Assembly: GCA_002070605.1 (NCBI GenBank) | Contig: MWDO01000008.1 | Span: 1 to 64,000, forward strand | Reading direction: 5' to 3' | Origin: Spirochaetes bacterium ADurb.Bin133 | GTDB lineage: Bacteria; Spirochaetota; GWE2-31-10; MWDO01 | Length of the DNA: 64,000 nt | Shown: positions 1 through 64,000 of the stretch, piece after piece | Numbering within the stretch: position 1 is the stretch's first letter | How the letters are laid out: each line of letters opens with the position of its first letter | Notes under the pieces: model-generated | What the model was told of the DNA's origin: nothing | The model's database searches: none | What the model saw: the letters and a program-made list of their open reading frames with translations, nothing else | Program-made: the position numbers and the translations under genes

Positions 1-198
1 GATTAAATATATTAATCATATGTACGAGCTCGAAGCTCATGCGTCCTAACAATCTTTCATCGTACTTAACCAAACTTGGTTCAATTATAACCGCTTTAGC
101 AGATTTAATCAATACTTTTACCTTAGCATCATATGGGACGCTATATTTTTAATAAATAAATTAAAAAAAACGACGGCGCATAATATTCTCTATATTTG

Positions 199-227
199 TT
201 GAAAATTTAGATTTGTTATTCTATAAT
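199..227 (+). promoter_or_regulatory. Sigma70-type promoter for the GGDEF gene
   Basis: TTGAAA at 199-204 and TATAAT at 222-227 are separated by 17 bases. The expected transcription start near 234 leaves only about 7 bases before ATG 241, and no Shine-Dalgarno sequence is visible, so the message may be nearly leaderless. Confidence 0.6.
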
Positions 228-240
228 TAGGCTGCGGAAT

Positions 241-1395
241 ATGCAGATGAAAAACGCCGGTAAAAAGAAGAGCAACTATTTTTTTATTGTTATCTCTCTA
301 TTTTTCTTCCTATTTATGATATTTATATTTTGGAATTTGTCTTCGAGAATGTTTGAAAACGCCGTCGTTATGATAGCGATGGATAATACTCAGAAATTAA
401 GGAGCGCTTTGACTATCGTAAACGACAATTCGGAAGCCGCGGCGTTTACAAAAGACGTCAACGCTACCGCTAAGATCATTAAAACGGAGTCGATTTTAAA
501 ACTTTTCAGTTTAAACATATATTCGGCGGACAAAAAGTTGTTATATACCTGGGGGAGAAAGATCGACGTTATTAAGAACTTGAGCGTCGACGATCTCCGG
601 GATAAGGATATAGTATATAATAAGACTTATATAACAAACAGCGTCAAACTAACTTATCAAACTATATTCTCCGTCAAAAAGAAAAACTCCGTCGAGGCGT
701 ATGTCGAAATATTATACGATCTGACCTCTTTAAAAAACGCTCTATTCTCCGAACGATTGTCTATCTACGTGTTTGTAATTTTAGTAAATTTCTTGATAAC
801 GATGTTTTTGTGCATAATGATACTGAATTTACGTATGCATTTGGATAAAAAGGAGAAGCAGATCTCCACGCTTTCGACCATAGACGATTTAACCGGACTG
901 AATTCAAAAGAAAATTTTACTAAATTGGTAAAAAAAGAGATGGAGCGTATCGAAAGAAACGGCGGCAAACTTACTCTGATGATATTCGACATAGACGATT
1001 TTCTATCGATAAACAAAAATTTTGGCGACGAATTCGGCGATCTTGTTATACAGACTTTATCAAAGATTGTTTTGGACAATTTTAGAACTTTCGATATAGT
1101 CGGAAGATTTGGCGGCGACGAGTTTGCCGTAATTATGGTGGATTCGGATCTGGACGAGGGGTATATCGCGTCGGAAAGGTGTAGAAAATCCATCGAGGAT
1201 AATAAATTCTACGAAGGGACTAATGAAATCGCTATAACAATAAGCGCGGGGCTTTCAACTATCGCAATTGATAAAAATATTCCGCTTGAAGACAAAAGCC
1301 CCAATAAAACCGGCATATATCGAAATCTCATATTTACCGCGCTTAACAATCTGGCAATCGCCAAAAAAAACGGGAAGAATAGGATCGAAAAATAG
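241..1395 (+). CDS. Membrane-anchored diguanylate cyclase (GGDEF domain)
   Basis: The protein should make cyclic di-GMP from two GTP at the inner membrane in response to an extracytoplasmic signal. A first membrane segment lies at about residues 13-33 and a second at about 174-197. They enclose a ~140-residue periplasmic sensor of no family I recognise. The C-terminal catalytic domain has an intact GGDEF signature starting near residue 291. An RxxD product-inhibition (I-site) motif sits at residues 282-285, five residues before it, so both activity and feedback control are predicted. The ATG at 241 is used because the promoter ends just upstream; ATG 247 is possible. It is monocistronic and converges on argC with three bases between the stops. 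The ligand cannot be inferred. Confidence 0.9.
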   Translation: MQMKNAGKKKSNYFFIVISLFFFLFMIFIFWNLSSRMFENAVVMIAMDNTQKLRSALTIVNDNSEAAAFTKDVNATAKIIKTESILKLFSLNIYSADKKLLYTWGRKIDVIKNLSVDDLRDKDIVYNKTYITNSVKLTYQTIFSVKKKNSVEAYVEILYDLTSLKNALFSERLSIYVFVILVNFLITMFLCIMILNLRMHLDKKEKQISTLSTIDDLTGLNSKENFTKLVKKEMERIERNGGKLTLMIFDIDDFLSINKNFGDEFGDLVIQTLSKIVLDNFRTFDIVGRFGGDEFAVIMVDSDLDEGYIASERCRKSIEDNKFYEGTNEIAITISAGLSTIAIDKNIPLEDKSPNKTGIYRNLIFTALNNLAIAKKNGKNRIEK

Positions 1396-1398
1396 GCG

Positions 1399-2349
1399 TT
1401 AAAATCCCGTTTTTTCGTCAAGTCCCAATAAAATATTCATATTTTGCAGAGCCGCTCCCGACGCCCCTTTTCCTAAATTGTCGAGTCTTGATATAATCAA
1501 AATTTGCTCGTCGTTGCCCAATACGTATATCTCAAGTTTGTTCGTATCGTTACATCCCGTTTCGTTAAGGAATCCGTTATCGAGACTTTTTGACATATCA
1601 AAAGGCGCTATCTCTATAAAGTATTCGTTTTTATAGTATTCCGAGAAATATTGATGAATCTCTTCAGGTTTCATCTTTTTATTAAGTTCTCGGCGTAAAA
1701 GCGGAACCGCCACGTTCATACCTTTATAATACGACGCTACTATCGGGGTAAATAGCGGCTCGAAATCCAGAGAACATCTTATCTTCATCTCCGGCAGATG
1801 TTTGTGGTTTAGCCCCAACGCGTAAAACCTCGGACTCGATAGTTTCTCTTTAAGAGAGACGTCGTCCGACTCGTACTGTTCGATGAGTTTCTTCCCCCCT
1901 CCGCTATAACCGGAAATACCAAAGCTTGTAATAGGGTATTTTGGCGAAATAATATCTCCCGCTATCAACGGATAAACTCCCGCGATAAATCCCGTCGCGT
2001 AACAGCCCGGATTAGATACCCTTTTAGAATTCCTGATATCGTCTCTATGCCTAGCGCTTAATTCGGGAAATCCGTAAGCCCAATCCAAATCAGTCCTATA
2101 CGCCGTACTCGCGTCGATAACTTTAACATTGTCGTTATCTATAAATGAAACCGCCTCTCTTGACGCGACGTCCGGCAAACACAAAATCGTTATATCCGAT
2201 TGGTTTATTAATTTTTTTCGTTCAGACGGCTCCTTTCTTTTTGCCGGATCTATCGAGATAACTTCGACATCAGCTCGCTTTGAAAGTCTCTCATTTATCT
2301 GTAACCCGGTCGTGCCTTCCTGTCCGTCGATAAAAATCTTTTTGCTCAT
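1399..2349 (-). CDS. argC: N-acetyl-gamma-glutamyl-phosphate reductase, short (type 2) form
   Basis: This enzyme reduces N-acetylglutamyl phosphate to the semialdehyde with NADPH, the third step of arginine/ornithine synthesis, in the cytoplasm. The protein is 316 residues, the length of the short ArgC type rather than the ~340-residue type. It starts with a GQEGTTGLQ nucleotide-binding loop and carries the active-site cysteine in SNPGCYATG at residue 116. The start at 2349 is preferred over an upstream in-frame ATG because a GGGGAG ribosome site precedes it and the family begins here. No other arg gene is adjacent, so the pathway is dispersed. Upstream lies a repeat cluster. Confidence 0.9.
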   Translation of the reverse strand: MSKKIFIDGQEGTTGLQINERLSKRADVEVISIDPAKRKEPSERKKLINQSDITILCLPDVASREAVSFIDNDNVKVIDASTAYRTDLDWAYGFPELSARHRDDIRNSKRVSNPGCYATGFIAGVYPLIAGDIISPKYPITSFGISGYSGGGKKLIEQYESDDVSLKEKLSSPRFYALGLNHKHLPEMKIRCSLDFEPLFTPIVASYYKGMNVAVPLLRRELNKKMKPEEIHQYFSEYYKNEYFIEIAPFDMSKSLDNGFLNETGCNDTNKLEIYVLGNDEQILIISRLDNLGKGASGAALQNMNILLGLDEKTGF

Positions 2350-2455
2350 TTCATAATCTCCCCGAATATTTTTTTTTATAAGAAACATATTTTATTGCTT
2401 TGTAATAATATTAACATATAAACCGCTATTTGTAAAGAGAGAAAATTTATTTAAA

Positions 2456-2800
2456 ACCCGTCAGTTTCTTGGGGCGGGAAATAAATTCGACGCATATGGA
2501 GCTATACGCGCCGCGGCTACTCCCCGATAAAAATTTGACACATATGGAACTGCATACCGCCGCGCCGTTCCTTGACGAAATGACACATATGGAGCTATAT
2601 ACGCCGCGCCGCTCCTTAGGCGAAATGACACATATGATGCGGTAGAAACCTTAGGAGAGAAATTGACGCATATGCTCCTTGCAATCAAATTGACACATAT
2701 GCGACGCAATGTTCCTCGATGAAAATTTGACACATATGGCGTTAAAATTAAAATGACGCATATGTTTCTTAATAGCTTCCGCGCGCGACAATTGTCGCGC
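2456..2800. repeat. Palindrome-rich intergenic repeat cluster 1
   Basis: The cluster opens with a degenerate terminus, CCCGTCAGTTTCTTGGGG. Eight GACRCATATG motifs follow, beginning at 2489, 2537, 2582, 2627, 2665, 2692, 2729 and 2755, with uneven spacing of 26-48 bases. It closes with the palindrome GCGCGACAATTGTCGCGC at 2783-2800. No right-hand terminus is visible. A 90-codon reading frame across it only translates the repeated motif and is not a gene. It separates the divergent argC and proS genes. Confidence 0.85.
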
Positions 2801-2892
2801 CGTTATTCTCAACTCCAAATTTTCTTTCCAAAATTTGTGTTTTTTTTTGTTTTTTTTTGGTATATATCTGTTCAGTTATTATAGGAGACGGT

Positions 2893-4587
2893 ATGCTGTT
2901 ATCGAAATATTTTTTTAAGACAATAAAAGAGATTCCAAACGACGCCGAACTAAAAAGCCACAGGTTGTTGATAAGAGGCGGTTATATCAAACAGGTTAGC
3001 GCCGGCATATTTTCTTATATGCCGATGGCGGTCAGAGTTTTTCGCAAAATCGAAAATATTATAAGAGAAGAGATGAACGCCGTCGACGGATTTGAAGTTA
3101 ATATGCCGGTCGCTCTTCCCGCCGCTCTTTGGAGCGAAACGGGGAGATACGAAGCGGTAGGAGATGAACTGTTAAAATTTGAGGATAGAACGGGTAGAAA
3201 GATGTTGTTGGCGATGACTCACGAGGAAGCCGTTACCGATTTGGCTAGATACGTCGTCAACTCGTATAAACAGTTGCCTCTTATGCTTTATCAGATTCAG
3301 ACAAAATTCAGAGACGAGCCGAGAGTCAGAGGCGGACTTATCAGAGCGCGCGAATTTGTGATGAAGGACGCATACTCTTTTCATACGGACGAGGAGTCTC
3401 TCAACGGATATTACGATAGAGTTCATAAAGCGTATGAAAATATATTTAGACGATGCGGACTTTCGGTAGTAAGCGTCGCGTCGGACGTCGGTATGATGGG
3501 GGGGAGCGGCGCTCACGAATTTATGGCGTTAGTCGATAGCGGCGAAGATACCATTATACTGTGCAATAAATGCGATTACAAAGCGAATAAAGAGGTCGCG
3601 AAAGCCAAAAGGGATTATTTAAAGGAAGAAACTTTGCCGCCTGAAATGGTAGTGACTCCAAATAAAGCGACTATTGAAGAAGTGTCGAGTTATCTCAATA
3701 TTACGCCAAGCCAAACTCTGAAAGCGGTAGTTTATAGCGTCGATAATAAGATAGTCCTCTGCGCTATCAGGGGCGATCTCGAAATTAATGAGACAAAACT
3801 CAAGAATTATTTAAAGGTAAAAAATCTGGTTTTTGCTTCAGACGAGGAACTTGCTAAAAACGGAATAGTTAAAGGTTTTACGACGCCGGTAGGTTTGTCG
3901 AACGTCCGAATAATCGTCGACGAGTCGGTCGCCTTATCCTCAAATTTAGTCGCCGGAAGTAATAAAAAAGATTACCACACTAAAAATATTAATTTCGGAA
4001 GGGATTTTACAACTAAAGAGATCGTAGATATATCTTCCGTTAAGGACGGAGAAAAATGCCCCCTTTGCGGCGCGCCTCTATCGGTTGAGAGGGGGATCGA
4101 GGTCGGGAATATTTTCAAACTGGGAACAAAATATTCAAAAGCGATGAAATCTAAATATCTGGACGAACAGGGAAAAGATAACGATATAGTTATGGGATGT
4201 TACGGAATCGGCGTAGGGCGATTAATGGCGAGCGTCGTCGAGGCAACCGCTCATGAAAAGCAAATTATCTGGCCTATACCCATCGCCCCTTTTGCAGTCG
4301 AGCTTGTGGGAATATTTAAAGATACCGACGCCGATATTATGAAATTGTGCTTAGATCTATATAAAGAACTTTCCGATAAAGGAATCGAGGTTCTCTACGA
4401 CGATAGAATAGCGTCCGCCGGCATAAAACTGAACGACGCCGACCTGATCGGATCTCCGATAAGAATAAATATCGGTTCGAGATCGCTGGCTAACGGCGGC
4501 GCGGAGATTTCCATAAACGGAGGAGAACCGACAATTGTCGCGCTTAATAAAATCGCCAACGTCGTATCGTATAATCTAAAATCATAG
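2893..4587 (+). CDS. proS: Prolyl-tRNA synthetase, bacterial type with editing domain
   Basis: It charges tRNA-Pro with proline in the cytoplasm. The 564-residue protein has the bacterial layout. A class II catalytic core carries motif 2 (TKFRDEPRVRGGLIRAREF region). An editing insertion of the YbaK type lies around residues 220-400. Motif 3 is GCYGIGVGRLM, followed by a C-terminal anticodon-binding domain. The start at ATG 2893 is chosen because AGGAGA lies seven bases upstream and family members begin with ML(L)SKYF-like sequence; an upstream in-frame start at 2857 would add 12 poor residues. The CDS contains the palindrome CGACAATTGTCG near its end (about 4530), identical to the core of the intergenic repeats. 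A strong terminator follows. Confidence 0.96.
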   Translation: MLLSKYFFKTIKEIPNDAELKSHRLLIRGGYIKQVSAGIFSYMPMAVRVFRKIENIIREEMNAVDGFEVNMPVALPAALWSETGRYEAVGDELLKFEDRTGRKMLLAMTHEEAVTDLARYVVNSYKQLPLMLYQIQTKFRDEPRVRGGLIRAREFVMKDAYSFHTDEESLNGYYDRVHKAYENIFRRCGLSVVSVASDVGMMGGSGAHEFMALVDSGEDTIILCNKCDYKANKEVAKAKRDYLKEETLPPEMVVTPNKATIEEVSSYLNITPSQTLKAVVYSVDNKIVLCAIRGDLEINETKLKNYLKVKNLVFASDEELAKNGIVKGFTTPVGLSNVRIIVDESVALSSNLVAGSNKKDYHTKNINFGRDFTTKEIVDISSVKDGEKCPLCGAPLSVERGIEVGNIFKLGTKYSKAMKSKYLDEQGKDNDIVMGCYGIGVGRLMASVVEATAHEKQIIWPIPIAPFAVELVGIFKDTDADIMKLCLDLYKELSDKGIEVLYDDRIASAGIKLNDADLIGSPIRINIGSRSLANGGAEISINGGEPTIVALNKIANVVSYNLKS

Positions 4588-4603
4588 ATTCGTTAAAACA
4601 AAT

Positions 4604-4647
4604 AAAAAGCGGCAATAATTCTTTCAAGAATTTGTAGCCGCTTTTTT
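4604..4647. terminator. Bidirectional intrinsic terminator between proS and the antiporter gene
   Basis: AAAAAGCGGC (4604-4613) pairs with GCCGCTTTTTT (4637-4647), with a further inner pairing AATTCTT/AAGAATT. The A-run and T-run flank the stem on both sides, so it can end transcription of both convergent genes. Confidence 0.85.
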
Positions 4648-4670
4648 GTAGAGTTATTATAACTGCCCTC

Positions 4671-5639
4671 TTAAAAGCTAAAAGTAAACTTTCCGGGGAA
4701 AATGTGGTTCAGCAGGAAGACTACGTATAGTCCCATTATAATAAGAGCTTCCGCCCGGCTAAATTTCATACCCGTAGTAATAAATATCTGTATCACGACG
4801 CCGGCAAGTATAAGAAACGGCAGGTCGAAGTTAAGAATACTAACGTCGGTTAAATCCAGCGGCATTATGATGCAACATATTCCCAATACTACCAGCGCCG
4901 TAAAAATATTTGAGGAATATATCTCGCCTATAGAAATCTCGGCTTTTTTCTTGAAAGTCGCGCTGAGGGCGATAGCCATTTCCGGCAGAGACGTTCCAAA
5001 TGCAAAAAAAATCGCGCCGAGAGCAAGGTCGGGAATTCCCATAATTTTACCTAAAGCCTGACCGTTATTAAGAGCGAGATCTGCGCCGAATATAATTCCA
5101 AAAATGGCGACGACTTCCATCAAGAAATTTAACCATATCTTTTTGTTTTTCTTTTTAGTTCCGTCCTCTTCCGAAGCGTCGCTTTTTTCAGCCGCCGCTT
5201 GTCTTATTACCGTTACTATATACGGTATATACATAACGACCAATATTATTCCGTCGATTCTGCTAAGGCGCTTATCCATAGCGAGTATCAGCACCGCGAC
5301 TGAAGATAGTATCATCCAACTGCTCTCTCTATCCTTAATTTCGGGTTTGATGCTCATAGGGGTAATAAGCGCGCATAACGCCGATACAAATGTGAGAGTA
5401 ACAAAGTTTGAACCGACTACGTTGCCTATAGATATATCCGCATTGCCTTTTGCCGCGGCAAACGCCGATATTGATAATTCCGGCAAAGAAGACAACACGC
5501 TGACCCCAAGTATTGTGATAACTAATTCTTTTACTCCAAAATAATTTGCAATCGGCGTTATATTTCGTATAACTACCTCCGAGGATAGCCACAACAACCC
5601 GACGCCGACAATAAAAAGAAGTACGTTTAGAAAAACCAT
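4671..5639 (-). CDS. Calcium/sodium:proton antiporter of the CaCA superfamily (YrbG-like)
   Basis: An inner-membrane cation exchanger, probably moving Ca2+ against Na+ or H+. The 322-residue product is almost entirely hydrophobic, with about ten membrane segments. It has the two homologous alpha-repeats expected of the family: GNVVGSNFVTL in the first half and GEIYSSNIFTAL in the second, each preceded by a SxPE motif (SLPELSISA and SLPEMAIAL). A charged Lys/Asp/Glu-rich cytoplasmic linker (around residue 160) joins the halves. The start at 5639 is taken because GGAGG precedes it at the right distance; the longer frame to 5687 adds repeat-like sequence. The ion cannot be decided from sequence. 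Confidence 0.85.
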   Translation of the reverse strand: MVFLNVLLFIVGVGLLWLSSEVVIRNITPIANYFGVKELVITILGVSVLSSLPELSISAFAAAKGNADISIGNVVGSNFVTLTFVSALCALITPMSIKPEIKDRESSWMILSSVAVLILAMDKRLSRIDGIILVVMYIPYIVTVIRQAAAEKSDASEEDGTKKKNKKIWLNFLMEVVAIFGIIFGADLALNNGQALGKIMGIPDLALGAIFFAFGTSLPEMAIALSATFKKKAEISIGEIYSSNIFTALVVLGICCIIMPLDLTDVSILNFDLPFLILAGVVIQIFITTGMKFSRAEALIIMGLYVVFLLNHIFPGKFTFSF

Positions 5640-5710
5640 ATTAAACCTCCGGAGCGTAATTATATTTTTTTGATAAAAAAAAAGCAATCATAATAAATAA
5701 AAATTTGCTC

Positions 5711-6060
5711 CCGGTCGGTTTTTTGGAAAATAACGCATATGCGTCCAATTTATTTGTCGGAGAACGACGCGGCCCATATGTGTCAATATATTTTTTTGAC
5801 ACATATGGGCTTTTTTATTTATCGGGGAGCGGCGCGCCGCGTATGTTGCTCCATATGTGTCAAATTTATTTGTCGGAGAACGACGCGAATCCCGATAAGG
5901 TCCCGGTATGAAAGAGTCTTTAGTATTTTAGTATATTCAAAACGGGAATTCCCGCTTTTATCGGGGCGCGGCCCATATGTGTCAATATTTATGCGACAAT
6001 TGTCGCGTCTTATCGACGCGTCGCATATGCGCCAAATTCCTCCGCCAAAAAACCGACGGG
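5711..6060. repeat. Mosaic repeat element B, complete with inverted termini
   Basis: Left end CCGGTCGGTTTTTTGG and right end CCAAAAAACCGACGGG form inverted termini 350 bases apart. Inside are at least six CATATG-centred motifs. There is one GCGACAATTGTCGC palindrome (about 5993-6006) and one AACGGGAATTCCCG palindrome (about 5940) inside a larger CCCGATAA...TTATCGGG pairing. Its ends match element C (6622-6836) nearly base for base; B carries about 135 extra bases in the middle. Confidence 0.85.
5772..5816 (+). terminator. Terminator-like hairpin made from two facing repeat motifs
   Basis: GCCCATATGTGTCAA (5772-5786) pairs perfectly with TTGACACATATGGGC (5796-5810), and TTTTTT follows. The same arrangement recurs in element C at 6683-6725 with one mismatch. 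It could end rightward transcripts, although no plus-strand gene is immediately upstream. Confidence 0.5.
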
Positions 6061-6112
6061 CGCGGGTAAAATAATAGTTTGCTATAAAATAAGACTTTCT
6101 GACTAAATAATA

Positions 6113-6343
6113 TTATTTATTATTGTACAAATCCATAAATTCATTAGTAGAGAGTCCTGCTTGCCTAATAATGGCTCTAAGAGTTCCTCTATCAAGCTCT
6201 TTATGGTTAGGAATAGTAGTCTGAGCGTAGGGATTATTTCTCTTGTAAATCAAATGACTGCCATGTTGACGAACAAAGATAAAACCGATTTTTTCAAAAA
6301 TAGCGGCGCATTCTTTGCCTGATATTTTTGGTAAACCGCTCAT
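6113..6343 (-). CDS. hicA: HicA-family mRNA interferase toxin
   Basis: Toxin of a type II toxin-antitoxin pair, expected to cleave mRNA in the ribosome-independent HicA manner. The 76-residue protein has the double-stranded-RNA-binding-like fold signature. Its KIGFIFVRQHGSHLIY segment contains the catalytic histidine (GSH), and the TIPNH and LDRGTLRAIIRQAGLS segments follow as in the family. The start codon overlaps the hicB stop by four bases (ATGA), so the two are translationally coupled. The order is antitoxin first, toxin second, the less common HicB-HicA order. The pair sits between repeat elements B and C. Confidence 0.9.
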   Translation of the reverse strand: MSGLPKISGKECAAIFEKIGFIFVRQHGSHLIYKRNNPYAQTTIPNHKELDRGTLRAIIRQAGLSTNEFMDLYNNK

Positions 6344-6546
6344 ACGGCGATTAGAATAGAATCGAAGTTTTCAGAAGGAATAGGCATATTATCTTGTTTT
6401 AATGCTAAAATATACCCTTCAATAGCCTCTTTAATATTAGAGATAGCCTCTTCTTTCGTTTTACCCTGACTAATACATCCCGGCAAACTTGGACACTCGG
6501 CTACATAATATCCGTCTTCTCCCGGATAAATTATAACTTGCCTCAT
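6340..6546 (-). CDS. hicB: HicB-family antitoxin, short form
   Basis: The partner antitoxin that should bind and block HicA. The 68 residues cover the partial RNase H-like domain typical of HicB: VIIYPGEDGYYVAECPSLPGC followed by GKTKEEAISNIKEAIEGYI. A C-terminal DNA-binding domain (HTH or ribbon-helix-helix) seen in many HicB proteins is absent. Autorepression would then need another mechanism or the complex. A GAGGAG ribosome site precedes the ATG, and an AT-rich promoter-like stretch lies at about 6560-6585. Confidence 0.88.
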   Translation of the reverse strand: MRQVIIYPGEDGYYVAECPSLPGCISQGKTKEEAISNIKEAIEGYILALKQDNMPIPSENFDSILIAV

Positions 6547-6621
6547 AGTTTTAACTCCTCGTATAATATGAATATATACAAAACATCAGGAAAATCAAGT
6601 TGTTTTTTTAATTAATTTGTA

Positions 6622-6836
6622 CCCGTCGGTTTTTTGGAAAATAACGCATATGCGTCCAATTTATTTGTCGGAGAACGACGCGGCCCATATGCGTCAATTT
6701 TTTTTTGACACATATGGGCTTTTTTATTTATCGAGGAGCGGCGCGGCGCATATGTGTCAATATTTATGCGACAATTGTCGCGCCTTATCGACGCGTCGCA
6801 TATGCGCCAAATTCCTCCCCCAAAAAACCGACGGGG
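6622..6836. repeat. Mosaic repeat element C, complete with inverted termini
   Basis: Left end CCCGTCGGTTTTTTGG and right end CCCAAAAAACCGACGGG lie 215 bases apart. It is a shorter sister of element B in the same orientation, lacking B's central GAATTC-palindrome module. It includes GCGACAATTGTCGC at about 6771-6784 and the hairpin 6683-6719. Together B and C bracket hicAB as direct repeats. Confidence 0.85.
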
Positions 6837-6930
6837 TATTAAAAATTAATATAAATTTAAAGACTATTTTATTGTTATATTTGATAAAAAATGATATTTT
6901 TAGATAATATTTTTTATACGGGAGACTATT

Positions 6931-7950
6931 ATGAAAAAAATTGTCAAGTTTTTAGCGATCGCCTACGCGGTCATAATGTTAGCGGGATGTAACGGTCAAA
7001 AATTATTTATTTATAATTGGACTTACTACATACCCGACGAGGTTCTGAAAGGTTTTGAGAAAGAATACAACTGTAAAATTGTGTACGATATGTTTACCTC
7101 CAACGAGGAGATGTTTACCAAATTAAAAGCCGGAGCGACCGGATATGATTTGACGTTTCCTTCGGGGGATTACGTATCGATCATGATTAAGGAGGGAATG
7201 CTCCAACGTATTGATATGACTAAGATCCCCAATTTTCAATATGTGGAGAAGTCGGTTCTCGAAAAGATCAAATTTGACAGAGATCAGGAGTATAGCGTTC
7301 CATTCATGATGGCGGGATCCGGCGTTGCGATAAATACCGACGTCGTAAAGGACTACAAAAAAGATATGTCCGTTTTTTCTAACCCCGCTTACTCCGGAAG
7401 AATGACTTTGCTCGACGATATGAGAGAGGTATTCGGATACGCTCTAAAAGCTTTGGGGTATTCGGTAAACTCAGTCGACGCCAAACAACTTGAAGAGGCA
7501 AAAGATTTGATTATGGAATGGAAAAAAAATATATTGAAATTTGACGCCGAGTCCTTTGGAAAAGGTTTTGCCGCAGGAGAGTTTGTCGCCGTCCAAGGTT
7601 ACGCCGAGAACGTATTTTTAGAATTGGACGAAGCCGGTAGAAATCGAACGGTATTTTTTATCCCCGAATCCGGCGGTCCTATGTATATGGACTGTATGGT
7701 GCTCTTAAACGGAGCGAAAAACGTCGAATTAGCGTACCAATTTATGAATTATATTCATAGACCGGACGTCTACGCGAAGATATGCGATTTTTTGATGTTG
7801 CCGTCTATTAATATCGAGGCGAGAAATTATACAAAAGTTAAAACAAATTATACCATTGAAGATTTGAAAAATTCCGAATTAAAAGAGAACATCGGAGACG
7901 CTTTGGAGTTGTATAACAAATTTTGGCAGGATATAAGAATTGGCAATTAA
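6931..7950 (+). CDS. potD: Spermidine/putrescine-binding lipoprotein of an ABC transporter
   Basis: The solute receptor that hands polyamines to the PotBC permease. A short signal peptide ends in the lipobox MLAGC (Cys near residue 20), so it is lipid-anchored. The mature protein starts with LFIYNWTYYIPDEVL, the hallmark of the PotD/PotF family, and includes the conserved GYDLTFPSGDYV stretch. At 339 residues it has normal length. A GGGAG site precedes the ATG. It heads the potD-ilvD-pyrD cluster with 24 bases to ilvD. The potABC genes lie 4.6 kb away on the other strand, so receptor and transporter are transcribed separately. Confidence 0.92.
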   Translation: MKKIVKFLAIAYAVIMLAGCNGQKLFIYNWTYYIPDEVLKGFEKEYNCKIVYDMFTSNEEMFTKLKAGATGYDLTFPSGDYVSIMIKEGMLQRIDMTKIPNFQYVEKSVLEKIKFDRDQEYSVPFMMAGSGVAINTDVVKDYKKDMSVFSNPAYSGRMTLLDDMREVFGYALKALGYSVNSVDAKQLEEAKDLIMEWKKNILKFDAESFGKGFAAGEFVAVQGYAENVFLELDEAGRNRTVFFIPESGGPMYMDCMVLLNGAKNVELAYQFMNYIHRPDVYAKICDFLMLPSINIEARNYTKVKTNYTIEDLKNSELKENIGDALELYNKFWQDIRIGN

Positions 7951-7974
7951 TATTCTTAATATTTTGGAGAGTTT

Positions 7975-9813
7975 ATGAAAAAATATAGAAGCGGAATTAC
8001 TACCGAGGGACGCGCCCGCGCGGGCGCGAGGGCTTTGTGGAGAGCCAACGGGATGACCGAAGAGGATTTTGGCAAACCGATAATCGCTATTGTTAATTCC
8101 TACACTAATTTTGTACCCGGACACGTTCATCTCAAAGAGATCGGAGAGATGTTGAAAAAATTGATAAAAGAAAAGGGCGGATTTCCCGTCGAATTCAACA
8201 CTATCGCGATCGACGACGGTATCGCTATGGGACACGGCGGAATGTTGTACTCCCTGCCGTCGAGAGATTTGATCGCCGACAGCGTCGAGTATATGATGCA
8301 AGCTCACATGGCGGACGCTATGATATGTATCCCTAATTGCGATAAGGTTGTTCCGGGGATGCTCATGGCTAGTATGCGGCTCAATATTCCGACGATATTC
8401 GTTTCCGGCGGTCCTATGGAAGCGGGAGTTTATAAAGGAGATAAATACGATCTCATAGACGTTATGAGACTCGGCGGGGACTCCAATTTCAGCGAAAAAG
8501 AGCTAAACGAGATAGAAAAAGTTAGTTGCCCGACTTGCGGTAGTTGTAGCGGAATGTTTACGGCAAACTCGATGAATTGTCTCACTGAAGCGATCGGTAT
8601 GGGACTGCCGGGCAACGGTACGTTGATAGCGACTCACAGCTTAAGGAAAAAACTTTTCGAGGAGTCGGTAGATAGAATTCTTGATATGACGAAAGAGTAT
8701 TACGAAAAAGGCAACGATAAGGTAGCGCCAAAATCGATCGTTACAAGAGATTCTCTTTTAAACGCTATGTCGCTCGATATCGCTATGGGCGGTTCTACCA
8801 ATACGGTTTTACACCTATTGGCGATAGCAAACGAAGCCGGAGCGGATTTTACGATGAAAGATATCGACGCGCTTTCAAGAGATATACCTAATATTTGCAA
8901 GGTTTCCCCTTCGTCGGCGTATCGCGTCGAGGACGTTAACCGCGCCGGCGGCGTCGCCTCGATAATGGGCGAACTTCTCAGAATGGGAAAATTAAAAAAA
9001 GATTGTTTGACCGTTTTGGGTAAAACGATAGAACAAGTTATCAGAGAGAACGATATCGGCGGAAACTACCCCGAGTTGAAAGAGGAGGCTAAGGCGAGGG
9101 CTTTAGCCGCTCCCGGCGGAGTAAGGAATCTTGTCGCTTATTCGCAAAGTAATATGTATAAATCAACCGATACGGATAGAGTAAAAGGATGTATCAGGAA
9201 TTTTGAAAATTGTTACAATAAAGAGGGGGGACTCGCCGTCTTATTCGGAAATATAGCTCAAAACGGTTGCATAGTAAAGACCGCCGGCGTCGACGAATCG
9301 ATATATAGATTTACCGGAAACGCCAGAGTTTTTGAGTCTCAAGAAGCGGCAAGCGACGCTATTTTATCCGACAAGATAAGGGAGGGGGATATAGTTATCA
9401 TACGTTACGAAGGTCCAAAAGGGGGACCCGGGATGCAGGAGATGCTATATCCGACGACCTATCTCAAATCAAAGAATCTTGATAAAAAATGCGCTCTACT
9501 CACCGACGGTAGATTTAGCGGCGGCACGGCGGGGCTAAGCATAGGCCACGTATCTCCCGAGGCGGCGAGCGGCGGAAATATAGCGCTAGTCGAAGACGGC
9601 GATAAAATAAAGATCGACATATATAAAAGATCTATAAATCTTGCCGTTAGCGACGAAGAATTGAATAAAAGAAGAGCTAAAATAGAAAAATCGGGAGGGT
9701 TTGTTCCAAAACGAGAAAGAATTGTCTCAAAAACGCTTAAACTATACTCTTTATTCGTTACAAGCGCCGATAAGGGCGCCGTAAGAGACTGGGATAAGAT
9801 AGAAAGATCATGA
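7975..9813 (+). CDS. ilvD: Dihydroxy-acid dehydratase
   Basis: It converts 2,3-dihydroxyisovalerate and its homologue to the 2-keto acids in valine, isoleucine and leucine synthesis. The 612-residue length is standard. Iron-sulfur ligand motifs are visible as [12 protein letters not shown] and [17 protein letters not shown], and the C-terminal region has [10 protein letters not shown] and IGHVSPEA, both conserved in the IlvD/Edd family. GGCGG-like sugar-acid dehydratase features are not distinctive, so IlvD is preferred over Edd from the overall match. A GGAGAG site precedes the ATG. Its last codon overlaps pyrD by four bases, linking branched-chain amino acid and pyrimidine synthesis in one transcript. 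Confidence 0.95.
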
Positions 9814-10718
9814 GTATAAAATTTGGCAATACGGTTTTTCTACGTAACGGCGTTTTGGCGTCGGGAATACTCGGCGTAACCGGATACTCGATGTTGAAGG
9901 TCGCGGAAGACGGCGCCGGCGGCGTTACGTGCAAGTCCATATCGAAAATAGAGAGAAAAGGTCATCCTACTCCGGTAGTTCAGGTTTTTAACTCCGGAGT
10001 TATTAACGCCGTCGGGCTCTCGTCGACCGGCGTCGAACGTACGACGAGCGAATTAAAAATTTTGAAAGACAAAAGCGACGCGGTCGTTATCGCCTCGATA
10101 TTTGCCGGGACAGTCGAAGAGTTTGGCGAAACCGCATCCATGATAGATGAAAATATTTGCGATATGATAGAGGTCAATATATCGTGTCCAAACGTCGCCG
10201 ACGAATTCGGACTTCCGTTTGCAAGCGACCCAAAAATTTCAGGCGAGATAACCCGCGTCGCGAAAAACAGTACCAAACTCCCCGTAATTATTAAACTTTC
10301 TCCAAACTACCCCAATATTTGCGAAGTAGCCAAGTCTTGCGAAGCGAACGGAGCCGACGGCATAACGGCTATTAACACTCTCGGTCCCGGTATGCTTATA
10401 GACGTTCATACGTATAAACCCAAATTGTCCAATAAAAAAGGGGGCGTTAGCGGTCCGGCGATATTCCCCGTAGCTCTCCGCATAGTTTACGATCTTTATA
10501 AGGCTATCAAAATTCCTATCATAGGAATGGGCGGCGTAACGGAAGCGGAAGACGCTATCCAAATGATAGCCGCCGGCGCGACCCTATACGGCGTCGGAAC
10601 GGGAATACTATACAAAGGAACGTCGATATTCAAAAATATAAACGCGGCGCTCGATAACTACCTCGCGGAGAAGAAGATGAAATACGAAGAACTTATCGGG
10701 ATAGCTCATAGAATTTGA
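9810..10718 (+). CDS. pyrD: Dihydroorotate dehydrogenase, class 1B catalytic subunit
   Basis: It oxidises dihydroorotate to orotate in pyrimidine synthesis using FMN. The 302-residue protein has the class 1 active-site cysteine in VNISCPNV rather than the serine of class 2. It also has FMN/substrate motifs [25 protein letters not shown] and [11 protein letters not shown]. Class 1B enzymes normally pair with the iron-sulfur flavoprotein PyrK; no pyrK is visible in the window. The start ATG overlaps the ilvD stop (ATGA), indicating translational coupling. Other pyrimidine genes in the window are pyrB and pyrI at 45.6-47 kb. Confidence 0.93.
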
Positions 10719-10742
10719 AACGTTTATTAAAAAAGACATTTA

Positions 10743-10788
10743 ACGCATATGCGTCGATTTTGATTTTAGGAAACGCATACGTCAGTTT
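10743..10788. repeat. Short repeat remnant upstream of the UDG-like gene
   Basis: ACGCATATGCGT at 10743-10754 is a perfect palindrome. A degenerate AACGCATACGTCAGTTT follows at about 10771-10787. No complete termini are present. Confidence 0.65.
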
Positions 10789-10806
10789 AGCGCCGGAGGT
10801 TTATTT

Positions 10807-11427
10807 ATGTCATGTAAGCATAGATTCTATAATTTGCTAAACCCGAAAACTGAAGATTTAAAATATTTATTTATTGGAACATTTAACCCGGAATGGAATT
10901 CTAAAAATGACAATAATGCTGAATATTTTTATGGAAGATCGACTAATAATTTTTGGTGTATTCTTCCGCATACTTTCGACGATAATTGTCTAATAGATAA
11001 AAGTATTACAGAATGGACTGAATATTGCGCTTTAAAAAACATTGGAATAACTGATATAATTAGAGAAATTACTAATGCAGAGATAACAAATAACGAACAT
11101 TACAATTTAATAACAAGAGGTTATTCAGACAATAATTTAGATAAAAGAAATGGAAATGATTATATTTTTACGATAGATTTTAATACTTCAATTATTTTAG
11201 AAATTATCAGAAGAAATAAAAAAACATTACAAGGCGCGTATTTTACTAGAAAAACTGATAGCGGAATTCCAAGAATATGGGAGCAATGGATTTTAATAAA
11301 AAATTATTGCAATGAAAATAATATTAATTGTAATGAATTAATTACGCCTTCTAATTATGGACCGGGAATAAAGAAAAGTATAATAAAATGGAAAGAAATT
11401 ATATTTCCCGCCCCAATAGGGAATTGA
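10807..11427 (+). CDS. Uracil-DNA-glycosylase-superfamily-like protein of unknown role
   Basis: A 206-residue cytoplasmic protein. The opening LFIGTFNPEW followed by FYGRSTNNFWCILPHTF and IGITDIIREI resembles the core of the Mug/UDG fold (G-x-NP loop, then a YGRxxNxFW helix). This is a family-level resemblance only, and no activity should be assigned. Codon use is much more AT-rich than ilvD-pyrD just upstream, suggesting separate acquisition. It lies between two repeat stretches. Its last residues (FPAPIGN) and the TGA stop fall inside the following repeat: the stop is the TGA of a TTGACGCATATG motif. A single-gene, repeat-bounded module. Confidence 0.6.
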   Translation: MSCKHRFYNLLNPKTEDLKYLFIGTFNPEWNSKNDNNAEYFYGRSTNNFWCILPHTFDDNCLIDKSITEWTEYCALKNIGITDIIREITNAEITNNEHYNLITRGYSDNNLDKRNGNDYIFTIDFNTSIILEIIRRNKKTLQGAYFTRKTDSGIPRIWEQWILIKNYCNENNINCNELITPSNYGPGIKKSIIKWKEIIFPAPIGN

Positions 11428-11577
11428 CGCATATGTGTCAAAAATAAAATTGACGCATACGCTACGCAATGCGCCCCGATGAAAAATTGACACATATGAT
11501 ATAGAAAATAAAATTAACGCATATGAGACAAATATTCTTAATCAGTAAATTATTTTTACTCCCCAAAAAACCGACGG
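11409..11577. repeat. Repeat cluster E with a right inverted terminus
   Basis: Four CATATG or CATACG motifs lie at about 11426, 11452, 11489 and 11517, and the terminus CCCCAAAAAACCGACGG ends at 11577. The left boundary is obscured by the end of the upstream gene, which runs into the cluster. Confidence 0.75.
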
Positions 11578-11707
11578 ATTACGTTTTACAGTTGATTTAT
11601 TTTACTATTTGGGATATTATTCATAGCAGAACGGCTGTTTAGAATTATATGAGAGCCTTCTTGTATGCCGGGAATGTTAGACGCCATAAATTATTAAGGG
11701 ACTATAT

Positions 11708-12511
11708 ATGAATAAAGAAAAAATTGTAAAAATATGTAACATAATAGCTTTGATATCAATAATTTTATTAATTTACTGGGTGTTTATTTTTATAAATATT
11801 ACTGTTTTTGGATTTAAAGTATTTAAAGAAAATATTACGCAATCTTTTTATTTAAGTATTCTGGGTATATTATCGTTATTAATTGGAACATTAATAATAA
11901 ATATTATGTTAAATCTGACAAGAATCGCCGATTATATTTCAAATAAAAATAATGAAATAAAAAAAACAATAAACAAAAAGTTTATAGGCATTTTTATTGT
12001 TACATTTCCGATAATTTTTTCTTTACTATTTTTAGGCGATATAATGACTGCAAATAAGAAAAAACAATTTATAATTAATGCCGGTAATAATATTAGAGCA
12101 AATTATAAGGATGAGATCAGCCAATTAATGAATTATGAATTTGATAAAAAATATATTAGCGCCGCAACAGAAATATTAGGTTATTTATCAAAAAGCGATG
12201 AAAGTATAAAGAGAATACAATTGATAATTAATGATAATTATAACGACGATAGCGTATATTTGATTTTTGGAAATAATTATTTTACTAACGATGATAAAAA
12301 TATTAATGACATTAATAAAGTAGATTATATTTTTAAATGCTCTTCAGATGAAAAAAAATATTTAAGAGAAATTTTTAACGATAAGAAAGTAAATATAAGA
12401 TTTAGTAAATACGACGGTAAATATGAATTATATTATCCAATCGAATATAACAATAAAATTATTATACTATATTTTACCGACTATCAAGAATATGGAAAAT
12501 TTGGTTCATAA
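11708..12511 (+). CDS. Membrane protein of unknown function
   Basis: I do not recognise the family. The 267-residue product has three predicted membrane segments, at about residues 10-32, 43-70 and 92-110. A soluble, Lys/Asn/Asp-rich C-terminal domain of about 150 residues follows, probably outside the membrane. The sequence is strongly AT-rich with AAT/ATT/AAA codons, unlike the housekeeping genes on either side. This, and the repeat element just upstream, suggest an acquired gene. The ATG at 11708 is preceded by AAGGGAC. It converges on potC with about ten bases between them. It appears monocistronic. Confidence 0.7.
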   Translation: MNKEKIVKICNIIALISIILLIYWVFIFINITVFGFKVFKENITQSFYLSILGILSLLIGTLIINIMLNLTRIADYISNKNNEIKKTINKKFIGIFIVTFPIIFSLLFLGDIMTANKKKQFIINAGNNIRANYKDEISQLMNYEFDKKYISAATEILGYLSKSDESIKRIQLIINDNYNDDSVYLIFGNNYFTNDDKNINDINKVDYIFKCSSDEKKYLREIFNDKKVNIRFSKYDGKYELYYPIEYNNKIIILYFTDYQEYGKFGS

Positions 12512-12522
12512 TTTACGAAGCC

Positions 12523-13329
12523 TTAACTAAACATGTATTTATTAATCTTTCTTGTCGATAGAGTCAGCGCCGAGGTTGCGATAATCAGGGCTACCGAGAG
12601 CGCGTTGACCACCGGCGAGACGCCAAATCTTATCATCGAGTAAATATGAAGAGGCAGAGTCGAAGAACCGGGGCCTGATACAAAAAACGTTATAACAAAA
12701 TCGTCAAGGGAGAGCGTTATCGCTATGAGAAATCCCGATATAATTCCGGGTATCGTCATCGGTATTATAACTTTCAACAGCGCGTCGATCTCTCTGGCGC
12801 CAAGATCGTAAGCCGCTTCGATAATCGAGTAGTCGAATTCGGACAACCTTGAAATAACAATTAACAATACAAAGGGAATATTAAAAGTAACGTGAGCAAG
12901 AAATATTGTGAATAATCCCAATTTTATCTTTATCCATGAGAAAAATATCAAGAGAGCCACGCCGATAGTTATTTCCGGTAAAATTAGCGGTAGATAGGAA
13001 ACAATTTGTATGTATCTCTTTAATTTAAAGTTATACCAGTATAGGCCGATAGCGCCTAACGTTCCCAGAATAGTCGATACCGTTGCAGAGGAGATCGCTA
13101 TGATTATCGAATTTAAAAACGAGTTCCAGAGACTGCCGCTATCAAATATAAGGCTTTTATACCATTTCAGCGATACTCCGGTAAAGTTCATGGTCTTTGA
13201 TTCGTTAAACGAAGAAACTATAAGAACCAAAAGAGGGAGATAAAAAAATAACAGCGTAATTATGAAAAATATAAGCGAAACCTTAAAATTCTTTTTTTTA
13301 TTTTTAGAAACTTTTACGTTATTGATCAT
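12523..13329 (-). CDS. potC: Spermidine/putrescine ABC transporter permease PotC
   Basis: One of two inner-membrane permease subunits for polyamine uptake. The 268 residues include about six membrane helices. The cytoplasmic EAA loop, EAAYDLGAREIDALLKVIIP, contacts the ATPase PotA. The region SLDDFVITFFVSG is characteristic of PotC/PotI. It overlaps potB by four bases and is the last gene of the flavin reductase-aminotransferase-potABC operon. Its solute receptor PotD is encoded at 6931-7950. Confidence 0.92.
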   Translation of the reverse strand: MINNVKVSKNKKKNFKVSLIFFIITLLFFYLPLLVLIVSSFNESKTMNFTGVSLKWYKSLIFDSGSLWNSFLNSIIIAISSATVSTILGTLGAIGLYWYNFKLKRYIQIVSYLPLILPEITIGVALLIFFSWIKIKLGLFTIFLAHVTFNIPFVLLIVISRLSEFDYSIIEAAYDLGAREIDALLKVIIPMTIPGIISGFLIAITLSLDDFVITFFVSGPGSSTLPLHIYSMIRFGVSPVVNALSVALIIATSALTLSTRKINKYMFS

Positions 13330-14186
13330 TTGATTCCTCGCTTTAACTCTCTTAACTCTTCAGTTTTACTCTTATTGAAGTTGGAAAACAACAACACCCC
13401 TATTGTGGTCATAATAGTGAGCGCTACGGATATGGAAGAGGCGAGAGGCCAGTTGCGCATAACGGTAAGTTCGCGGGCTATGATCGTCCCGACCATAACG
13501 GAGTCTTTGCCCCCTATAATTTGAGGAACGGCGTAGTTGCCGAACGTCGGTATGAATGTAAAAAGAATCGCCGTAGTTATACCGGATTTGATATTCGGCA
13601 ATAAGACTTTATAGATGGACTGCGCCTTCGACGCTCCCAGGTCCCGCGCCGCTTCGAGCAACGAGAAATCAAATTTCTCAATGGTCGAATATAGCGGCAA
13701 TATCGCAAAAGGAAGCGATACGTACGTCAAAACCGTTATTACAGACCATTGATTGTATAAAAACTGAACGTAATTCTCAATTACGCCTAATTTTATCAAT
13801 ATATTATTAACTAAACCGTTGTTTCCTAAGATCGCTATCCACGCGTAAATCCTGATGAGAAAATTTGTCCAAAAAGGGATTATTATCAAAAATATCCAGA
13901 AATCCTTTTTTTTACTTCGCGCTATGTAGTAAGCCGACGGAATAGCGAATATTATAATAAATATTGTCGTGATAACAGATATAAACAGAGTAGACGTCAG
14001 CGTTTTTAGAAATAAAGGATTAAATAGCGCTTTGTAGGCGTCTAATGATAATTTAAATTCTACGCCGCCGTATAAACCTTTTTTGAAAAAACTTATCGCT
14101 ACTATTATCAATATCGGGATGGTAAAAAATACCGTTAGCCAAAGGGTTAACGGTAAAGTGTATATTTGACCGTAATTTTTTTTCAT
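13326..14186 (-). CDS. potB: Spermidine/putrescine ABC transporter permease PotB
   Basis: The other permease subunit for polyamines. The 286-residue protein has about six membrane helices and the EAA loop EAARDLGASKAQSIYKVLLP. The preceding region, FWTNFLIRIYAWIAILGNNG, is typical of PotB/PotH. The start codon at 14186 is preceded by a tandem array that repeats an AGAGGTC ribosome-site-like sequence four times (14190-14233). The stop overlaps potC, so the two subunits should be made in equal amounts. Confidence 0.92.
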   Translation of the reverse strand: MKKNYGQIYTLPLTLWLTVFFTIPILIIVAISFFKKGLYGGVEFKLSLDAYKALFNPLFLKTLTSTLFISVITTIFIIIFAIPSAYYIARSKKKDFWIFLIIIPFWTNFLIRIYAWIAILGNNGLVNNILIKLGVIENYVQFLYNQWSVITVLTYVSLPFAILPLYSTIEKFDFSLLEAARDLGASKAQSIYKVLLPNIKSGITTAILFTFIPTFGNYAVPQIIGGKDSVMVGTIIARELTVMRNWPLASSISVALTIMTTIGVLLFSNFNKSKTEELRELKRGIK

Positions 14187-14189
14187 TTT

Positions 14190-14233
14190 TTGACCTCTAT
14201 TTGACCTCTATTTGACCTCTATTTGACCTCTAT
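14190..14233 (-). repeat. Four tandem 11-bp repeats at the potA-potB junction
   Basis: TTGACCTCTAT occurs four times without gaps (14190, 14201, 14212, 14223). Read on the coding strand, each copy carries AGAGGTCAA. The outermost copy encodes the last codons and stop of potA. The copy nearest potB provides a ribosome site just upstream of the potB ATG. It looks like slippage-driven amplification of the gene end plus Shine-Dalgarno. Confidence 0.9.
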
Positions 14234-15325
14234 AAGAAAACTGTCTTTAGCGTACCACCATATTAATACGTTCTCTTTCCAGCTAAACGGCGTATCGTCC
14301 ATAAAGTATTTGATGTGTTGTTTGAATACCTTAAAAGTTACGCCGTTAACGTCAAGAGTAACGTAGTATTTTGTTTGAAAGCCCGAATAGATAAGTTCGT
14401 CGATACGTCCCGTTAAGACGTTGATCGGCAGGTCGGTATCGGTAGGACGCTCTCTGGATATTCTGATCTTTTCCGGTCTAATCGTAACTTTTACCGTATC
14501 GCCTATAGAGACCTCTTTGTCTTTGAATATTTTAAAATCGCCAAAACTATCCGTTTCTATAGTTATAATGTCGTCGTCGACATTTTTAACGGTACCTTTT
14601 ATATTATTAGTTTCGCCTATAAAATTCGCTATAAACAGGTTAGCGGGGTTTTCATATATTTCAAACGGCGTCCCTACTTGAAGAATCTCGGCGCGATCCA
14701 TAACGGCGATCCTGTCTGAAACGCTCAGCGCTTCTTGTTGATCGTGAGTAACGTAGATAAAAGTTATACCGATCTCGTCGTGTATAGCGTCTAGTTCGAT
14801 CAAAAGTTGCTGTCTCAATTTTGCGTCGAGAGCGCTGAGCGGTTCGTCCAGCAGAAGAACGCTCGGTTCGTTAATCAAAGCCCGGGCTATCGCGACTCTC
14901 TGTTTTTGACCGCCGGATAGTTGCGAAGGCATCTTTTTTACATGCTCTTCAAGTTTGACAAGAGCCAGATATTCGGTTACTTTTTTTCTTATTTTTTCGT
15001 TTGATTCTTTTTTGAGTCTCATAGAGAACGCCACGTTCTCAAATACGCTGAGATGGGGAAAAAGAGCGTAATTTTGAAACACGGTATTAACATGTCTGTT
15101 ATTAGGCGATTTATTTATGATATTTTTTCCATCAAGATAAACCGCTCCTTCGGTCGGATATTCAAATCCGGCGATTATTCTAAGAAGCGTAGTTTTACCG
15201 CACCCCGAAGGTCCCAGCAATGAAAAGAACTCGCCGGGCTTTATTTTTAAATTTGCGTTTCTCAAGACTCTTACAGAATCAAAGTCCTTACTTACGTTAT
15301 CGATAATCAATTCTCCGCCAATCAA
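14219..15325 (-). CDS. potA: Spermidine/putrescine ABC transporter ATPase PotA
   Basis: ATP-binding subunit that drives polyamine uptake. It has Walker A GPSGCGKTT, a Q-loop in VFQNYALFPH, signature LSGGQKQRVAIARAL, Walker B VLLLDEPLSALD and the switch histidine in VTHDQQEAL. A C-terminal TOBE-type regulatory domain begins around residue 240. The length of 368 residues is normal. The start codon is TTG at 15325, supported by AGGAGAG upstream and by the fit of the N-terminus to the family. Tandem duplications flank both ends of the gene. Confidence 0.94.
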   Translation of the reverse strand: MIGGELIIDNVSKDFDSVRVLRNANLKIKPGEFFSLLGPSGCGKTTLLRIIAGFEYPTEGAVYLDGKNIINKSPNNRHVNTVFQNYALFPHLSVFENVAFSMRLKKESNEKIRKKVTEYLALVKLEEHVKKMPSQLSGGQKQRVAIARALINEPSVLLLDEPLSALDAKLRQQLLIELDAIHDEIGITFIYVTHDQQEALSVSDRIAVMDRAEILQVGTPFEIYENPANLFIANFIGETNNIKGTVKNVDDDIITIETDSFGDFKIFKDKEVSIGDTVKVTIRPEKIRISRERPTDTDLPINVLTGRIDELIYSGFQTKYYVTLDVNGVTFKVFKQHIKYFMDDTPFSWKENVLIWWYAKDSFLIEVK

Positions 15326-15341
15326 TTTATTACTCTCCTAA

Positions 15342-15373
15342 AATTTAATGCTATTTCAATTTAATACTATTTC
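15342..15373 (-). repeat. Two tandem 16-bp repeats at the aminotransferase-potA junction
   Basis: AATTTAATGCTATTTC (15342-15357) is followed at once by AATTTAATACTATTTC (15358-15373), with one mismatch. The second copy contains the stop codon and last codons of the aminotransferase gene. It parallels the repeat at the next junction in the operon. Confidence 0.85.
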
Positions 15374-16668
15374 AGCTCGCGAATAACCCCGGCGATTATT
15401 TCGAATAGATCGTCTAACTCCTCGTATTCGACGCTTGAAAACGCTATTCGCAGATCTTCTCCCAATGCGATTGTTCCGACGCCGTATTTTTCCAAAGCCG
15501 ACGCTCTTACTTTTTCGGCGGTCGTTCCTTTTGGTTTGATACACATAAAATACCCAGAATTAAAAGGATAAACTTCCCAAAGGTCTTTATATTTATCTTT
15601 ATAGACTATTTCTTTGACTTTATTAGCTCTTTTCTTTAAAATTTCAAACTTTTCTATCTTTTCTTTGACATATACCTCTCCGCCGCCCATTATATCAAGA
15701 AAAATCGATTGGGACAATAGAGAACAATTGGATATCGATGTTCTTATACAAGCCGTCGTTTTCTTTTCCAAAACGGCGTAGGCGTCGGCGTTTTTGTAGA
15801 AATCGGAGAAGGTTATAAAGCCGATTCTCAATCCCCATGCGTAATCCTCTTTTGAGAAGCCGTCGATTTTTAGCGCGGCGACGTTTTTATGCAATCCCGT
15901 CATTCTTGAAAAGATCGACCCGTCTATTAAGTCGTCTTCGTAAAAAAGTCCGTAATAGGCGTCGTCGCAAGCTACCAATATTTTTTTTCCGTCGTCGGCG
16001 CGTTTTTTAATTACCGCCGTTATTTCGTCGACCTCTTTTAGCGTAGGCGAATACCCGGTAGGATTATTCGGAAAATTAAAAAGTAAAACAATTTTATCTT
16101 TTTTTGAATTTGCTATAGCTTGGTCAAGCCCGTCGACGTTAAAACCGGTCGATTTTTTATTAAAAAGAGGATAATTAACAACGCGCGCTTTGTATCTCTC
16201 TTCAAACATAAGGTTGTAGTTTTCCCACAATTTGTCCGGAATAATAATTTCGTCGTTTTCTCCCAAAAACAGATCGGCAAAAAGCATTATACCGTGAGTC
16301 AATCCGTTGGTAACCACCGGCATACTTATCATATCTTGAGATTTGATAAGACTGTTTTCAAGTAGAATCTTATTCTTCCACTTTTTTCGCAATTCCTGAA
16401 CTCCGGAAGCCGGAGCGTACGGAAATATCTGATCGGGTTTGAGAATGTTGAAATATTTATTCAACGAATTGAGGAATATCGGCATCTTTTTTGATTCGGC
16501 TATACCGATCGTAGCGTTATATTTTGTCGCCTTCTCTTTAGCCTCGGCGGATTGAACGATTATACCTTTCGGCATATAAATATTTTTACCAAAATCGCTT
16601 AACATAAAATAAAATATATCGGATTTTTCTTTGAGAATTTTATTCATCTCTATCGCCGTTTCTTTCAT
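15367..16668 (-). CDS. PLP-dependent class I/II aminotransferase
   Basis: A fold-type I aminotransferase of 433 residues; the substrate is uncertain. Visible are the cofactor loop GLTHGIMLFADL, the NFPNNPTGYSP segment with the conserved Asn-Pro and Gly, the aspartate of DDAYYGLFYEDD that contacts the pyridine nitrogen, and the Schiff-base lysine in IDGFSKEDYAWG. The C-terminal arginine for carboxylate binding is probably in DLRIAFSS. It starts within four bases of the flavin reductase stop and precedes potABC. Co-transcription with polyamine uptake hints at amino acid or polyamine metabolism, but this is inference. Confidence 0.85.
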   Translation of the reverse strand: MKETAIEMNKILKEKSDIFYFMLSDFGKNIYMPKGIIVQSAEAKEKATKYNATIGIAESKKMPIFLNSLNKYFNILKPDQIFPYAPASGVQELRKKWKNKILLENSLIKSQDMISMPVVTNGLTHGIMLFADLFLGENDEIIIPDKLWENYNLMFEERYKARVVNYPLFNKKSTGFNVDGLDQAIANSKKDKIVLLFNFPNNPTGYSPTLKEVDEITAVIKKRADDGKKILVACDDAYYGLFYEDDLIDGSIFSRMTGLHKNVAALKIDGFSKEDYAWGLRIGFITFSDFYKNADAYAVLEKKTTACIRTSISNCSLLSQSIFLDIMGGGEVYVKEKIEKFEILKKRANKVKEIVYKDKYKDLWEVYPFNSGYFMCIKPKGTTAEKVRASALEKYGVGTIALGEDLRIAFSSVEYEELDDLFEIIAGVIRELK

Positions 16669-17195
16669 AACAGACTCCTTTCCAAATTTGATTTAACATA
16701 CGATATAGAAGCGTCAATCATAGCGTGATAATCTCCATCCCTATAAAATTTTGCAAGAACAAGGTCGCTTAGATTGTCGGGGAAAATCCCCCCCTTATAT
16801 AACGTTTTGCATTCAAGCGTCAACTCGGCGTCTTTTAACGAAGAGGTCTTAACTTCGCGCGATTTTAGTTTCTTCAACCTCGTTTCGGCAAATTTATCAA
16901 TATACCTGCCGGAGTTTGACCCGCAAAATTGTAAAACGTCGTTGTATTCGTCGGGCATAACGTTTATCGTGAATTCGTTGTGAAATTTCAGCAACTCAAA
17001 AGAATATCTCGTAGGACGAACCAAAATAGATACTACGGGTTCATTCCAGATTACGCCGAATTGAAGCCACCCCAAAGTTATAACGTTTTCTCTGGTCTCT
17101 TCGCTTCCGCAAACTAATAGAACTCCGGGAGAGGGGAGTTTTTTCATCATATAAGGGATAAAATCCCATAAAACCGAAACGTTGATTTTATTCAT
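16665..17195 (-). CDS. Flavin reductase / flavoredoxin-like FMN-binding protein
   Basis: A 176-residue protein of the flavin-reductase-like split-barrel family (DIM6/NTAB type). The opening PSPGVLLVCGSEETRENVITLGWLQFGVIWNEPVV matches the FMN-phosphate-binding strand-loop of the family. It continues with the typical SILVRPTRYSF and FTINVMP segments. It probably binds FMN and may pass electrons to an unknown partner. It is the first gene of the operon with the aminotransferase and potABC, overlapping the next gene by four bases. Confidence 0.85.
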   Translation of the reverse strand: MNKINVSVLWDFIPYMMKKLPSPGVLLVCGSEETRENVITLGWLQFGVIWNEPVVSILVRPTRYSFELLKFHNEFTINVMPDEYNDVLQFCGSNSGRYIDKFAETRLKKLKSREVKTSSLKDAELTLECKTLYKGGIFPDNLSDLVLAKFYRDGDYHAMIDASISYVKSNLERSLL

Positions 17196-17281
17196 AAAAA
17201 TTACCCATAATTTTTTGAAATCTCGCGATTATATATTATTAGAGCTTTAAAGTAAATATTTTTTTTATTATTAATTTAAAA

Positions 17282-17310
17282 TTGACTTTTTCGTTTATTA
17301 TAAGTATATA
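17282..17310 (+). promoter_or_regulatory. Promoter for the 17391 gene
   Basis: TTGACT at 17282-17287 and TATATA at 17305-17310 are separated by 17 bases, in the divergent region between the flavin reductase and the next plus-strand gene. The predicted leader is about 70 bases. Confidence 0.5.
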
Positions 17311-17390
17311 ATTATTAAGAATAATAAAATTTTTACGAGAATGTTAATAGGGGTTATCCGTTTACTAAATATTTATTGCGAGGGCGTATT

Positions 17391-19124
17391 ATGTCGTCTT
17401 TAGATGATATTAAAAAAAAGTTGAGTATAGACGAGCTTGACAAGGACACCAGATCTGCAATGTTCAACAAGTTTGTAGAGAAGGGGGGACAGGTTATTAC
17501 CGAAAAGAAGTCCGGCGGAGCTATCAAATTCAACCGGGACAGACAGCGGGCGATAAGCGAACATATTACAAGAAAACAAGAAGAACTCAAGTCAAGGAGT
17601 TCGATCTTAACCGAAGGCGGCTCTTCGGAGAGTAAAAAAGATAAAAAAAAGCGTCCCAGTTTTTTTGTGTTTTTGAAAGGCGTTTTTCTGGGGTATTTTA
17701 CTTTTTCAAAAAGTTTTAATAAAAAATTCGCCGCCTCTATGAAGGAGGAGATAAGCGATATATTATCTACTCTGAATTTCATCGCCGGTCAATTGATAAG
17801 TCTGGATATGGATAAAAAAATTGGAGCCGTCGAAATATTAAATAAAACCAATATTTTTGCGTACGAACTTTTAATGAGAATTTATAATCTTTTTAAAGTA
17901 AATAGTATTACTAGAATTCAGACTTTTTTTGTCAGATATAACAATATATTGTGCCCGGGAATAATCGACGATATAAGAATTATTTATAAAGAGCTCGTCG
18001 TTATATACCCTTATTGGGAGAGCATAAAAGAGGCTTTGTGGAAAGGCGTTTTAGTCTATCAGGAGATTACTTCAAAAGAACCGGTTATTAATAAATTAAA
18101 AATAAACAGGTTCATAGATACGATATTCAACTATTTTTTACCGGGATTTCATATTACTTTATCGTATAACCTATGCGAGAACGTTCCATACGAGTACAAC
18201 TATATGAAGGAGTTCGCTAAAATAGACCAAAAAGAGGATATCGGCTCTTTAACAAAGGAGTACGAAGAGGAAAAGAAAAAATATATCGAACAGAAAGAAA
18301 AAGAAAAAAATGAGATGAAACAGGCGTTTCAAGAATCCGTCGATAAAAGAGAGATGGAAAAAATTCCTAAATATACTCAAAAAGGGTTAGCTTTAATAGA
18401 TTCGATAGTGGATAGAATTCCCGCGCTTTATAAGACGGATCAGAGACTGCAGGTATATGAGATTAACGAGAAAGCCCTCTATTTCTTTGTTATATTCGAC
18501 GAGTTTGATAAGGAGTACTCGTTTATATTGACTACTTCGCAAATAAAATTAACCCCCAGACTCGAAGCGGGTAAACGCGTAGATATCAAAGCCGATTTTG
18601 ACGAGTTAAATATAAAATACAACGAAATAAACTCGTTTATTCGAGAATATACTCTTCTTTTGGAGCAATATCGTAAAGTAAGCGAAGATTTCAAGAATTC
18701 TCCTCTCGCTTTACAACAAAAACAGGCAAACATAAATTTAAAAAGAGCTCAGACTTTTAACGAAATGAGAAGTAGAGCGTCGATGTTTTTGAAGAAATTC
18801 GATATCGCTTTACAAAAATTGATAAACGATTATAACGGCGAGAAGTTATTAATGCAAAATCCGGACGATACGCTGCATTTTCAGTTAGAACTCGGCGAAA
18901 AAAGGAAATTTGAAAACATAAAAATCATAAACGCAATAGCGGCGGCTTTCAGCTTTACGTCCGGCATATACTATTATCTCAATTACGATAGATTAAGCCA
19001 AAAAGGCATATACGTAGAAGAGAGAAAAGAGCCCGATAACGCCCCAAAATCGACTTCGGATAGTATCGAGAATAACGATGAAGAAATTCGCGATATGTCA
19101 AAAAGCGAGAAGCCGGACGCATAA
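17391..19124 (+). CDS. Large cytoplasmic coiled-coil protein of unknown function
   Basis: A 577-residue hydrophilic protein without signal peptide. The N-terminus has the pattern DIKKKLSIDELDKDTRSAMF followed by FVEKGGQVI. It resembles hypothetical proteins I associate with spirochaetes, a recollection I cannot check here. A basic serine/lysine segment lies around residues 75-90. A central alpha-helical part follows, then a highly charged coiled coil at about residues 285-330 (rich in Glu and Lys). The C-terminus is acidic. Start ATG 17391 is chosen over TTG 17376 because a GAGGG site precedes it. No function is proposed. Confidence 0.75.
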   Translation: MSSLDDIKKKLSIDELDKDTRSAMFNKFVEKGGQVITEKKSGGAIKFNRDRQRAISEHITRKQEELKSRSSILTEGGSSESKKDKKKRPSFFVFLKGVFLGYFTFSKSFNKKFAASMKEEISDILSTLNFIAGQLISLDMDKKIGAVEILNKTNIFAYELLMRIYNLFKVNSITRIQTFFVRYNNILCPGIIDDIRIIYKELVVIYPYWESIKEALWKGVLVYQEITSKEPVINKLKINRFIDTIFNYFLPGFHITLSYNLCENVPYEYNYMKEFAKIDQKEDIGSLTKEYEEEKKKYIEQKEKEKNEMKQAFQESVDKREMEKIPKYTQKGLALIDSIVDRIPALYKTDQRLQVYEINEKALYFFVIFDEFDKEYSFILTTSQIKLTPRLEAGKRVDIKADFDELNIKYNEINSFIREYTLLLEQYRKVSEDFKNSPLALQQKQANINLKRAQTFNEMRSRASMFLKKFDIALQKLINDYNGEKLLMQNPDDTLHFQLELGEKRKFENIKIINAIAAAFSFTSGIYYYLNYDRLSQKGIYVEERKEPDNAPKSTSDSIENNDEEIRDMSKSEKPDA

Positions 19125-19186
19125 GCGGCAATTTACCCTGACGACCCTGACGAGTACGGGCGAATCGTCGCTTATGCGTCGGTTAA

Positions 19187-19309
19187 CATCATATGTGTCA
19201 AATTTTACGCGACAATTGTCGCGCGGCGCATATGCGTCAAATTTTCTCATCGAGGAGCGCTTGCGCCCATATGTGTCAAATTTATTTCTCCGCCCCAAAA
19301 AACCGGGGG
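19187..19309. repeat. Repeat cluster F with right terminus
   Basis: It contains CATCATATGTGTCAAA (from 19187), a GCGACAATTGTCGC palindrome (about 19209-19222), GGCGCATATGCGTCAAA (about 19225) and CCCATATGTGTC (about 19266). It ends in CCGCCCCAAAAAACCGGGGG. It separates the coiled-coil gene from the PBP gene. Confidence 0.8.
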
Positions 19310-19386
19310 CGCTATAATTATTACTCTTTTATTTCAATTTTATTATAATTGTGTTATCATAACCCAAAATTTTAGCGGGAAAATTC

Positions 19387-21243
19387 ATGGCGAATCTCAG
19401 ATCTATATTCAGATTAAGAATAGCTTTATTTTTTATTGTCGCCGTTTCTATTTTGATAATTATCAGAGTTTTATATCTCTCGTCGATTAACCCGGATAGT
19501 TATCAATCTCTCGATAAAGGGGAGTATACCCTCGAAAGAGGCAATATTTACGACAGTACCGGAATACTTTTAGCCGCCAGCGATATACTAAAATCAGTTT
19601 ATTCCAATCCCAAAGAGGTTCAGAATAAAGAAGAAACGGCTCTGTCGCTTTCAAAGATATTAGGTCTTACAAAAACGGAGTTATACGACAAACTTCAAAG
19701 TAAAAAAAGTTTTATATGGTTGAAAAGGCACGTTAGTCCCGAACAAGAGTCGCAGATAAAAGAGTTAAATTTAAAGGGAATATATCTTAAAGAGGAGTAT
19801 AAAAGATTCTACCCCAACAAAAACCTCGCTTCGCACATTTTGGGATTTTGCAACATCGACAGCAGAGGGGTCGAGGGGATAGAAAAAAGCATGGATTCAT
19901 ACTTGCTAACGGAGATATCCGGAGCGGAAGATGCGTCTAAAAAAAAGTATTTTAACGTTAATTTGACGATAGACGCCAATATTCAGGCTTTTACGGAATA
20001 TGTTCTTAAAAACGGGGCGCTTAGAGAGAATTCCGATATCGCGACTCTCATTTTTTTAGACGGTAAGAGCGGCGATATTATCTCGATGGCAAATTATCCC
20101 GATTTTGATCCCAATTTTTTTACGCGGTATAATCAGGAGACGTTTAGAAACGCTTCTATATTTTATCAATACGAGCCGGGGTCTGTATTTAAGATATTTT
20201 CTCTATCGCCGTGTCTGGATAGCGGTTTGATAACGGAGAATACTTATTTTTTTTGCGACGGATTGTTTGATAACGTAAGCGGGGTCAAGATCAGATGCTC
20301 CGGCATTCACGGCTCGGTAAATCTTTCAGGCATAATGAAATACTCCTGTAACGAGGGGACTTTACAGGCGATAGAGCTGATCTCGTCGGAGAGTCTATAT
20401 TTGAACTTAAAGAAATTCGGCTTTGGAGAATCCTCCTCAATACTTTTACCCGGAGAACAGCCCGGTTCGTTAAAAAAATTAAAAAATTGGTCTATTAACT
20501 CAAAATATACGATTCCGATAGGTCAGGAGGTCGGCGTAAACGCTTTGCAAATGGTCAGAGCGGCTACCGTATTTGTAAACGACGGAACGATGGTTGAAAC
20601 TAATATCGTTAAAAGCATAACCGATAGAGATAATAAAATAATCAAAGAATTTGGCAGAAAAGAGATAAGAGATATTCTAAAAAAAGGGACTTCCAGAAGA
20701 ATTCTTGATACCTTAATTGAAGCCACAATGACGGGAGGAACGGCGCGACGTTTAAACATCGAGGGAATTCAGTTTGCCGCAAAGTCCGGAACTGCTCAGA
20801 TATTTGACAAAGAGTTGGGGAGATATTCGGACGACGAAGTAACCTCCTCCTTACTGGTTTTTTTTCCGTTTGAGAATCCGCGATATATTATATATATGGT
20901 ATATCACAAACCGAAAGGAAGAATCAGATGGGGCGGGAATATTTGTTCGGTTTTACTTAACGAATTTATCAGCGGAATTATCGGGTATTATAGAATAGGA
21001 TCCGAGGAGGAGTATTCTCTATCCGAAAAGGACGTAGTTATTGATAAACGGTATAAACTAATAGAAAAAACCCCTTTTATAATGCCGGACTTGAGCGGCA
21101 TACCGGCCGGCGACGCTCTGGATATCTTATCTAAAGTCAACGTTAAGGTAAAGGTCGCCGGTATGGGGATAGTTTACGCGCACGATCCGCAGAAAGGCGC
21201 TACTATTAAGACGGGCGACGAGATAATTCTATATCTCAAATAG
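19387..21243 (+). CDS. Penicillin-binding protein, class B (FtsI/PBP2-like) with PASTA domain
   Basis: A cell-wall transpeptidase, probably for septal peptidoglycan. The 618-residue protein has an N-terminal membrane anchor (residues 10-32) and a dimerisation domain including the family motif ERGNIYD. The transpeptidase domain has the nucleophile Ser266 in SVFK (266-269), SCN at 320-322 and KSGT at 466-469, all intact. A single PASTA domain ends the protein (from about residue 565, MPDLSGIPAGDALDIL), as in FtsI homologues of some non-proteobacterial phyla. No other division gene is adjacent, so the choice between FtsI and an elongation PBP2 is not settled. It precedes xseB. Confidence 0.9.
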   Translation: MANLRSIFRLRIALFFIVAVSILIIIRVLYLSSINPDSYQSLDKGEYTLERGNIYDSTGILLAASDILKSVYSNPKEVQNKEETALSLSKILGLTKTELYDKLQSKKSFIWLKRHVSPEQESQIKELNLKGIYLKEEYKRFYPNKNLASHILGFCNIDSRGVEGIEKSMDSYLLTEISGAEDASKKKYFNVNLTIDANIQAFTEYVLKNGALRENSDIATLIFLDGKSGDIISMANYPDFDPNFFTRYNQETFRNASIFYQYEPGSVFKIFSLSPCLDSGLITENTYFFCDGLFDNVSGVKIRCSGIHGSVNLSGIMKYSCNEGTLQAIELISSESLYLNLKKFGFGESSSILLPGEQPGSLKKLKNWSINSKYTIPIGQEVGVNALQMVRAATVFVNDGTMVETNIVKSITDRDNKIIKEFGRKEIRDILKKGTSRRILDTLIEATMTGGTARRLNIEGIQFAAKSGTAQIFDKELGRYSDDEVTSSLLVFFPFENPRYIIYMVYHKPKGRIRWGGNICSVLLNEFISGIIGYYRIGSEEEYSLSEKDVVIDKRYKLIEKTPFIMPDLSGIPAGDALDILSKVNVKVKVAGMGIVYAHDPQKGATIKTGDEIILYLK

Positions 21244-21247
21244 GTAC

Positions 21248-21276
21248 TGGACAATTATAAAAAAATTTATTATACT
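21248..21276 (+). promoter_or_regulatory. Promoter for xseB-epmA
   Basis: TGGACA at 21248-21253 and TATACT at 21271-21276 are separated by 17 bases. The predicted start of transcription near 21283 lies just before ATG 21286 and 18 bases before ATG 21301. Confidence 0.55.
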
Positions 21277-21300
21277 GCGATAAAAATGACTAGGATTAAT

Positions 21301-21636
21301 ATGAAAGAAAAGAGTTTTGAGAGTTCGCTATCTTCGCTTGAAAAGATTACCGGCAGACTGGAAGAGGGCGCTTTGCCTCTCGACGAAGCGTTGAAGTTAT
21401 TTGAAGAGGGGGTTAAACTAAGCAGATATTGCGAGGAACAGCTCAATAAAGCCAGAGAAAAGATTGAAATATTGAAAAACTGCGATATACCCGCCGAAGA
21501 TGAAGAAAACGACGAAAATGAAGATATAAAAAATAGCGGCGGCGCTATTGCCGCAACCGACGAAAAAAAACCAAAAACAGCCAAAAAAAAACAAAAGAAA
21601 AGCGAACCGATCGATGAGGAAAATTTGCTATTTTAA
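21301..21636 (+). CDS. xseB: Exodeoxyribonuclease VII small subunit with charged C-terminal tail
   Basis: Small subunit of the single-strand DNA exonuclease VII. The conserved helical hairpin is at the start: FESSLSSLEKITGRLEEG followed by LPLDEALKLFEEGVKL and CEEQLNKAREKIEIL. Usual members stop near 80 residues. This one has a further ~45-residue tail, first acidic, then alanine/lysine-rich, of unknown role. ATG 21301 is preferred because AGGA lies five bases upstream and the family starts here; ATG 21286 is possible and would be almost leaderless. The large subunit xseA is not in the window. The stop overlaps the proposed start of the next gene. Confidence 0.88.
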   Translation: MKEKSFESSLSSLEKITGRLEEGALPLDEALKLFEEGVKLSRYCEEQLNKAREKIEILKNCDIPAEDEENDENEDIKNSGGAIAATDEKKPKTAKKKQKKSEPIDEENLLF

Positions 21637-22886
21637 ATCTTGAAAAAAAAGAGATCTTCGGAAGAGTATTTTCGACGGATAAAAATAAAATATACATTTT
21701 TCAGAATAATTCCGTTAGCGAATTTTTTATCCCTGAGAACGCCGGTAACGATTTTGAGTCGATAGACGTCGGAGATATTGTTAAGATAAATTTTTCTATC
21801 GAAAACGGAGATTATTACGCTCGTTCGGTAATTTTACTCAATAGACCGATGCTAAATCCCGTAACAGATCCGGATTCGTTCCTAAACAGATATTTAAGAA
21901 ACAACGTCGGCTTTAATATCGCTAACCGCGAAAAATATTTTAAATATATCAGAGAATTCTTTAGCGAAAGAGAATTTATCGAGCTTCACACTCCTACGTT
22001 GACCGAATCTCCCGGTATAGAGACCTATATCGAGCCGTTTCAAACTACCTATTACGCTTATAATAACGATAAAATTCATTATTATTTACCGACGTCGCCT
22101 GAATTCTCGTTAAAAGAAGCGCTAACGCTGGGATACGACAATATTTATGAAATAGCGAAAGTTTTCAGAAACTCCGGCGAGAAATCGCAGTATCATAGCC
22201 CCGAGTTTTTTATGCTCGAATGGTACAGAGCCTACGCAAACTACGAAGCGATAATCGAAGACTGCTCGCGCTTGTTAAAATATTTATCTCTTAGAATTTA
22301 CAATAACCCGATAATAAAGCATAAAAGAGGCGTAATAGATTTGTCGGACGCAAAAACAGTTGCCGTAAAAGAACTTTTCGAAGAGTATGGGATAAACCTA
22401 GACCTCTACTCCTCCGATCCGGCGAAGTTTATAAAAGAGGTCAACTCGCATTATAGCTGCGATCTGTCGGACGTCCAAAAAGACGACGTTTTTTTTAAAT
22501 TTTTTATGGATAAAATAGAACCGACTTTGGGATACGATAAACCTGTTTTTGTATGTTCTTATCCGATAGATATGTGCGGTTTATCCAACGTATGTAAAAA
22601 CAGCGCTCTTTACGGCGAGCGGTTTGAACTCTATATTCTTGGAATAGAGTGCGCCAACGGCTTCGGCGAACTAACCGACCCGGTAAAACAGAAAGAAAAC
22701 TTTGAAAAAACGCTGAAATTCAGAAATAAAAATGCAATATACAAACTTTCTATGCCAAATAGGTTTATTAAAGCTCTAAAATACGGTATTCCTCCCTGTT
22801 CGGGAGTAGCCCTTGGATTAGAGCGGCTTTTTATGATACTATTCGACGTAGATTCTATAGAATATACCAGAATATGCGAAATATAA
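21630..22886 (+). CDS. epmA: EpmA-like lysyl-tRNA-synthetase paralogue with N-terminal extension
   Basis: A class II aminoacyl-tRNA-synthetase-like ligase of the EpmA/GenX/PoxA group, which attaches beta-lysine to elongation factor P. The core (from ATG 21849, 345 residues) has TPTLTESPGIE, motif 2 FRNSGEKSQYHSPEFFMLEW and motif 3 GVALGLERLFMILFD. Upstream, 73 codons remain open in frame. They read like an OB-fold strand pattern (IFGRVFST, then DVGDIVKINF, then YYARSVILLNRP), leading straight into the core. No ATG, GTG or TTG starts this extension; ATT 21630 with GAGGA nine bases upstream is the only well-placed candidate. If that is wrong, the gene starts at 21849 and the extension is untranslated. 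Editing or tRNA charging is less likely. Confidence 0.75.
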   Translation: MLNLEKKEIFGRVFSTDKNKIYIFQNNSVSEFFIPENAGNDFESIDVGDIVKINFSIENGDYYARSVILLNRPMLNPVTDPDSFLNRYLRNNVGFNIANREKYFKYIREFFSEREFIELHTPTLTESPGIETYIEPFQTTYYAYNNDKIHYYLPTSPEFSLKEALTLGYDNIYEIAKVFRNSGEKSQYHSPEFFMLEWYRAYANYEAIIEDCSRLLKYLSLRIYNNPIIKHKRGVIDLSDAKTVAVKELFEEYGINLDLYSSDPAKFIKEVNSHYSCDLSDVQKDDVFFKFFMDKIEPTLGYDKPVFVCSYPIDMCGLSNVCKNSALYGERFELYILGIECANGFGELTDPVKQKENFEKTLKFRNKNAIYKLSMPNRFIKALKYGIPPCSGVALGLERLFMILFDVDSIEYTRICEI

Positions 22887-22898
22887 TTTTAATAGCGC

Positions 22899-23145
22899 TC
22901 GTCGGTTCTTTTGGGGGAATAAAAAAATTGACACATATGGAACTGCATGCGGCGGCGCGCCTCGACGAGATTTTGACACATATGGAGCTACATGCGACGC
23001 GCCGCGCCTTATCGCCGCATCTCATATGTGTCAATTTATTCGTCGAGGAGCGGCGCGCTCCCCGATAAAATCCCGATATGAAGGACGATTTAGTGTTTTA
23101 GTATATTCAAAACGGGAATTCCCACTTTTATCATGGCGCATCGCA
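22899..23145. repeat. Repeat cluster G
   Basis: It begins with CTCGTCGGTTCTTTTGGGGG. It has GACACATATG motifs at about 22930 and 22975, CATATGTGTC near 23024, and a GAATTC-centred AACGGGAATTCCCA (about 23111-23124). The last sits inside the conserved CCCCGATAA...TTATC module shared with elements B and J. Apparent ORFs here only translate the motifs. Confidence 0.8.
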
Positions 23146-23150
23146 TTTTT

Positions 23151-23684
23151 TTACTCAACATCAAAGATTACTTCGATTTCTCCTTTACTAAGATATTTAG
23201 AATTATTAGATTCTAAATATTCAGAATAATCGTCACTTTCATCAATTATCGCTTTTATTTTATATCTTCCTTTTTTATCAAAAATATTAGCAAACAATTG
23301 GAAAGTTGTATAAATATTTTGACCGCTTGTTAGATTTGAATAACTTATTCTTTTTAACAATATATTTTCATCTGAAGATAAATCAGTTCTATAAATAGTA
23401 ATAATTGCATTATCAACAGATATATTTCCATTGTTGCCATATTCAATTTCGCCAAGTAAAAAGGATTTTTTATCTTTAGGTTCTAAAACAAATTCGGCAT
23501 TTTTAACTTTTGAAATGTTATCATTCTCCAAAGTAATATTAAAATCGAATGATGAAATGAATAAATCATAATCGGCAGGAATTATAGTTGTTGCTGTAAT
23601 AATAGAAGTTTTACTAGAATCAGAATCATCTATACCGGCGCATGAAACCAACAGCGCTAAAAAAAAGAAAAAACATCTTTTCAT
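23151..23684 (-). CDS. Small lipoprotein with CARDB-like domain
   Basis: A 177-residue surface or periplasmic protein. It has a short signal peptide with lipobox LLVSC, and the rest is a single beta-sandwich. Features reminiscent of CARDB/APHP adhesion domains are the alternation of strands and a late segment with ESNNS after a GRYKIKAIIDESDD strand. The start at 23684 follows GAGGAGGAG. A longer frame to 23795 runs into repeat sequence and lacks a signal peptide at its start. It is enclosed by cluster G and an isolated motif at 23737, another repeat-bounded single gene. Function unknown. Confidence 0.7.
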   Translation of the reverse strand: MKRCFFFFLALLVSCAGIDDSDSSKTSIITATTIIPADYDLFISSFDFNITLENDNISKVKNAEFVLEPKDKKSFLLGEIEYGNNGNISVDNAIITIYRTDLSSDENILLKRISYSNLTSGQNIYTTFQLFANIFDKKGRYKIKAIIDESDDYSEYLESNNSKYLSKGEIEVIFDVE

Positions 23685-23736
23685 TTTCACTCCTCCTCTA
23701 TTCTTTTTTATAAAGTTGTATAAAATAAAAATGTTT

Positions 23737-23752
23737 GTCCCATATGTGTCAA
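23737..23752. repeat. Isolated CCCATATGTGTCAA motif
   Basis: A lone copy of the CATATGTGTC motif lies upstream of the lipoprotein gene, without termini. Confidence 0.5.
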
Positions 23753-23840
23753 TTTCTATTCTTAACGTTATATATGGTATTATGGTAAAAGTCAACGATA
23801 GTCTTTTTTTTCATCATTTAGAAAATATCTCAAAAAAAAA

Positions 23841-25019
23841 TCATTCTTTTGCGCCATATTTTTTTAAAAGTTTTATTATTTTTTTATAATTCTTTTTCTT
23901 CTTCATCCTATCATATACCAATATTTTTTTTTGATTTGCATAACTTAACGCCAAATTTTTGTTATCTTTTTTTATCGATACGTCGGCTCCATTTTTTAAT
24001 AATAATTCAACATTCTTCAATTGATCAAGGCAAACCGCTAGCGTTAACGCAGTCTCGCCGTCTGTAGCTTGATCATTTATTTTTACCCCTTTTTTTATTA
24101 ATAGATCGACTACTTCATACATTTTATCATCGCCTGAAGCAAACATTAATGGAGTGTAATCGGCTAAATATGTTCTTCCAAATTTTCCATAAGTTTTTAC
24201 ATTTATATCGGCGCCATTATTTATCAAATAAATAGCTATTTGTTTATGTCTAAAAATTAATGCTTCCATTAACGCAGATCTTCCGCTTTGCGGTTTAATA
24301 TTAACGTCGGCTCCATTTTTTAATAATAATTCGATTACTTCTTTTACAGGATAAATTTTTGCAACCGAATAAATTAATGCAGTTTTATTGCTTTCATCGG
24401 TATACGACCGGGGAATATATAAATCGATAGTATTAATATACGGTCTTGGTATATTATATTTAAAACTTAACTTTTCTAATAATGCAGTATCCTGTAAGTT
24501 CATATTTCGTTTAGTCGTCGCGTTTACGTCGGCGCCGTTTGATATTAAAAAATTGATTGCGTTTATATCAATTTTACCGGATCGTTTGCAAACCTCAATT
24601 AAGGGAGTCGTATCATTTCTCGGACAATAATTAATATCAACTCCTTTTTTTAGTAAAATTTTTCCTATTTCTAAATTATTATTTAACATTGCGCATATAA
24701 ATGGAGTTAAATTATCCAATCCCTTTTTAAAAGAATACATATCTATTGTAATCTCATTTGTTTCAGCATTAATATCCGCGCCGTTATTGATTAAAAGTTT
24801 AATTATTTCATTTGATGAATTAATTCTAACGGCATATATAAGCGGCGTCTCTCCATATTTATTTTTGAAATTAATATTCATATATCTATTTAAAATCCAA
24901 CATTCTAATTCAGATATATTATTATTTTCAATTAATTTTAACATATCATAATCGTAATCTTGAGATAAAACAAAAAATGAACAATAAAATAAGATATAAA
25001 ATATTAATGTTTTTTTCAT
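23841..25019 (-). CDS. Secreted ankyrin-repeat protein
   Basis: A 392-residue protein starting with a cleavable signal peptide (LIFYILFYCSFFVLSQ). About eight ankyrin repeats follow, recognisable by TPLIYAV- or TALIYSV-type helices and ending in LLxNGADVN. They run nearly to the C-terminus with no other domain. Ankyrin repeats bind protein partners; the partner is unknown, and export suggests a periplasmic or surface role. It is not co-directional with a close neighbour, and an ATG with no strong ribosome site starts it. Codon use is AT-rich. Confidence 0.85.
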   Translation of the reverse strand: MKKTLIFYILFYCSFFVLSQDYDYDMLKLIENNNISELECWILNRYMNINFKNKYGETPLIYAVRINSSNEIIKLLINNGADINAETNEITIDMYSFKKGLDNLTPFICAMLNNNLEIGKILLKKGVDINYCPRNDTTPLIEVCKRSGKIDINAINFLISNGADVNATTKRNMNLQDTALLEKLSFKYNIPRPYINTIDLYIPRSYTDESNKTALIYSVAKIYPVKEVIELLLKNGADVNIKPQSGRSALMEALIFRHKQIAIYLINNGADINVKTYGKFGRTYLADYTPLMFASGDDKMYEVVDLLIKKGVKINDQATDGETALTLAVCLDQLKNVELLLKNGADVSIKKDNKNLALSYANQKKILVYDRMKKKKNYKKIIKLLKKYGAKE

Positions 25020-25116
25020 TTATACTCGCCGTTTTATATTTTCTGAACTAAAAATTGATATAAATAGACCATATATTCATGATATAAAAAAACATATCGC
25101 CCGTCAAGAAAAAAAC

Positions 25117-25935
25117 TTAATAGATATTTTTTAATATGGTATTGTTTATAATCGATATTTTTAAATATTTATTCGAACTATTTTGCGCGGTATTAACAAT
25201 TATATATTTTACGCCTCTTATCTCTTTTTCGTCGTAAAAATGAAGATGTCCGCACATATAGTATTTTACGCCGTATTTTTCCAATACGTCGTACAAAAAA
25301 TAGGCGTCTTCCGGATAGGATAACGCCGTCGGACTTTGAAATTCTTTATCCGTCGGACTATAATGACTGAAAACGAATTTATTTATCGAATTCGACGCGG
25401 ATAAGGTATCAATAATCCAGTTTTTCTGGTCGGAGCCTATCGTTCCGTTAGCGGTGTCCGTAAAAATAAAATGATTATCCCCTATTTTAAAGTCATAAAC
25501 GGTTCTGCCCAAAATACTTCGCCACTCCGCATAGCCGTTATTGTATAAATCGTGGTTGCCTATAACGTAATAAACCGGAACGTTGACGTTTTTTAAGTCC
25601 TCAAGCAGGTAGTCGTACTGGTGTTTTAGTCCCGATTGAGCGACGTCGCCGCAAACTACGATAAACGATATTTCGTCAAATCTGTCGTCGGCTGAAATAT
25701 CTTTAAAATATTTCTCGTCGCCGTCGTAATAATGCAAATCCGCAATAACCAAAAAACTAAAATTTGACGTATCGGCGACGTACGGGGGAAGAATAACCGG
25801 AAGATTGTCCTTATCGATAAACCGCTCCCTAACGTTTTGGCTTCTGCTTGAAACGATCCCCAAAAAGTCTACATATTCGCATGAAACCGCAAATAAAATT
25901 ACCGCAAATAAAACAATTTTAAAAATCCAATTCAT
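25117..25935 (-). CDS. Calcineurin-like metallophosphoesterase lipoprotein
   Basis: A 272-residue exported phosphoesterase. The signal peptide ends in the lipobox LFAVSC. All metal-binding motifs of the family are in order: DLHYYDGD (D-x-H), VVCGDVAQSG (GD), IGNHDLY (GNHD), FSHYSP and CGHLHFYDEKE (GHxH). A dimetal active site is therefore predicted; the substrate is unknown. It overlaps the preceding gene by 17 bases and is the last of a five-gene envelope operon. Confidence 0.88.
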   Translation of the reverse strand: MNWIFKIVLFAVILFAVSCEYVDFLGIVSSRSQNVRERFIDKDNLPVILPPYVADTSNFSFLVIADLHYYDGDEKYFKDISADDRFDEISFIVVCGDVAQSGLKHQYDYLLEDLKNVNVPVYYVIGNHDLYNNGYAEWRSILGRTVYDFKIGDNHFIFTDTANGTIGSDQKNWIIDTLSASNSINKFVFSHYSPTDKEFQSPTALSYPEDAYFLYDVLEKYGVKYYMCGHLHFYDEKEIRGVKYIIVNTAQNSSNKYLKISIINNTILKNIY

Positions 25936-26707
25936 ACCCGATTCCCGATTTGATCCAGAATTTATTTATATATCCGGCAAAAGGCAAAGCTCCGGCAACG
26001 CCGTAACCTATATCGAAGTTGAAGGAGATATTTTTCGGCATATAAAACCTGTTTTTATATTCAAATTGCAGGTAATTTGACGAAAAAATCTCCATATCGT
26101 CTCTATTGCCAAAACGAAAGGCGAACGTATAAAATTTGGCGGGATTAAACGCTATTTCTATATCAAACAAAAAAAAGAACTGAAAAAGAAAATCCTCTTT
26201 ATAAGTAATTTTTTGATCAAAAATATTCAGGTCGACAAACTGAAACGCCGCGCCGGTTTTTATACTAAAATCAACCCATTTGATTAGATCGACGTAAAAA
26301 TTTGTTAAAACTACGATATTACTCTCTCCGATCTTAAAATCGTTAAAATCCCTGTAAATATAATATATTTCGACCGACATAAAAAAAACAGGATTCATCT
26401 CCCACCCCGCCCTGAATACGTCGGGTTCAAGTCCGTTTCTCGTATGTTTCAGTCCAAAATCAAAATTAAATAGTTTTGATAATTTAATACCGATAGAAGT
26501 ATCGTAAACAAATCCAAAACGCATACCGTCGACGTATTCAAATCCGCTCTCCAGTCTGAAATCCAACGAAGTCGGAGCAAAAAGATAATCGCTTACTCCG
26601 GCTAACTTCTTATATCTAATCCCGAATTCCCAATTTGGGTTATCGTATTTTAGAGAATTTAAAATTATAGCCGTAAAAAGAAAAAATAAAATAAAAAAAT
26701 TTTTCAT
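25919..26707 (-). CDS. Probable outer-membrane beta-barrel protein
   Basis: A 262-residue protein with an N-terminal signal peptide. Many alternating aromatic/hydrophobic strands follow (for example FDFGLKHTRNG, FSIKTGAAFQFVDL, FTFAFRFGNRDD), and a terminal phenylalanine ends GIGYELDF. This pattern is typical of outer-membrane barrels, although no named family is recognised. The start at 26707 is chosen because it places the signal peptide first; the frame to 26728 is longer. It lies five bases after the upstream small membrane gene and overlaps the phosphoesterase gene. Confidence 0.65.
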   Translation of the reverse strand: MKNFFILFFLFTAIILNSLKYDNPNWEFGIRYKKLAGVSDYLFAPTSLDFRLESGFEYVDGMRFGFVYDTSIGIKLSKLFNFDFGLKHTRNGLEPDVFRAGWEMNPVFFMSVEIYYIYRDFNDFKIGESNIVVLTNFYVDLIKWVDFSIKTGAAFQFVDLNIFDQKITYKEDFLFQFFFLFDIEIAFNPAKFYTFAFRFGNRDDMEIFSSNYLQFEYKNRFYMPKNISFNFDIGYGVAGALPFAGYINKFWIKSGIGYELDF

Positions 26708-26711
26708 ACCG

Positions 26712-27029
26712 CTATCTCGTGAAAACAACTACTATCGAAAAGAGCAGTATTGTTATAATTGAAAATAAAATATTAAAAACCGAAAAAATTATCATTAATA
26801 CTCTCTTAGTTATAATTTCATAAAGCCGGATACTAGCGCAAATATTTGCAATAGCAAACATAAAAAGGACGGAATCTGTGAAAATAATCATTTTAAGTAT
26901 CATAGTAAGAGTATTTTGACTAAAATTCTGAAATCCGCCAATTCCGTAGAGAAACAACAGAATTATCTTATATAAAAAGAGGACTAAAAATATCTTTTTC
27001 ACATAAATATATAGTTTCTCTAATATCAT
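26712..27029 (-). CDS. Small membrane protein of unknown function
   Basis: A 105-residue hydrophobic protein with about three membrane segments (residues 10-32, 43-65 and 78-102). I do not recognise a family. It lies ten bases after thiN and five before the barrel gene, so it belongs to the same transcript. Confidence 0.6.
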   Translation of the reverse strand: MILEKLYIYVKKIFLVLFLYKIILLFLYGIGGFQNFSQNTLTMILKMIIFTDSVLFMFAIANICASIRLYEIITKRVLMIIFSVFNILFSIITILLFSIVVVFTR

Positions 27030-27038
27030 ATAAATCCG

Positions 27039-27668
27039 TTAAATATAGTTTGGGTCAAACAAAACCATCAGTATCTCTCCGGAATCAAAAGTTATCTCAA
27101 GTTTATCCTCAACCGCGACGTTGCTTACGCTTTGATCCGATACGTCCAAATTACTTTGCGCGTAGTTATATCTACTCCCTTTTATAAAGATATTTATTAT
27201 CTTTCCCAGAGGAAATAGAGAAAAACGCCTGTTTTTAACTTTATTTATTGTAATACCCTTATTAATAAGCGTTATTTCGCTATTATCTGTAATTATCGAT
27301 ATATTTAACTCTTCGTATTTCTTTAACAAAAAAATATTGGCTAAACTATGATCGACGTAACTCCCCGTCGAGGCGAACATATAAATCTTATCCGGATTCA
27401 ACGTCCGCGCTTCCGCTATAGCCAGCTCGGAGTCTGTAAAATCTTTATCCGGAGGAAACGCTTTTTTAGGGACGTCCGGATACATATCAACCAATTTGGA
27501 ATCGACGCTGTCAAAATCCCCGATTATTAACGACGGCGCGATACCCGCTTCGTTCAAAATTTTAAGCCCGCCGTCGACCGCTATAATAAACCCCGCGCCG
27601 GCGGAGTATCTTCTCAACTTTTCGACGCTAAAATTCTCGCCGGCGCATACGATTACTACCTCTTTCAT
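27039..27668 (-). CDS. thiN: Thiamine pyrophosphokinase
   Basis: It transfers pyrophosphate from ATP to thiamine, making the cofactor TPP in the cytoplasm. The 209-residue protein carries the family landmarks: AVDGGL, the PSLIIGDFDSV loop, PPDKDFTDSELAI and GSYVDHSLANI. The C-terminal thiamine-binding domain is shorter in conserved motifs but present. It abuts the upstream permease gene with no gap, so the two are co-translated. The neighbours are envelope genes and do not explain its position. Confidence 0.92.
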   Translation of the reverse strand: MKEVVIVCAGENFSVEKLRRYSAGAGFIIAVDGGLKILNEAGIAPSLIIGDFDSVDSKLVDMYPDVPKKAFPPDKDFTDSELAIAEARTLNPDKIYMFASTGSYVDHSLANIFLLKKYEELNISIITDNSEITLINKGITINKVKNRRFSLFPLGKIINIFIKGSRYNYAQSNLDVSDQSVSNVAVEDKLEITFDSGEILMVLFDPNYI

Positions 27669-29021
27669 TTACGCTCTCAATATCTCGTTGGGTTTCAATT
27701 TTGACGCTCGAAAAACCGGAATAAACGCCGAAGTTACCGTCATTAATAATACTACAAACGCTATCGAAAGGGTTTCAAAAAACCCGATCTTTATCACAAA
27801 CGAAGTCTGATAATATATCGAAGTATCGTAAATAACTACCGGTTGAAACGATAAACCCGGAACGGCAAACTCCAATAAATATTCGATATATGCGAGGGAT
27901 ACGTTGATTATCTTTTCTAAAATTACAAAAATATTCGAGACGTTTGCGCCTATAAAAAATCCCAAGACGACTCCGAAAAAACAACCTAAAAATCCGATTA
28001 TTACGCTTTCTAATGTAAAAATCATATTTATATCTTCCGGACTAGCTCCTATCGCCTTTAATATCGATATATCTCTCTTTTTCTCAGCTAACGAGAGTTT
28101 CAAAGCTCCATAGGTATTTAAAGAAACCATAATAAAAATAATCATAAAAAGAAATATTATCATTACTTTTTCAAGTTTCAACGCCGCAAAATACCCTTTA
28201 TTCATCTCTTCGGCGCTTAATACGCGGTAGCCGTCTCCAAGAAATCCTTTTATATCCCGGATTATATACTTTTGAGCGCTTCTGTTTTTTAATTTGATCC
28301 CGACGTTGTCTATGGATATTTTCCCCGTCAAAGGTAAAAGCGAGTATATCGAAATAAATCCCCAATATCTGTCGTAATCGTAACTTCCGGTCTCAAATAT
28401 CCCGCTTATATTAAAAGGAATCCCTTTACTCTTATAACTTCTCAGACTTATATCGGGCGATAGTAGAAGTTCGTCTCCGCCTCTGACCGTTACCCTTTCG
28501 CTAAGCGGCTCGCCGATTAATATATCGTATTCTCCAAGTTGAAATTTACCGTTGACAATCCGGAAATATTTATTAAATCTACTATCCTTTGCAATCTCGT
28601 CAGGGTCTAGCGCCCTCAGTTTTAAAATCTGTATTTCCTGAAATATATTTCTATCGACCTGAAAAATAATCTCTCTATCGCTATAAGGAACGACCGACTC
28701 GATTTGCTCAAATTTTTCGTATAAAGACTTTTTCATATCCGCAATCTCGGATACAGTAAAAGATTTGTCGTCTTTCTTTGAAATATTTATATGCGAAGAG
28801 CCGATCTCAACTCTTTTAGAGATATGATTATCCTGAAAGCCGTTCATTATAGAAATAACGACAATCATAACGGATAATCCGATGGATAATCCCAAAAAAA
28901 GAGAGATAAATATCAAACTACCTCTATTTCGACTTCTATCGTTCATATATCTCTTAGCGACAAACAGCCTGAATTTCAGCGTATCTATAGTTTTTTTTAT
29001 ATTTTCCTTTTTATAATTCAA
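27669..29021 (-). CDS. LolC/LolE-family lipoprotein-release ABC permease
   Basis: An FtsX-type permease of 450 residues, probably releasing lipoproteins from the inner membrane toward the outer membrane. The first helix follows RNRGSLIFISLFLGLSIGLSVM. A large periplasmic domain of about 210 residues and three C-terminal helices follow, with the KKRDISILKAIGAS motif before the second. The ATPase LolD is not adjacent. It is the first gene of the operon with thiN and three envelope genes. Consistent with a diderm cell. Confidence 0.85.
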   Translation of the reverse strand: MNYKKENIKKTIDTLKFRLFVAKRYMNDRSRNRGSLIFISLFLGLSIGLSVMIVVISIMNGFQDNHISKRVEIGSSHINISKKDDKSFTVSEIADMKKSLYEKFEQIESVVPYSDREIIFQVDRNIFQEIQILKLRALDPDEIAKDSRFNKYFRIVNGKFQLGEYDILIGEPLSERVTVRGGDELLLSPDISLRSYKSKGIPFNISGIFETGSYDYDRYWGFISIYSLLPLTGKISIDNVGIKLKNRSAQKYIIRDIKGFLGDGYRVLSAEEMNKGYFAALKLEKVMIIFLFMIIFIMVSLNTYGALKLSLAEKKRDISILKAIGASPEDINMIFTLESVIIGFLGCFFGVVLGFFIGANVSNIFVILEKIINVSLAYIEYLLEFAVPGLSFQPVVIYDTSIYYQTSFVIKIGFFETLSIAFVVLLMTVTSAFIPVFRASKLKPNEILRA

Positions 29022-29108
29022 ACGCCGTTTCCTACGAATTTAAGTATAGAAAATTATAATTTAATCGATCAGTTTTGTCAAATTTTATAAGAATATTTTA
29101 CCGACTGC

Positions 29109-29440
29109 GCCTCGTCGATTTTTTTTAGGGAGAGATTGACGCATATGATGTTAAGAATAATTTAACGCATATGCGGCGCTATATTTTATCTTAATTTTGA
29201 CACATATGCGACGCATATGAGAGGCAATACTCCTCGATAGAAAATGACACATATGAGTCGGATTGCGGCGTCTCTTAATTTAACGCATATGATGTTGTAA
29301 AAAGTGAAAAATAAATTGACGCGTATGACGTTAATTTTTACGCGACAATTGTCGCGCGTTATCAACGCGTCCCATATGCGTCAATTTATTTTCGGTATCA
29401 TATGTGTCATTTTCTTCCCCCGCTCCAAAATACCGACCGG
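29109..29440. repeat. Repeat cluster H with degenerate inverted termini
   Basis: It begins CTCGTCGATTTTTTTTAGGG and ends CCGCTCCAAAATACCGACCGG. Between these are about nine CATATG- or CGTATG-centred motifs and one GCGACAATTGTCGC (about 29342-29355). It is the densest cluster after cluster 1. It fills the gap between the lolC/E operon and the M49-like gene; nothing else is seen here apart from the promoter at its right edge. Confidence 0.82.
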
Positions 29441-29466
29441 AGTTCTTACCGACTGTTTATTTTATT

Positions 29467-29495
29467 TGACAAAAGGCAAATATTTAAGTATATTT
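29467..29495 (+). promoter_or_regulatory. Strong promoter for the M49-like gene
   Basis: TTGACA at 29467-29472 and TATATT at 29490-29495 are spaced by 17 bases, immediately outside repeat cluster H. The leader is about 57 bases. Confidence 0.65.
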
Positions 29496-29558
29496 TTTTT
29501 CTGTCCAAATACCCGTAGCTCGTAATAAAATAAAACGAGCCGGATTGGAGATGAGATT

Positions 29559-31151
29559 ATGAAAATAAAAAAAGATTTTAATCCAAAAAAACTGTTTGAA
29601 CTTCTTACCCCGGTAGAGATCAATCCGGATATATCCTATCTTACCGACAATCAAAAAATTATCATAGATTATTTAATCGAGGTAGCCGATATTATCGACG
29701 AGATATATTTATTGCAAAAAAACCGAGATAATTTGGTCATAAAGGAGAAGATTCGCGCGCTAAACGATCCGGATATCTCTTTATATTTTAAAGTTATGAG
29801 CGGTCCTTTCGACGGTTTTAACGACAATATCCCGTTTATAGAAGGAGTCGAGTATAACGATAAAGCGGGATTCTACCCGGAAGACTTGACGGTAAAAGAG
29901 TTCGAGGATTTTCTGTTAAAACGCCCCGAATTAAAAGACGATCTGATCTCGCCGTATACCGTAATAGTAAGAGAGCCCGACGGCTCGTTGAAAGCGGTAA
30001 AATATTGCGACGTTTATAAAAATTATCTGCAAAAAGCGGGCGACGCTCTAATGAAAGCTTCCGAGCTCTCCGAAAATCCGTCGGTTAAATCGTATTTACA
30101 AGCTCTTTTTGCCGCATTTCAAAACAACGATTTTTATAACGCCGACATCCGCTGGCTGCAACTTGTCGATAACGACATTGAGTCTATTATAGGTCCTCAT
30201 GAATTTTACGACGATAAATTTATGGGATATAAGACGTCGTTTACCGCATTTGTCGCTATAAAAAACAGAACGGAGTTTAAAAAATTAAGAGCGATTCTCA
30301 AACTTCTTGATACGCTTCAACAAAGCCTCCCTATACCGGAACATTACAAAAAAAACATAAAGAGCTCTAATTCTCAAATTCAGGTTATAAACTTGATATA
30401 CGCCGGCGGCGACGCGCGAGGTCCGATACAAACCGCGGCTTTTAATCTTCCAAACTCTCATAAGGTAAAATCCGAATTTGGAAGTAAAAAAGCGCTTATT
30501 TATAACGTTATAGAGGCAAAATTTAACACGATATTAAAACCGATTGCCAACAAGTTTTTAGACGAAAAAGACGCCGAAAAAGTAACCTTCTCCGCATATT
30601 TCAACTTTATCCTTATGCATGAAGTAAGTCACGAGCTTGGCATAGGAGTTATAAAAGACGAAGAGGGCAATCCTAAAGATATAAGCTACTTTCTCAAAGA
30701 CCTCTATTCTACTATAGAGGAGACAAAAGCCGACGTTATGGGAATGTATTTGACCTTTTATTTGTTAAAGAATTGTTTTATTACAGACTGCTCTTTTATT
30801 GAAACTGTAGTTACTTATATGATGAGTTTATTTAGGTCGATGAGATTTGGCAAAGAAAACGTCCACTGCATATCAAACATTATTCAATGGAATTTTCTCA
30901 GAAAAGAAGAGGTTTTTATACCAAAAAACGATAATAAATTCTCCATCGATTTACATAAATTTGAAAAAGTCGTCGAAAAACTTCTGACAATAATTTTGAC
31001 CTTACAAGCCGAAGGAAGTTATAAAAAATCAAAAGATTTTATTGAAGAATACTCTTACATAGACGACGAACTAAAGAGCAGTTTAGAACTTTTAGTATCT
31101 CTTCCGATTGATATTCTACCGATATATCCTAAAACCGACGAAAATCCGTAG
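29559..31151 (+). CDS. Zinc metallopeptidase-like protein of the M49 (dipeptidyl peptidase III) type
   Basis: A 530-residue cytoplasmic protein. The zinc-binding motif HEVSH (in FILMHEVSHELGIG, about residue 352) and a downstream EETKAD about 35 residues later form a gluzincin site. The spacing and the surrounding LEExKAD-like context recall prokaryotic DPP III-like enzymes. Classical M49 uses HELLGH with an extra residue, whereas HExxH is seen here. An N-terminal helical domain precedes. Substrate unknown. It is monocistronic behind a good promoter and converges on the CsgG-like gene. Confidence 0.78.
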   Translation: MKIKKDFNPKKLFELLTPVEINPDISYLTDNQKIIIDYLIEVADIIDEIYLLQKNRDNLVIKEKIRALNDPDISLYFKVMSGPFDGFNDNIPFIEGVEYNDKAGFYPEDLTVKEFEDFLLKRPELKDDLISPYTVIVREPDGSLKAVKYCDVYKNYLQKAGDALMKASELSENPSVKSYLQALFAAFQNNDFYNADIRWLQLVDNDIESIIGPHEFYDDKFMGYKTSFTAFVAIKNRTEFKKLRAILKLLDTLQQSLPIPEHYKKNIKSSNSQIQVINLIYAGGDARGPIQTAAFNLPNSHKVKSEFGSKKALIYNVIEAKFNTILKPIANKFLDEKDAEKVTFSAYFNFILMHEVSHELGIGVIKDEEGNPKDISYFLKDLYSTIEETKADVMGMYLTFYLLKNCFITDCSFIETVVTYMMSLFRSMRFGKENVHCISNIIQWNFLRKEEVFIPKNDNKFSIDLHKFEKVVEKLLTIILTLQAEGSYKKSKDFIEEYSYIDDELKSSLELLVSLPIDILPIYPKTDENP

Positions 31152-31238
31152 TATAATTTGAGACTTATTGAAACTTCCAATACTATCTATTCCGCGCAAA
31201 AGATAAAGAATCCGCGCTCCGGCGCTTTTTTTACAATA

Positions 31239-32288
31239 TTATTGAGCGGAGCGCGACGGAAGACTGATAATTATATCTCCTATTTCCGGCAATACATCTT
31301 CGTTCTTCAATTTAACAACTTTAGACGCGGACATATTTTTTTCAACCGTAACGACCTGAGCCGCCCCGATAGTTTTTTTATTAAATCCCAAAACTTTTCC
31401 CGCCGAATCCGTCAAGGGATCGCCTACCCTAAGTATAAATAGGTAGTCTCCCTTTTTTATTCCGTGAGTCTCCGACGCGGTGGTCATAATCTCGTCGTCG
31501 CTCGTCCCGATAACTTCGCCCATTATAGGAATCTTCTCTTCTATATAGTTGATTACTTGCATCGTCGCTTTATCGAGCGCCGATCTATATTGCGGCGAAA
31601 GGTCTACGTCCTCTCCGGTCGCTCCGATAGCGTTTATAGGTCTGCTGGTAAGATTTCTCGGACCTTGAATAATCATCCCCTCGGCGCTTACAAAAAGATT
31701 TTCCTCCTCTTCCGCCTTAATTATATTTGTGAACTCAATAACGCCTGTATTCGCGTTTGTTACGGTTAGAGATACTTCGACGGCTACTTTCAATGAAAAA
31801 TACCCGCCCATCTGAGTAACTATGGGGTAAGACTGCGTTATTTTACCGACGACCGTGTAACCGGCTATCCTGAGATTTCCCATTTCGATAGTCGCGTCCC
31901 CTTCGGAAAACTCGTCGTAACCGAGCTTCATTTGTTCTTCAAGAACCGCTTTTATATCGCTGTCGCTACCAAGCATCGTAAATCTGCCGGTATTCGCCAA
32001 CTCGGCTTTAACCTTCTCATCCATTTTAAATTCGTAATCGTCTATGGCTTTGAGAAACGCCTTGGAAATATCAAACCTCATCACCCGCAAAACCGGTTTA
32101 ACAAATTTCATTTTTTTCTTGTTTTTTATTCCTAGAACAAAGTCCGAATCAAAACCGGATGGAACGACTAAATCCTCGACTACTTTTGGAAGAGCGCCTT
32201 TCTTTTCTTTTCCCTTTTTTTCAGTAGTTTGGCATGAAAATAACAAAATTATAAAAATAAAAAATAATATTCGCGATATATTCTTCAT
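31239..32288 (-). CDS. CsgG-like lipoprotein
   Basis: A 349-residue lipoprotein (lipobox LLFSC near residue 19). The domain VLRVMRFDISKAFLKAIDDYEF, then ELANTGRFTMLGSDSDIKAVLEEQ, then AGYTVVGKITQS is arranged like the CsgG/curli-assembly or TolB-N-like fold of periplasmic proteins. The C-terminal part has small-domain features with repeated ITTASETHGIKKGDYLFILRVG-type strands. The exact role is unknown; outer-membrane assembly or secretion is a guess. It follows a secreted-protein gene by 11 bases. An AAAGGGAT ribosome site precedes the ATG. Confidence 0.72.
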   Translation of the reverse strand: MKNISRILFFIFIILLFSCQTTEKKGKEKKGALPKVVEDLVVPSGFDSDFVLGIKNKKKMKFVKPVLRVMRFDISKAFLKAIDDYEFKMDEKVKAELANTGRFTMLGSDSDIKAVLEEQMKLGYDEFSEGDATIEMGNLRIAGYTVVGKITQSYPIVTQMGGYFSLKVAVEVSLTVTNANTGVIEFTNIIKAEEEENLFVSAEGMIIQGPRNLTSRPINAIGATGEDVDLSPQYRSALDKATMQVINYIEEKIPIMGEVIGTSDDEIMTTASETHGIKKGDYLFILRVGDPLTDSAGKVLGFNKKTIGAAQVVTVEKNMSASKVVKLKNEDVLPEIGDIIISLPSRSAQ

Positions 32289-32299
32289 AATAATCCCTT

Positions 32300-33403
32300 T
32301 TAAATTTTAATATATTTTTGCAGTTCTACTACTTTGTCGAATAATTTTCTATTCTTCTGTAAATACGTCTCGTACCTTTTCTGATAAAATTTACCGTACG
32401 CAGAAATATTATCAAGATCCATTTTGGTCATACTGGAAAATTTAGGATCGGAAGGGACATTTTTCGCCACATATTCTGCGATTTTTTTAGAAATTTCAAA
32501 CGGATCCAAAGAGAGAGTTATCGCGGCGGTTTCCAGCGTCATCGCGGCAAACATCTCCACGATAGCGACAACCTGTAAAGCGCACCCCGCTCCTATAGCG
32601 TTAACAAATTCGCCGCCTGTTCTTATTCTCTCTAACGCCTCTTTATTTGACTGCTTGATTTCGTCAAGATAAGATTTGTTAGCAAGCAAAAAATTAACCA
32701 TTATCTCTTTATCGTTCATTCTTTTATTCTTCTTTTTAAACTGCTTTATACCTTCCAGCAAAGCGTCTTTAGAAGAGGTATTTAGAAGCATCCCTTCAAG
32801 TTCGATAATCATATTCTCTAAATACTGATTTTGAGCGACTTCGTACGCTTGAAAAAGCAAAGAAGCCGTCATTATTTTGTCGTATATTTCAGACCCCAAT
32901 CTTAAAGAATAAAACTCCTCGTCTTTCAAAGAGTTTTTCAACACCGTTACTCCGTCTCTTACGGCGATATTGCCCTTTCTGCCAAAGATCAGTCCGAATT
33001 CGTTTGGCTCGGCCGGTTCGTAAACAGGAATCCCGCCTCCGCCCTTAGCAATATAACTTCTGATATCTCTAGGCGTCTCCACTCGTCCTTCGATAAGCGT
33101 CGCCATCCCGTTTTTATCAAACTCAATATTCTTCACGACATATACCGGATTGTAGTTATCGGATTCCAAAACGCATTCGTATATACTTAAAGCCGCCTCG
33201 CCTCCGGTAATACCGGACATAGCGTAAGCTATCTCGTCCAACAAAGTCTCGGGAGTTAATCTTGTCCCGTATTTTCTCATGGTTTTAATACCGGGAATTA
33301 CCCCTTTCTTTAACTCAACCGAATTCGCCGTAGTCTCGCATAAAAATGAAAATAAAATCGACAAAATTATAAAAAACGTCGTCGTCCTAGTACCTCTTTT
33401 CAT
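32300..33403 (-). CDS. Secreted protein of unknown function
   Basis: A 367-residue protein with an N-terminal signal peptide (TTTFFIILSILFSFLCETTANS) and a largely helical, charged mature part. No family is recognised. It has a hydrophobic stretch around residues 270-300 (IGAGCALQVVAIVEMFAAMT). It is the first gene of a two-gene transcript with the CsgG-like lipoprotein, suggesting a shared envelope role. An AAGGAGA ribosome site precedes the ATG. Confidence 0.7.
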   Translation of the reverse strand: MKRGTRTTTFFIILSILFSFLCETTANSVELKKGVIPGIKTMRKYGTRLTPETLLDEIAYAMSGITGGEAALSIYECVLESDNYNPVYVVKNIEFDKNGMATLIEGRVETPRDIRSYIAKGGGGIPVYEPAEPNEFGLIFGRKGNIAVRDGVTVLKNSLKDEEFYSLRLGSEIYDKIMTASLLFQAYEVAQNQYLENMIIELEGMLLNTSSKDALLEGIKQFKKKNKRMNDKEIMVNFLLANKSYLDEIKQSNKEALERIRTGGEFVNAIGAGCALQVVAIVEMFAAMTLETAAITLSLDPFEISKKIAEYVAKNVPSDPKFSSMTKMDLDNISAYGKFYQKRYETYLQKNRKLFDKVVELQKYIKI

Positions 33404-33510
33404 AAATCTTCTCCTTATTACTTATCATTATTTATCGTTGTCCCTATACTAAACGAAATAATTTTTTTTATCAACAATTTTCGAAATTTTTACAAAAATT
33501 TCAAACAGAG

Positions 33511-33756
33511 AAAACGGCGCATATGTGTCAAAATAAATTTGACACATATGCGTCGGGCGCGCGGGACGCGTAATCTCCAATTCTTTTTAATTATGAGAAT
33601 ATAAAAATATTCAAAACGGGAATTCCCGTTTTTATCTCGTGCGCGTCCTTCAGAACGGAACGACAAGTCGGGGAATAATTTTGACACATACGGGGCTTTT
33701 TTTGACACATATGCGTCAAATTATTTCCCATCCCCCAACCCCAAAAAACCGACGGG
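33511..33756. repeat. Repeat element I with right terminus, inverted copy of element N
   Basis: Contains GCATATGTGTC, GACACATATGCGTC, AACGGGAATTCCCGTT (about 33615-33630), two more CATATG or CATACG motifs and the terminus CCCCAAAAAACCGACGGG (33739-33756). About 175 bases (33537-33714) recur almost exactly in reverse at 44116-44290, on the far side of the polysaccharide genes. Confidence 0.85.
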
Positions 33757-33780
33757 CTACCTAAATAATTCAGATAATAA

Positions 33781-33809
33781 TTGACAGGCGAAGATTTTTT
33801 TTATAGATT
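33781..33809 (+). promoter_or_regulatory. Promoter for the polysaccharide ABC ATPase gene
   Basis: TTGACA at 33781-33786 and TAGATT at 33804-33809 are 17 bases apart. The expected transcription start (about 33816) coincides with an in-frame ATG, so translation may begin leaderless at 33816. Confidence 0.6.
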
Positions 33810-33815
33810 ATGCCA

Positions 33816-35102
33816 ATGAGCTGGATAATAAAAGCCGAAAATATCGGTAAAAAATATATCATATCTCATCAAAAAAAACAACGTTATCAAACCATTCAAG
33901 AAGAGACTATAAAATTGGCAAAAAAAGGGGTAAAAAAAATACTATCCCCTTTTATATCAAAATACAGAGATAATACTCCTCGAAAAGAGGATTTTTGGGC
34001 GCTTAGAGACATAAACTTCGAAATAGAACAAGGGGATAGAGTCGGCATTATCGGCAGAAACGGCGCCGGCAAATCAACTTTACTCAAAATACTATCGCGA
34101 ATAACCGAGCCGACGACCGGTAAATTTACCGCTAAAGGTAGAATAGCGAGTCTGCTCGAAGTCGGAACGGGATTTCATCCGGAACTTACCGGACGCGAGA
34201 ATATTTTCCTAAACGGCTCCATTCTTGGAATGTCGAGAGCCGAAATAAAAAAGAAATTCGACGAAATAGTCGCCTTTGCCGAAGTAGAAAAGTTCCTCGA
34301 CACGCCCGTTAAACGATACTCCTCCGGCATGTACGTTCGCCTCGCTTTCGCCGTCGCCGCGCATCTCGAACCGGAAATCCTTATCGTTGACGAAGTTCTC
34401 GCCGTCGGCGACGCGCAATTTCAGAAAAAATGCCTCGGCAAAATGGAAGAAGTGAGCAAAGGCGAAGGACGAACGGTGCTTTTTGTCAGTCATAATATGG
34501 GCGCGATTCAAAATTTGTGTAATAATTGTATTGTACTAGATAAGGGTAAAATTTTGGTTAGGTCGAAAACTTCGGAAGCTATATCCTATTATTCATCGTT
34601 AGGGTTAAGTAATTCGTTAGGAGAAGTTATTCTGGAAAATCATAAAAATAGATTATCAGGAATGCAAAAAATTTTAAAAAAAGTAACATTAAAATCAGTT
34701 GACGGCAATATTAAAAATGATTTTTTTCAAAATGAGGATATTTGTATAGAAATTGAATATGAAACTAATAATTATGAACATCTTGCCGGAGCAGGTTTTA
34801 TAATTTATTCGATTGAAGGAGTTAGAGTAGGCGGCGGAAATACTTATATGAATTTTCAGCCGCCTCATATAATACCCAATAAAGGAAAAATACAGTTTAT
34901 AATAAAAAGGGAGCAAATAAATATTGGAAATTTTAGCGTAACTGTATCTTTAGGAGATCATCAGGGCGGACTAGTCGATAAAGTTGAAACCGCTATTGAT
35001 TTTTCAATTTTGCAATACGATATTTATGGAACGGGATATTTACTTAGAAAAGAAGACGGAATAATGTCTTTGAATTTTAATTCAAAAATTTTTACTGAAT
35101 AA
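33816..35102 (+). CDS. Polysaccharide ABC transporter ATPase (Wzt-like) with C-terminal carbohydrate-binding domain
   Basis: ATP-binding component for export of a lipid-linked surface polysaccharide (O-antigen type). The ATPase half has Walker A GRNGAGKS, signature RYSSGMYVRLAFAVA, Walker B ILIVDEVLAVGD and the switch histidine in FVSHN. The C-terminal half (residues ~240-429) is a beta-rich Wzt-C-like domain that would recognise the sugar chain end. Base use changes sharply near 34500: before it GC-rich third positions, after it AAT/ATT/TTA codons. This suggests the sugar-specific half was replaced by recombination. No Wzm permease gene is adjacent. ATG 33816 is preferred over 33810. Confidence 0.88.
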   Translation: MSWIIKAENIGKKYIISHQKKQRYQTIQEETIKLAKKGVKKILSPFISKYRDNTPRKEDFWALRDINFEIEQGDRVGIIGRNGAGKSTLLKILSRITEPTTGKFTAKGRIASLLEVGTGFHPELTGRENIFLNGSILGMSRAEIKKKFDEIVAFAEVEKFLDTPVKRYSSGMYVRLAFAVAAHLEPEILIVDEVLAVGDAQFQKKCLGKMEEVSKGEGRTVLFVSHNMGAIQNLCNNCIVLDKGKILVRSKTSEAISYYSSLGLSNSLGEVILENHKNRLSGMQKILKKVTLKSVDGNIKNDFFQNEDICIEIEYETNNYEHLAGAGFIIYSIEGVRVGGGNTYMNFQPPHIIPNKGKIQFIIKREQINIGNFSVTVSLGDHQGGLVDKVETAIDFSILQYDIYGTGYLLRKEDGIMSLNFNSKIFTE

Positions 35103-35103
35103 A

Positions 35104-36321
35104 ATGAGAAAATTTATAAAAAAAATCATATTAAACATCTCTAGTAATATATTTAATTTTTTAGACAAGAAAGTATTGAAACGATATTATAAAACTATAA
35201 ATTTAATTAATTATTATACAAATACCGGCGCTTTAAACTCTTTCAATTTTGATTATAATAATATAATGGTTCGCGCTCTTAACTATGTTCAGTCGATGAA
35301 AATCGGAAAAAAAATTGGCGAATATAAATTTGCCGGCTCTTGTAAAAACCCTAACATATATTCTTCAGCTTATGCTTGTATGATATATTCTTTATACAAT
35401 AAATTAAATAATTTTTCAGAAAAAGAAAAAAACGAATGGAGAAATTATTTTGATTCTTTTCAATCGGAAAGCGACGGATATTTCTATGATAACTCTTTAT
35501 TAAATGATAATTATAACAAATTAGATTGGTGGGGAAAAAGACATTTGGTTCTTCATTTAATAACATGCTATAATAACTTAGGTTTTGTTCCAAAATATAA
35601 ATTCTTTTTTTTAGAAGAATATTATGACTTAAATAAATTTGAAGAACGATTAGACTCTATGTTTATGCAATATGAAAAAAAACTCTCATTAGATATTGAT
35701 AATTTTATCATGAACATAGGCGCATTACTTCAATATTCTCGCGATACGTGGAAAGATCATAAAGCTGAAGAGTCGGTTAAATGGCTATTAGAGTATCTTG
35801 AAAATAAAATAAATAAAAATACAGGATTATGGACAAATTGCGATATTTCTACCTTATCCAATTTATCAAGAACAGTACAATTTGCATATCATTTATATCC
35901 TCTGTTTTTATATGATAATTATCAAATTAATCTAAAAGAAAAAATTATTGATAATGTATTAAAAACTCAAAATATATTCGGAGGATACGGGGTTTCTTTA
36001 AATTCCAGCGCTTGCGAAGATATAGACTCAATTTATTTATTAATCAAATTATCAGAAAAAAATAATTATAAAAAAGAGTCAATTCGTAATTCTTTACAAA
36101 AAGCTCTTCCTTGGATTTTAGCAAATATGAATGAAGACGGGGGCTTTGTTTTTAAAAGAGATGAACCGCTTATTTATGGGCATAAAGAAATGAGCAGTAT
36201 TGAAAATGAAAGCAATATGTTTGCAACATGGTTTAGAACATTATCTTTAGCTTATTTAATAAAATTTTTAAATATCAAAAATGATTACAAAATTAATCGT
36301 TGTCCGGGAATGGAGTTTTAA
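35104..36321 (+). CDS. Protein of unknown function with helical toroid-like repeats
   Basis: A 405-residue protein, AT-rich. The helical repeat pattern (ALNYVQSMKIG, WLLEYLENKINKNTGLW, VLKTQNIFGGYGVSL, ALPWILANMNEDGGFVF) resembles the (alpha/alpha) barrel of terpenoid cyclase/prenyltransferase or glycoside-hydrolase toroids. CEDIDSIYLL is a possible acidic motif. No transmembrane segment. It starts one base after the Wzt-like gene and ends overlapping the next by one base (TAATG), so it belongs to the polysaccharide transcript. Enzymatic role not assigned. Confidence 0.6.
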   Translation: MRKFIKKIILNISSNIFNFLDKKVLKRYYKTINLINYYTNTGALNSFNFDYNNIMVRALNYVQSMKIGKKIGEYKFAGSCKNPNIYSSAYACMIYSLYNKLNNFSEKEKNEWRNYFDSFQSESDGYFYDNSLLNDNYNKLDWWGKRHLVLHLITCYNNLGFVPKYKFFFLEEYYDLNKFEERLDSMFMQYEKKLSLDIDNFIMNIGALLQYSRDTWKDHKAEESVKWLLEYLENKINKNTGLWTNCDISTLSNLSRTVQFAYHLYPLFLYDNYQINLKEKIIDNVLKTQNIFGGYGVSLNSSACEDIDSIYLLIKLSEKNNYKKESIRNSLQKALPWILANMNEDGGFVFKRDEPLIYGHKEMSSIENESNMFATWFRTLSLAYLIKFLNIKNDYKINRCPGMEF

Positions 36322-36749
36322 TGAAAAACATTCTTTTAGAACACATACCTTGCGATTTATGCGGAAGTAATAACTATAAAATTCGTTATCGAAAACCCGA
36401 TACCTCGCTATGGCTAAATCAATTTGAATATCCCGTGGTAGAGCGTATAAATTGCGGGCTTGTTTTTGTTAATCCAAGACCTACGGAAAAATCAATGGCT
36501 GATTTTTATACAAAAAATTATCATGAAAATAGAGACGGTCGCGAAACAGGAACTTTTTATTATAAATTTTTGTTTAAATCAGGGGGAAATTGGCAAAAAA
36601 TATATTTTAAAAAATTAAATATCATCCAAAAAATAGCGGGAAGAATTGGTTATTATTTTGATAAAATTATTTTTAATAGTCATTGGGAAGCCAAAAATAA
36701 GAAATCAGGCATAATGATTGTTGAATTTCAAAAAAAGGAATATATTTGA
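36321..36749 (+). pseudogene. Methyltransferase remnant lacking its SAM-binding core
   Basis: A 142-residue frame. The N-terminus has the zinc-binding CDLCGS...CGLVFVNPRPTEKS element found at the start of many sugar/SAM methyltransferases. The C-terminal piece, GRIGYYFDKIIF...GIMIVEFQKK, looks like the end of such proteins. The central Rossmann domain with its glycine motif is missing: about 40 residues stand where about 180 would be expected. The reading frame is intact, so a functional small protein cannot be excluded, but an in-frame internal deletion is the simplest view. The ATG overlaps the upstream stop. Confidence 0.55.
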
Positions 36750-37375
36750 ATACAATAAAAAGCGCCTTTAATAAAATTAATGATTATATAATTAATTTGC
36801 TTTTACGACGAAATAAGTTTAGAGATATTAATAAAATTACTACTCATCTTACAATTCAAGAAAAATATTTATTATATAAATTATCTTCTAAAACGACCGG
36901 TATATTTGTCGAAATCGGTTCTTATATTGGCGCGTCGTCATGTTTTATTTCTGAGGGAATTTTAACATCAAAAAAACAAAGCAAACTATATTGTATTGAC
37001 ACATGGGAAAATCAAGCAATGACCGAGGGATTAAAAGAAACATATAATCAATTTATAAGTAATACTAAACAGTATAAAAATATAATTATACCGATAAAAG
37101 ATTTCAGCTATAATGCGATTAAATATTTTATTGAAAATAATATAAAAATTGATTTCCTATTTATAGACGGCGACCACAGTTACGAGGGGGTTAAAAAAGA
37201 TTGGGATTTATATTCCCCCCTGTTAAAACCCAACAGCATAGTTTTATTTCATGATATAGGCTGGGCTAAAGGGGTAGAAAGAGTTATTAATGAAGAAGTA
37301 AAAAGAAATTTAAAAAAACATGGTTCGTTGCCCAATCTTTTTTGGGGTTGGATAAAAAAAGTCAAAATAAATTAA
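36746..37375 (+). CDS. Class I SAM-dependent methyltransferase (Methyltransf_24 type)
   Basis: A 209-residue methyltransferase. The binding loop is FVEIGSYIGASS. The aspartate motif CIDTWEN and DFLFIDGDHSYEGVKKDW are typical of the family, which often methylates sugars in surface polysaccharide loci. A start at TTG 36746 overlaps the preceding stop (TTGA), with AAAAGGAA upstream; no better start exists. Part of the AT-rich polysaccharide cluster. Confidence 0.82.
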   Translation: MNTIKSAFNKINDYIINLLLRRNKFRDINKITTHLTIQEKYLLYKLSSKTTGIFVEIGSYIGASSCFISEGILTSKKQSKLYCIDTWENQAMTEGLKETYNQFISNTKQYKNIIIPIKDFSYNAIKYFIENNIKIDFLFIDGDHSYEGVKKDWDLYSPLLKPNSIVLFHDIGWAKGVERVINEEVKRNLKKHGSLPNLFWGWIKKVKIN

Positions 37376-37388
37376 AAAAGGAATTAAT

Positions 37389-38309
37389 ATGATAAATAAG
37401 ATCAAATTATTATTAAAACAAAAGTTAAAAAATTTTATCAGAGCAACGCTCTTAGAAGAAATAGATGGTTTGACGCAAATTCAATCTCAAATGAAAGAAT
37501 TTAATAATGCCGACGAGGATATGTTATATTCAAAAGTTATAAAATCAACTTCAATAGAAAATATAATTGATAGATTTAAGAAATTAAATATCCCGGTTAT
37601 TTATGAAAAAATTGATATTATTGATTTTAACAATTGGAGAAAAAAATATAAAGAAATAGATAAATATTATAGATATTTAAGCGACGTTTATATTGAAAAA
37701 GTATTAGAACATTATTTAACAATGAAATTTTTAGACATAAAAAAGAAGGACACATTGATAGATATTGCCGCTCTCGGCAGTCCTTATGCAAAAACATTAA
37801 AAAAACGCTTAGGAAACAGGTGTTTTTCTCAGGATTTAGTTTATGAAAAAGGAATAAAAAAAGATAAAATAGGAGGAGATGCCGGTTTTATGCCAATATC
37901 CGACTGTTTCGCCGATGTATTGACTCTTCATTGCGCTTACGAATGTTTTCAGAGCGATTCAGATATTAATTTTATAAAAGAAACTCAAAGAGTATTAAGC
38001 AATAAAGGCAGATTGGGAATAGTTCCGCTTTATGTAGACGACGTTTATTTTGTAATGACTGGACCAAAATATGATAAAAGAAAAGTTAAAGCGGAAGATG
38101 GCGCTAGATGGATATGGAGGGATGATAAATGTCAATCGGAACCATTCAGCAGACACTATAATCCCGAATCTTTTAAAGAAAGAATTATTAATAATATTTC
38201 AAATATGAAATATAAAATTATTCATTTCACAAATATCAAAGAGCTGGAAAAATATTATAATAATCAAAGAATATACTGTAATTTTATGTTTGTTTGTGAA
38301 AAACAATAA
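37389..38309 (+). CDS. Class I SAM-dependent methyltransferase-like protein
   Basis: A 306-residue protein. A helical N-terminal region precedes a Rossmann-type domain with IDIAALGSPYAKTL in place of the usual glycine-rich loop. ADVLTLHCAYECFQSDSD resembles the post-II region, and RVLSNKGRLGIVPLY the motif III strand. The degenerate glycine motif leaves activity uncertain. A GGAATTA sequence is the only ribosome site visible. It lies in the same polysaccharide transcript. Confidence 0.7.
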   Translation: MINKIKLLLKQKLKNFIRATLLEEIDGLTQIQSQMKEFNNADEDMLYSKVIKSTSIENIIDRFKKLNIPVIYEKIDIIDFNNWRKKYKEIDKYYRYLSDVYIEKVLEHYLTMKFLDIKKKDTLIDIAALGSPYAKTLKKRLGNRCFSQDLVYEKGIKKDKIGGDAGFMPISDCFADVLTLHCAYECFQSDSDINFIKETQRVLSNKGRLGIVPLYVDDVYFVMTGPKYDKRKVKAEDGARWIWRDDKCQSEPFSRHYNPESFKERIINNISNMKYKIIHFTNIKELEKYYNNQRIYCNFMFVCEKQ

Positions 38310-38321
38310 AGGATTTAATTA

Positions 38322-39287
38322 TTGCAAATATCAGTCATAATACCTACAAGAAATAGAGCATCTTTACTAAGTAGAACGTTAAATTCAATTGTTGGGCAAA
38401 CTTTAAAGCAAACTGAATTTGAAACGCTAGTAATCGATAATGGCTCAAAAGACGATACAAAAAAAACAGTCGATTCGTTTATAAATAAGATTGCTAATTT
38501 AAAATATTTTTACGAAGAAACGCCGGGACTTCACGTCGGAAGGCATCGAGGATTAAAAGAAGCTCAATCCGATATTTTGGTATATGCCGACGACGATATT
38601 GAAGCGTTTCCAACATGGCTTGAGGCGCTCAAAGAAAGTTTCAAAGACGATAAGGTAGTTTTAGTAGGCGGTAAAATTTTACCAAAATGGGAAGGCGAGG
38701 TTCCAGATTGGATAACTAAAATGTGGGAGAAAAAAAACAACTTAGGACAATGTCTTGGTTATTTAAGCATACTTGATTTCGGCGATAATAATATTGAAAT
38801 CCCCGCCGGTTTTGTCTTTGGATGCAATTTTTCAATTAGAAAAAACATATTAATTGAAGCGGGCGGATTTCATCCCGACGGAATGCCGCAAGAACTAATT
38901 AAATTTAGAGGCGACGGGGAATCATATGTGTCAAAATTCATTGAGGAAAAAAAACTCAAAACAATTTATAATCCAGACGCTTCAGTATATCACATTATTA
39001 CAAAAGAAAGATTAACAATTGAATATTTTTGTAAAAGAGCTTATAATCAAGGAATATCAGATTCTTATACGTATTTAAGAAATAATAAATCTAGTTTAAA
39101 AACTAAGAGGGAAAATACTAAAATTATTTTAAAAAATATTATTAAAAGATTATATCTGTTTATTAAAAAAGATAAAGAATCATTAAAAATATTTAAAAAT
39201 TACTTAAATGGATTTGAATTTCATAAACGCGAATTTAAGCGGGACATAAATTTAAAAGAGTGGGTCTATAAAAAAAATTATTTATAA
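38322..39287 (+). CDS. Glycosyltransferase family 2
   Basis: A 321-residue inverting glycosyltransferase with GT-A fold. IIPTRNRASLLSRTL opens the nucleotide-sugar site, DNGSKDDTKKTV contributes, and YADDDIEAF is the metal-binding DxD. A C-terminal helical region probably binds the acceptor. TTG 38322 with AAAGGA upstream is the start. The CDS contains TCATATGTGTCAAAA (about 38931-38945), the same 15-mer seen in intergenic repeats. Confidence 0.88.
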   Translation: MQISVIIPTRNRASLLSRTLNSIVGQTLKQTEFETLVIDNGSKDDTKKTVDSFINKIANLKYFYEETPGLHVGRHRGLKEAQSDILVYADDDIEAFPTWLEALKESFKDDKVVLVGGKILPKWEGEVPDWITKMWEKKNNLGQCLGYLSILDFGDNNIEIPAGFVFGCNFSIRKNILIEAGGFHPDGMPQELIKFRGDGESYVSKFIEEKKLKTIYNPDASVYHIITKERLTIEYFCKRAYNQGISDSYTYLRNNKSSLKTKRENTKIILKNIIKRLYLFIKKDKESLKIFKNYLNGFEFHKREFKRDINLKEWVYKKNYL

Positions 39288-39296
39288 GGCGATTTA

Positions 39297-40517
39297 ATGA
39301 ATGAAAAATTTATTTTGATTATTCAATACGATTTTCCCATTTCGTCTATTACTACGGATTTAATAAAATCTCTTAATGAGAACGGTTATAAAGTTTTTCT
39401 GGTTCTTTGTTATTGCAAAGAGGGATTATTTATCGAGGTTAAATCTATAAATACTAAAGATAATGAACTTTTGATAATTAATTCATTTTTCCTGTTTAAG
39501 AGGATACTTAATAAATTATACTCAATCTTTATATCTAAAAATATCAGGTTATCAAAATTTATTTTCAAACTATTTAGAATCGATAAAAATATTATCAATT
39601 ATTTTATTGTTAAAAAAATTTTAGATTACCTAAAAAAGAAAGGCGCTAAAATATCCTCTGTAATAGGCATTGAAAAAAAAGGAGTTATATACGGCGGTAT
39701 AATTTCGCAAATATTAAAAAAACCATTATTATATTACAGTTTAGAATTATACACAGACGAACATCCAAATAATAGAAACAATCTAATAGCTCAAAAAATA
39801 TTAGAACTTGAAAAGAAATATCATAAAATTAGTATTGCGACAATTATTCAAGATGAAGATAGAGCGGATTTTCTATATAATAATAATCTAATTGACGACA
39901 AAAATGTTAAAATTATTATTCCCGTATACAATAAGGGAAAGATAATTGAAAAGAGAACTAATTATTTTTATGACAAATTTAATATCAATAAAGATAAAAA
40001 AATTATCTTATACTTTGGAGTAATTAACAAATATCGAAATATTAATGAAATAATTAATAACGCAAATAGAGAAGATTATATTTTATTATTACACGGTTTA
40101 ATATCAAACGATTATTATAATTCTATAAATAAAGAAAAAAACATTATCATTTCTAAAGATATGGTTGAGGAAAGTAAAATTTTTGATTTGATTTCCTCCT
40201 GCCATATTGGCTTAGCGATTTACAGACAGGATATTGTTAACGATAGATTAACAGTTTTTTCTTCAACCAAAATTGCCCAATATTTAAAATGCGGAATACC
40301 TATAATCGGCTGGAATAATAGCAACTATCAAAAATTATTTAACGAATTTAAATGCGGAGAATTAATAAACTCTTTTGAATCTTTAGACAACGCGATATCA
40401 ACTATTTTAAAAAACTACGACGAATACAAATCCAACGCTTTTGCGGCATATAACAAGTATTATAACATCGATTTTACCATTAAAAATTTGACTTCATATT
40501 TAGAGAAAAATTTATAA
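39297..40517 (+). CDS. Glycosyltransferase of the GT-B fold
   Basis: A 406-residue protein resembling GT4-type retaining transferases. The N-terminal half has Rossmann strands. The C-terminal half has KKIILYFGVINKYRNINEII as the strand of the second domain, ILLLHG, and a late segment, FSSTKIAQYLKCGIPIIGWNN, with the nucleotide-sugar contact. It is the last gene of the plus-strand polysaccharide cluster and converges on a methyltransferase gene with three bases between stops. Donor and acceptor unknown. Confidence 0.75.
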   Translation: MNEKFILIIQYDFPISSITTDLIKSLNENGYKVFLVLCYCKEGLFIEVKSINTKDNELLIINSFFLFKRILNKLYSIFISKNIRLSKFIFKLFRIDKNIINYFIVKKILDYLKKKGAKISSVIGIEKKGVIYGGIISQILKKPLLYYSLELYTDEHPNNRNNLIAQKILELEKKYHKISIATIIQDEDRADFLYNNNLIDDKNVKIIIPVYNKGKIIEKRTNYFYDKFNINKDKKIILYFGVINKYRNINEIINNANREDYILLLHGLISNDYYNSINKEKNIIISKDMVEESKIFDLISSCHIGLAIYRQDIVNDRLTVFSSTKIAQYLKCGIPIIGWNNSNYQKLFNEFKCGELINSFESLDNAISTILKNYDEYKSNAFAAYNKYYNIDFTIKNLTSYLEKNL

Positions 40518-40520
40518 TCT

Positions 40521-41282
40521 CTATTTCCGACAGACAATCAGCGCATACCAACTGTTAAAATCGGGCTTTTTATCGGTAGATAGCCACTCTAGAGCGGTAA
40601 TTTCGTCAAATCCGGCTTGTTTTAGCGCAAACTCCAATTCGGGAATAAAAAAATATCTCATTTTGTGAGTTTCATAAATTTTTTCAATAGTTTTTGATTT
40701 GGTATCTTCTACTATTACTTCATAATTGACGGCGACAACATTTTCGTTCGGAAATAAATCGGGGGTTGCAATGCGAATTATATTAGATTCATTATCGCTC
40801 ATTTTCTTAGTCCTAACCGCCGGTCTGTCCGTTAATACTCCGGGACCGTACCAAAAGTCAAAAATAAAGATTCCCTCGCCTTCCAGATGGTCGTAAGCGT
40901 TTTTGAAAGTTTTAAATAAATTATCGTTAGTAGTTTGATAACTAATAACGTGAAAAAGAGAGATTACGCAGTCAAATTTTTTATTTAATTTGAAATTTGC
41001 CGAATCGCAACAATAATAATCAACGTTACTATTTATCTTTAATTTTTTTGCGACGTTAATCATATCCTGAGAAATATCAATTCCGGTAAGATAATACCCC
41101 TTTTGCGATAGTAAAATATCGTGATTGCCCGAGCCGCAACCGATATCTAAAATACGATTTACTTTAATTGAAGAATATTTTTTTATCAACGAATCTACGT
41201 AATCTACTTCATCCCGGTAGTTTTTATCTTTATATAGAAGATCGTAATATTTTGCATACGCTCCAAATTGAGGAAGGTTCAT
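40521..41282 (-). CDS. Class I SAM-dependent methyltransferase
   Basis: A 253-residue methyltransferase. It has motif I ILDIGCGSGNHDILLS, acidic motif GIDISQDMINVA, CDSANFKL, and motif III-like EGIFIFDFWYGPGV. It resembles small-molecule N- or C-methyltransferases found with sugar aminotransferases. It overlaps the DegT gene by four bases and follows it in the transcript, so methylation of the amino sugar is a plausible inference. Confidence 0.82.
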   Translation of the reverse strand: MNLPQFGAYAKYYDLLYKDKNYRDEVDYVDSLIKKYSSIKVNRILDIGCGSGNHDILLSQKGYYLTGIDISQDMINVAKKLKINSNVDYYCCDSANFKLNKKFDCVISLFHVISYQTTNDNLFKTFKNAYDHLEGEGIFIFDFWYGPGVLTDRPAVRTKKMSDNESNIIRIATPDLFPNENVVAVNYEVIVEDTKSKTIEKIYETHKMRYFFIPELEFALKQAGFDEITALEWLSTDKKPDFNSWYALIVCRK

Positions 41283-42403
41283 TTTTTATACCCTTTTATA
41301 ATATCGCATATATATTTGATTTTATCCTCGGTAAGGGAGCTTGCCGAAGGAAGATAAAAACCGTTTTTTGAAAGATTTTCGGTTACCGGATAGCCCCCCG
41401 AGCAGTCGCATCCGTATTTTCGCAACGAGGGCTGCTTGCTCATTCCAACAAAAAATAGCCGCGTATCGATCTTATTATTGTTCAGATGATTTATTAACTC
41501 GTCTCTTGTTCTACCATATTTATCCTCTTCGATCGACAAACCGTTCATCCAATAGACGTTGAGAGAATCTCGAGTCGTTTCCTGTAAAACAATCCCTTCG
41601 ATTTCAGATAAATATTTTTTATAGAGATTCCCGTTTTTAATTCTCAACTCTTTGTAATAATCCGCTTTTTCGACCTGAGCGAGTCCGATTGCCGCGTGAA
41701 TATTCGACATTCTGTAATTATAACCGACGTCGTTATGTATATAATTTCTATTTCCATCCAGAGGGAAACAGAGATTTTTATAGTATCGCGCTTTATCATA
41801 AAACTCTTCGCTGTTAGTCGTTATCATCCCCCCCTCGCCGGTAGTTAAGTTTTTATTTGCAAAAAAACTAAAAGCGGTAATATCGGCTAACGCTCCCGTT
41901 TTTATCCTTTTAAATTCGGCGCCGACAGACTCCGCCGCATCTTCGATTATTAAAAGATTATACTTCTGCGCTATTCGATTTATTTTATCATAATCGCAGG
42001 GATTGCCGAAAATCGAGACCGGCATAATAGCTTTAGTTTTCTCGGTAATTTTTTCTTCTATCAAGTCGGCGTTAATATTCCAAGTTTTTTTATCGGCGTC
42101 GACAAAGACCGGCTTAGCGCCCGTATAGCATACGGCGAAAGCGCTCGCAATCATAGTAAAATCGGGAATAATTACTTCGTCCCCCTTTCCGACTCCTAAA
42201 CTGACTAAAGCGAGATGAAGCGCCATAGTTCCATTAATAACGCAAACGGCATACTTAGCTCCGCAATATTCGGCAAATTTTTCTTCGAATAATTTGATAT
42301 ATTTTCCCGACGAAGATATCCAACCGCTTTGTAGAGCTTCTAATACGTAATCTTTTTCGTTACCGTTGAGATAAGGTTCGCAAACAGGTATAAATTTATC
42401 CAT
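41279..42403 (-). CDS. DegT/DnrJ/EryC1 sugar aminotransferase
   Basis: A PLP-dependent aminotransferase of 374 residues acting on nucleotide-linked keto-sugars. The opening FIPVCEPYLNGNEKDYV and the GWISSSGKYIKLFEE stretch are typical of the perosamine-synthase-like group. The aspartate motif is LLIIEDAAESVGA. The Schiff-base lysine lies in FSFFANKNLTTGEGG, and the late DVGYNYRMSNIHAAIGLAQ fits the family. It would build an amino sugar for the surface polysaccharide. The upstream cupin and downstream methyltransferase form one minus-strand transcript. Confidence 0.92.
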   Translation of the reverse strand: MDKFIPVCEPYLNGNEKDYVLEALQSGWISSSGKYIKLFEEKFAEYCGAKYAVCVINGTMALHLALVSLGVGKGDEVIIPDFTMIASAFAVCYTGAKPVFVDADKKTWNINADLIEEKITEKTKAIMPVSIFGNPCDYDKINRIAQKYNLLIIEDAAESVGAEFKRIKTGALADITAFSFFANKNLTTGEGGMITTNSEEFYDKARYYKNLCFPLDGNRNYIHNDVGYNYRMSNIHAAIGLAQVEKADYYKELRIKNGNLYKKYLSEIEGIVLQETTRDSLNVYWMNGLSIEEDKYGRTRDELINHLNNNKIDTRLFFVGMSKQPSLRKYGCDCSGGYPVTENLSKNGFYLPSASSLTEDKIKYICDIIKGYKK

Positions 42404-42421
42404 TTTTCAACTCTTTATAAA

Positions 42422-42844
42422 TTAGAATTTAGGCTCTTTAATAACGCAGTTAAACCTTGTTTTATCCTGATCGCCGGCGTAAGGACCTTGCTTAACTTCG
42501 ATCATCTCTATCTCCTCAATTACTTCAAAACCATGCCCTCCGCTCGAAAGTAAAATTATATCTCCGGATTGAAGAATTCTACTTTTTAAGTAATTTTGAC
42601 AATCGTCGAAAAAATCTACTCTTATTTTACCTTTTTTTATGAATAAAACTTCTTTTGTATATTTCACCTCTCTACTTACGGGATTGTGAACGTGGGGTTG
42701 TATAAGTTTACCTTTTGGATGTTTCATATATGCAAGCTGTTGCGAAAAATCGTCCGGCGTAAAAAAATGAATTCCGTCTTTTGAAAATGAACTATATATT
42801 ATTATCGCAAGTATTTCATCGTTAAATTTTATCTCTTCGAGCAT
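42422..42844 (-). CDS. Cupin-domain protein of the sugar pathway
   Basis: A 140-residue single-domain cupin. The metal-binding residues are visible in LIQPHVHNPVSREV (two histidines), then KTKEVLFI-like KEVLFIKKGKIRVDFFDD, and SGGHGFEVI with a late histidine. Neighbourhood suggests work on a nucleotide sugar (isomerase/epimerase), but the family does not prove it. Eighteen bases separate it from the DegT gene. Confidence 0.75.
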   Translation of the reverse strand: MLEEIKFNDEILAIIIYSSFSKDGIHFFTPDDFSQQLAYMKHPKGKLIQPHVHNPVSREVKYTKEVLFIKKGKIRVDFFDDCQNYLKSRILQSGDIILLSSGGHGFEVIEEIEMIEVKQGPYAGDQDKTRFNCVIKEPKF

Positions 42845-42997
42845 TCTAAATCCTTTTTTCTTTCTAACAATAATATTTTATTGATTAATATGCAACTTTT
42901 TTTTGCCTACATTGCGCTCCGCCGTATTTTAACTGTCTATGATTTATTATATTAAAAAAATCGCGATAACGCAAATATATTCAAACAGCTTAAAGCG

Positions 42998-43046
42998 CCC
43001 CGTCGGTTTTTTGGAGCGAGAGAAAATGACGCATATGCGTCAAAAT
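42998..43046. repeat. Half repeat element with left terminus only
   Basis: CCCCGTCGGTTTTTTGG is followed by ATGACGCATATGCGTCAA, a perfect palindrome (43027-43042 region), and nothing more. It lies upstream of the tRNA promoter. Confidence 0.75.
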
Positions 43047-43085
43047 AAAACACAAAAAAAAATCGGCATTAACGGAAAAAAAAGA

Positions 43086-43114
43086 TTGACTTTTATCGAT
43101 ATATAAGATATATT
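43086..43114 (+). promoter_or_regulatory. Promoter for the initiator tRNA
   Basis: TTGACT (43086-43091) and TATATT (43109-43114) have 17 bases between them, placing the start about 5 bases before the mature tRNA. Confidence 0.65.
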
Positions 43115-43125
43115 GTTATCAACGA

Positions 43126-43198
43126 CGCAGGATAGAGTAGTTGGCAGCTCGTCGGGCTCATAACCCGGAGGTCGTAGGTTCAAATCCTACTCCTGCTA
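43126..43198 (+). tRNA. Initiator tRNA-fMet, anticodon CAU
   Basis: The 73 bases fold into a cloverleaf with anticodon loop CTCATAA. Initiator hallmarks are present. There is no pair at the top of the acceptor stem (C1 opposite T72), there are three consecutive G-C pairs at the base of the anticodon stem (GGG/CCC), and the D-stem pair is A11-T24. The T-arm is GTAGG-TTCAAAT-CCTAC. CCA is not encoded. A promoter is immediately upstream and a terminator downstream, so it is a single-gene unit. Confidence 0.93.
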
Positions 43199-43217
43199 AT
43201 ATAAAGCTCCTATTTCT

Positions 43218-43256
43218 AAAAAAACCGGCGGTTTGTCAAACCCCCGGTTTTTTTAT
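43218..43256 (+). terminator. Intrinsic terminator after the tRNA
   Basis: AAAACCGGCGGTTTG pairs with CAAACCCCCGGTTTT around a short loop and is followed by more T. The A-run on the other side could also serve the convergent gene at 43293-43883. Confidence 0.8.
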
Positions 43257-43292
43257 TTTAAATCTGTTTGTAAATATCGACTAAATCATTGA

Positions 43293-43883
43293 TTAAGAAT
43301 TAGCCGGCGCGACAGGATTTTCCATCTTTAATTTTTCATAGAAATTCGCATAAGTCAAAGACATATACGGCGCAAGATAAATGTAAGCGATAGAAAACGT
43401 TATTCCGCAGAGTACAAACCACCAAAAAAAGCTCAATCCAAGGACAAAATACTCCCATTTATGCCCTTTCATCATCTGCTCGCTCATTTTCATAGCTTCC
43501 TGAGGTTTAATATTCGGATTATCTCTCATTACGTAAAAAGTCTGCGAAAGCGCAAGCGATTTGATAATACCGGGAACCATTAGAGCTAAAGACCACAAAA
43601 TTACCTTCAATCCTATCAAGAGATAAGCGATCAAACTGTTAGTAAAATTATTAAACCCTTCAAATAAATTTGCAAACTTAGGATCGTTATTTCTAACGAC
43701 GTTCAATAAAAAAATCGAAAGCCCCAACGCTAACGGACCGCCTAAAACTAGGGGACCGATAAAGGTAGCCGACGACGTTCCTAAAATGATAGAATTTACC
43801 AAAATAACTCCCAAAACAAGCCAGAACTTACCTTTCAGCTGACCTTTAGCGGCTTGTTTAATCTCTTTTCTTACGATAGCCAT
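43293..43883 (-). CDS. DUF975-family membrane protein
   Basis: A 196-residue inner-membrane protein with about five hydrophobic segments. The NVVRNNDPKFANLFEGFNNF loop and SQTFYVMRDNP match the DUF975 family, whose function is unknown. An AAGGAAAAA ribosome site is seen upstream. It appears monocistronic and convergent with the tRNA. Confidence 0.85.
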   Translation of the reverse strand: MAIVRKEIKQAAKGQLKGKFWLVLGVILVNSIILGTSSATFIGPLVLGGPLALGLSIFLLNVVRNNDPKFANLFEGFNNFTNSLIAYLLIGLKVILWSLALMVPGIIKSLALSQTFYVMRDNPNIKPQEAMKMSEQMMKGHKWEYFVLGLSFFWWFVLCGITFSIAYIYLAPYMSLTYANFYEKLKMENPVAPANS

Positions 43884-43992
43884 ATTTTTTCCTTAAATGT
43901 TAAATTCTACGCGCTGCAAACTAGCGTATTGAGTTTAGTATAACAATAAAACTTTCCATTTGTCAATAAATTTGATAAATTAAATGATAAAT

Positions 43993-44325
43993 CGTCAGTT
44001 TTTTTGGGAAATAAAAAATATTTTGTCCCATATGTGTCATTTTTTTTTCATCAAGGCACGGCGGATCATACATGCGTCGCATATGCGTTAATTTAAGGGG
44101 CGTCGCAATCCGTCTCATATGTGTCAAAAAAAGCCCGTATGTGTCAAATTTATTCCCCGACTTGTCGTTCCGTTCTGAAGGACGCGCGCGAGATAAAAAC
44201 GGGAATTCCCATTTTGAATATTTTTATATTCTCATAATCAAAAAGAATTGGAGATTACGCGTCCCGCGCGCCCGACCCATATGTGTCAAAAAAAATTCGA
44301 CGCATATGCGTCAATTTTATTTCCC
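43993..44325. repeat. Repeat element N, inverted partner of element I
   Basis: It starts CGTCAGTTTTTTTGGG and holds about six CATATG- or GTATG-type motifs, a GACGCATATGCGTC palindrome near its end (about 44299-44312) and AACGGGAATTCCCA (about 44199). Bases 44116-44290 are a near-exact reverse copy of 33537-33714. Confidence 0.85.
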
Positions 44326-44367
44326 AACAGTTATAATTTCATTCTGCGCCGGATATCAAGGTTTTAG

Positions 44368-45075
44368 CTACTTCTTTATTTTACCTTTTACAACGATAAG
44401 AAAAATTTGGGAGAGAATATTGGTTCGTTCGTAGGATTTATATCCCAAGAGGTCGCAAAACTCCTGAAGACTGTTTACGTCGCGCGAGTTGAAATAGAAG
44501 TTGCCGTCGCCGATGATTTTTATCTCATACTCGCGCCCTTCAAGTTTTTTAAGTTTACGTTGAAAATCAAAAATAACCGAGCTAAATTTATCGTCGCCTT
44601 TATTTCTAAAATAGTTATAAAATTTATTTATAGGTTTCTTGAGATATACAAGCTCGGAAAAAACAAATCCGCCCGTATTTTTTAATACTCTTTTGATCTC
44701 CTTGAGCAGAAATCCGTTTCTTGAAGGATCGCCTAATATATTTTTACCGATTACAAGGTCTATCGAAGCGCTCTTTAAGAGCCCTTCATTAATTTCGCCG
44801 TTTATTATCTGAATATTTTTAGACCTGAATTCGTTTCTCAAATTTAACGCCCTTGAGAGGTCTTTTTCAAAAATAGTCATAGAGAGATTTTTATACCTTT
44901 TAGCCAATATTTGCTTAATTAAAGCCGTTTCCGGAGAGTTTAGGCATAAAATATTAGAATTGTCCCTTACATAAGGCTTAATGTCTTCGTAATTAGGAAT
45001 CGTTCTTTCGCGAGATAAAGAGTTGCGATTTTCGTTATTGCTACGAATATCAATATTTTTTAATAAATTCGGCAT
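44368..45075 (-). CDS. SAM-methyltransferase-like protein with degenerate motifs
   Basis: A 235-residue protein with a class I methyltransferase layout: NILCLNSPETALIKQILA at motif I (glycines missing), TIFEKDLSRAL, SIDLVIGKNILGDPSRNG and EIKRVLKNTGGFVFSEL. Loss of the glycine loop makes catalysis doubtful. It follows the cyclic-nucleotide-binding gene by 65 bases. Function unknown. Confidence 0.65.
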   Translation of the reverse strand: MPNLLKNIDIRSNNENRNSLSRERTIPNYEDIKPYVRDNSNILCLNSPETALIKQILAKRYKNLSMTIFEKDLSRALNLRNEFRSKNIQIINGEINEGLLKSASIDLVIGKNILGDPSRNGFLLKEIKRVLKNTGGFVFSELVYLKKPINKFYNYFRNKGDDKFSSVIFDFQRKLKKLEGREYEIKIIGDGNFYFNSRDVNSLQEFCDLLGYKSYERTNILSQIFLIVVKGKIKK

Positions 45076-45140
45076 ATAATAATCCCTATAATATACACTA
45101 TATACTGATTATCGTAATAATCCAAATTTTAACAAAATAT

Positions 45141-45533
45141 TTAATCTTTTCCTAATAAAATTTTACGTAATACTTTAGAATCCGATATTTGCCCCTGAAT
45201 TTCGTCGAGAGCCTGAGTTCTTACCGCTAAACTTGTAAGAACTTTCCATGCAATTTCGGGTCTTCTGGATATCAAATCAAGAAAACCGCTCCTGTCGAGC
45301 TGATTTACAATCGCCTCGTCGCTCGCCACCATTATCGTCGCGGCTCTTTCGACGCCGATAATCATAGAAATTTCGCCAAAAACGTCTCCCTCGCGTAAAA
45401 ACCCGCAATCTATTATAACGCCGTTGACCGCTCTCTGTACCGCCAATTTACCTTTTTCAAGCACATAAAGATATTTATCCTTAGTATCTCCTTGTCTTAT
45501 AACTAATTCGCCTTTATACAAAGTTTTTTTCAT
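45141..45533 (-). CDS. Cyclic-nucleotide-binding (Crp-type) single-domain protein
   Basis: A 130-residue protein consisting of one cNMP-binding beta-roll. The phosphate cassette FGEISMIIGVERAAT is intact, with Glu and Arg contacts, preceded by GDVFG. There is no helix-turn-helix, so it is not a stand-alone transcription factor. It lies 44 bases after pyrI. It may signal in a c-di-GMP or cAMP context, but no ligand is assigned. Confidence 0.82.
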   Translation of the reverse strand: MKKTLYKGELVIRQGDTKDKYLYVLEKGKLAVQRAVNGVIIDCGFLREGDVFGEISMIIGVERAATIMVASDEAIVNQLDRSGFLDLISRRPEIAWKVLTSLAVRTQALDEIQGQISDSKVLRKILLGKD

Positions 45534-45577
45534 AATAACTCCCGTTATCTTTATCTTTTAGTCGATTACTATAAAAT

Positions 45578-46042
45578 TTATTTGATCAAATCCGGCGTTA
45601 CTACCGTTTCTCTTTCGCAATAGTAACAACGAACCGTCGTCTTATTCATATCGGCTCTTTCCACTATAAACTTTGTATCGCAATCTCGATAATTATTTGT
45701 AACGCATATCGGATTTGGACATCTCAATATCGAATTTATTACTTCGGGCATATCGATTTTTCTTTTTTCAACCACCGCCCCGTCTTTTATAATGTTTATC
45801 GAAGCGTTAGGAGAAAATAGCGCAATAATATCCGTATGACTTTTCTCCAAATAAACGTTCTCAATTTTAATAATATCTTTTTTACCGATTTTTGAGGAAT
45901 CAAAATTCATTCCTATCGATATTATCCCCTGCTCTTTAATACCGAGAATATCGATAATTTTCAAAGCCATCGGCGAGGATATATGATCTATCACCGTGCC
46001 GTTTTGAATTTTAAATACTCTATAAGGTCTCTCTTCGCTCAT
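45578..46042 (-). CDS. pyrI: Aspartate carbamoyltransferase regulatory subunit
   Basis: Allosteric subunit that lets CTP/ATP control PyrB. The 154-residue protein has the N-terminal nucleotide-binding region with VIDHISSPMALKIIDILG. The C-terminal zinc domain has CPNPIC and CYYC, the expected four cysteines. It overlaps pyrB by four bases, as in classic pyrBI operons. With it the pathway is feedback-regulated at the enzyme level as well as in the leader. Confidence 0.93.
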   Translation of the reverse strand: MSEERPYRVFKIQNGTVIDHISSPMALKIIDILGIKEQGIISIGMNFDSSKIGKKDIIKIENVYLEKSHTDIIALFSPNASINIIKDGAVVEKRKIDMPEVINSILRCPNPICVTNNYRDCDTKFIVERADMNKTTVRCYYCERETVVTPDLIK

Positions 46043-46956
46043 TGTATCGCCCCCGTAACTAGTCCTAATATCGCTTGCCGAACGGGTATTCCGTTATGCG
46101 CCTGCTCAAAATATATGGCGTTTTCAAGTTTATCTATAGACGGATCTATCTCGTCTAATCTCGGTAAAGGATGCATTATTTTTACTTTGGGATTTAAAAC
46201 GCCCATCGTTTCTTCGGTTATCTTATAAGACCCCGCCACTTTTTCGTATTCCTGAAGATCGCCAAATCTCTCTTTTTGTATTCTCGTAACGTATAAAACG
46301 TCGAGATCCTGTCCAACCTCTTCGATAGAAGAGGTCTCGACAAATTTTATTCCGGAGCCCTCCAAATAATTTTTAAAATCAATTGGTATTCTGAGAAGTT
46401 TTGGAGAAATCAAAGTTATTTTAACGTTGTAATAGGATAGCGCCATTGATAACGAATGAGCGGTCCTGCCGTATTTGAGATCCCCCATCAACCCTATATT
46501 CAACCCGTCTATTTTACCAAACTGCTCCTTGATAGTATAAAGGTCAAGCAGAGTCTGAGTAGGATGTTGATTGGCTCCGTCCCCCGCGTTGATAACCGGT
46601 TTTGACGAGACTTCCGACGCCGCTCTCGCCGCCCCCTCGTACGGATGACGAATAACGATCGCGTCGCAATACCCGCATACGGTTTTAATAGAATCCTTGA
46701 GCGTCTCCCCTTTTTGTATCGAAGAACTCGACGGATCGGCTATCCCAAAATATTTACCCCCTAACAAAGATATAGCCGAATCAAATGAGAGCCGAGTCCT
46801 CGTAGATGGTTCAAAAAACAGACTGGCGAGAGTTTTCCCTCGAAGAGCGTCGGGATATTTATTGTTTTTTACTTCGTAAGTTTTCTTTAATATATATTCA
46901 ATCTCATCCTTTTTTAAATCTCTAAAAGAAATTATGCTTTTACCCTTAAAATTCAT
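46039..46956 (-). CDS. pyrB: Aspartate carbamoyltransferase catalytic subunit
   Basis: It joins carbamoyl phosphate and aspartate, the committed step of pyrimidine synthesis. The 305-residue protein shows the carbamoyl-phosphate motif FFEPSTRTRLSF, the HPTQTLLDLY motif and the MHPLPRLDEI motif. It has the standard length. Upstream are a promoter, a short leader ORF and a terminator hairpin that could attenuate it. First gene of pyrBI. Confidence 0.95.
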   Translation of the reverse strand: MNFKGKSIISFRDLKKDEIEYILKKTYEVKNNKYPDALRGKTLASLFFEPSTRTRLSFDSAISLLGGKYFGIADPSSSSIQKGETLKDSIKTVCGYCDAIVIRHPYEGAARAASEVSSKPVINAGDGANQHPTQTLLDLYTIKEQFGKIDGLNIGLMGDLKYGRTAHSLSMALSYYNVKITLISPKLLRIPIDFKNYLEGSGIKFVETSSIEEVGQDLDVLYVTRIQKERFGDLQEYEKVAGSYKITEETMGVLNPKVKIMHPLPRLDEIDPSIDKLENAIYFEQAHNGIPVRQAILGLVTGAIQ

Positions 46957-46985
46957 ATTGCTTACCTTTTAACGCTTATTTTGGA

Positions 46986-47021
46986 CAAAAAAAAATGTCT
47001 TTCCCTATAAGGAAAGACATT
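46986..47021 (-). terminator. Putative attenuator in the pyrBI leader
   Basis: On the coding strand AATGTCTTTCC pairs with GGAAAGACATT around a five-base loop and is followed by a run of nine T. It lies 30 bases upstream of the pyrB start, inside the transcribed leader. A leader ORF ends within this hairpin. Confidence 0.75.
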
Positions 47022-47070
47022 CCGCCCTGTCGATATAAAAATGTATCTCTCTAAAAATTACTAACTTCAT
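47005..47070 (-). CDS. Candidate pyrBI leader peptide
   Basis: A 21-codon ORF, encoding MKLVIFREIHFYIDRAECLS plus one Leu, has its stop inside the attenuator loop. Its RNA has two U-rich tracts (AUUUUU and CAUUUUUAU) ahead of the hairpin. The ATG lies about three bases after the predicted transcription start, with no ribosome site. Coupled translation with UTP-sensitive pausing, as in Escherichia coli pyrBI, is an inference from layout. Confidence 0.5.
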   Translation of the reverse strand: MKLVIFREIHFYIDRAECLSL

Positions 47071-47079
47071 ATCAAACAT

Positions 47080-47106
47080 AGTATAACATTTTTCCTCACC
47101 GGTCAA
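47080..47106 (-). promoter_or_regulatory. pyrBI promoter
   Basis: On the minus strand TTGACC (47106-47101) and TATACT (47085-47080) are separated by 15 bases, shorter than the preferred 17. The transcript would start near 47073. Confidence 0.45.
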
Positions 47107-47123
47107 GAACTATTTATTTGTAT

Positions 47124-47224
47124 CCTGTCAGTTTTTTGGGGAATAAAAAATATTTGTCCCATATGTGTCAATTTTTTTGAGACAGGCTCGCGTTATCCAT
47201 TTCCTTACCCCAAAAAACTGACGG
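47124..47224. repeat. Minimal complete repeat element of about 100 bases
   Basis: The perfect inverted termini GTCAGTTTTTTGGGG and CCCCAAAAAACTGAC enclose a single CCCATATGTGTCAA motif and a short GAGACAGGCTC stretch. No gene is inside. It is the smallest full unit in the window and shows that the termini define the element. Confidence 0.88.
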
Positions 47225-47425
47225 ATTACATTTATTTATAAAATTTTATTGATGTCATTCAAAAAATGAAAGTTTAATAAGATGTTATAAAATATGTTAA
47301 GTATGAAGCATCTTATTTTAATATCTAATATTTTCCTTATTATGCGCTTTGCGCGTCCGCTGAAAATTACGGCGCTTTCAAACCTTTCCTTTAAAATAAA
47401 AAGGACAATCGATAAATAACGGTTT

Positions 47426-47929
47426 CTATGAATAATAGAGTAAATTCTGGACAATTTGAGCGTAAAGAACTCTCTTTTTTTCCGATGTTCTCATCATATG
47501 TGTCAAAACGCCCCTTAAATCATGTATAATCTTTTGAATATTTATTTTTCCCTCAATTAATTCTAAATATTTCTCCGCTCCGTATTTAACTATACCTTCA
47601 TAGAAAAAATTGATTATATCTCTTAAAATAACGGATATTCCGTATTCATTAAACATATAATGCCATTTTTTCAACATTTTATACTTATTATCATTTAATC
47701 TAACATATTTATGTATTCTTGACGTATCTTCAGTATCTATATATTCGTATTCCGACTTATGATCGCCTATTACTTTTTTTAAATTTTGAATATTTTTTGA
47801 CATTTTTTCCATAATAAAATCGAATAGCTCGCGATTACTACCAATATTAAGCGTCTTTCTTAAATACTTAATATGCGAATCAATTCTTTTTGACGCAACA
47901 AAATGAAAAAGACGATTTGTTTTAACCAT
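47426..47929 (-). CDS. Hypothetical protein, possibly DNA-binding
   Basis: A 167-residue basic protein. Two segments, FHFVASKRIDSHIKYLRKTL and KYVRLNDNKYKMLKKWHYMF, each form a strand followed by helices like ribbon-helix-helix units, but no family is certain. The ATG follows AAGGAG. Its last 30 or so residues are encoded in sequence with the TCATATGTGTCAAAA repeat motif, so the native end may have been replaced. The 500 bases around it are AT-rich. Confidence 0.5.
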   Translation of the reverse strand: MVKTNRLFHFVASKRIDSHIKYLRKTLNIGSNRELFDFIMEKMSKNIQNLKKVIGDHKSEYEYIDTEDTSRIHKYVRLNDNKYKMLKKWHYMFNEYGISVILRDIINFFYEGIVKYGAEKYLELIEGKINIQKIIHDLRGVLTHMMRTSEKKRVLYAQIVQNLLYYS

Positions 47930-48153
47930 TTCATACTCCTTAAAATTATTTAAATCTATATATAAATAACAATAATTTTTTTTTTTGATTTACAAATTCT
48001 TAAAAAAAATTTGAAATATTTTTTTGATATTATAGAAATAAAAAAAATGATATTCATATGTGTCTAAACAAATTCGATATCTACGCTCCCGCAAAATTAT
48101 CCTCGTCAAAGGTAAAATTACCGCTTTTTTAAATCGTTAAAATCCGATAAATA

Positions 48154-48182
48154 TAGACAGATTTATTTTTTTTTGCTACAAT
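48154..48182 (+). promoter_or_regulatory. Promoter for the first GtrA-like gene
   Basis: TAGACA (48154-48159) and TACAAT (48177-48182) have 17 bases between them. Transcription would start near 48189, four bases before the ATG. Confidence 0.55.
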
Positions 48183-48192
48183 GTCGTTGTAA

Positions 48193-48636
48193 ATGAGAAC
48201 CGTTAGAAGGCAGTATTTCTTATATATTGCGTTTGCCCTTGTATCTATGGGCGTGAATATATCTGTTCAGATAATCGCTGAATTAGTAATGTCAACTTTT
48301 GATATAGTTTTTTTTCAACAAAAAATATATGGAAATATAACTTACGGTTTTGGATTAAAAATTTTATGCGCGACAATTGTCGCATTTTTATTTAAATTTT
48401 TAATCGATAAACATTTTATTTTTCAAAATAAAAAGGATGGGATTACTAAAAACATTAGACAGTTATTTGTTTACGGTTTTTTCGCAATTTTCACAACTTT
48501 GATTTTTTGGGGAACCGTTTTCATTTTCAAACTTTTTTTAGAGAAAATTATCTGGGAAATAATCGGATCTATAATCGGTTTATCGGTCGGTTATACTTTA
48601 AAGTTTTTCCTCGATAAAAAATATGTATTTGTTTAG
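48193..48636 (+). CDS. GtrA-family membrane protein
   Basis: A 147-residue protein with four membrane segments, matching GtrA (flippase-like proteins moving lipid-linked sugars). The KFLIDKHFIFQNK loop after the second helix and FFLDKKYVF at the end are typical. The start lacks a ribosome site and may be leaderless. The CDS contains GCGACAATTGTCGC, identical to the palindrome of the intergenic repeats. No sugar genes are adjacent on this side. Monocistronic. Confidence 0.82.
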   Translation: MRTVRRQYFLYIAFALVSMGVNISVQIIAELVMSTFDIVFFQQKIYGNITYGFGLKILCATIVAFLFKFLIDKHFIFQNKKDGITKNIRQLFVYGFFAIFTTLIFWGTVFIFKLFLEKIIWEIIGSIIGLSVGYTLKFFLDKKYVFV

Positions 48637-48726
48637 ATATATTTTTGTTTATACGATAGCCGATAAGGTTTGTTTTAAATTGTAATTATAAACAAGAAGA
48701 AGTAAAAAAATAGAGGGGTTTATAAA

Positions 48727-51700
48727 ATGGAAAAAAAAATTTCAGATAAGGATTTCGTTAATTCCATCGGAATTTGTTTAGGCGCCACGACGATGTCTAT
48801 AGTAGAGATTTCGTCTAAAGGGGGCAAAATAGTTATTGAAAACGTTATTACCAAAGAGCACAGCGGCGATCCTAAGGGAACTTTGACCCATCATCTTGAC
48901 AATTACGACCTCGAAGAAAAATACGTCGGGGTAACGGGTAGGAAATTCAGAGAATTTATAGATATGCCCTCTATAACCGAGCCCGAAGCGGTTGAGTTTG
49001 CTTATGAATTTTTGAATAGAGATAATAGTCAAAACATCGACGCCATAGTATCGGCCGGCGGCGAAACGTTTATGGTCTACGAGATCGATAAAAAAGGTAA
49101 AATATCGAGAGTTTCGTCGGGAAACAAATGCGCTTCGGGCACGGGCGAATTTTATATGCAGCAGATAAAAAGAATGAACGTCTCGGTCGAAGAGGCGATA
49201 GCGTTATCAAGAACTTCGACTAATCCGCATCAACTATCCGGCCGATGCTCGGTTTTCTGCAAATCGGACTGCACGCACGCGTTAAACAAGGGGGAGAGTA
49301 TCGCCGACGTCGCCGCGGGACTTGCGCGTATGATTGCAAAAAAGATCCACGAGTTGATTGTAAAACTTAATTCAAAAAAAGTTATGATTGTCGGAGGAAC
49401 GACCCAAAACGACGCGGTAATCCAATTCGTCAAAGAGATGATAGGCGAAGACGTCCAAACTCCGAAGGAAGCGCCCTATTTTGAGGCTCTCGGCGCGTCG
49501 CTTTGGGCGCTAAAAAACAAACGTCATAAGACTTTTGAAAAAGGTAAATATTATAAAGATAAAAAATCATCCTTCACGTTTTTAAGACCGCTGAAAGATT
49601 ACGTCGATATGGTAGATTTCAAATCTATGCCGTATGAAAATCCCAAAGACGGCGATAGGTGCATAGTCGGTCTGGACGTCGGTTCTACCACTACAAAAGC
49701 GGTTTTATTTAGAATAGAAGACGAAAAGATATTGAAATCGATCTACCTCAGGACTAACGGCAATCCTGTAGAAGCGTCCAGAAATTGTTATAAATCTCTC
49801 TACGAACAGTTGAACGGAATCAAAGTAAATATCGTCGGAGTCGGCGTAACCGGTTCGGGGCGATATATTTCGGGGATTCACGCCGACACGGACGGAGTTA
49901 TCAACGAGATCATAGCTCACGCCAGAGCCGCCGCTCATTTTGACCCGGAAGTAGATACGATATTTGAGATCGGCGGACAGGATGCAAAATACACATATCT
50001 GGTCAATTCGGTCGCGTCGGACTACGCTATGAACGAAGCCTGCTCCGCCGGCACGGGGAGCTTCCTGGAGGAGTCGGCTTACGAATCGCTCGGCGTCAAA
50101 ATGGAGGATATAGCCGATATTGCTTTAAAATCGACAAATCCGCCGAATTTTTCGGATCAATGCGCCGCCTTTATCTCCTCAGATATCAATACCGCTTTTC
50201 AAGAAGGAATCTCAAAAGAGAATATTATCGCCGGTCTGGTATATTCGATCTGCATTAACTACGTGAACAGAGTAAAAGGCGCGCGACAAACCGGAAACAA
50301 AGTCTTTATGCAGGGCGGGGTATGCTATAACAGAGCCGTTCCCGTAGCTATGGCGGCGATTACGGGTAAAAAAATCGTCGTTCCTCCGGAACCGGGGTTA
50401 ATGGGAGCTTACGGCGTCGCGCTTGAAATAAAAAATATGTTAAACACCGGTTTATTGAAAGAGAAAAGTTTTGATATTGAAACTCTTGCGAAAAGAGAGG
50501 TCGAATACGGCAAACCTTTTATTTGTCAAGGGCATCTGGAAAATTGCGACCGAAAATGCGAAATCGCTATGATTCATATTGAGGATAAAAAAATTCCATT
50601 CGGCGGCGCTTGCAATAAATATTATAACATTAAACATAAGCTTAAATACGACATAGACAAACTAAATCACACGTCGTATCGGAACGAGCTTTTATTCGAA
50701 AAATACATGGAGCCGGGCAAAAACGTAAAACCGGACGCTAAAGTCGTCGGAATTAACAAATCCTTTCAGATACATACGTTGCTTCCGTTGTTTTATAATT
50801 TTTTTACCGAACTCGGTTTGAAAGTCGTAATGCCGGATACCGTCAGACAGAGCGGGATAGATAAGGGAATGACTAGTTTCTGTCTGTCGGGACAGGTATC
50901 GCTTGGATTGTTCGAAGATTTACTTTTGAAAAAACCCGATTATATATTTAGTCCTCAAATTATGGAGATGCATGTTTCCGAGCAGAAGGAGTATCGAAAA
51001 GAATTCCAGACGGTGTGTATGTTTATTCAAGGGGAGCCTTTTTACCAGAAAGCGACCTTCTTGAGGGGGGTAAAGAACGGTCCGAAGATGATTACCCCCG
51101 CGCTGAATTTTATGAAAGGATTCGACGCGGAAGAGAATAAATTTGTTAAAATTGCCGTAGATTTGGGATTCAGCCAAAGCGAAGGTAAGAGAGCTTTCAA
51201 CGTAGCTTTTAACAAACAACTCTCATTTTTTAAAGATATGAAGGCGGAAGGACGCAGAATATTGGAAGAATTAGAAAAAGATCCAAGCAAAACCGCCGTA
51301 GTCCTATTCGGCAGACCGTATAACGCATTCGCGCTTGAGACTAATAAAGGAGTCCCTTTTAAATTTGCCTCCAGAGGCGTCGAGATAATTCCTTACGATT
51401 TTCTTCCTTACGAAGAGGAGGAAAATTATAAAGGGACTTACTGGGAAATGGGACAAAGGATAATTAAAGCGGCGCGGATCGTAAAGAGGCATCCGCAATT
51501 GTTCGGTTGTTATTTGACTAACTTCTTATGCGCTCTCGACTCTATGATGGTTCCGCACTTTAGAGACGTCATGGCGACCAAACCTTCTCTTACTATAGAG
51601 GTCGACGGGCATACTGCCGACGCCGGCGTAAACACCCGAATCGAAGCGTTTATGGACGTAGTAAAAAATTATATTAAAATCCGGGATAAAATAACCGAAA

Positions 51701-53079
51701 AAGTCTCGGATTTCAAAAGAGCGGAGACTTATATCGACGGACAGGGCAAAGCTTGGTATATCGATTCGGACGGGAATAAATTGTCGTTTACTAAAGATAA
51801 TATCAAGGCGCTCGTTCCGTCGATGGGCGATCTTTTTAATCTCGGAGTCGCCGCGGCGCTTAAAAAACAAAAATGGAACGCATACGCCCTGCCCGTCTGC
51901 GACAGAGAAGTTCTCGATCTCGGAAGATCCGTAACCACCAGTAAAGAGTGTCTCCCAATCATCAACATTGTAGGAGAAGTATTAAAATATCTCAAATACA
52001 GAGAGGACAAAAACGAAAAAGTCGCGGTATTCCTTGTATCGGCGGGGGGATGTTGCCGCGTCGGTCAGTATGAAATCTTAATGAAAACCGTTATAGACAA
52101 ACTCAAATTGAGAAACGTCGGCGTCATTACGCTTGCTAACGACAACGGTTACGCCGGCTTGGGGGTTAGTTTCAGACTGGACGTAGCCAAAATCATTTAC
52201 GCCGCCGACGTTCTCGACGATATACGATCCGCTATCAAAGCAATGGCGATAGATAAAGAGACGGGGATGAAAATATTCGACGAAGAGGTCAAAAAAATAA
52301 TTGGCAGTATCGACGGCTCAAATAAAACTCCCTTTTTTAAACAGTTAAGAAATTCTTCAAAAATATTCTCAAAAATAAAACTTGAACGTCCGATCTCCGA
52401 AGCCAAATATATCGGGGTAGTCGGCGAAATTTTTGTGAGAAGGGATCATTTCTCGCTTATGGGAATTCCCGATAAACTGGCTCAGGCGGGATTCGTTATG
52501 CTCGACGCGCACGTTACCGAATGGAACAGATACGTCGATTTCTTGCGGCAAACCAAAATGTTTGAGATGAAAACCACCCTTCTTGGAAAAATCGAATCCA
52601 AGGTATCCGACTATATTCAAGACGTATATGAAAAGAAGATAAAGAAAATTTTTGAAAAAAGCGGTTTGTATGAAATGGAGATGATTGATATAAAAAAATT
52701 TATGAATCATTCAAAACATATATTCCCATACACGCTTACCGGAGAACCGGGACTCTCGTCGGGGGCGTCTCTATATCACCTGATTAACAAGTGGTGCGGC
52801 GTTATAAACGTAGGACCGTTCGGATGTATGAATAGCCGAATGACGGAAGCCGTATTAACCCCGGAAATGTCCGTAGAGGGAAAAGAGATCGCGGCAAACA
52901 TAGCGGGCGAAACCGTCGATATTGCCAATTATAAAGAAAATATCGACGTTCTCCCTTTCCTAAGCATAGAATGCGACGGCAATCCGTTCTCGCAAATACT
53001 GGAAGCCCGGTTTGAAACGTTTATTCTACAAGCCGAAAGACTATATAAAATTATGACGAGCGAACGAAATAAAAAATAG
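48727..53079 (+). CDS. Giant 2-hydroxyacyl-CoA dehydratase activase (fused, two ATPase domains)
   Basis: A 1450-residue cytoplasmic protein of the BadF/BadG/BcrA/BcrD family, whose ATPases drive electrons into 2-hydroxyacyl-CoA dehydratases or benzoyl-CoA reductases. Two ASKHA ATPase modules occur in tandem (from about residues 15 and 314). Each has a cysteine pair (135 and 174; 439 and 479) with the ~40-residue spacing expected for the [4Fe-4S] cluster at a dimer interface. Here the interface could be internal. C-terminal to this is a DUF2229/HgdB-like region (about 690-1430) with several CxxC-like cysteines. GAGGGG precedes the ATG. No separate dehydratase subunit genes are nearby, so the partner may be built in. 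Confidence 0.88.
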   Translation: MEKKISDKDFVNSIGICLGATTMSIVEISSKGGKIVIENVITKEHSGDPKGTLTHHLDNYDLEEKYVGVTGRKFREFIDMPSITEPEAVEFAYEFLNRDNSQNIDAIVSAGGETFMVYEIDKKGKISRVSSGNKCASGTGEFYMQQIKRMNVSVEEAIALSRTSTNPHQLSGRCSVFCKSDCTHALNKGESIADVAAGLARMIAKKIHELIVKLNSKKVMIVGGTTQNDAVIQFVKEMIGEDVQTPKEAPYFEALGASLWALKNKRHKTFEKGKYYKDKKSSFTFLRPLKDYVDMVDFKSMPYENPKDGDRCIVGLDVGSTTTKAVLFRIEDEKILKSIYLRTNGNPVEASRNCYKSLYEQLNGIKVNIVGVGVTGSGRYISGIHADTDGVINEIIAHARAAAHFDPEVDTIFEIGGQDAKYTYLVNSVASDYAMNEACSAGTGSFLEESAYESLGVKMEDIADIALKSTNPPNFSDQCAAFISSDINTAFQEGISKENIIAGLVYSICINYVNRVKGARQTGNKVFMQGGVCYNRAVPVAMAAITGKKIVVPPEPGLMGAYGVALEIKNMLNTGLLKEKSFDIETLAKREVEYGKPFICQGHLENCDRKCEIAMIHIEDKKIPFGGACNKYYNIKHKLKYDIDKLNHTSYRNELLFEKYMEPGKNVKPDAKVVGINKSFQIHTLLPLFYNFFTELGLKVVMPDTVRQSGIDKGMTSFCLSGQVSLGLFEDLLLKKPDYIFSPQIMEMHVSEQKEYRKEFQTVCMFIQGEPFYQKATFLRGVKNGPKMITPALNFMKGFDAEENKFVKIAVDLGFSQSEGKRAFNVAFNKQLSFFKDMKAEGRRILEELEKDPSKTAVVLFGRPYNAFALETNKGVPFKFASRGVEIIPYDFLPYEEEENYKGTYWEMGQRIIKAARIVKRHPQLFGCYLTNFLCALDSMMVPHFRDVMATKPSLTIEVDGHTADAGVNTRIEAFMDVVKNYIKIRDKITEKVSDFKRAETYIDGQGKAWYIDSDGNKLSFTKDNIKALVPSMGDLFNLGVAAALKKQKWNAYALPVCDREVLDLGRSVTTSKECLPIINIVGEVLKYLKYREDKNEKVAVFLVSAGGCCRVGQYEILMKTVIDKLKLRNVGVITLANDNGYAGLGVSFRLDVAKIIYAADVLDDIRSAIKAMAIDKETGMKIFDEEVKKIIGSIDGSNKTPFFKQLRNSSKIFSKIKLERPISEAKYIGVVGEIFVRRDHFSLMGIPDKLAQAGFVMLDAHVTEWNRYVDFLRQTKMFEMKTTLLGKIESKVSDYIQDVYEKKIKKIFEKSGLYEMEMIDIKKFMNHSKHIFPYTLTGEPGLSSGASLYHLINKWCGVINVGPFGCMNSRMTEAVLTPEMSVEGKEIAANIAGETVDIANYKENIDVLPFLSIECDGNPFSQILEARFETFILQAERLYKIMTSERNKK

Positions 53080-53093
53080 TATTGGATATATAA

Positions 53094-54179
53094 ATGGATA
53101 TAAATAAAGAAGTTATTTGCGTAACTTGTAATAGCAAATTAACTAAAATTAAAAACGATGTTGGAGACGACGGTATATTTATATGTAATTCTTGCGACGA
53201 TCTTTTCCCTATTATAAACTCAATATATGTTATGCTTTGTCCGGAAGATGCTTTTTATAATATAGAATATAATTTTTTTATAAAAAACGAAAAGTTTTTA
53301 AATAAAAACAATTTATTTTATAGATATAAAAAAAGACTAGAATTAATAGAAAAATATTCTATTAATCAATCGTGGGAAAAAGAAGACGTTAAATATTGGG
53401 ATTCAAAATATAATCAAAGAAGTATAATAAGCGCGTCTGAAATTAAACCCGCTTTAAAAATCGGCGGAATTCGATTGTATAGAAGAAATAAATATTTTTT
53501 TAATAAGATAAAAGAAATTTTAAAACAAAAAAATATTACTTTGTTAGAAATAGGATGCGGCGAAGGCGATACCGTTTTAAATTGTTTAAATCCGTATTAT
53601 TATAATTATTATTACATCGCAAGCGATTATTCATTTAACGCCCTTTTATATCTGCAAAATATTTATAAAGGTCTAAATAATGTTCAGCTTATACAATGCT
53701 CGGGTTCAAAACTTCCATTTGCAGATAACGCAATTGATGCGATCGTCGGTTTAGGGATTTTACATCATATGCCAAAAAAAGAAGAAGAACTAAAAAATAT
53801 TATACCTAAAATTAGTCAACATGGATATTTCATGACCTTTGAGGCTTTTGTCAAAGATTCAAAACTACCGTCTGTTTTCAAAAATATTTATGATAAATGG
53901 ATTGAACCGGATAAAAGCGCTCATGAAGAAAGAATCGACCTTAAAAATTTTATTAGGATTTCAAATCAACTCGGGAAACTAGAATTTATTAAATACGAAC
54001 ACACGCCCTTATTAACAGTACTTAATAAAATTTTTGGAAAATATATAAATAATAATTTAGTTCTAACTAAATTATTATTTATATTAGACGATATGGTTAT
54101 CTATTCAATTGGAAAGATTATTAGACTATTTAAACCCGGAGCATGTTACGCTATAATAAAAAAAGCGGGATTTTTATAA
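53094..54179 (+). CDS. Class I SAM-dependent methyltransferase with N-terminal zinc ribbon
   Basis: A 361-residue methyltransferase. The Trm112-like N-terminus has VICVTCNSKL...ICNSCDDLFPIIN (two CxxC). The SAM motif is LLEIGCGEGDTVL, then ASDYSFNALLYLQ, and LPFADNAIDAIVGLGILHHM is typical of Methyltransf_11. It lies 14 bases after the activase gene, but its AT-rich codon use differs from it, so co-function is doubtful. A repeat element begins right after the stop. Confidence 0.83.
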   Translation: MDINKEVICVTCNSKLTKIKNDVGDDGIFICNSCDDLFPIINSIYVMLCPEDAFYNIEYNFFIKNEKFLNKNNLFYRYKKRLELIEKYSINQSWEKEDVKYWDSKYNQRSIISASEIKPALKIGGIRLYRRNKYFFNKIKEILKQKNITLLEIGCGEGDTVLNCLNPYYYNYYYIASDYSFNALLYLQNIYKGLNNVQLIQCSGSKLPFADNAIDAIVGLGILHHMPKKEEELKNIIPKISQHGYFMTFEAFVKDSKLPSVFKNIYDKWIEPDKSAHEERIDLKNFIRISNQLGKLEFIKYEHTPLLTVLNKIFGKYINNNLVLTKLLFILDDMVIYSIGKIIRLFKPGACYAIIKKAGFL

Positions 54180-54470
54180 CCTGTCGGTTTTTTGGAAATA
54201 GAATTTGACACATATGTATCGATTTTTTTTGGCGACGCAAGCCCCGATAAGGTCTCGACATGAAGGACGTTTGGTATTTTAGTATATTCAAAACGGGAAT
54301 TCCCGATTTGATCGGGGCGTAGCGCGACGCATGTAGCTCCATATGTGTCATTTTTCATCGGGGAGCGACCCGGCGGTTATGTAACCCATATGTGTCATTT
54401 TTTAAGAGACAGTCCCAACCCTGACGCATATGCGTCCAATTTTATTTCCCGCCCCAAAAAACCGACGAGG
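54180..54470. repeat. Repeat element J, complete with inverted termini
   Basis: Ends are CCTGTCGGTTTTTTGG and CGCCCCAAAAAACCGACGAGG. Inside are GACACATATG (about 54207), two CCATATGTGTCATTTTT motifs, GACGCATATGCGTCCAA (about 54423) and the conserved module with AACGGGAATTCCCG (about 54292). The stop of the upstream gene touches its left end. Confidence 0.85.
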
Positions 54471-54481
54471 TACGACGGTAG

Positions 54482-55159
54482 TTAAATTTTTCTTGCCAAT
54501 ATCCAGAGTTGTTCGTCGCCGCCGCCAAAATCCGCTTCATTATCGCTCTTTAAGATTTCAAAACCGTTCGATTCCAATAACTCTATATATTTATCCGCGC
54601 CGTAACCGCTCCACGCCATTTTGACGTTTCCGCAAAAATCGTAGTCTATCTCCGTTTCGCCGGTATCTTCGACGCCGGTCGTGATCAATAATAGAGCGTC
54701 GGCGGCGCGCAAATAATCGTAAATCATTGCGATTACCGCTTGATGCTCCTCTCTCGGAATGTGAAATAGAGAATATAACGCTACGACCGCGTCAAAACTG
54801 CCGTTATCAAATTTATGTTTGGTATAATCTCCCGTTATAAAAGTCCCGGTTTTTACATTTTTTTGAGCGGTTAGAACATGATTTTCGGCGAGATCGATAC
54901 CGGTAATTTTATGACCTTTATCCGCAAGATATAGGTCGTAAGGAAGCCCCGTTCCGCATCCCAAATCCAATATGTTAGAATTCTTTGGCAATTTTTCGAC
55001 GAGAATATCAAAATATTTTTTCTCAAAATTATTTAATTTATCGTTTCTACCAAAGTATTTGGCGTATTTCCCAAGATTATACCCATTTCTGACTATTTCT
55101 TTCATATCTTCGCCGTTTATCTTTGTCATAAGCGCTCTTTTAAACGTATTTTCGGACAA
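54482..55159 (-). CDS. Class I SAM-dependent methyltransferase
   Basis: A 225-residue methyltransferase: motif I NILDLGCGTGLPYDLYL, acidic motif GIDLAENHVLTA, GDYTKHKFDNGSFDAVVALYSLFHI and DYLRAADALLLIT. A small-molecule substrate is likely; it is unknown. It lies between repeat element J and a lipoprotein gene on the same strand. Confidence 0.85.
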   Translation of the reverse strand: MSENTFKRALMTKINGEDMKEIVRNGYNLGKYAKYFGRNDKLNNFEKKYFDILVEKLPKNSNILDLGCGTGLPYDLYLADKGHKITGIDLAENHVLTAQKNVKTGTFITGDYTKHKFDNGSFDAVVALYSLFHIPREEHQAVIAMIYDYLRAADALLLITTGVEDTGETEIDYDFCGNVKMAWSGYGADKYIELLESNGFEILKSDNEADFGGGDEQLWILARKI

Positions 55160-55232
55160 CTAATATTTTCTTCGTAATTTAGAATAAAGTTTTTGATTTT
55201 ACCGCAAAGAATTTTTATATCGTAAATAAAAA

Positions 55233-56903
55233 CTAATTGCCGAATACCCCTCTATCCATAACGGCGGTCGTATGATAATCGCCGGTAGCGGAATCTACAA
55301 ATTCAGGATCGTTTTTTGAACAGGCGGTTTCGTTGAAAGTTCCCGTCCCAGCCTTTCCCGTCTGATAAGTCGAATCGCCGATTGAAAGCGTCGAGTCGTC
55401 ATCGGCGACGTTAAAGTCTGCGTTGTCATTGCTATAATTATTCCAAAAGATAGATTTAGAGATTTCTACAACCGAATCTTTCTCAACGTAAACCGCATTA
55501 CCAACGCTTCCGTCGGCTCCAACGTTATCGGCAATCGTACAGTAAGAAAGCGTCGTTTTCGCAAATGTCGACCCGCGAGGACCGTCTACGTAAAGTCCTG
55601 CGCCTCCTCCTCTGTCTGAAGAATTCTTAAAGATCAATTCGCGCTCCATACGAACGTTAGCCCCCTCGTCTATAAACAAACCGCCGCCAATTAAAGGAGC
55701 CGAATTCCCCGTATAGATATTATGCGATAAGGTAAGATATATATCGTTTGTATAATCGGCGCCGCCGCCGTCGACAATCATCCCGCCGCCCCAACCGTAT
55801 CCGGCAGTTTCGCCGATGCGGTTATTGCGAATTATATTATGCGAAACCGTCCCTCTCCTTACGCTGAGATATACGCCTCCGCCGTGATCGGAATGTCCGA
55901 TATTATTTTCAACGATATTCTCGCTGATAAAAACAGACTCGGTCGTATCTCTAAGATCGACGGTTATACCGGCGCCCTTACCGCATTGATTATTACGGAC
56001 GCTGTTTCTTATTATTATCGGCGAAACCCCTCTCGTAAGTATTCCGCCTCCGTAATCTCCGTTACCGGAAAGACCGCGATTATTTTCGATAATGTTGTTT
56101 GATATCTCGACGTCGATCTTTCCGCCGTTGCCTAAAGAAGTATAGGAAACTCCCCTTGTTCCGCCGTCGATAGTAAATCCGTCAATCTTGGAATAAATTC
56201 GTACCCCATCGCCTCCGCTAAATTCCATCGAAACAACGTCGGCAGTTCCGTTTCCGGCGATTCTGGATACGTAAGCCGATATATTTCTGTTATTAAAATT
56301 TCCGCTTTGATAACCCCCGAATATTCGCAGAGCTTTATCTCCCGGTATGATAATATTTTCAGCGTAAATCCCCTGCGATACTTTTATTATGTCGTCGGAC
56401 GACGCAAAATCGATAGAACTCTGTATAGTTTTGAAAGGATTAAGCTCCGAACCCTCTCCGCTCTGCGCGTTGGAAGCGTCGACAAAAATTATAGTTCCGC
56501 TGAAAGGCAAAACCGTTACGGTAAACGTAGTCGGAGTACTTGAGGACTTTTGATCGGAAACGGTCAGTTGAATTTCATAATCGCCGTCGCGATCCGCGGC
56601 TATAGAAGTATTTACAGTATTATCAGAGGAAAGAGCCGCGTCTGAACCGGTCGGTTTCGACAATATCTGCCAGGAATAATTTAACGGATCGTTATCGGCG
56701 TCGTAACTTTCGCTTCCGTCTAGAACGACCGTCGCTCCGCTCTTGACAAACTGACTAGCCTTGATTTTTGCGACAGGCTTTGTATTTGCGACAGGTTCCG
56801 TAGTATCGTCTGAATCCGGACCGGTAATTTCTTTCGGCGAACACCCCGTAAAAATTATAGAGACTATTATTAGAGATAAAACAATCTTAGTTATCTTTTT
56901 CAT
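55233..56903 (-). CDS. Lipoprotein with PKD-like domain and parallel beta-helix
   Basis: A 556-residue surface lipoprotein (lipobox FTGC near residue 21). After a short linker there is a PKD/REJ-like beta-sandwich (residues about 40-135; SQFVKSGATVVLDGSESYDAD, YSWQIL). A long right-handed parallel beta-helix follows (about 140-556). Its repeated strands carry NNIIENNRG, HNIIRNN and ISENIVENN turns, typical of pectate-lyase-like or DUF1565 proteins. Adhesion or polysaccharide binding is likely; catalytic residues are not identified. Confidence 0.82.
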   Translation of the reverse strand: MKKITKIVLSLIIVSIIFTGCSPKEITGPDSDDTTEPVANTKPVAKIKASQFVKSGATVVLDGSESYDADNDPLNYSWQILSKPTGSDAALSSDNTVNTSIAADRDGDYEIQLTVSDQKSSSTPTTFTVTVLPFSGTIIFVDASNAQSGEGSELNPFKTIQSSIDFASSDDIIKVSQGIYAENIIIPGDKALRIFGGYQSGNFNNRNISAYVSRIAGNGTADVVSMEFSGGDGVRIYSKIDGFTIDGGTRGVSYTSLGNGGKIDVEISNNIIENNRGLSGNGDYGGGILTRGVSPIIIRNSVRNNQCGKGAGITVDLRDTTESVFISENIVENNIGHSDHGGGVYLSVRRGTVSHNIIRNNRIGETAGYGWGGGMIVDGGGADYTNDIYLTLSHNIYTGNSAPLIGGGLFIDEGANVRMERELIFKNSSDRGGGAGLYVDGPRGSTFAKTTLSYCTIADNVGADGSVGNAVYVEKDSVVEISKSIFWNNYSNDNADFNVADDDSTLSIGDSTYQTGKAGTGTFNETACSKNDPEFVDSATGDYHTTAVMDRGVFGN

Positions 56904-56955
56904 AAATTAATAATATATATAGAAAAAAATCTAATTTCTGTCAATATCAAAATTT

Positions 56956-57165
56956 AGTCGGCTTTTTGGGGGATAACAAATAATTGTTACATATGTGTCA
57001 ATTTCTATCGAGGAGCGCTTGCGTCGCATATGCGTCAATTTCCTACTTAAGCATCATATGTGTCAAAACCCCGCAAGAACCTAAAATGCCGCGCATATCT
57101 CATTTTAAGAGACAGTCTCAACCCTAACGTATATGCGTCGATTTTTATGCGACAATTACTACGCT
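56956..57165. repeat. Repeat cluster K
   Basis: It begins AGTCGGCTTTTTGGGGG. Motifs include ACATATGTGTC (about 56990), GCGTCGCATATGCGTC (about 57021), CATCATATGTGTCAAAA (about 57053), a degenerate GTATATGCGTC (about 57129) and a broken GCGACAATTACTACG. The segment AAGAGACAGTCTCAACCC is shared with element J. The 360-base gap here holds nothing else. Confidence 0.78.
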
Positions 57166-57263
57166 TTGCTTTTATGAAAAAATATACAGTTTACTTATCT
57201 TTTTGTTTAATTTTTTAGTATACTTGAACCGACAGAAAAATAAAAACAACCGAGGATATAGTT

Positions 57264-58013
57264 ATAAAAATATTAGAATTTGGAGATACGCAAAACAGAA
57301 AAATTGTTTTTGTAAACGGGTTTCAAATGCCGTATCAAATATGGAATCCATATATTGAACGCTATAAAAAAGATTTTCATGTCATAGTTCCGATATTGCC
57401 CGGACACAATCCGAAGCAAAAAGAGGATTTTATTTCATTTGCTAAAACGGCGCAAGAGTTTGAACAGTATTATATTTCTCGCTATGGAGAAAGCGCGTAC
57501 GCAATATATGCTATATCGATGGGCGGCGTTTTAGCTGCGACGTTATGGCAGAACAAAAAGCTGAAAATTGAAAAACTGCTTTTTGACGGTTCGCCTCTTG
57601 CGCCGGTTAACTCTTTTGTAAGGAAGACGATACTTCGATTTTATTTGAACGTAACGCGCAAATCGCAACAACGCGATGTAAAAACGGTCAAGCAAATTGA
57701 AAAAATGTTTCCGCCGAAATATGTCGATGATTTTCTAGACATACTTGATAACATGACCGATGCAACAATAAAAAACTGCGTTGAGGGGGCGACGCATTTC
57801 AAATTGCAAGAAACTATAGATGCCGGAAATACTAAAATCTATTTCTATCACGGAACAAAAATGAATGAAAAACTTGCAAAAAAATCAGCGCAACTTATAT
57901 CGAAATATTACAAAAACAGCGTTGTAAAAATTTTCAAAGAAAGAGGACATTGCGAAACTATGATGCGGTATCCGGAACAAATGATAAAGGAGCTGGATGA
58001 GGCGTTGATGTAA
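57264..58013 (+). CDS. Alpha/beta-hydrolase-like protein, probably started at ATA
   Basis: A hydrolase of about 250 residues with a nucleophile elbow AISMGG (serine near residue 100), a GHNPKQKEDF loop and the late histidine RGHCETM. The first ATG is at 57327. The frame stays open upstream and reads KILEFGDTQNRKIVFVNGFQ, the expected first strand and oxyanion loop of the fold. ATA 57264 with GAGG eight bases before is the only well-placed start, since no ATG, GTG or TTG occurs. Either a rare start codon or a mutated ATG is implied. It lies between repeat clusters. Confidence 0.7.
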   Translation: MKILEFGDTQNRKIVFVNGFQMPYQIWNPYIERYKKDFHVIVPILPGHNPKQKEDFISFAKTAQEFEQYYISRYGESAYAIYAISMGGVLAATLWQNKKLKIEKLLFDGSPLAPVNSFVRKTILRFYLNVTRKSQQRDVKTVKQIEKMFPPKYVDDFLDILDNMTDATIKNCVEGATHFKLQETIDAGNTKIYFYHGTKMNEKLAKKSAQLISKYYKNSVVKIFKERGHCETMMRYPEQMIKELDEALM

Positions 58014-58060
58014 AAGCTTTTTTATTTATTTTCTGGCAATCGCAATTAAACTGGGGATTT

Positions 58061-58231
58061 TCCCAAAAACTGACGGATTACCTATAAAATATAATATTTC
58101 AAAAAGAAAAATATTTAACGTATATGCGTCGATTTTTATGCGACAATTGTCGCGCGTTATCGACGCGACGCATATGCGTTAAACTAAAAACGCATATGTG
58201 TCAATTTTTCCTCGCCTCAAAAAACTTCCGG
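58061..58231. repeat. Repeat cluster with opposing partial termini
   Basis: CCCAAAAACTGACGG at 58062-58076 is a right terminus. Then come GTATATGCGTC (about 58120), GCGACAATTGTCGC (58140-58153), GACGCATATGCG (about 58168), CGCATATGTGTCAA (about 58191) and a decayed terminus CCTCAAAAAACTTCCGG. Confidence 0.75.
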
Positions 58232-58247
58232 ACAGAAGCAGTTATGG

Positions 58248-58523
58248 TTATGAAAACAGCTCGGAATGAGAGCCGGTTCTTTCGAATCTAATTTTGTCCT
58301 CATCAATAAATCTATAAATTAAGAGCCAGTCAGATTCAATATGACATTCTCTACGACCTATATGATTCCCAATTAAAATATGGTCTCTGTGTTTTTCTTC
58401 TAGTTGTTCTGAGTTGGCAAGTTGAGTCATTATCTTTTTGATTTTTTCCATATCTTTTTGACCTGATTTGAATATTTTTTTATAATCTTTTTCGAATTGT
58501 TTGGTAGTTTGAATAATTAACAT
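58248..58523 (-). CDS. yafQ: YafQ-family mRNA interferase toxin
   Basis: A 91-residue RelE-superfamily toxin expected to cut mRNA on the ribosome. The late signature RECHIESDWLLIYRF followed by RTGSHSELF matches YafQ, with the histidines and aspartate of its catalytic site (RDH, ECH, SDW, GSH) all present. The start overlaps the antitoxin stop by one base. The pair sits between repeat clusters. Confidence 0.88.
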   Translation of the reverse strand: MLIIQTTKQFEKDYKKIFKSGQKDMEKIKKIMTQLANSEQLEEKHRDHILIGNHIGRRECHIESDWLLIYRFIDEDKIRFERTGSHSELFS

Positions 58524-58741
58524 TATTTTTCCATTTTCTGAAAAAAATTATCCAAAGATGAATAAGCGTTTATATTCTGATTGTTATCAGAATCTTTAAA
58601 AGTTTGTTCCGTTATCTCATTTGGAATTTTAATATTTTCTTTATATTTTAAGAAGAGTATATAATCGAGAATAGAATTAGCCTTGTTGTCAGGAATGTCG
58701 TCTATTTCCAAAAGAATTCTTTTTTTTATTGAAGTAGTCAT
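58523..58741 (-). CDS. Antitoxin partner of YafQ
   Basis: A 72-residue protein: KKRILLEIDDIPDNKANSILDYILFLKYKEN is a helical N-terminus seen in antitoxins of the RelB/DUF2281 kind. A disordered C-terminus would wrap the toxin. It precedes the toxin gene in the same transcript. DNA-binding for autoregulation is likely but unproven. Confidence 0.78.
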   Translation of the reverse strand: MTTSIKKRILLEIDDIPDNKANSILDYILFLKYKENIKIPNEITEQTFKDSDNNQNINAYSSLDNFFQKMEK

Positions 58742-58823
58742 AAATCAAACCTCTTGTTTAAATATACAAACAAATTGCAAAAAAATCAATATGGCAAAGT
58801 CAATATTTTTTCTACAAATAACT

Positions 58824-58850
58824 GTAATCCGTCGGCTTTTTGGGGGATAG
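58824..58850. repeat. Isolated left terminus
   Basis: CCGTCGGCTTTTTGGGGGATAG matches the repeat-element left end, preceded by GTAAT. No motif follows before the next gene. Confidence 0.65.
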
Positions 58851-58860
58851 AAATTTTAAT

Positions 58861-59355
58861 CTACCTTTTCTCCAGGAAAAACGACGCGTCTTTAGAAAAT
58901 ATCTCGGAATCGTCGTTTTCTGAAATTATCGCCTCAAAGTTGGCGTGTCTTATAAAATATCCGGGGAAACTATACGACTCAATCGAAACCGACTTTTTAT
59001 CGGCGAGCCCGTCTCTTATATAAAAAGTCGCGTCGTTTTTATACGTTTCGTTTTCTTCAAATTTGGCTAAAACCATCTTGTAAGAAGAGTGTTTTAGAAA
59101 ATATCCCGAAAAATTCACAGACTCAAACGATACCCCTTTGGGATCGGAAAGCCCTTTGACTATTTTGAAAGAGCCGTCGTTAACGTCGATTTCCGTATTC
59201 AAAACCGTCAATATCGCGTTGTAATACGAATGTCTCATATACATTTCCGGGAAATTATACGATCTGAACGAATACGTTTTGTCGTACGAAAACTTAAAAA
59301 ACGAACATGAAGATAAGGTAAAAAAAACTAAAATAATTAAAACAGTTCTTTTCAT
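58861..59355 (-). CDS. Small lipoprotein with AbfB-type beta-trefoil domain
   Basis: A 164-residue protein with lipobox TLSSC and a single AbfB (CBM42-like) trefoil. Three repeats contain YSFRSYNFPEMYMRHS, VSFESVNFSGYFLKHS and VSIESYSFPGYFIRHA, each with aromatic and histidine residues that bind arabinofuranose in the family. No catalytic domain is attached, so it would be a surface glycan-binding protein. Its end touches a repeat terminus. Confidence 0.82.
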   Translation of the reverse strand: MKRTVLIILVFFTLSSCSFFKFSYDKTYSFRSYNFPEMYMRHSYYNAILTVLNTEIDVNDGSFKIVKGLSDPKGVSFESVNFSGYFLKHSSYKMVLAKFEENETYKNDATFYIRDGLADKKSVSIESYSFPGYFIRHANFEAIISENDDSEIFSKDASFFLEKR

Positions 59356-59447
59356 ACTGACATTCTATTAAATAATATTTTTATTGTCAAATTAATTTTA
59401 ATATTGTATGTTTATGTAGAAATATTTTATAAATTAAGGAGTATTTT

Positions 59448-60425
59448 ATGATACTAATAGTGGGCGGAGCCGGTTATATCGGATCGCATATCAATAAGAC
59501 TCTCGCTAAGTCGGGCTATAAAACGCTCGTCTACGACAATCTGATTTACGGTCATAGAGAAGCGGTCAAATGGGGCGAGTTCGTTCTCGGCGACGCCGGA
59601 GATATAGATCAACTCCGATTAGTATTTTCAAAATATAAGATAAGAGCGGTTATGCACTTTGCCGCGTTCGCTTACGTCGGCGAGTCGGTTACAGATCCGG
59701 AAAAATATTATATCAACAACGTGTCAAACGCCGCTACTTTACTGAAAGTTATGCGGGAATATAACGTAAAAAATTTTATATTCTCCTCCACCTGCGCGAC
59801 CTACGGAATTCCGCAGACCGACATTCTATACGAAGACCATCCGCAAAACCCGATCAATCCTTACGGTTACACCAAACTTGTTATTGAGAATATGTTAAAG
59901 GATTACGGCAACGCGTACGGTTTGAAATACGTCGCGCTAAGATACTTCAACGCTTCCGGCGCCGATCCGGACTGCGAGATCGGAGAGCGGCACGATCCGG
60001 AAACTCACCTGATACCGTTAGTACTCGACGCGGCGATCGGCAAAAATAAAAACGTTAAAATTTTCGGGACGGACTACCCCACTCCCGACGGAACGTGTAT
60101 CAGAGACTACATTCACGTGAACGATCTGGCGGACGCGCATATGTTGTCGCTCGAACATCTCTTAGAAGGGGGAGAGAGCCAGATATTCAACCTCGGCAAC
60201 GGAAACGGTTTTTCAGTCCGCGAAGTTATAAAATCGGCGGAAAAAGTTACCGGTAAAAAAATACTCGCTATTGAAGATAAACGAAGAGCCGGCGACCCCC
60301 CGAAACTCGTCGGCAGCTCGGACAAAATAAAGAAAACGCTCGGTTGGTCGCCGAAGTACGCAAATATCGACGATATTATTAAAACGGCGTGGGAATGGCA
60401 TAAGAAGTTGAACGCCTCTAAATAG
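59448..60425 (+). CDS. galE: UDP-glucose 4-epimerase
   Basis: It interconverts UDP-glucose and UDP-galactose (NAD-dependent, cytoplasmic). The 325-residue protein has GGAGYIGSH, the catalytic tyrosine and lysine in NPYGYTKLV, STCATYG and the late RAGDPPKLVGSS. AAGGAG precedes the ATG. It supplies sugars to the downstream GtrA and flavoprotein genes in the same transcript, and perhaps to the polysaccharide block. Confidence 0.94.
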   Translation: MILIVGGAGYIGSHINKTLAKSGYKTLVYDNLIYGHREAVKWGEFVLGDAGDIDQLRLVFSKYKIRAVMHFAAFAYVGESVTDPEKYYINNVSNAATLLKVMREYNVKNFIFSSTCATYGIPQTDILYEDHPQNPINPYGYTKLVIENMLKDYGNAYGLKYVALRYFNASGADPDCEIGERHDPETHLIPLVLDAAIGKNKNVKIFGTDYPTPDGTCIRDYIHVNDLADAHMLSLEHLLEGGESQIFNLGNGNGFSVREVIKSAEKVTGKKILAIEDKRRAGDPPKLVGSSDKIKKTLGWSPKYANIDDIIKTAWEWHKKLNASK

Positions 60426-60434
60426 TTGAAAAAT

Positions 60435-60890
60435 ATGAAGTTATTAACCAATTTTTTATCATATATAAAATCTAAAATTTCAATGCTGTTTATATTATAC
60501 GTAGCTCTTGCAGGAGTCGCGACAATTGTCGATTTTACCGTATTGTTCGTAATGACTTCGGTTTTTAATATATGGTATCTCTTATCCGCGACAATATCCT
60601 ATTTTTGCGGGATGTTGACGAATTTTACCCTAAATAAAATATTTAATTTCAAAAACAAAAGCAAACTTGTATTCAGACAATTTTTACTTTTTTCAATTGT
60701 CGCATTAATAGGTCTTGGTTTAAACAATCTAATCCTTTATTTGCTTGTGGACGTCGTAAAAACGCATATTAATATTGCTCCCCAATACGATGAAATCTGG
60801 CTTTTTTTTGCAAAATGCGTATCCGTTTTTATCGTAATGTTTTGGAGTTTCTTAGGACATAAGAAGCTGACTTTTAATCTGTTAAAATGA
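60435..60890 (+). CDS. GtrA-family membrane protein
   Basis: A 151-residue protein with four membrane segments, GtrA type. AGVATIVDFTVLF and NFTLNKIFNFKNK are typical of the family. It may start at TTG 60426 instead. The palindrome GCGACAATTGTCG recurs in its CDS, coding for ATIV. It follows galE by ten bases and precedes the flavoprotein. Confidence 0.85.
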   Translation: MKLLTNFLSYIKSKISMLFILYVALAGVATIVDFTVLFVMTSVFNIWYLLSATISYFCGMLTNFTLNKIFNFKNKSKLVFRQFLLFSIVALIGLGLNNLILYLLVDVVKTHINIAPQYDEIWLFFAKCVSVFIVMFWSFLGHKKLTFNLLK

Positions 60891-60927
60891 ATTAATACAT
60901 AAATTTTAATACTATAAGGGAATAAAA

Positions 60928-62511
60928 ATGAATAAAAAAACGGCTATAATAATCGGAGCGGGACCCGCCGGAGTAACCGCCGCATACGAACTTCTGGAGA
61001 GAACGGACGTAATCCCGATAATATTCGACGAAAATCCTATTGTCGGCGGTATTTCCCGAACGGTAGATTATAAAGGGTACAAAATAGATTACGGACCTCA
61101 CAGATTCTTTTCAAAATCCGACAGAGTGATGAACCTATGGCAGAAAATTCTACCGTTGCAAGGCAAACTTGCAAAAGACGACGTTATTTTGAACAGAGAT
61201 ATACCTTTATCGACAAAGCCCGGCGCCCCGGATCCGAATATCGACAATAAAGTATTGCTCTATAAAAATCGGTTGACGCGAATTCTTTATCTGAGAAAAT
61301 TTTTTAACTACCCTATCGCTCTTAATTTTAATACTATCGCCAATCTTGGTTTTTTTAGAATGATAAAGATCGGATTTAGCTATTTGCGCATCAAACTTTT
61401 CCCGATTAGAAAAGAAAAAAACCTCGAAGACTTTTTTACAAATAGATTCGGCAGGCAGTTATATCTTACTTTTTTCAAAGACTATACCGAAAAAGTGTGG
61501 GGCGTCGACTGTAAAGATATACCGCCGGAGTGGGGGGCTCAAAGAGTAAAAGGGCTATCGATAACCAAAGTTCTAAAACAGGCGCTATCCGATATTTTCC
61601 GCAAAAAGAAAGATAACTCCATCGATCAAAAGAAAACGGAAACGAGCTTAATAGAGAGATTTATGTATCCCAAATACGGCGCCGGTCAGATGTATTCGGA
61701 AATTTGTTCGGAAGCGGTCAAAAAAGGCGCCGAATTATTTCTCAATCATAAAATCGTAAAAATTTTATGCGATAAAGATAGAGTCGTAGGCGTTGAAGCT
61801 AAAAATCTCAAAACCAACGAGGTAAAAAAGTATTTCGGGGATATAATATTTTCTACGATGCCGATCAAAGAGTTATTCGACTCGATGGACGCGGATATAC
61901 CCGATAACGTAAAAAATATTTCCGACGGATTGGTATATCGGGACTATATGCAGATAGGTCTTCTCTTTAAAGATATGAAGCTAAAAAATAAAACTAATAT
62001 CAAATCGCTTAACGACGTTATCCCCGACAACTGGATTTACGTTCAGGAGCCGGACGTAAAAATCGGAAGGCTTGATATGTTTAATAATTTCAGCGTCTAT
62101 ATGCTCGAAGATATGAATAAAGTTTGGCTTGGCGCGGAGTATTTCTGTAACGCCGGCGACGAACTCTGGAATAAATCCGATAAAGATATGATCGACTTTG
62201 TAGTATCCGAGCTTGAAAAAATCAATCTGGTAAGAAAAGAGGACCTTCTGGACGGAATCGTTCTCAAACAAGAGAAGGCGTATCCCGCCTATTTTGGAAC
62301 ATACGACAAGTTTGACGAATTGAAGGAGTATATTAATAAGTTCGAGAATCTGTTTTTGATCGGCAGAAACGGAATGCACAAATACAACAATATGGATCAC
62401 TCTATGCTGACCGCTATGACCGCCGTCGATAACATTGTCGCGAATATTAAAACAAAAGAGAACATCTGGGCGGTCAATACGGAAGAAGAGTATCATGAAG
62501 AGAGGAAATAG
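60928..62511 (+). CDS. FAD-dependent oxidoreductase, UDP-galactopyranose-mutase-like
   Basis: A 527-residue flavoprotein. The FAD loop is [41 protein letters not shown] is typical of the NAD(P)/FAD protein group with UDP-galactopyranose mutase and amine oxidases. [12 protein letters not shown] and the late [14 protein letters not shown] fit. Ring-contraction of galactose or redox modification of a lipid carrier is possible. A GGGAATA site precedes the ATG. Confidence 0.8.
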
Positions 62512-64000
62512 AAAAGATATAATTTTAATTACATTAAATATAATATTAATCGTCGTTTCTGTTATAGGAATAAGGTTCTATAAAAATATTCCAATTAGAA
62601 TAAATGAAAAAAACATAACAAAAACAAAATTTATTTTTGGACGGGACGACGGCTCTATTATATCAACAAATGTTTTTCTGCTAAAAAACGGTAGAATAAG
62701 GGGAATTATTGGAAATAACGAATTTTATTGGACTTATAAAAACAGTAATATAATATTTCTTGACAAAAATAAAAACAAAACTACTATTTTTAATGAGAAA
62801 AATAGTATACTTGAGGGAAAATTTTTATTAGACGATAGAATCGTCCATACGTTAACCCCCGTTAGATCTGATAATATATTTTTATATATAATTATATTGA
62901 TGTTTTTCTTTTTTATTAATTTGTTAGTTTTCAAGATTTGTCAAATAAATATTAAAAATACCGCTCTATTCTTACTAAAAAATAGATTTTTGATCGCTCT
63001 ATTATTTCTTATTCTCTATGTAGTATACTCTATTTTACCAATTTTTAACGCCGGCGTAATCGGCAGCTGGGATTTTGTTAAACATCTATATAGAGCGGAA
63101 TTTCTTGCAAAGTATTTGGACGTTAACGGATTTAGTCTCGAACAATATAATGGATTTCAGGTATTTCTTTTTTATTTCCCCGGATTTTCCCTTCTTATCG
63201 CCGTTTTACATCTTTTAACGTTAAAACTGATTCCTGTAATTGTTATATATAAGTTTTTAATTCTATTCACATACGTTGCGCTACCCGCCGGGATTTATTT
63301 TTTAATGAAGATTTTTAACTTTAAAAAAACAAGTCGCCTGATAGCCGCGCTTTTTGTTTTTACATTTAATACTGCTTACGGATTTGGGTTTTCTTCTACA
63401 TTTAAAATAGGGCTTGACGTTCAATTTTTTTCAGTATCATTAATTACTTTTGCGATAGGAGTCTATTATAAATATGTTTTATTGATGAAAGAGAGAAAGA
63501 TTGTTTATACGCTTCTCATTTCTTTATTTTTCGCTTTTATAATACTCGTCCATCTTCAGACAGGAATTTATCTTGGAATATTACTTATTTTGTTAAATAT
63601 CTTATTTTTTCTTAAGATTGAAAACAAAATAAATTATACGATTCATAATGGAATTGTAATAATTACGACTCTTTTATTAATTTCGTTTTGGTTAATTCCA
63701 ATGTATATTAATTATGATTTATACGGAATGTCGACAGCCTTTGGTCGTCCTACTATCGATATTCTCATAAAAGATTTTATTGCAGGAAATTTTTTGTCTA
63801 CAAACAATTATATTTCATATTTTGTTATTCTAGGATTAGTTTTTCTTGTTTTAAGAAAAAAAGAGTTAAATATTTTTATTTCGCTATCTATTTTAATAAC
63901 TTTAGTTCTTTCATTTAAATTTTTTACGCCGAACAATAAAACTCTTTTAAGTTTAATGGGCATTCTTGAAAACAGGACTTTTTCGCCGTTATGTCTCTGG
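62495..64000 (+). CDS. Polytopic membrane protein, truncated by the window end
   Basis: A frame from ATG 62495 stays open for 502 codons to the edge. It overlaps the flavoprotein gene by 17 bases. The protein has one N-terminal helix, a ~100-residue loop and then many membrane segments. [15 protein letters not shown] before the third helix recalls PTPS-related/glycosyltransferase-like polytopic proteins that act on lipid-linked sugars. The 3' end lies outside the window. Confidence 0.75.

Follow-up and report, generated by a model that had tools for sequence, protein, structure and literature searches.

A pyrBI leader with the layout of the Escherichia coli attenuator and an apparently almost leaderless reading frame in a spirochaete

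The pyrBI attenuator is a textbook case of enterobacterial transcription-translation coupling, and the other common control of pyr operons is attenuation of the PyrR type. In Escherichia coli, limiting UTP causes RNA polymerase to pause in the leader gene pyrL, and the ribosome then blocks the terminator (PMC10135430, PMC5021804). The pyrL gene comprises 44 codons, has a Shine-Dalgarno sequence and ends 3 nt before pyrB, and the transcript starts with AATTTG, a sequence that permits reiterative transcription. Attenuators that dispense with a 5' untranslated region have been described elsewhere: in the trpL leader of Sinorhizobium meliloti (rnTrpL), the 5' end of the attenuator RNA is the leader ATG (PMC7298713). 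This attenuator controls trp genes in response to tryptophan and does not sense nucleotides.

The locus considered here lies in a stretch of 64,000 nucleotides from Spirochaetes bacterium ADurb.Bin133 (contig MWDO01000008.1, positions 1 to 64,000), which we call the window. FlaA (PF04620), a spirochaete flagellar protein, was found in 31 of 31 genomes ranging from the window's genus to its phylum and in none of 14 control genomes. The phylum is therefore Spirochaetota, and the initial annotation was right to suspect a lineage unrelated to that of E. coli. All features of the locus are on the minus strand. The NCBIfam models identify pyrB, encoding the catalytic subunit of aspartate carbamoyltransferase (46039-46956; TIGR00670, 379.9 bits, cut-off 237), and pyrI, encoding the regulatory subunit (45578-46042; TIGR00240, 159.7 bits, cut-off 149), with both scores above their cut-offs. 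Upstream of pyrB there is a sigma-70-like promoter sequence (47078-47106), consisting of a -35 element TTGACC (47101-47106) and a -10 element (47078-47085) that can be read either as TATACT (47085-47080), which gives a spacer of 15 nt, or as TACTAT (47083-47078), which gives one of 17 nt. With either reading the spacing predicts that transcription starts at about 47070-47073, in agreement with the start near 47073 that had been proposed, and thus 0-3 nt 5' of an ATG at 47070. This ATG opens a reading frame of 21 codons (MKLVIFREIHFYIDRAECLSL, 47005-47070), whose stop codon TAG (47007-47005) spans the loop and the first base of the 3' arm of an intrinsic terminator hairpin (46992-47023; 14 pairs, loop of 4). 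The hairpin is accompanied by a run of nine T (46987-46995, as read from the sequence), it begins only 47 nt after the ATG, and 35 nt separate it from pyrB. Two U5 tracts (47053-47057 and 47037-47041) stand 5' of it.

The layout thus corresponds to that of pyrBI in E. coli and Salmonella, with a promoter, a leader frame that runs into a terminator, T tracts before the hairpin as a candidate pause region, and pyrB followed by pyrI, as the initial annotation had claimed along with the frame of 21 codons ending in the hairpin. It differs from the E. coli leader in being less than half as long and ending in the hairpin loop, in having, by its predicted start, almost no 5' untranslated region, and in the absence of AATTTG as initially transcribed sequence; it belongs to a different phylum and the two leaders share no evident similarity. 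No Shine-Dalgarno sequence precedes the leader ATG in the window genome (G000), in a congener (G001) or in a member of another genus (G003), and in all three the -10 element ends 8-9 nt before the ATG, which fits the description of the frame as almost leaderless.

The anatomy of this leader, namely promoter-like sequence, frame into the hairpin and terminator, is confirmed in the window. The leader has a folding energy of -31.9 kcal/mol compared with -16.6 +/- 2.9 for shuffled sequences (z = -5.2), and none of 200 shuffles was as stable. The window contains 56 reading frames of 120 aa or more, and only the one for pyrB is preceded, at a distance of 10-130 nt, by such a terminator, which cannot be assigned to the end of another gene. 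The leader frame stays open in 32% of shuffles and is by itself unremarkable. The two U-rich tracts that had been noted before the hairpin do exist, but they are statistically not unusual: the T content of the putative pause region is 0.43 vs 0.28 in pyrB windows (P = 0.06) and vs 0.35 in upstream DNA (P = 0.24), so that the U-tracts of the window sequence alone are not significantly enriched. The open frame and the U-richness gain force only through the relatives.

A 110-bp repeat (47120-47229) with the terminal inverted repeats GTCAGTTTTTTGGGG and CCCCAAAAAACTGAC lies upstream of the promoter and is flanked by the direct repeat aaataaat (47112-47119 and 47230-47237). About 15 similar copies occur elsewhere in the genome, none is present at this site in the congener, and the element, judged by its sequence, resembles a MITE that inserted 13 bp away from the -35 element, on its upstream side. 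It was considered as a source of the promoter or attenuator and rejected, as it ends 13 bp before the -35 element and the congener keeps both without it. The terminal sequence CCCCAAAAAACTGACA has six more single matches in the window with at most two mismatches (2459, 6818, 11561, 33739, 43993 and 54452), with 0.01 expected. Upstream of the repeat there is a reading frame of 167 aa (47426-47929) that gave no NCBIfam match, and the minus strand encodes, shortly after pyrI, a 130-aa protein with a cyclic-nucleotide-binding domain (45141-45533), which shows weak CRP-like matches. Further away, the G+C content falls to 0.273 at 36001-40000, compared with 0.33-0.40 in the rest of the window.

The closest comparison is provided by the congener, in which promoter, leader and hairpin are all kept, including both the -35 and the -10 element; the -35 element is kept in G003 as well. 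The congener has TCG where the window has TAG, and because of this replacement its leader frame runs to 35 codons and ends 5 nt before pyrB, close to the 3 nt of E. coli pyrL. Between the ATG and the end of the hairpin tail, the two leaders are identical at 80 of 87 nt (92%; 42/47 nt from the ATG to the hairpin and 38/40 nt in hairpin plus tail), against a baseline of 73% for the third positions of pyrB codons. Upstream of the hairpin, the substitutions alter the peptide, and a 32-nt block that contains both U-tracts is unchanged. Such a pattern would be expected of a leader that matters through its nucleotides, and it looks like selection on these and not on the peptide. Equivalent hairpins are found in G003, where the leader frame of 33 codons runs through the hairpin, and in a member of another family of the same order (G005), where a frame of 22 codons ends in the hairpin loop. 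The layout is patchy even within the order, since no terminator precedes pyrB in those f2 species whose upstream region could be read. As for other pyrimidine genes of the order, five of six carA loci, with approximate start codons, had no upstream terminator, G008 has one between carA and its preceding gene, and for pyrE a model match above the chosen threshold was obtained in G002 only.

Similar leaders recur in another family, f42, in which terminators of the form AACCGCC...GGCGGTT precede pyrB at many loci and are absent from the others. Most of the loci with such a terminator have a short reading frame that ends in, at or beyond the hairpin, the layout being found at about ten loci; at L210 the frame ends 3 nt before pyrB, and at L216 the terminator is present and no leader frame was found. 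Two loci (L206 and L222) were rejected as leaders, their terminators lying close behind an upstream reading frame, as was G012 of family f7, where the terminator follows the upstream gene. With L206 and L222 left out as terminators of upstream frames, the T content of the 30 nt before the hairpin is 0.37-0.60 in 10 of the 11 f42 loci scored, compared with a background of about 0.20, L220 being the exception; the same measure gives 0.37 vs 0.22 for E. coli. This T-richness is the best comparative support for a putative pause region. In 10 of 15 leaders from the window's order and f42, Brachyspira not being counted, a -10-like hexamer ends 5-11 nt before the leader ATG, where shuffles would give 3.3; the number may be biased upwards, since the ATGs were picked by eye among those frames that reach the hairpin. 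We infer that the expected transcription start coincides with the leader ATG in the window's family and in some of the f42 loci, so that these leaders would be leaderless.

The leaders of Brachyspira (family f11, identified through plasmid pBHWA1 of B. hyodysenteriae, of which a segment of 6 kb matches G077 with 97% over 5972 nt) share with the window a leader frame that runs into a terminator. All 24 Brachyspira pyrB leaders that were read have a frame of 31-64 codons, open into or past the hairpin, and for each of them the frame survives in just 2-15% of shuffles. A strict hairpin rule missed the hairpins of G016 and G097, both of which are seen in the alignment. Covariation in related leaders, which the initial annotation had named as a check, was found here: four pairs of the hairpin have changed on both sides, there are 14 double-change cells where shuffling gives 4.0, with none of 500 shuffles reaching that number, and 95% of the cells are paired vs 46-62% when one arm is slid; the set consists of 12 distinct hairpins of one genus, whose kinship inflates the comparison with shuffles and is shared by the slid controls. 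Brachyspira differs from the window in several respects. Its leader frames are led by a Shine-Dalgarno sequence, PyrR is present (found in G016 and G028), and pyrB is followed by pyrC and not by pyrI, with no pyrI match at locus L045. In 23 of 24 leaders, AATTT follows the -10 element after exactly six variable bases, and among the spirochaete leaders this E. coli-like start, which is tied to reiterative transcription, occurs in Brachyspira only. As the start sequence is the same as in E. coli, it suggests that the same second control may operate in Brachyspira; for E. coli transcription units, see PMC6245113. The Brachyspira PyrB protein (359 aa; L045, 1333-2412 and 58-1272, with pyrC next) has a cysteine-rich C-terminus that resembles the PyrI zinc ribbon.

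We think it probable, by analogy, that the window leader is a translation-coupled, UTP-responsive attenuator that works like that of E. coli pyrBI. The relatives add strong support for an attenuator, and the interpretation in the initial annotation is thus borne out in part. Transcription would begin at the leader ATG or a few bases 5' of it. With ample UTP, RNA polymerase would move quickly through the leader, the hairpin would form and transcription would stop before pyrB. When UTP is scarce, the polymerase would presumably be slowed at the U-tracts, which could allow a ribosome that has entered at the almost leaderless 5' end and translates the leader to catch up with it. On reaching the end of the leader in the hairpin loop, where its position on the TAG would place part of each hairpin arm under it, the ribosome would prevent folding by its footprint, and pyrBI would be transcribed. 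A weak point of this proposal is the short leader, which requires the ribosome to load quickly on a 5' end that has just emerged from the polymerase. Also counting against it are the unremarkable U content of the window leader, the missing AATTTG start and the f2 species that do without an attenuator.

An alternative, which we regard as unlikely, though less so than the others considered, is partial termination of a constitutive kind that does no more than hold pyrBI expression low and release a short RNA, with the leader frame being incidental or encoding a small peptide of its own. Regulation is so far predicted from sequence and the survival of the window frame in about a third of shuffles would agree with such a terminator. 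However, every one of 28 leaders (the window and 27 others, from the window's order and Brachyspira) keeps its frame open at least into the hairpin, and the stop positions drift only inside or beyond the hairpin. The T-rich tracts before the f42 hairpins and a peptide sequence that is not conserved between window genome and congener also speak against this alternative.

Since PyrR-type attenuation is common for pyr operons and PyrR occurs in Brachyspira, control of the window terminator by a PyrR-like protein or an unknown aptamer, acting through an antiterminator, was also considered, and we judge it quite improbable. PyrR-dependent attenuators likewise place a terminator before pyrimidine genes, but the leader here contains a translatable frame, and the window's order yields no PyrR above the cut-off: the model NF003549 has no match in G000-G007, and weak matches below the cut-off occur only in G008. 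All Rfam families stay below their cut-offs at the leader, no PyrR-binding RNA appears up to E = 5, and the approximately 50 nt before the hairpin contain no structure common to G000, G001, G003 and G005. A match of the leader to Rfam BTnc201 (26.8 bits vs a cut-off of 105, E 0.11) was treated as chance, because this family is the Bacteroides MasB sRNA, which is not described as a pyr leader, and because no pyrB locus that was scanned, Bacteroidales included, reached any Rfam cut-off.

A leader peptide together with a terminator could in principle also constitute an attenuator of the amino-acid type, in which a stalled ribosome switches between terminator and antiterminator. In the congener, the most favourable fold of the leader until the 3' arm emerges (-7.3 kcal/mol) is indeed a weak pairing between AGAGAGAU and the 5' arm, but in single-sequence folding this alternative loses out to other folds in G000, G003 and G005, the peptides share no run of one amino acid, and the peptide changes freely between the window genome and its congener; we consider such a mechanism very improbable. 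To the notion that the terminator merely insulates pyrBI from upstream transcription, for which the repeat element and the unrelated reading frame upstream might speak, we give hardly any credence, as it places the pyrBI promoter within the short gap after the hairpin, where no promoter-like site was reported, and as both G001 and G003 have kept the promoter upstream of the leader, even though G001 has no repeat element.

A literature search, with weak coverage of subscription journals, returned no description of a pyrB attenuator for Brachyspira or other spirochaetes. Leaderlessness itself is not new, because the leaderless trpL leader of S. meliloti is known, but its combination with a layout of the pyrBI type appears to be. 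No evident sequence similarity links the leaders found in the window's family, in Brachyspira, in f42 and in E. coli, and the layout, patchy as it is, may be convergent, ancestral or transferred. The presence of the layout across Spirochaetota suggests that this kind of control is old or easily evolved. Tentatively, and as a possibility that we would not yet favour, spirochaetes may have a UTP-sensing, translation-coupled attenuator with a leaderless leader, in which the ribosome loads directly on the 5' end and the polymerase hesitates a few dozen bases further on; it would recur in the window's family and f42, and Brachyspira would have kept or re-evolved the AATTT start that allows UTP-dependent reiterative transcription. 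The window layout is a natural setting in which to ask whether kinetic coupling can work on a leaderless mRNA over less than 50 nt, and Brachyspira is a place where both controls of E. coli could be tested. As leads from other phyla, and as weaker hints from single sequences, we note a possible pyrB leader in Propionigenium maris (Fusobacteriota; L136, upstream of 2486), where a 50-codon frame ends in the terminator loop, and candidate leader frames that run through the pyrB terminators of two Bacteroidales (L101, upstream of 2495, and L119, upstream of 2501).
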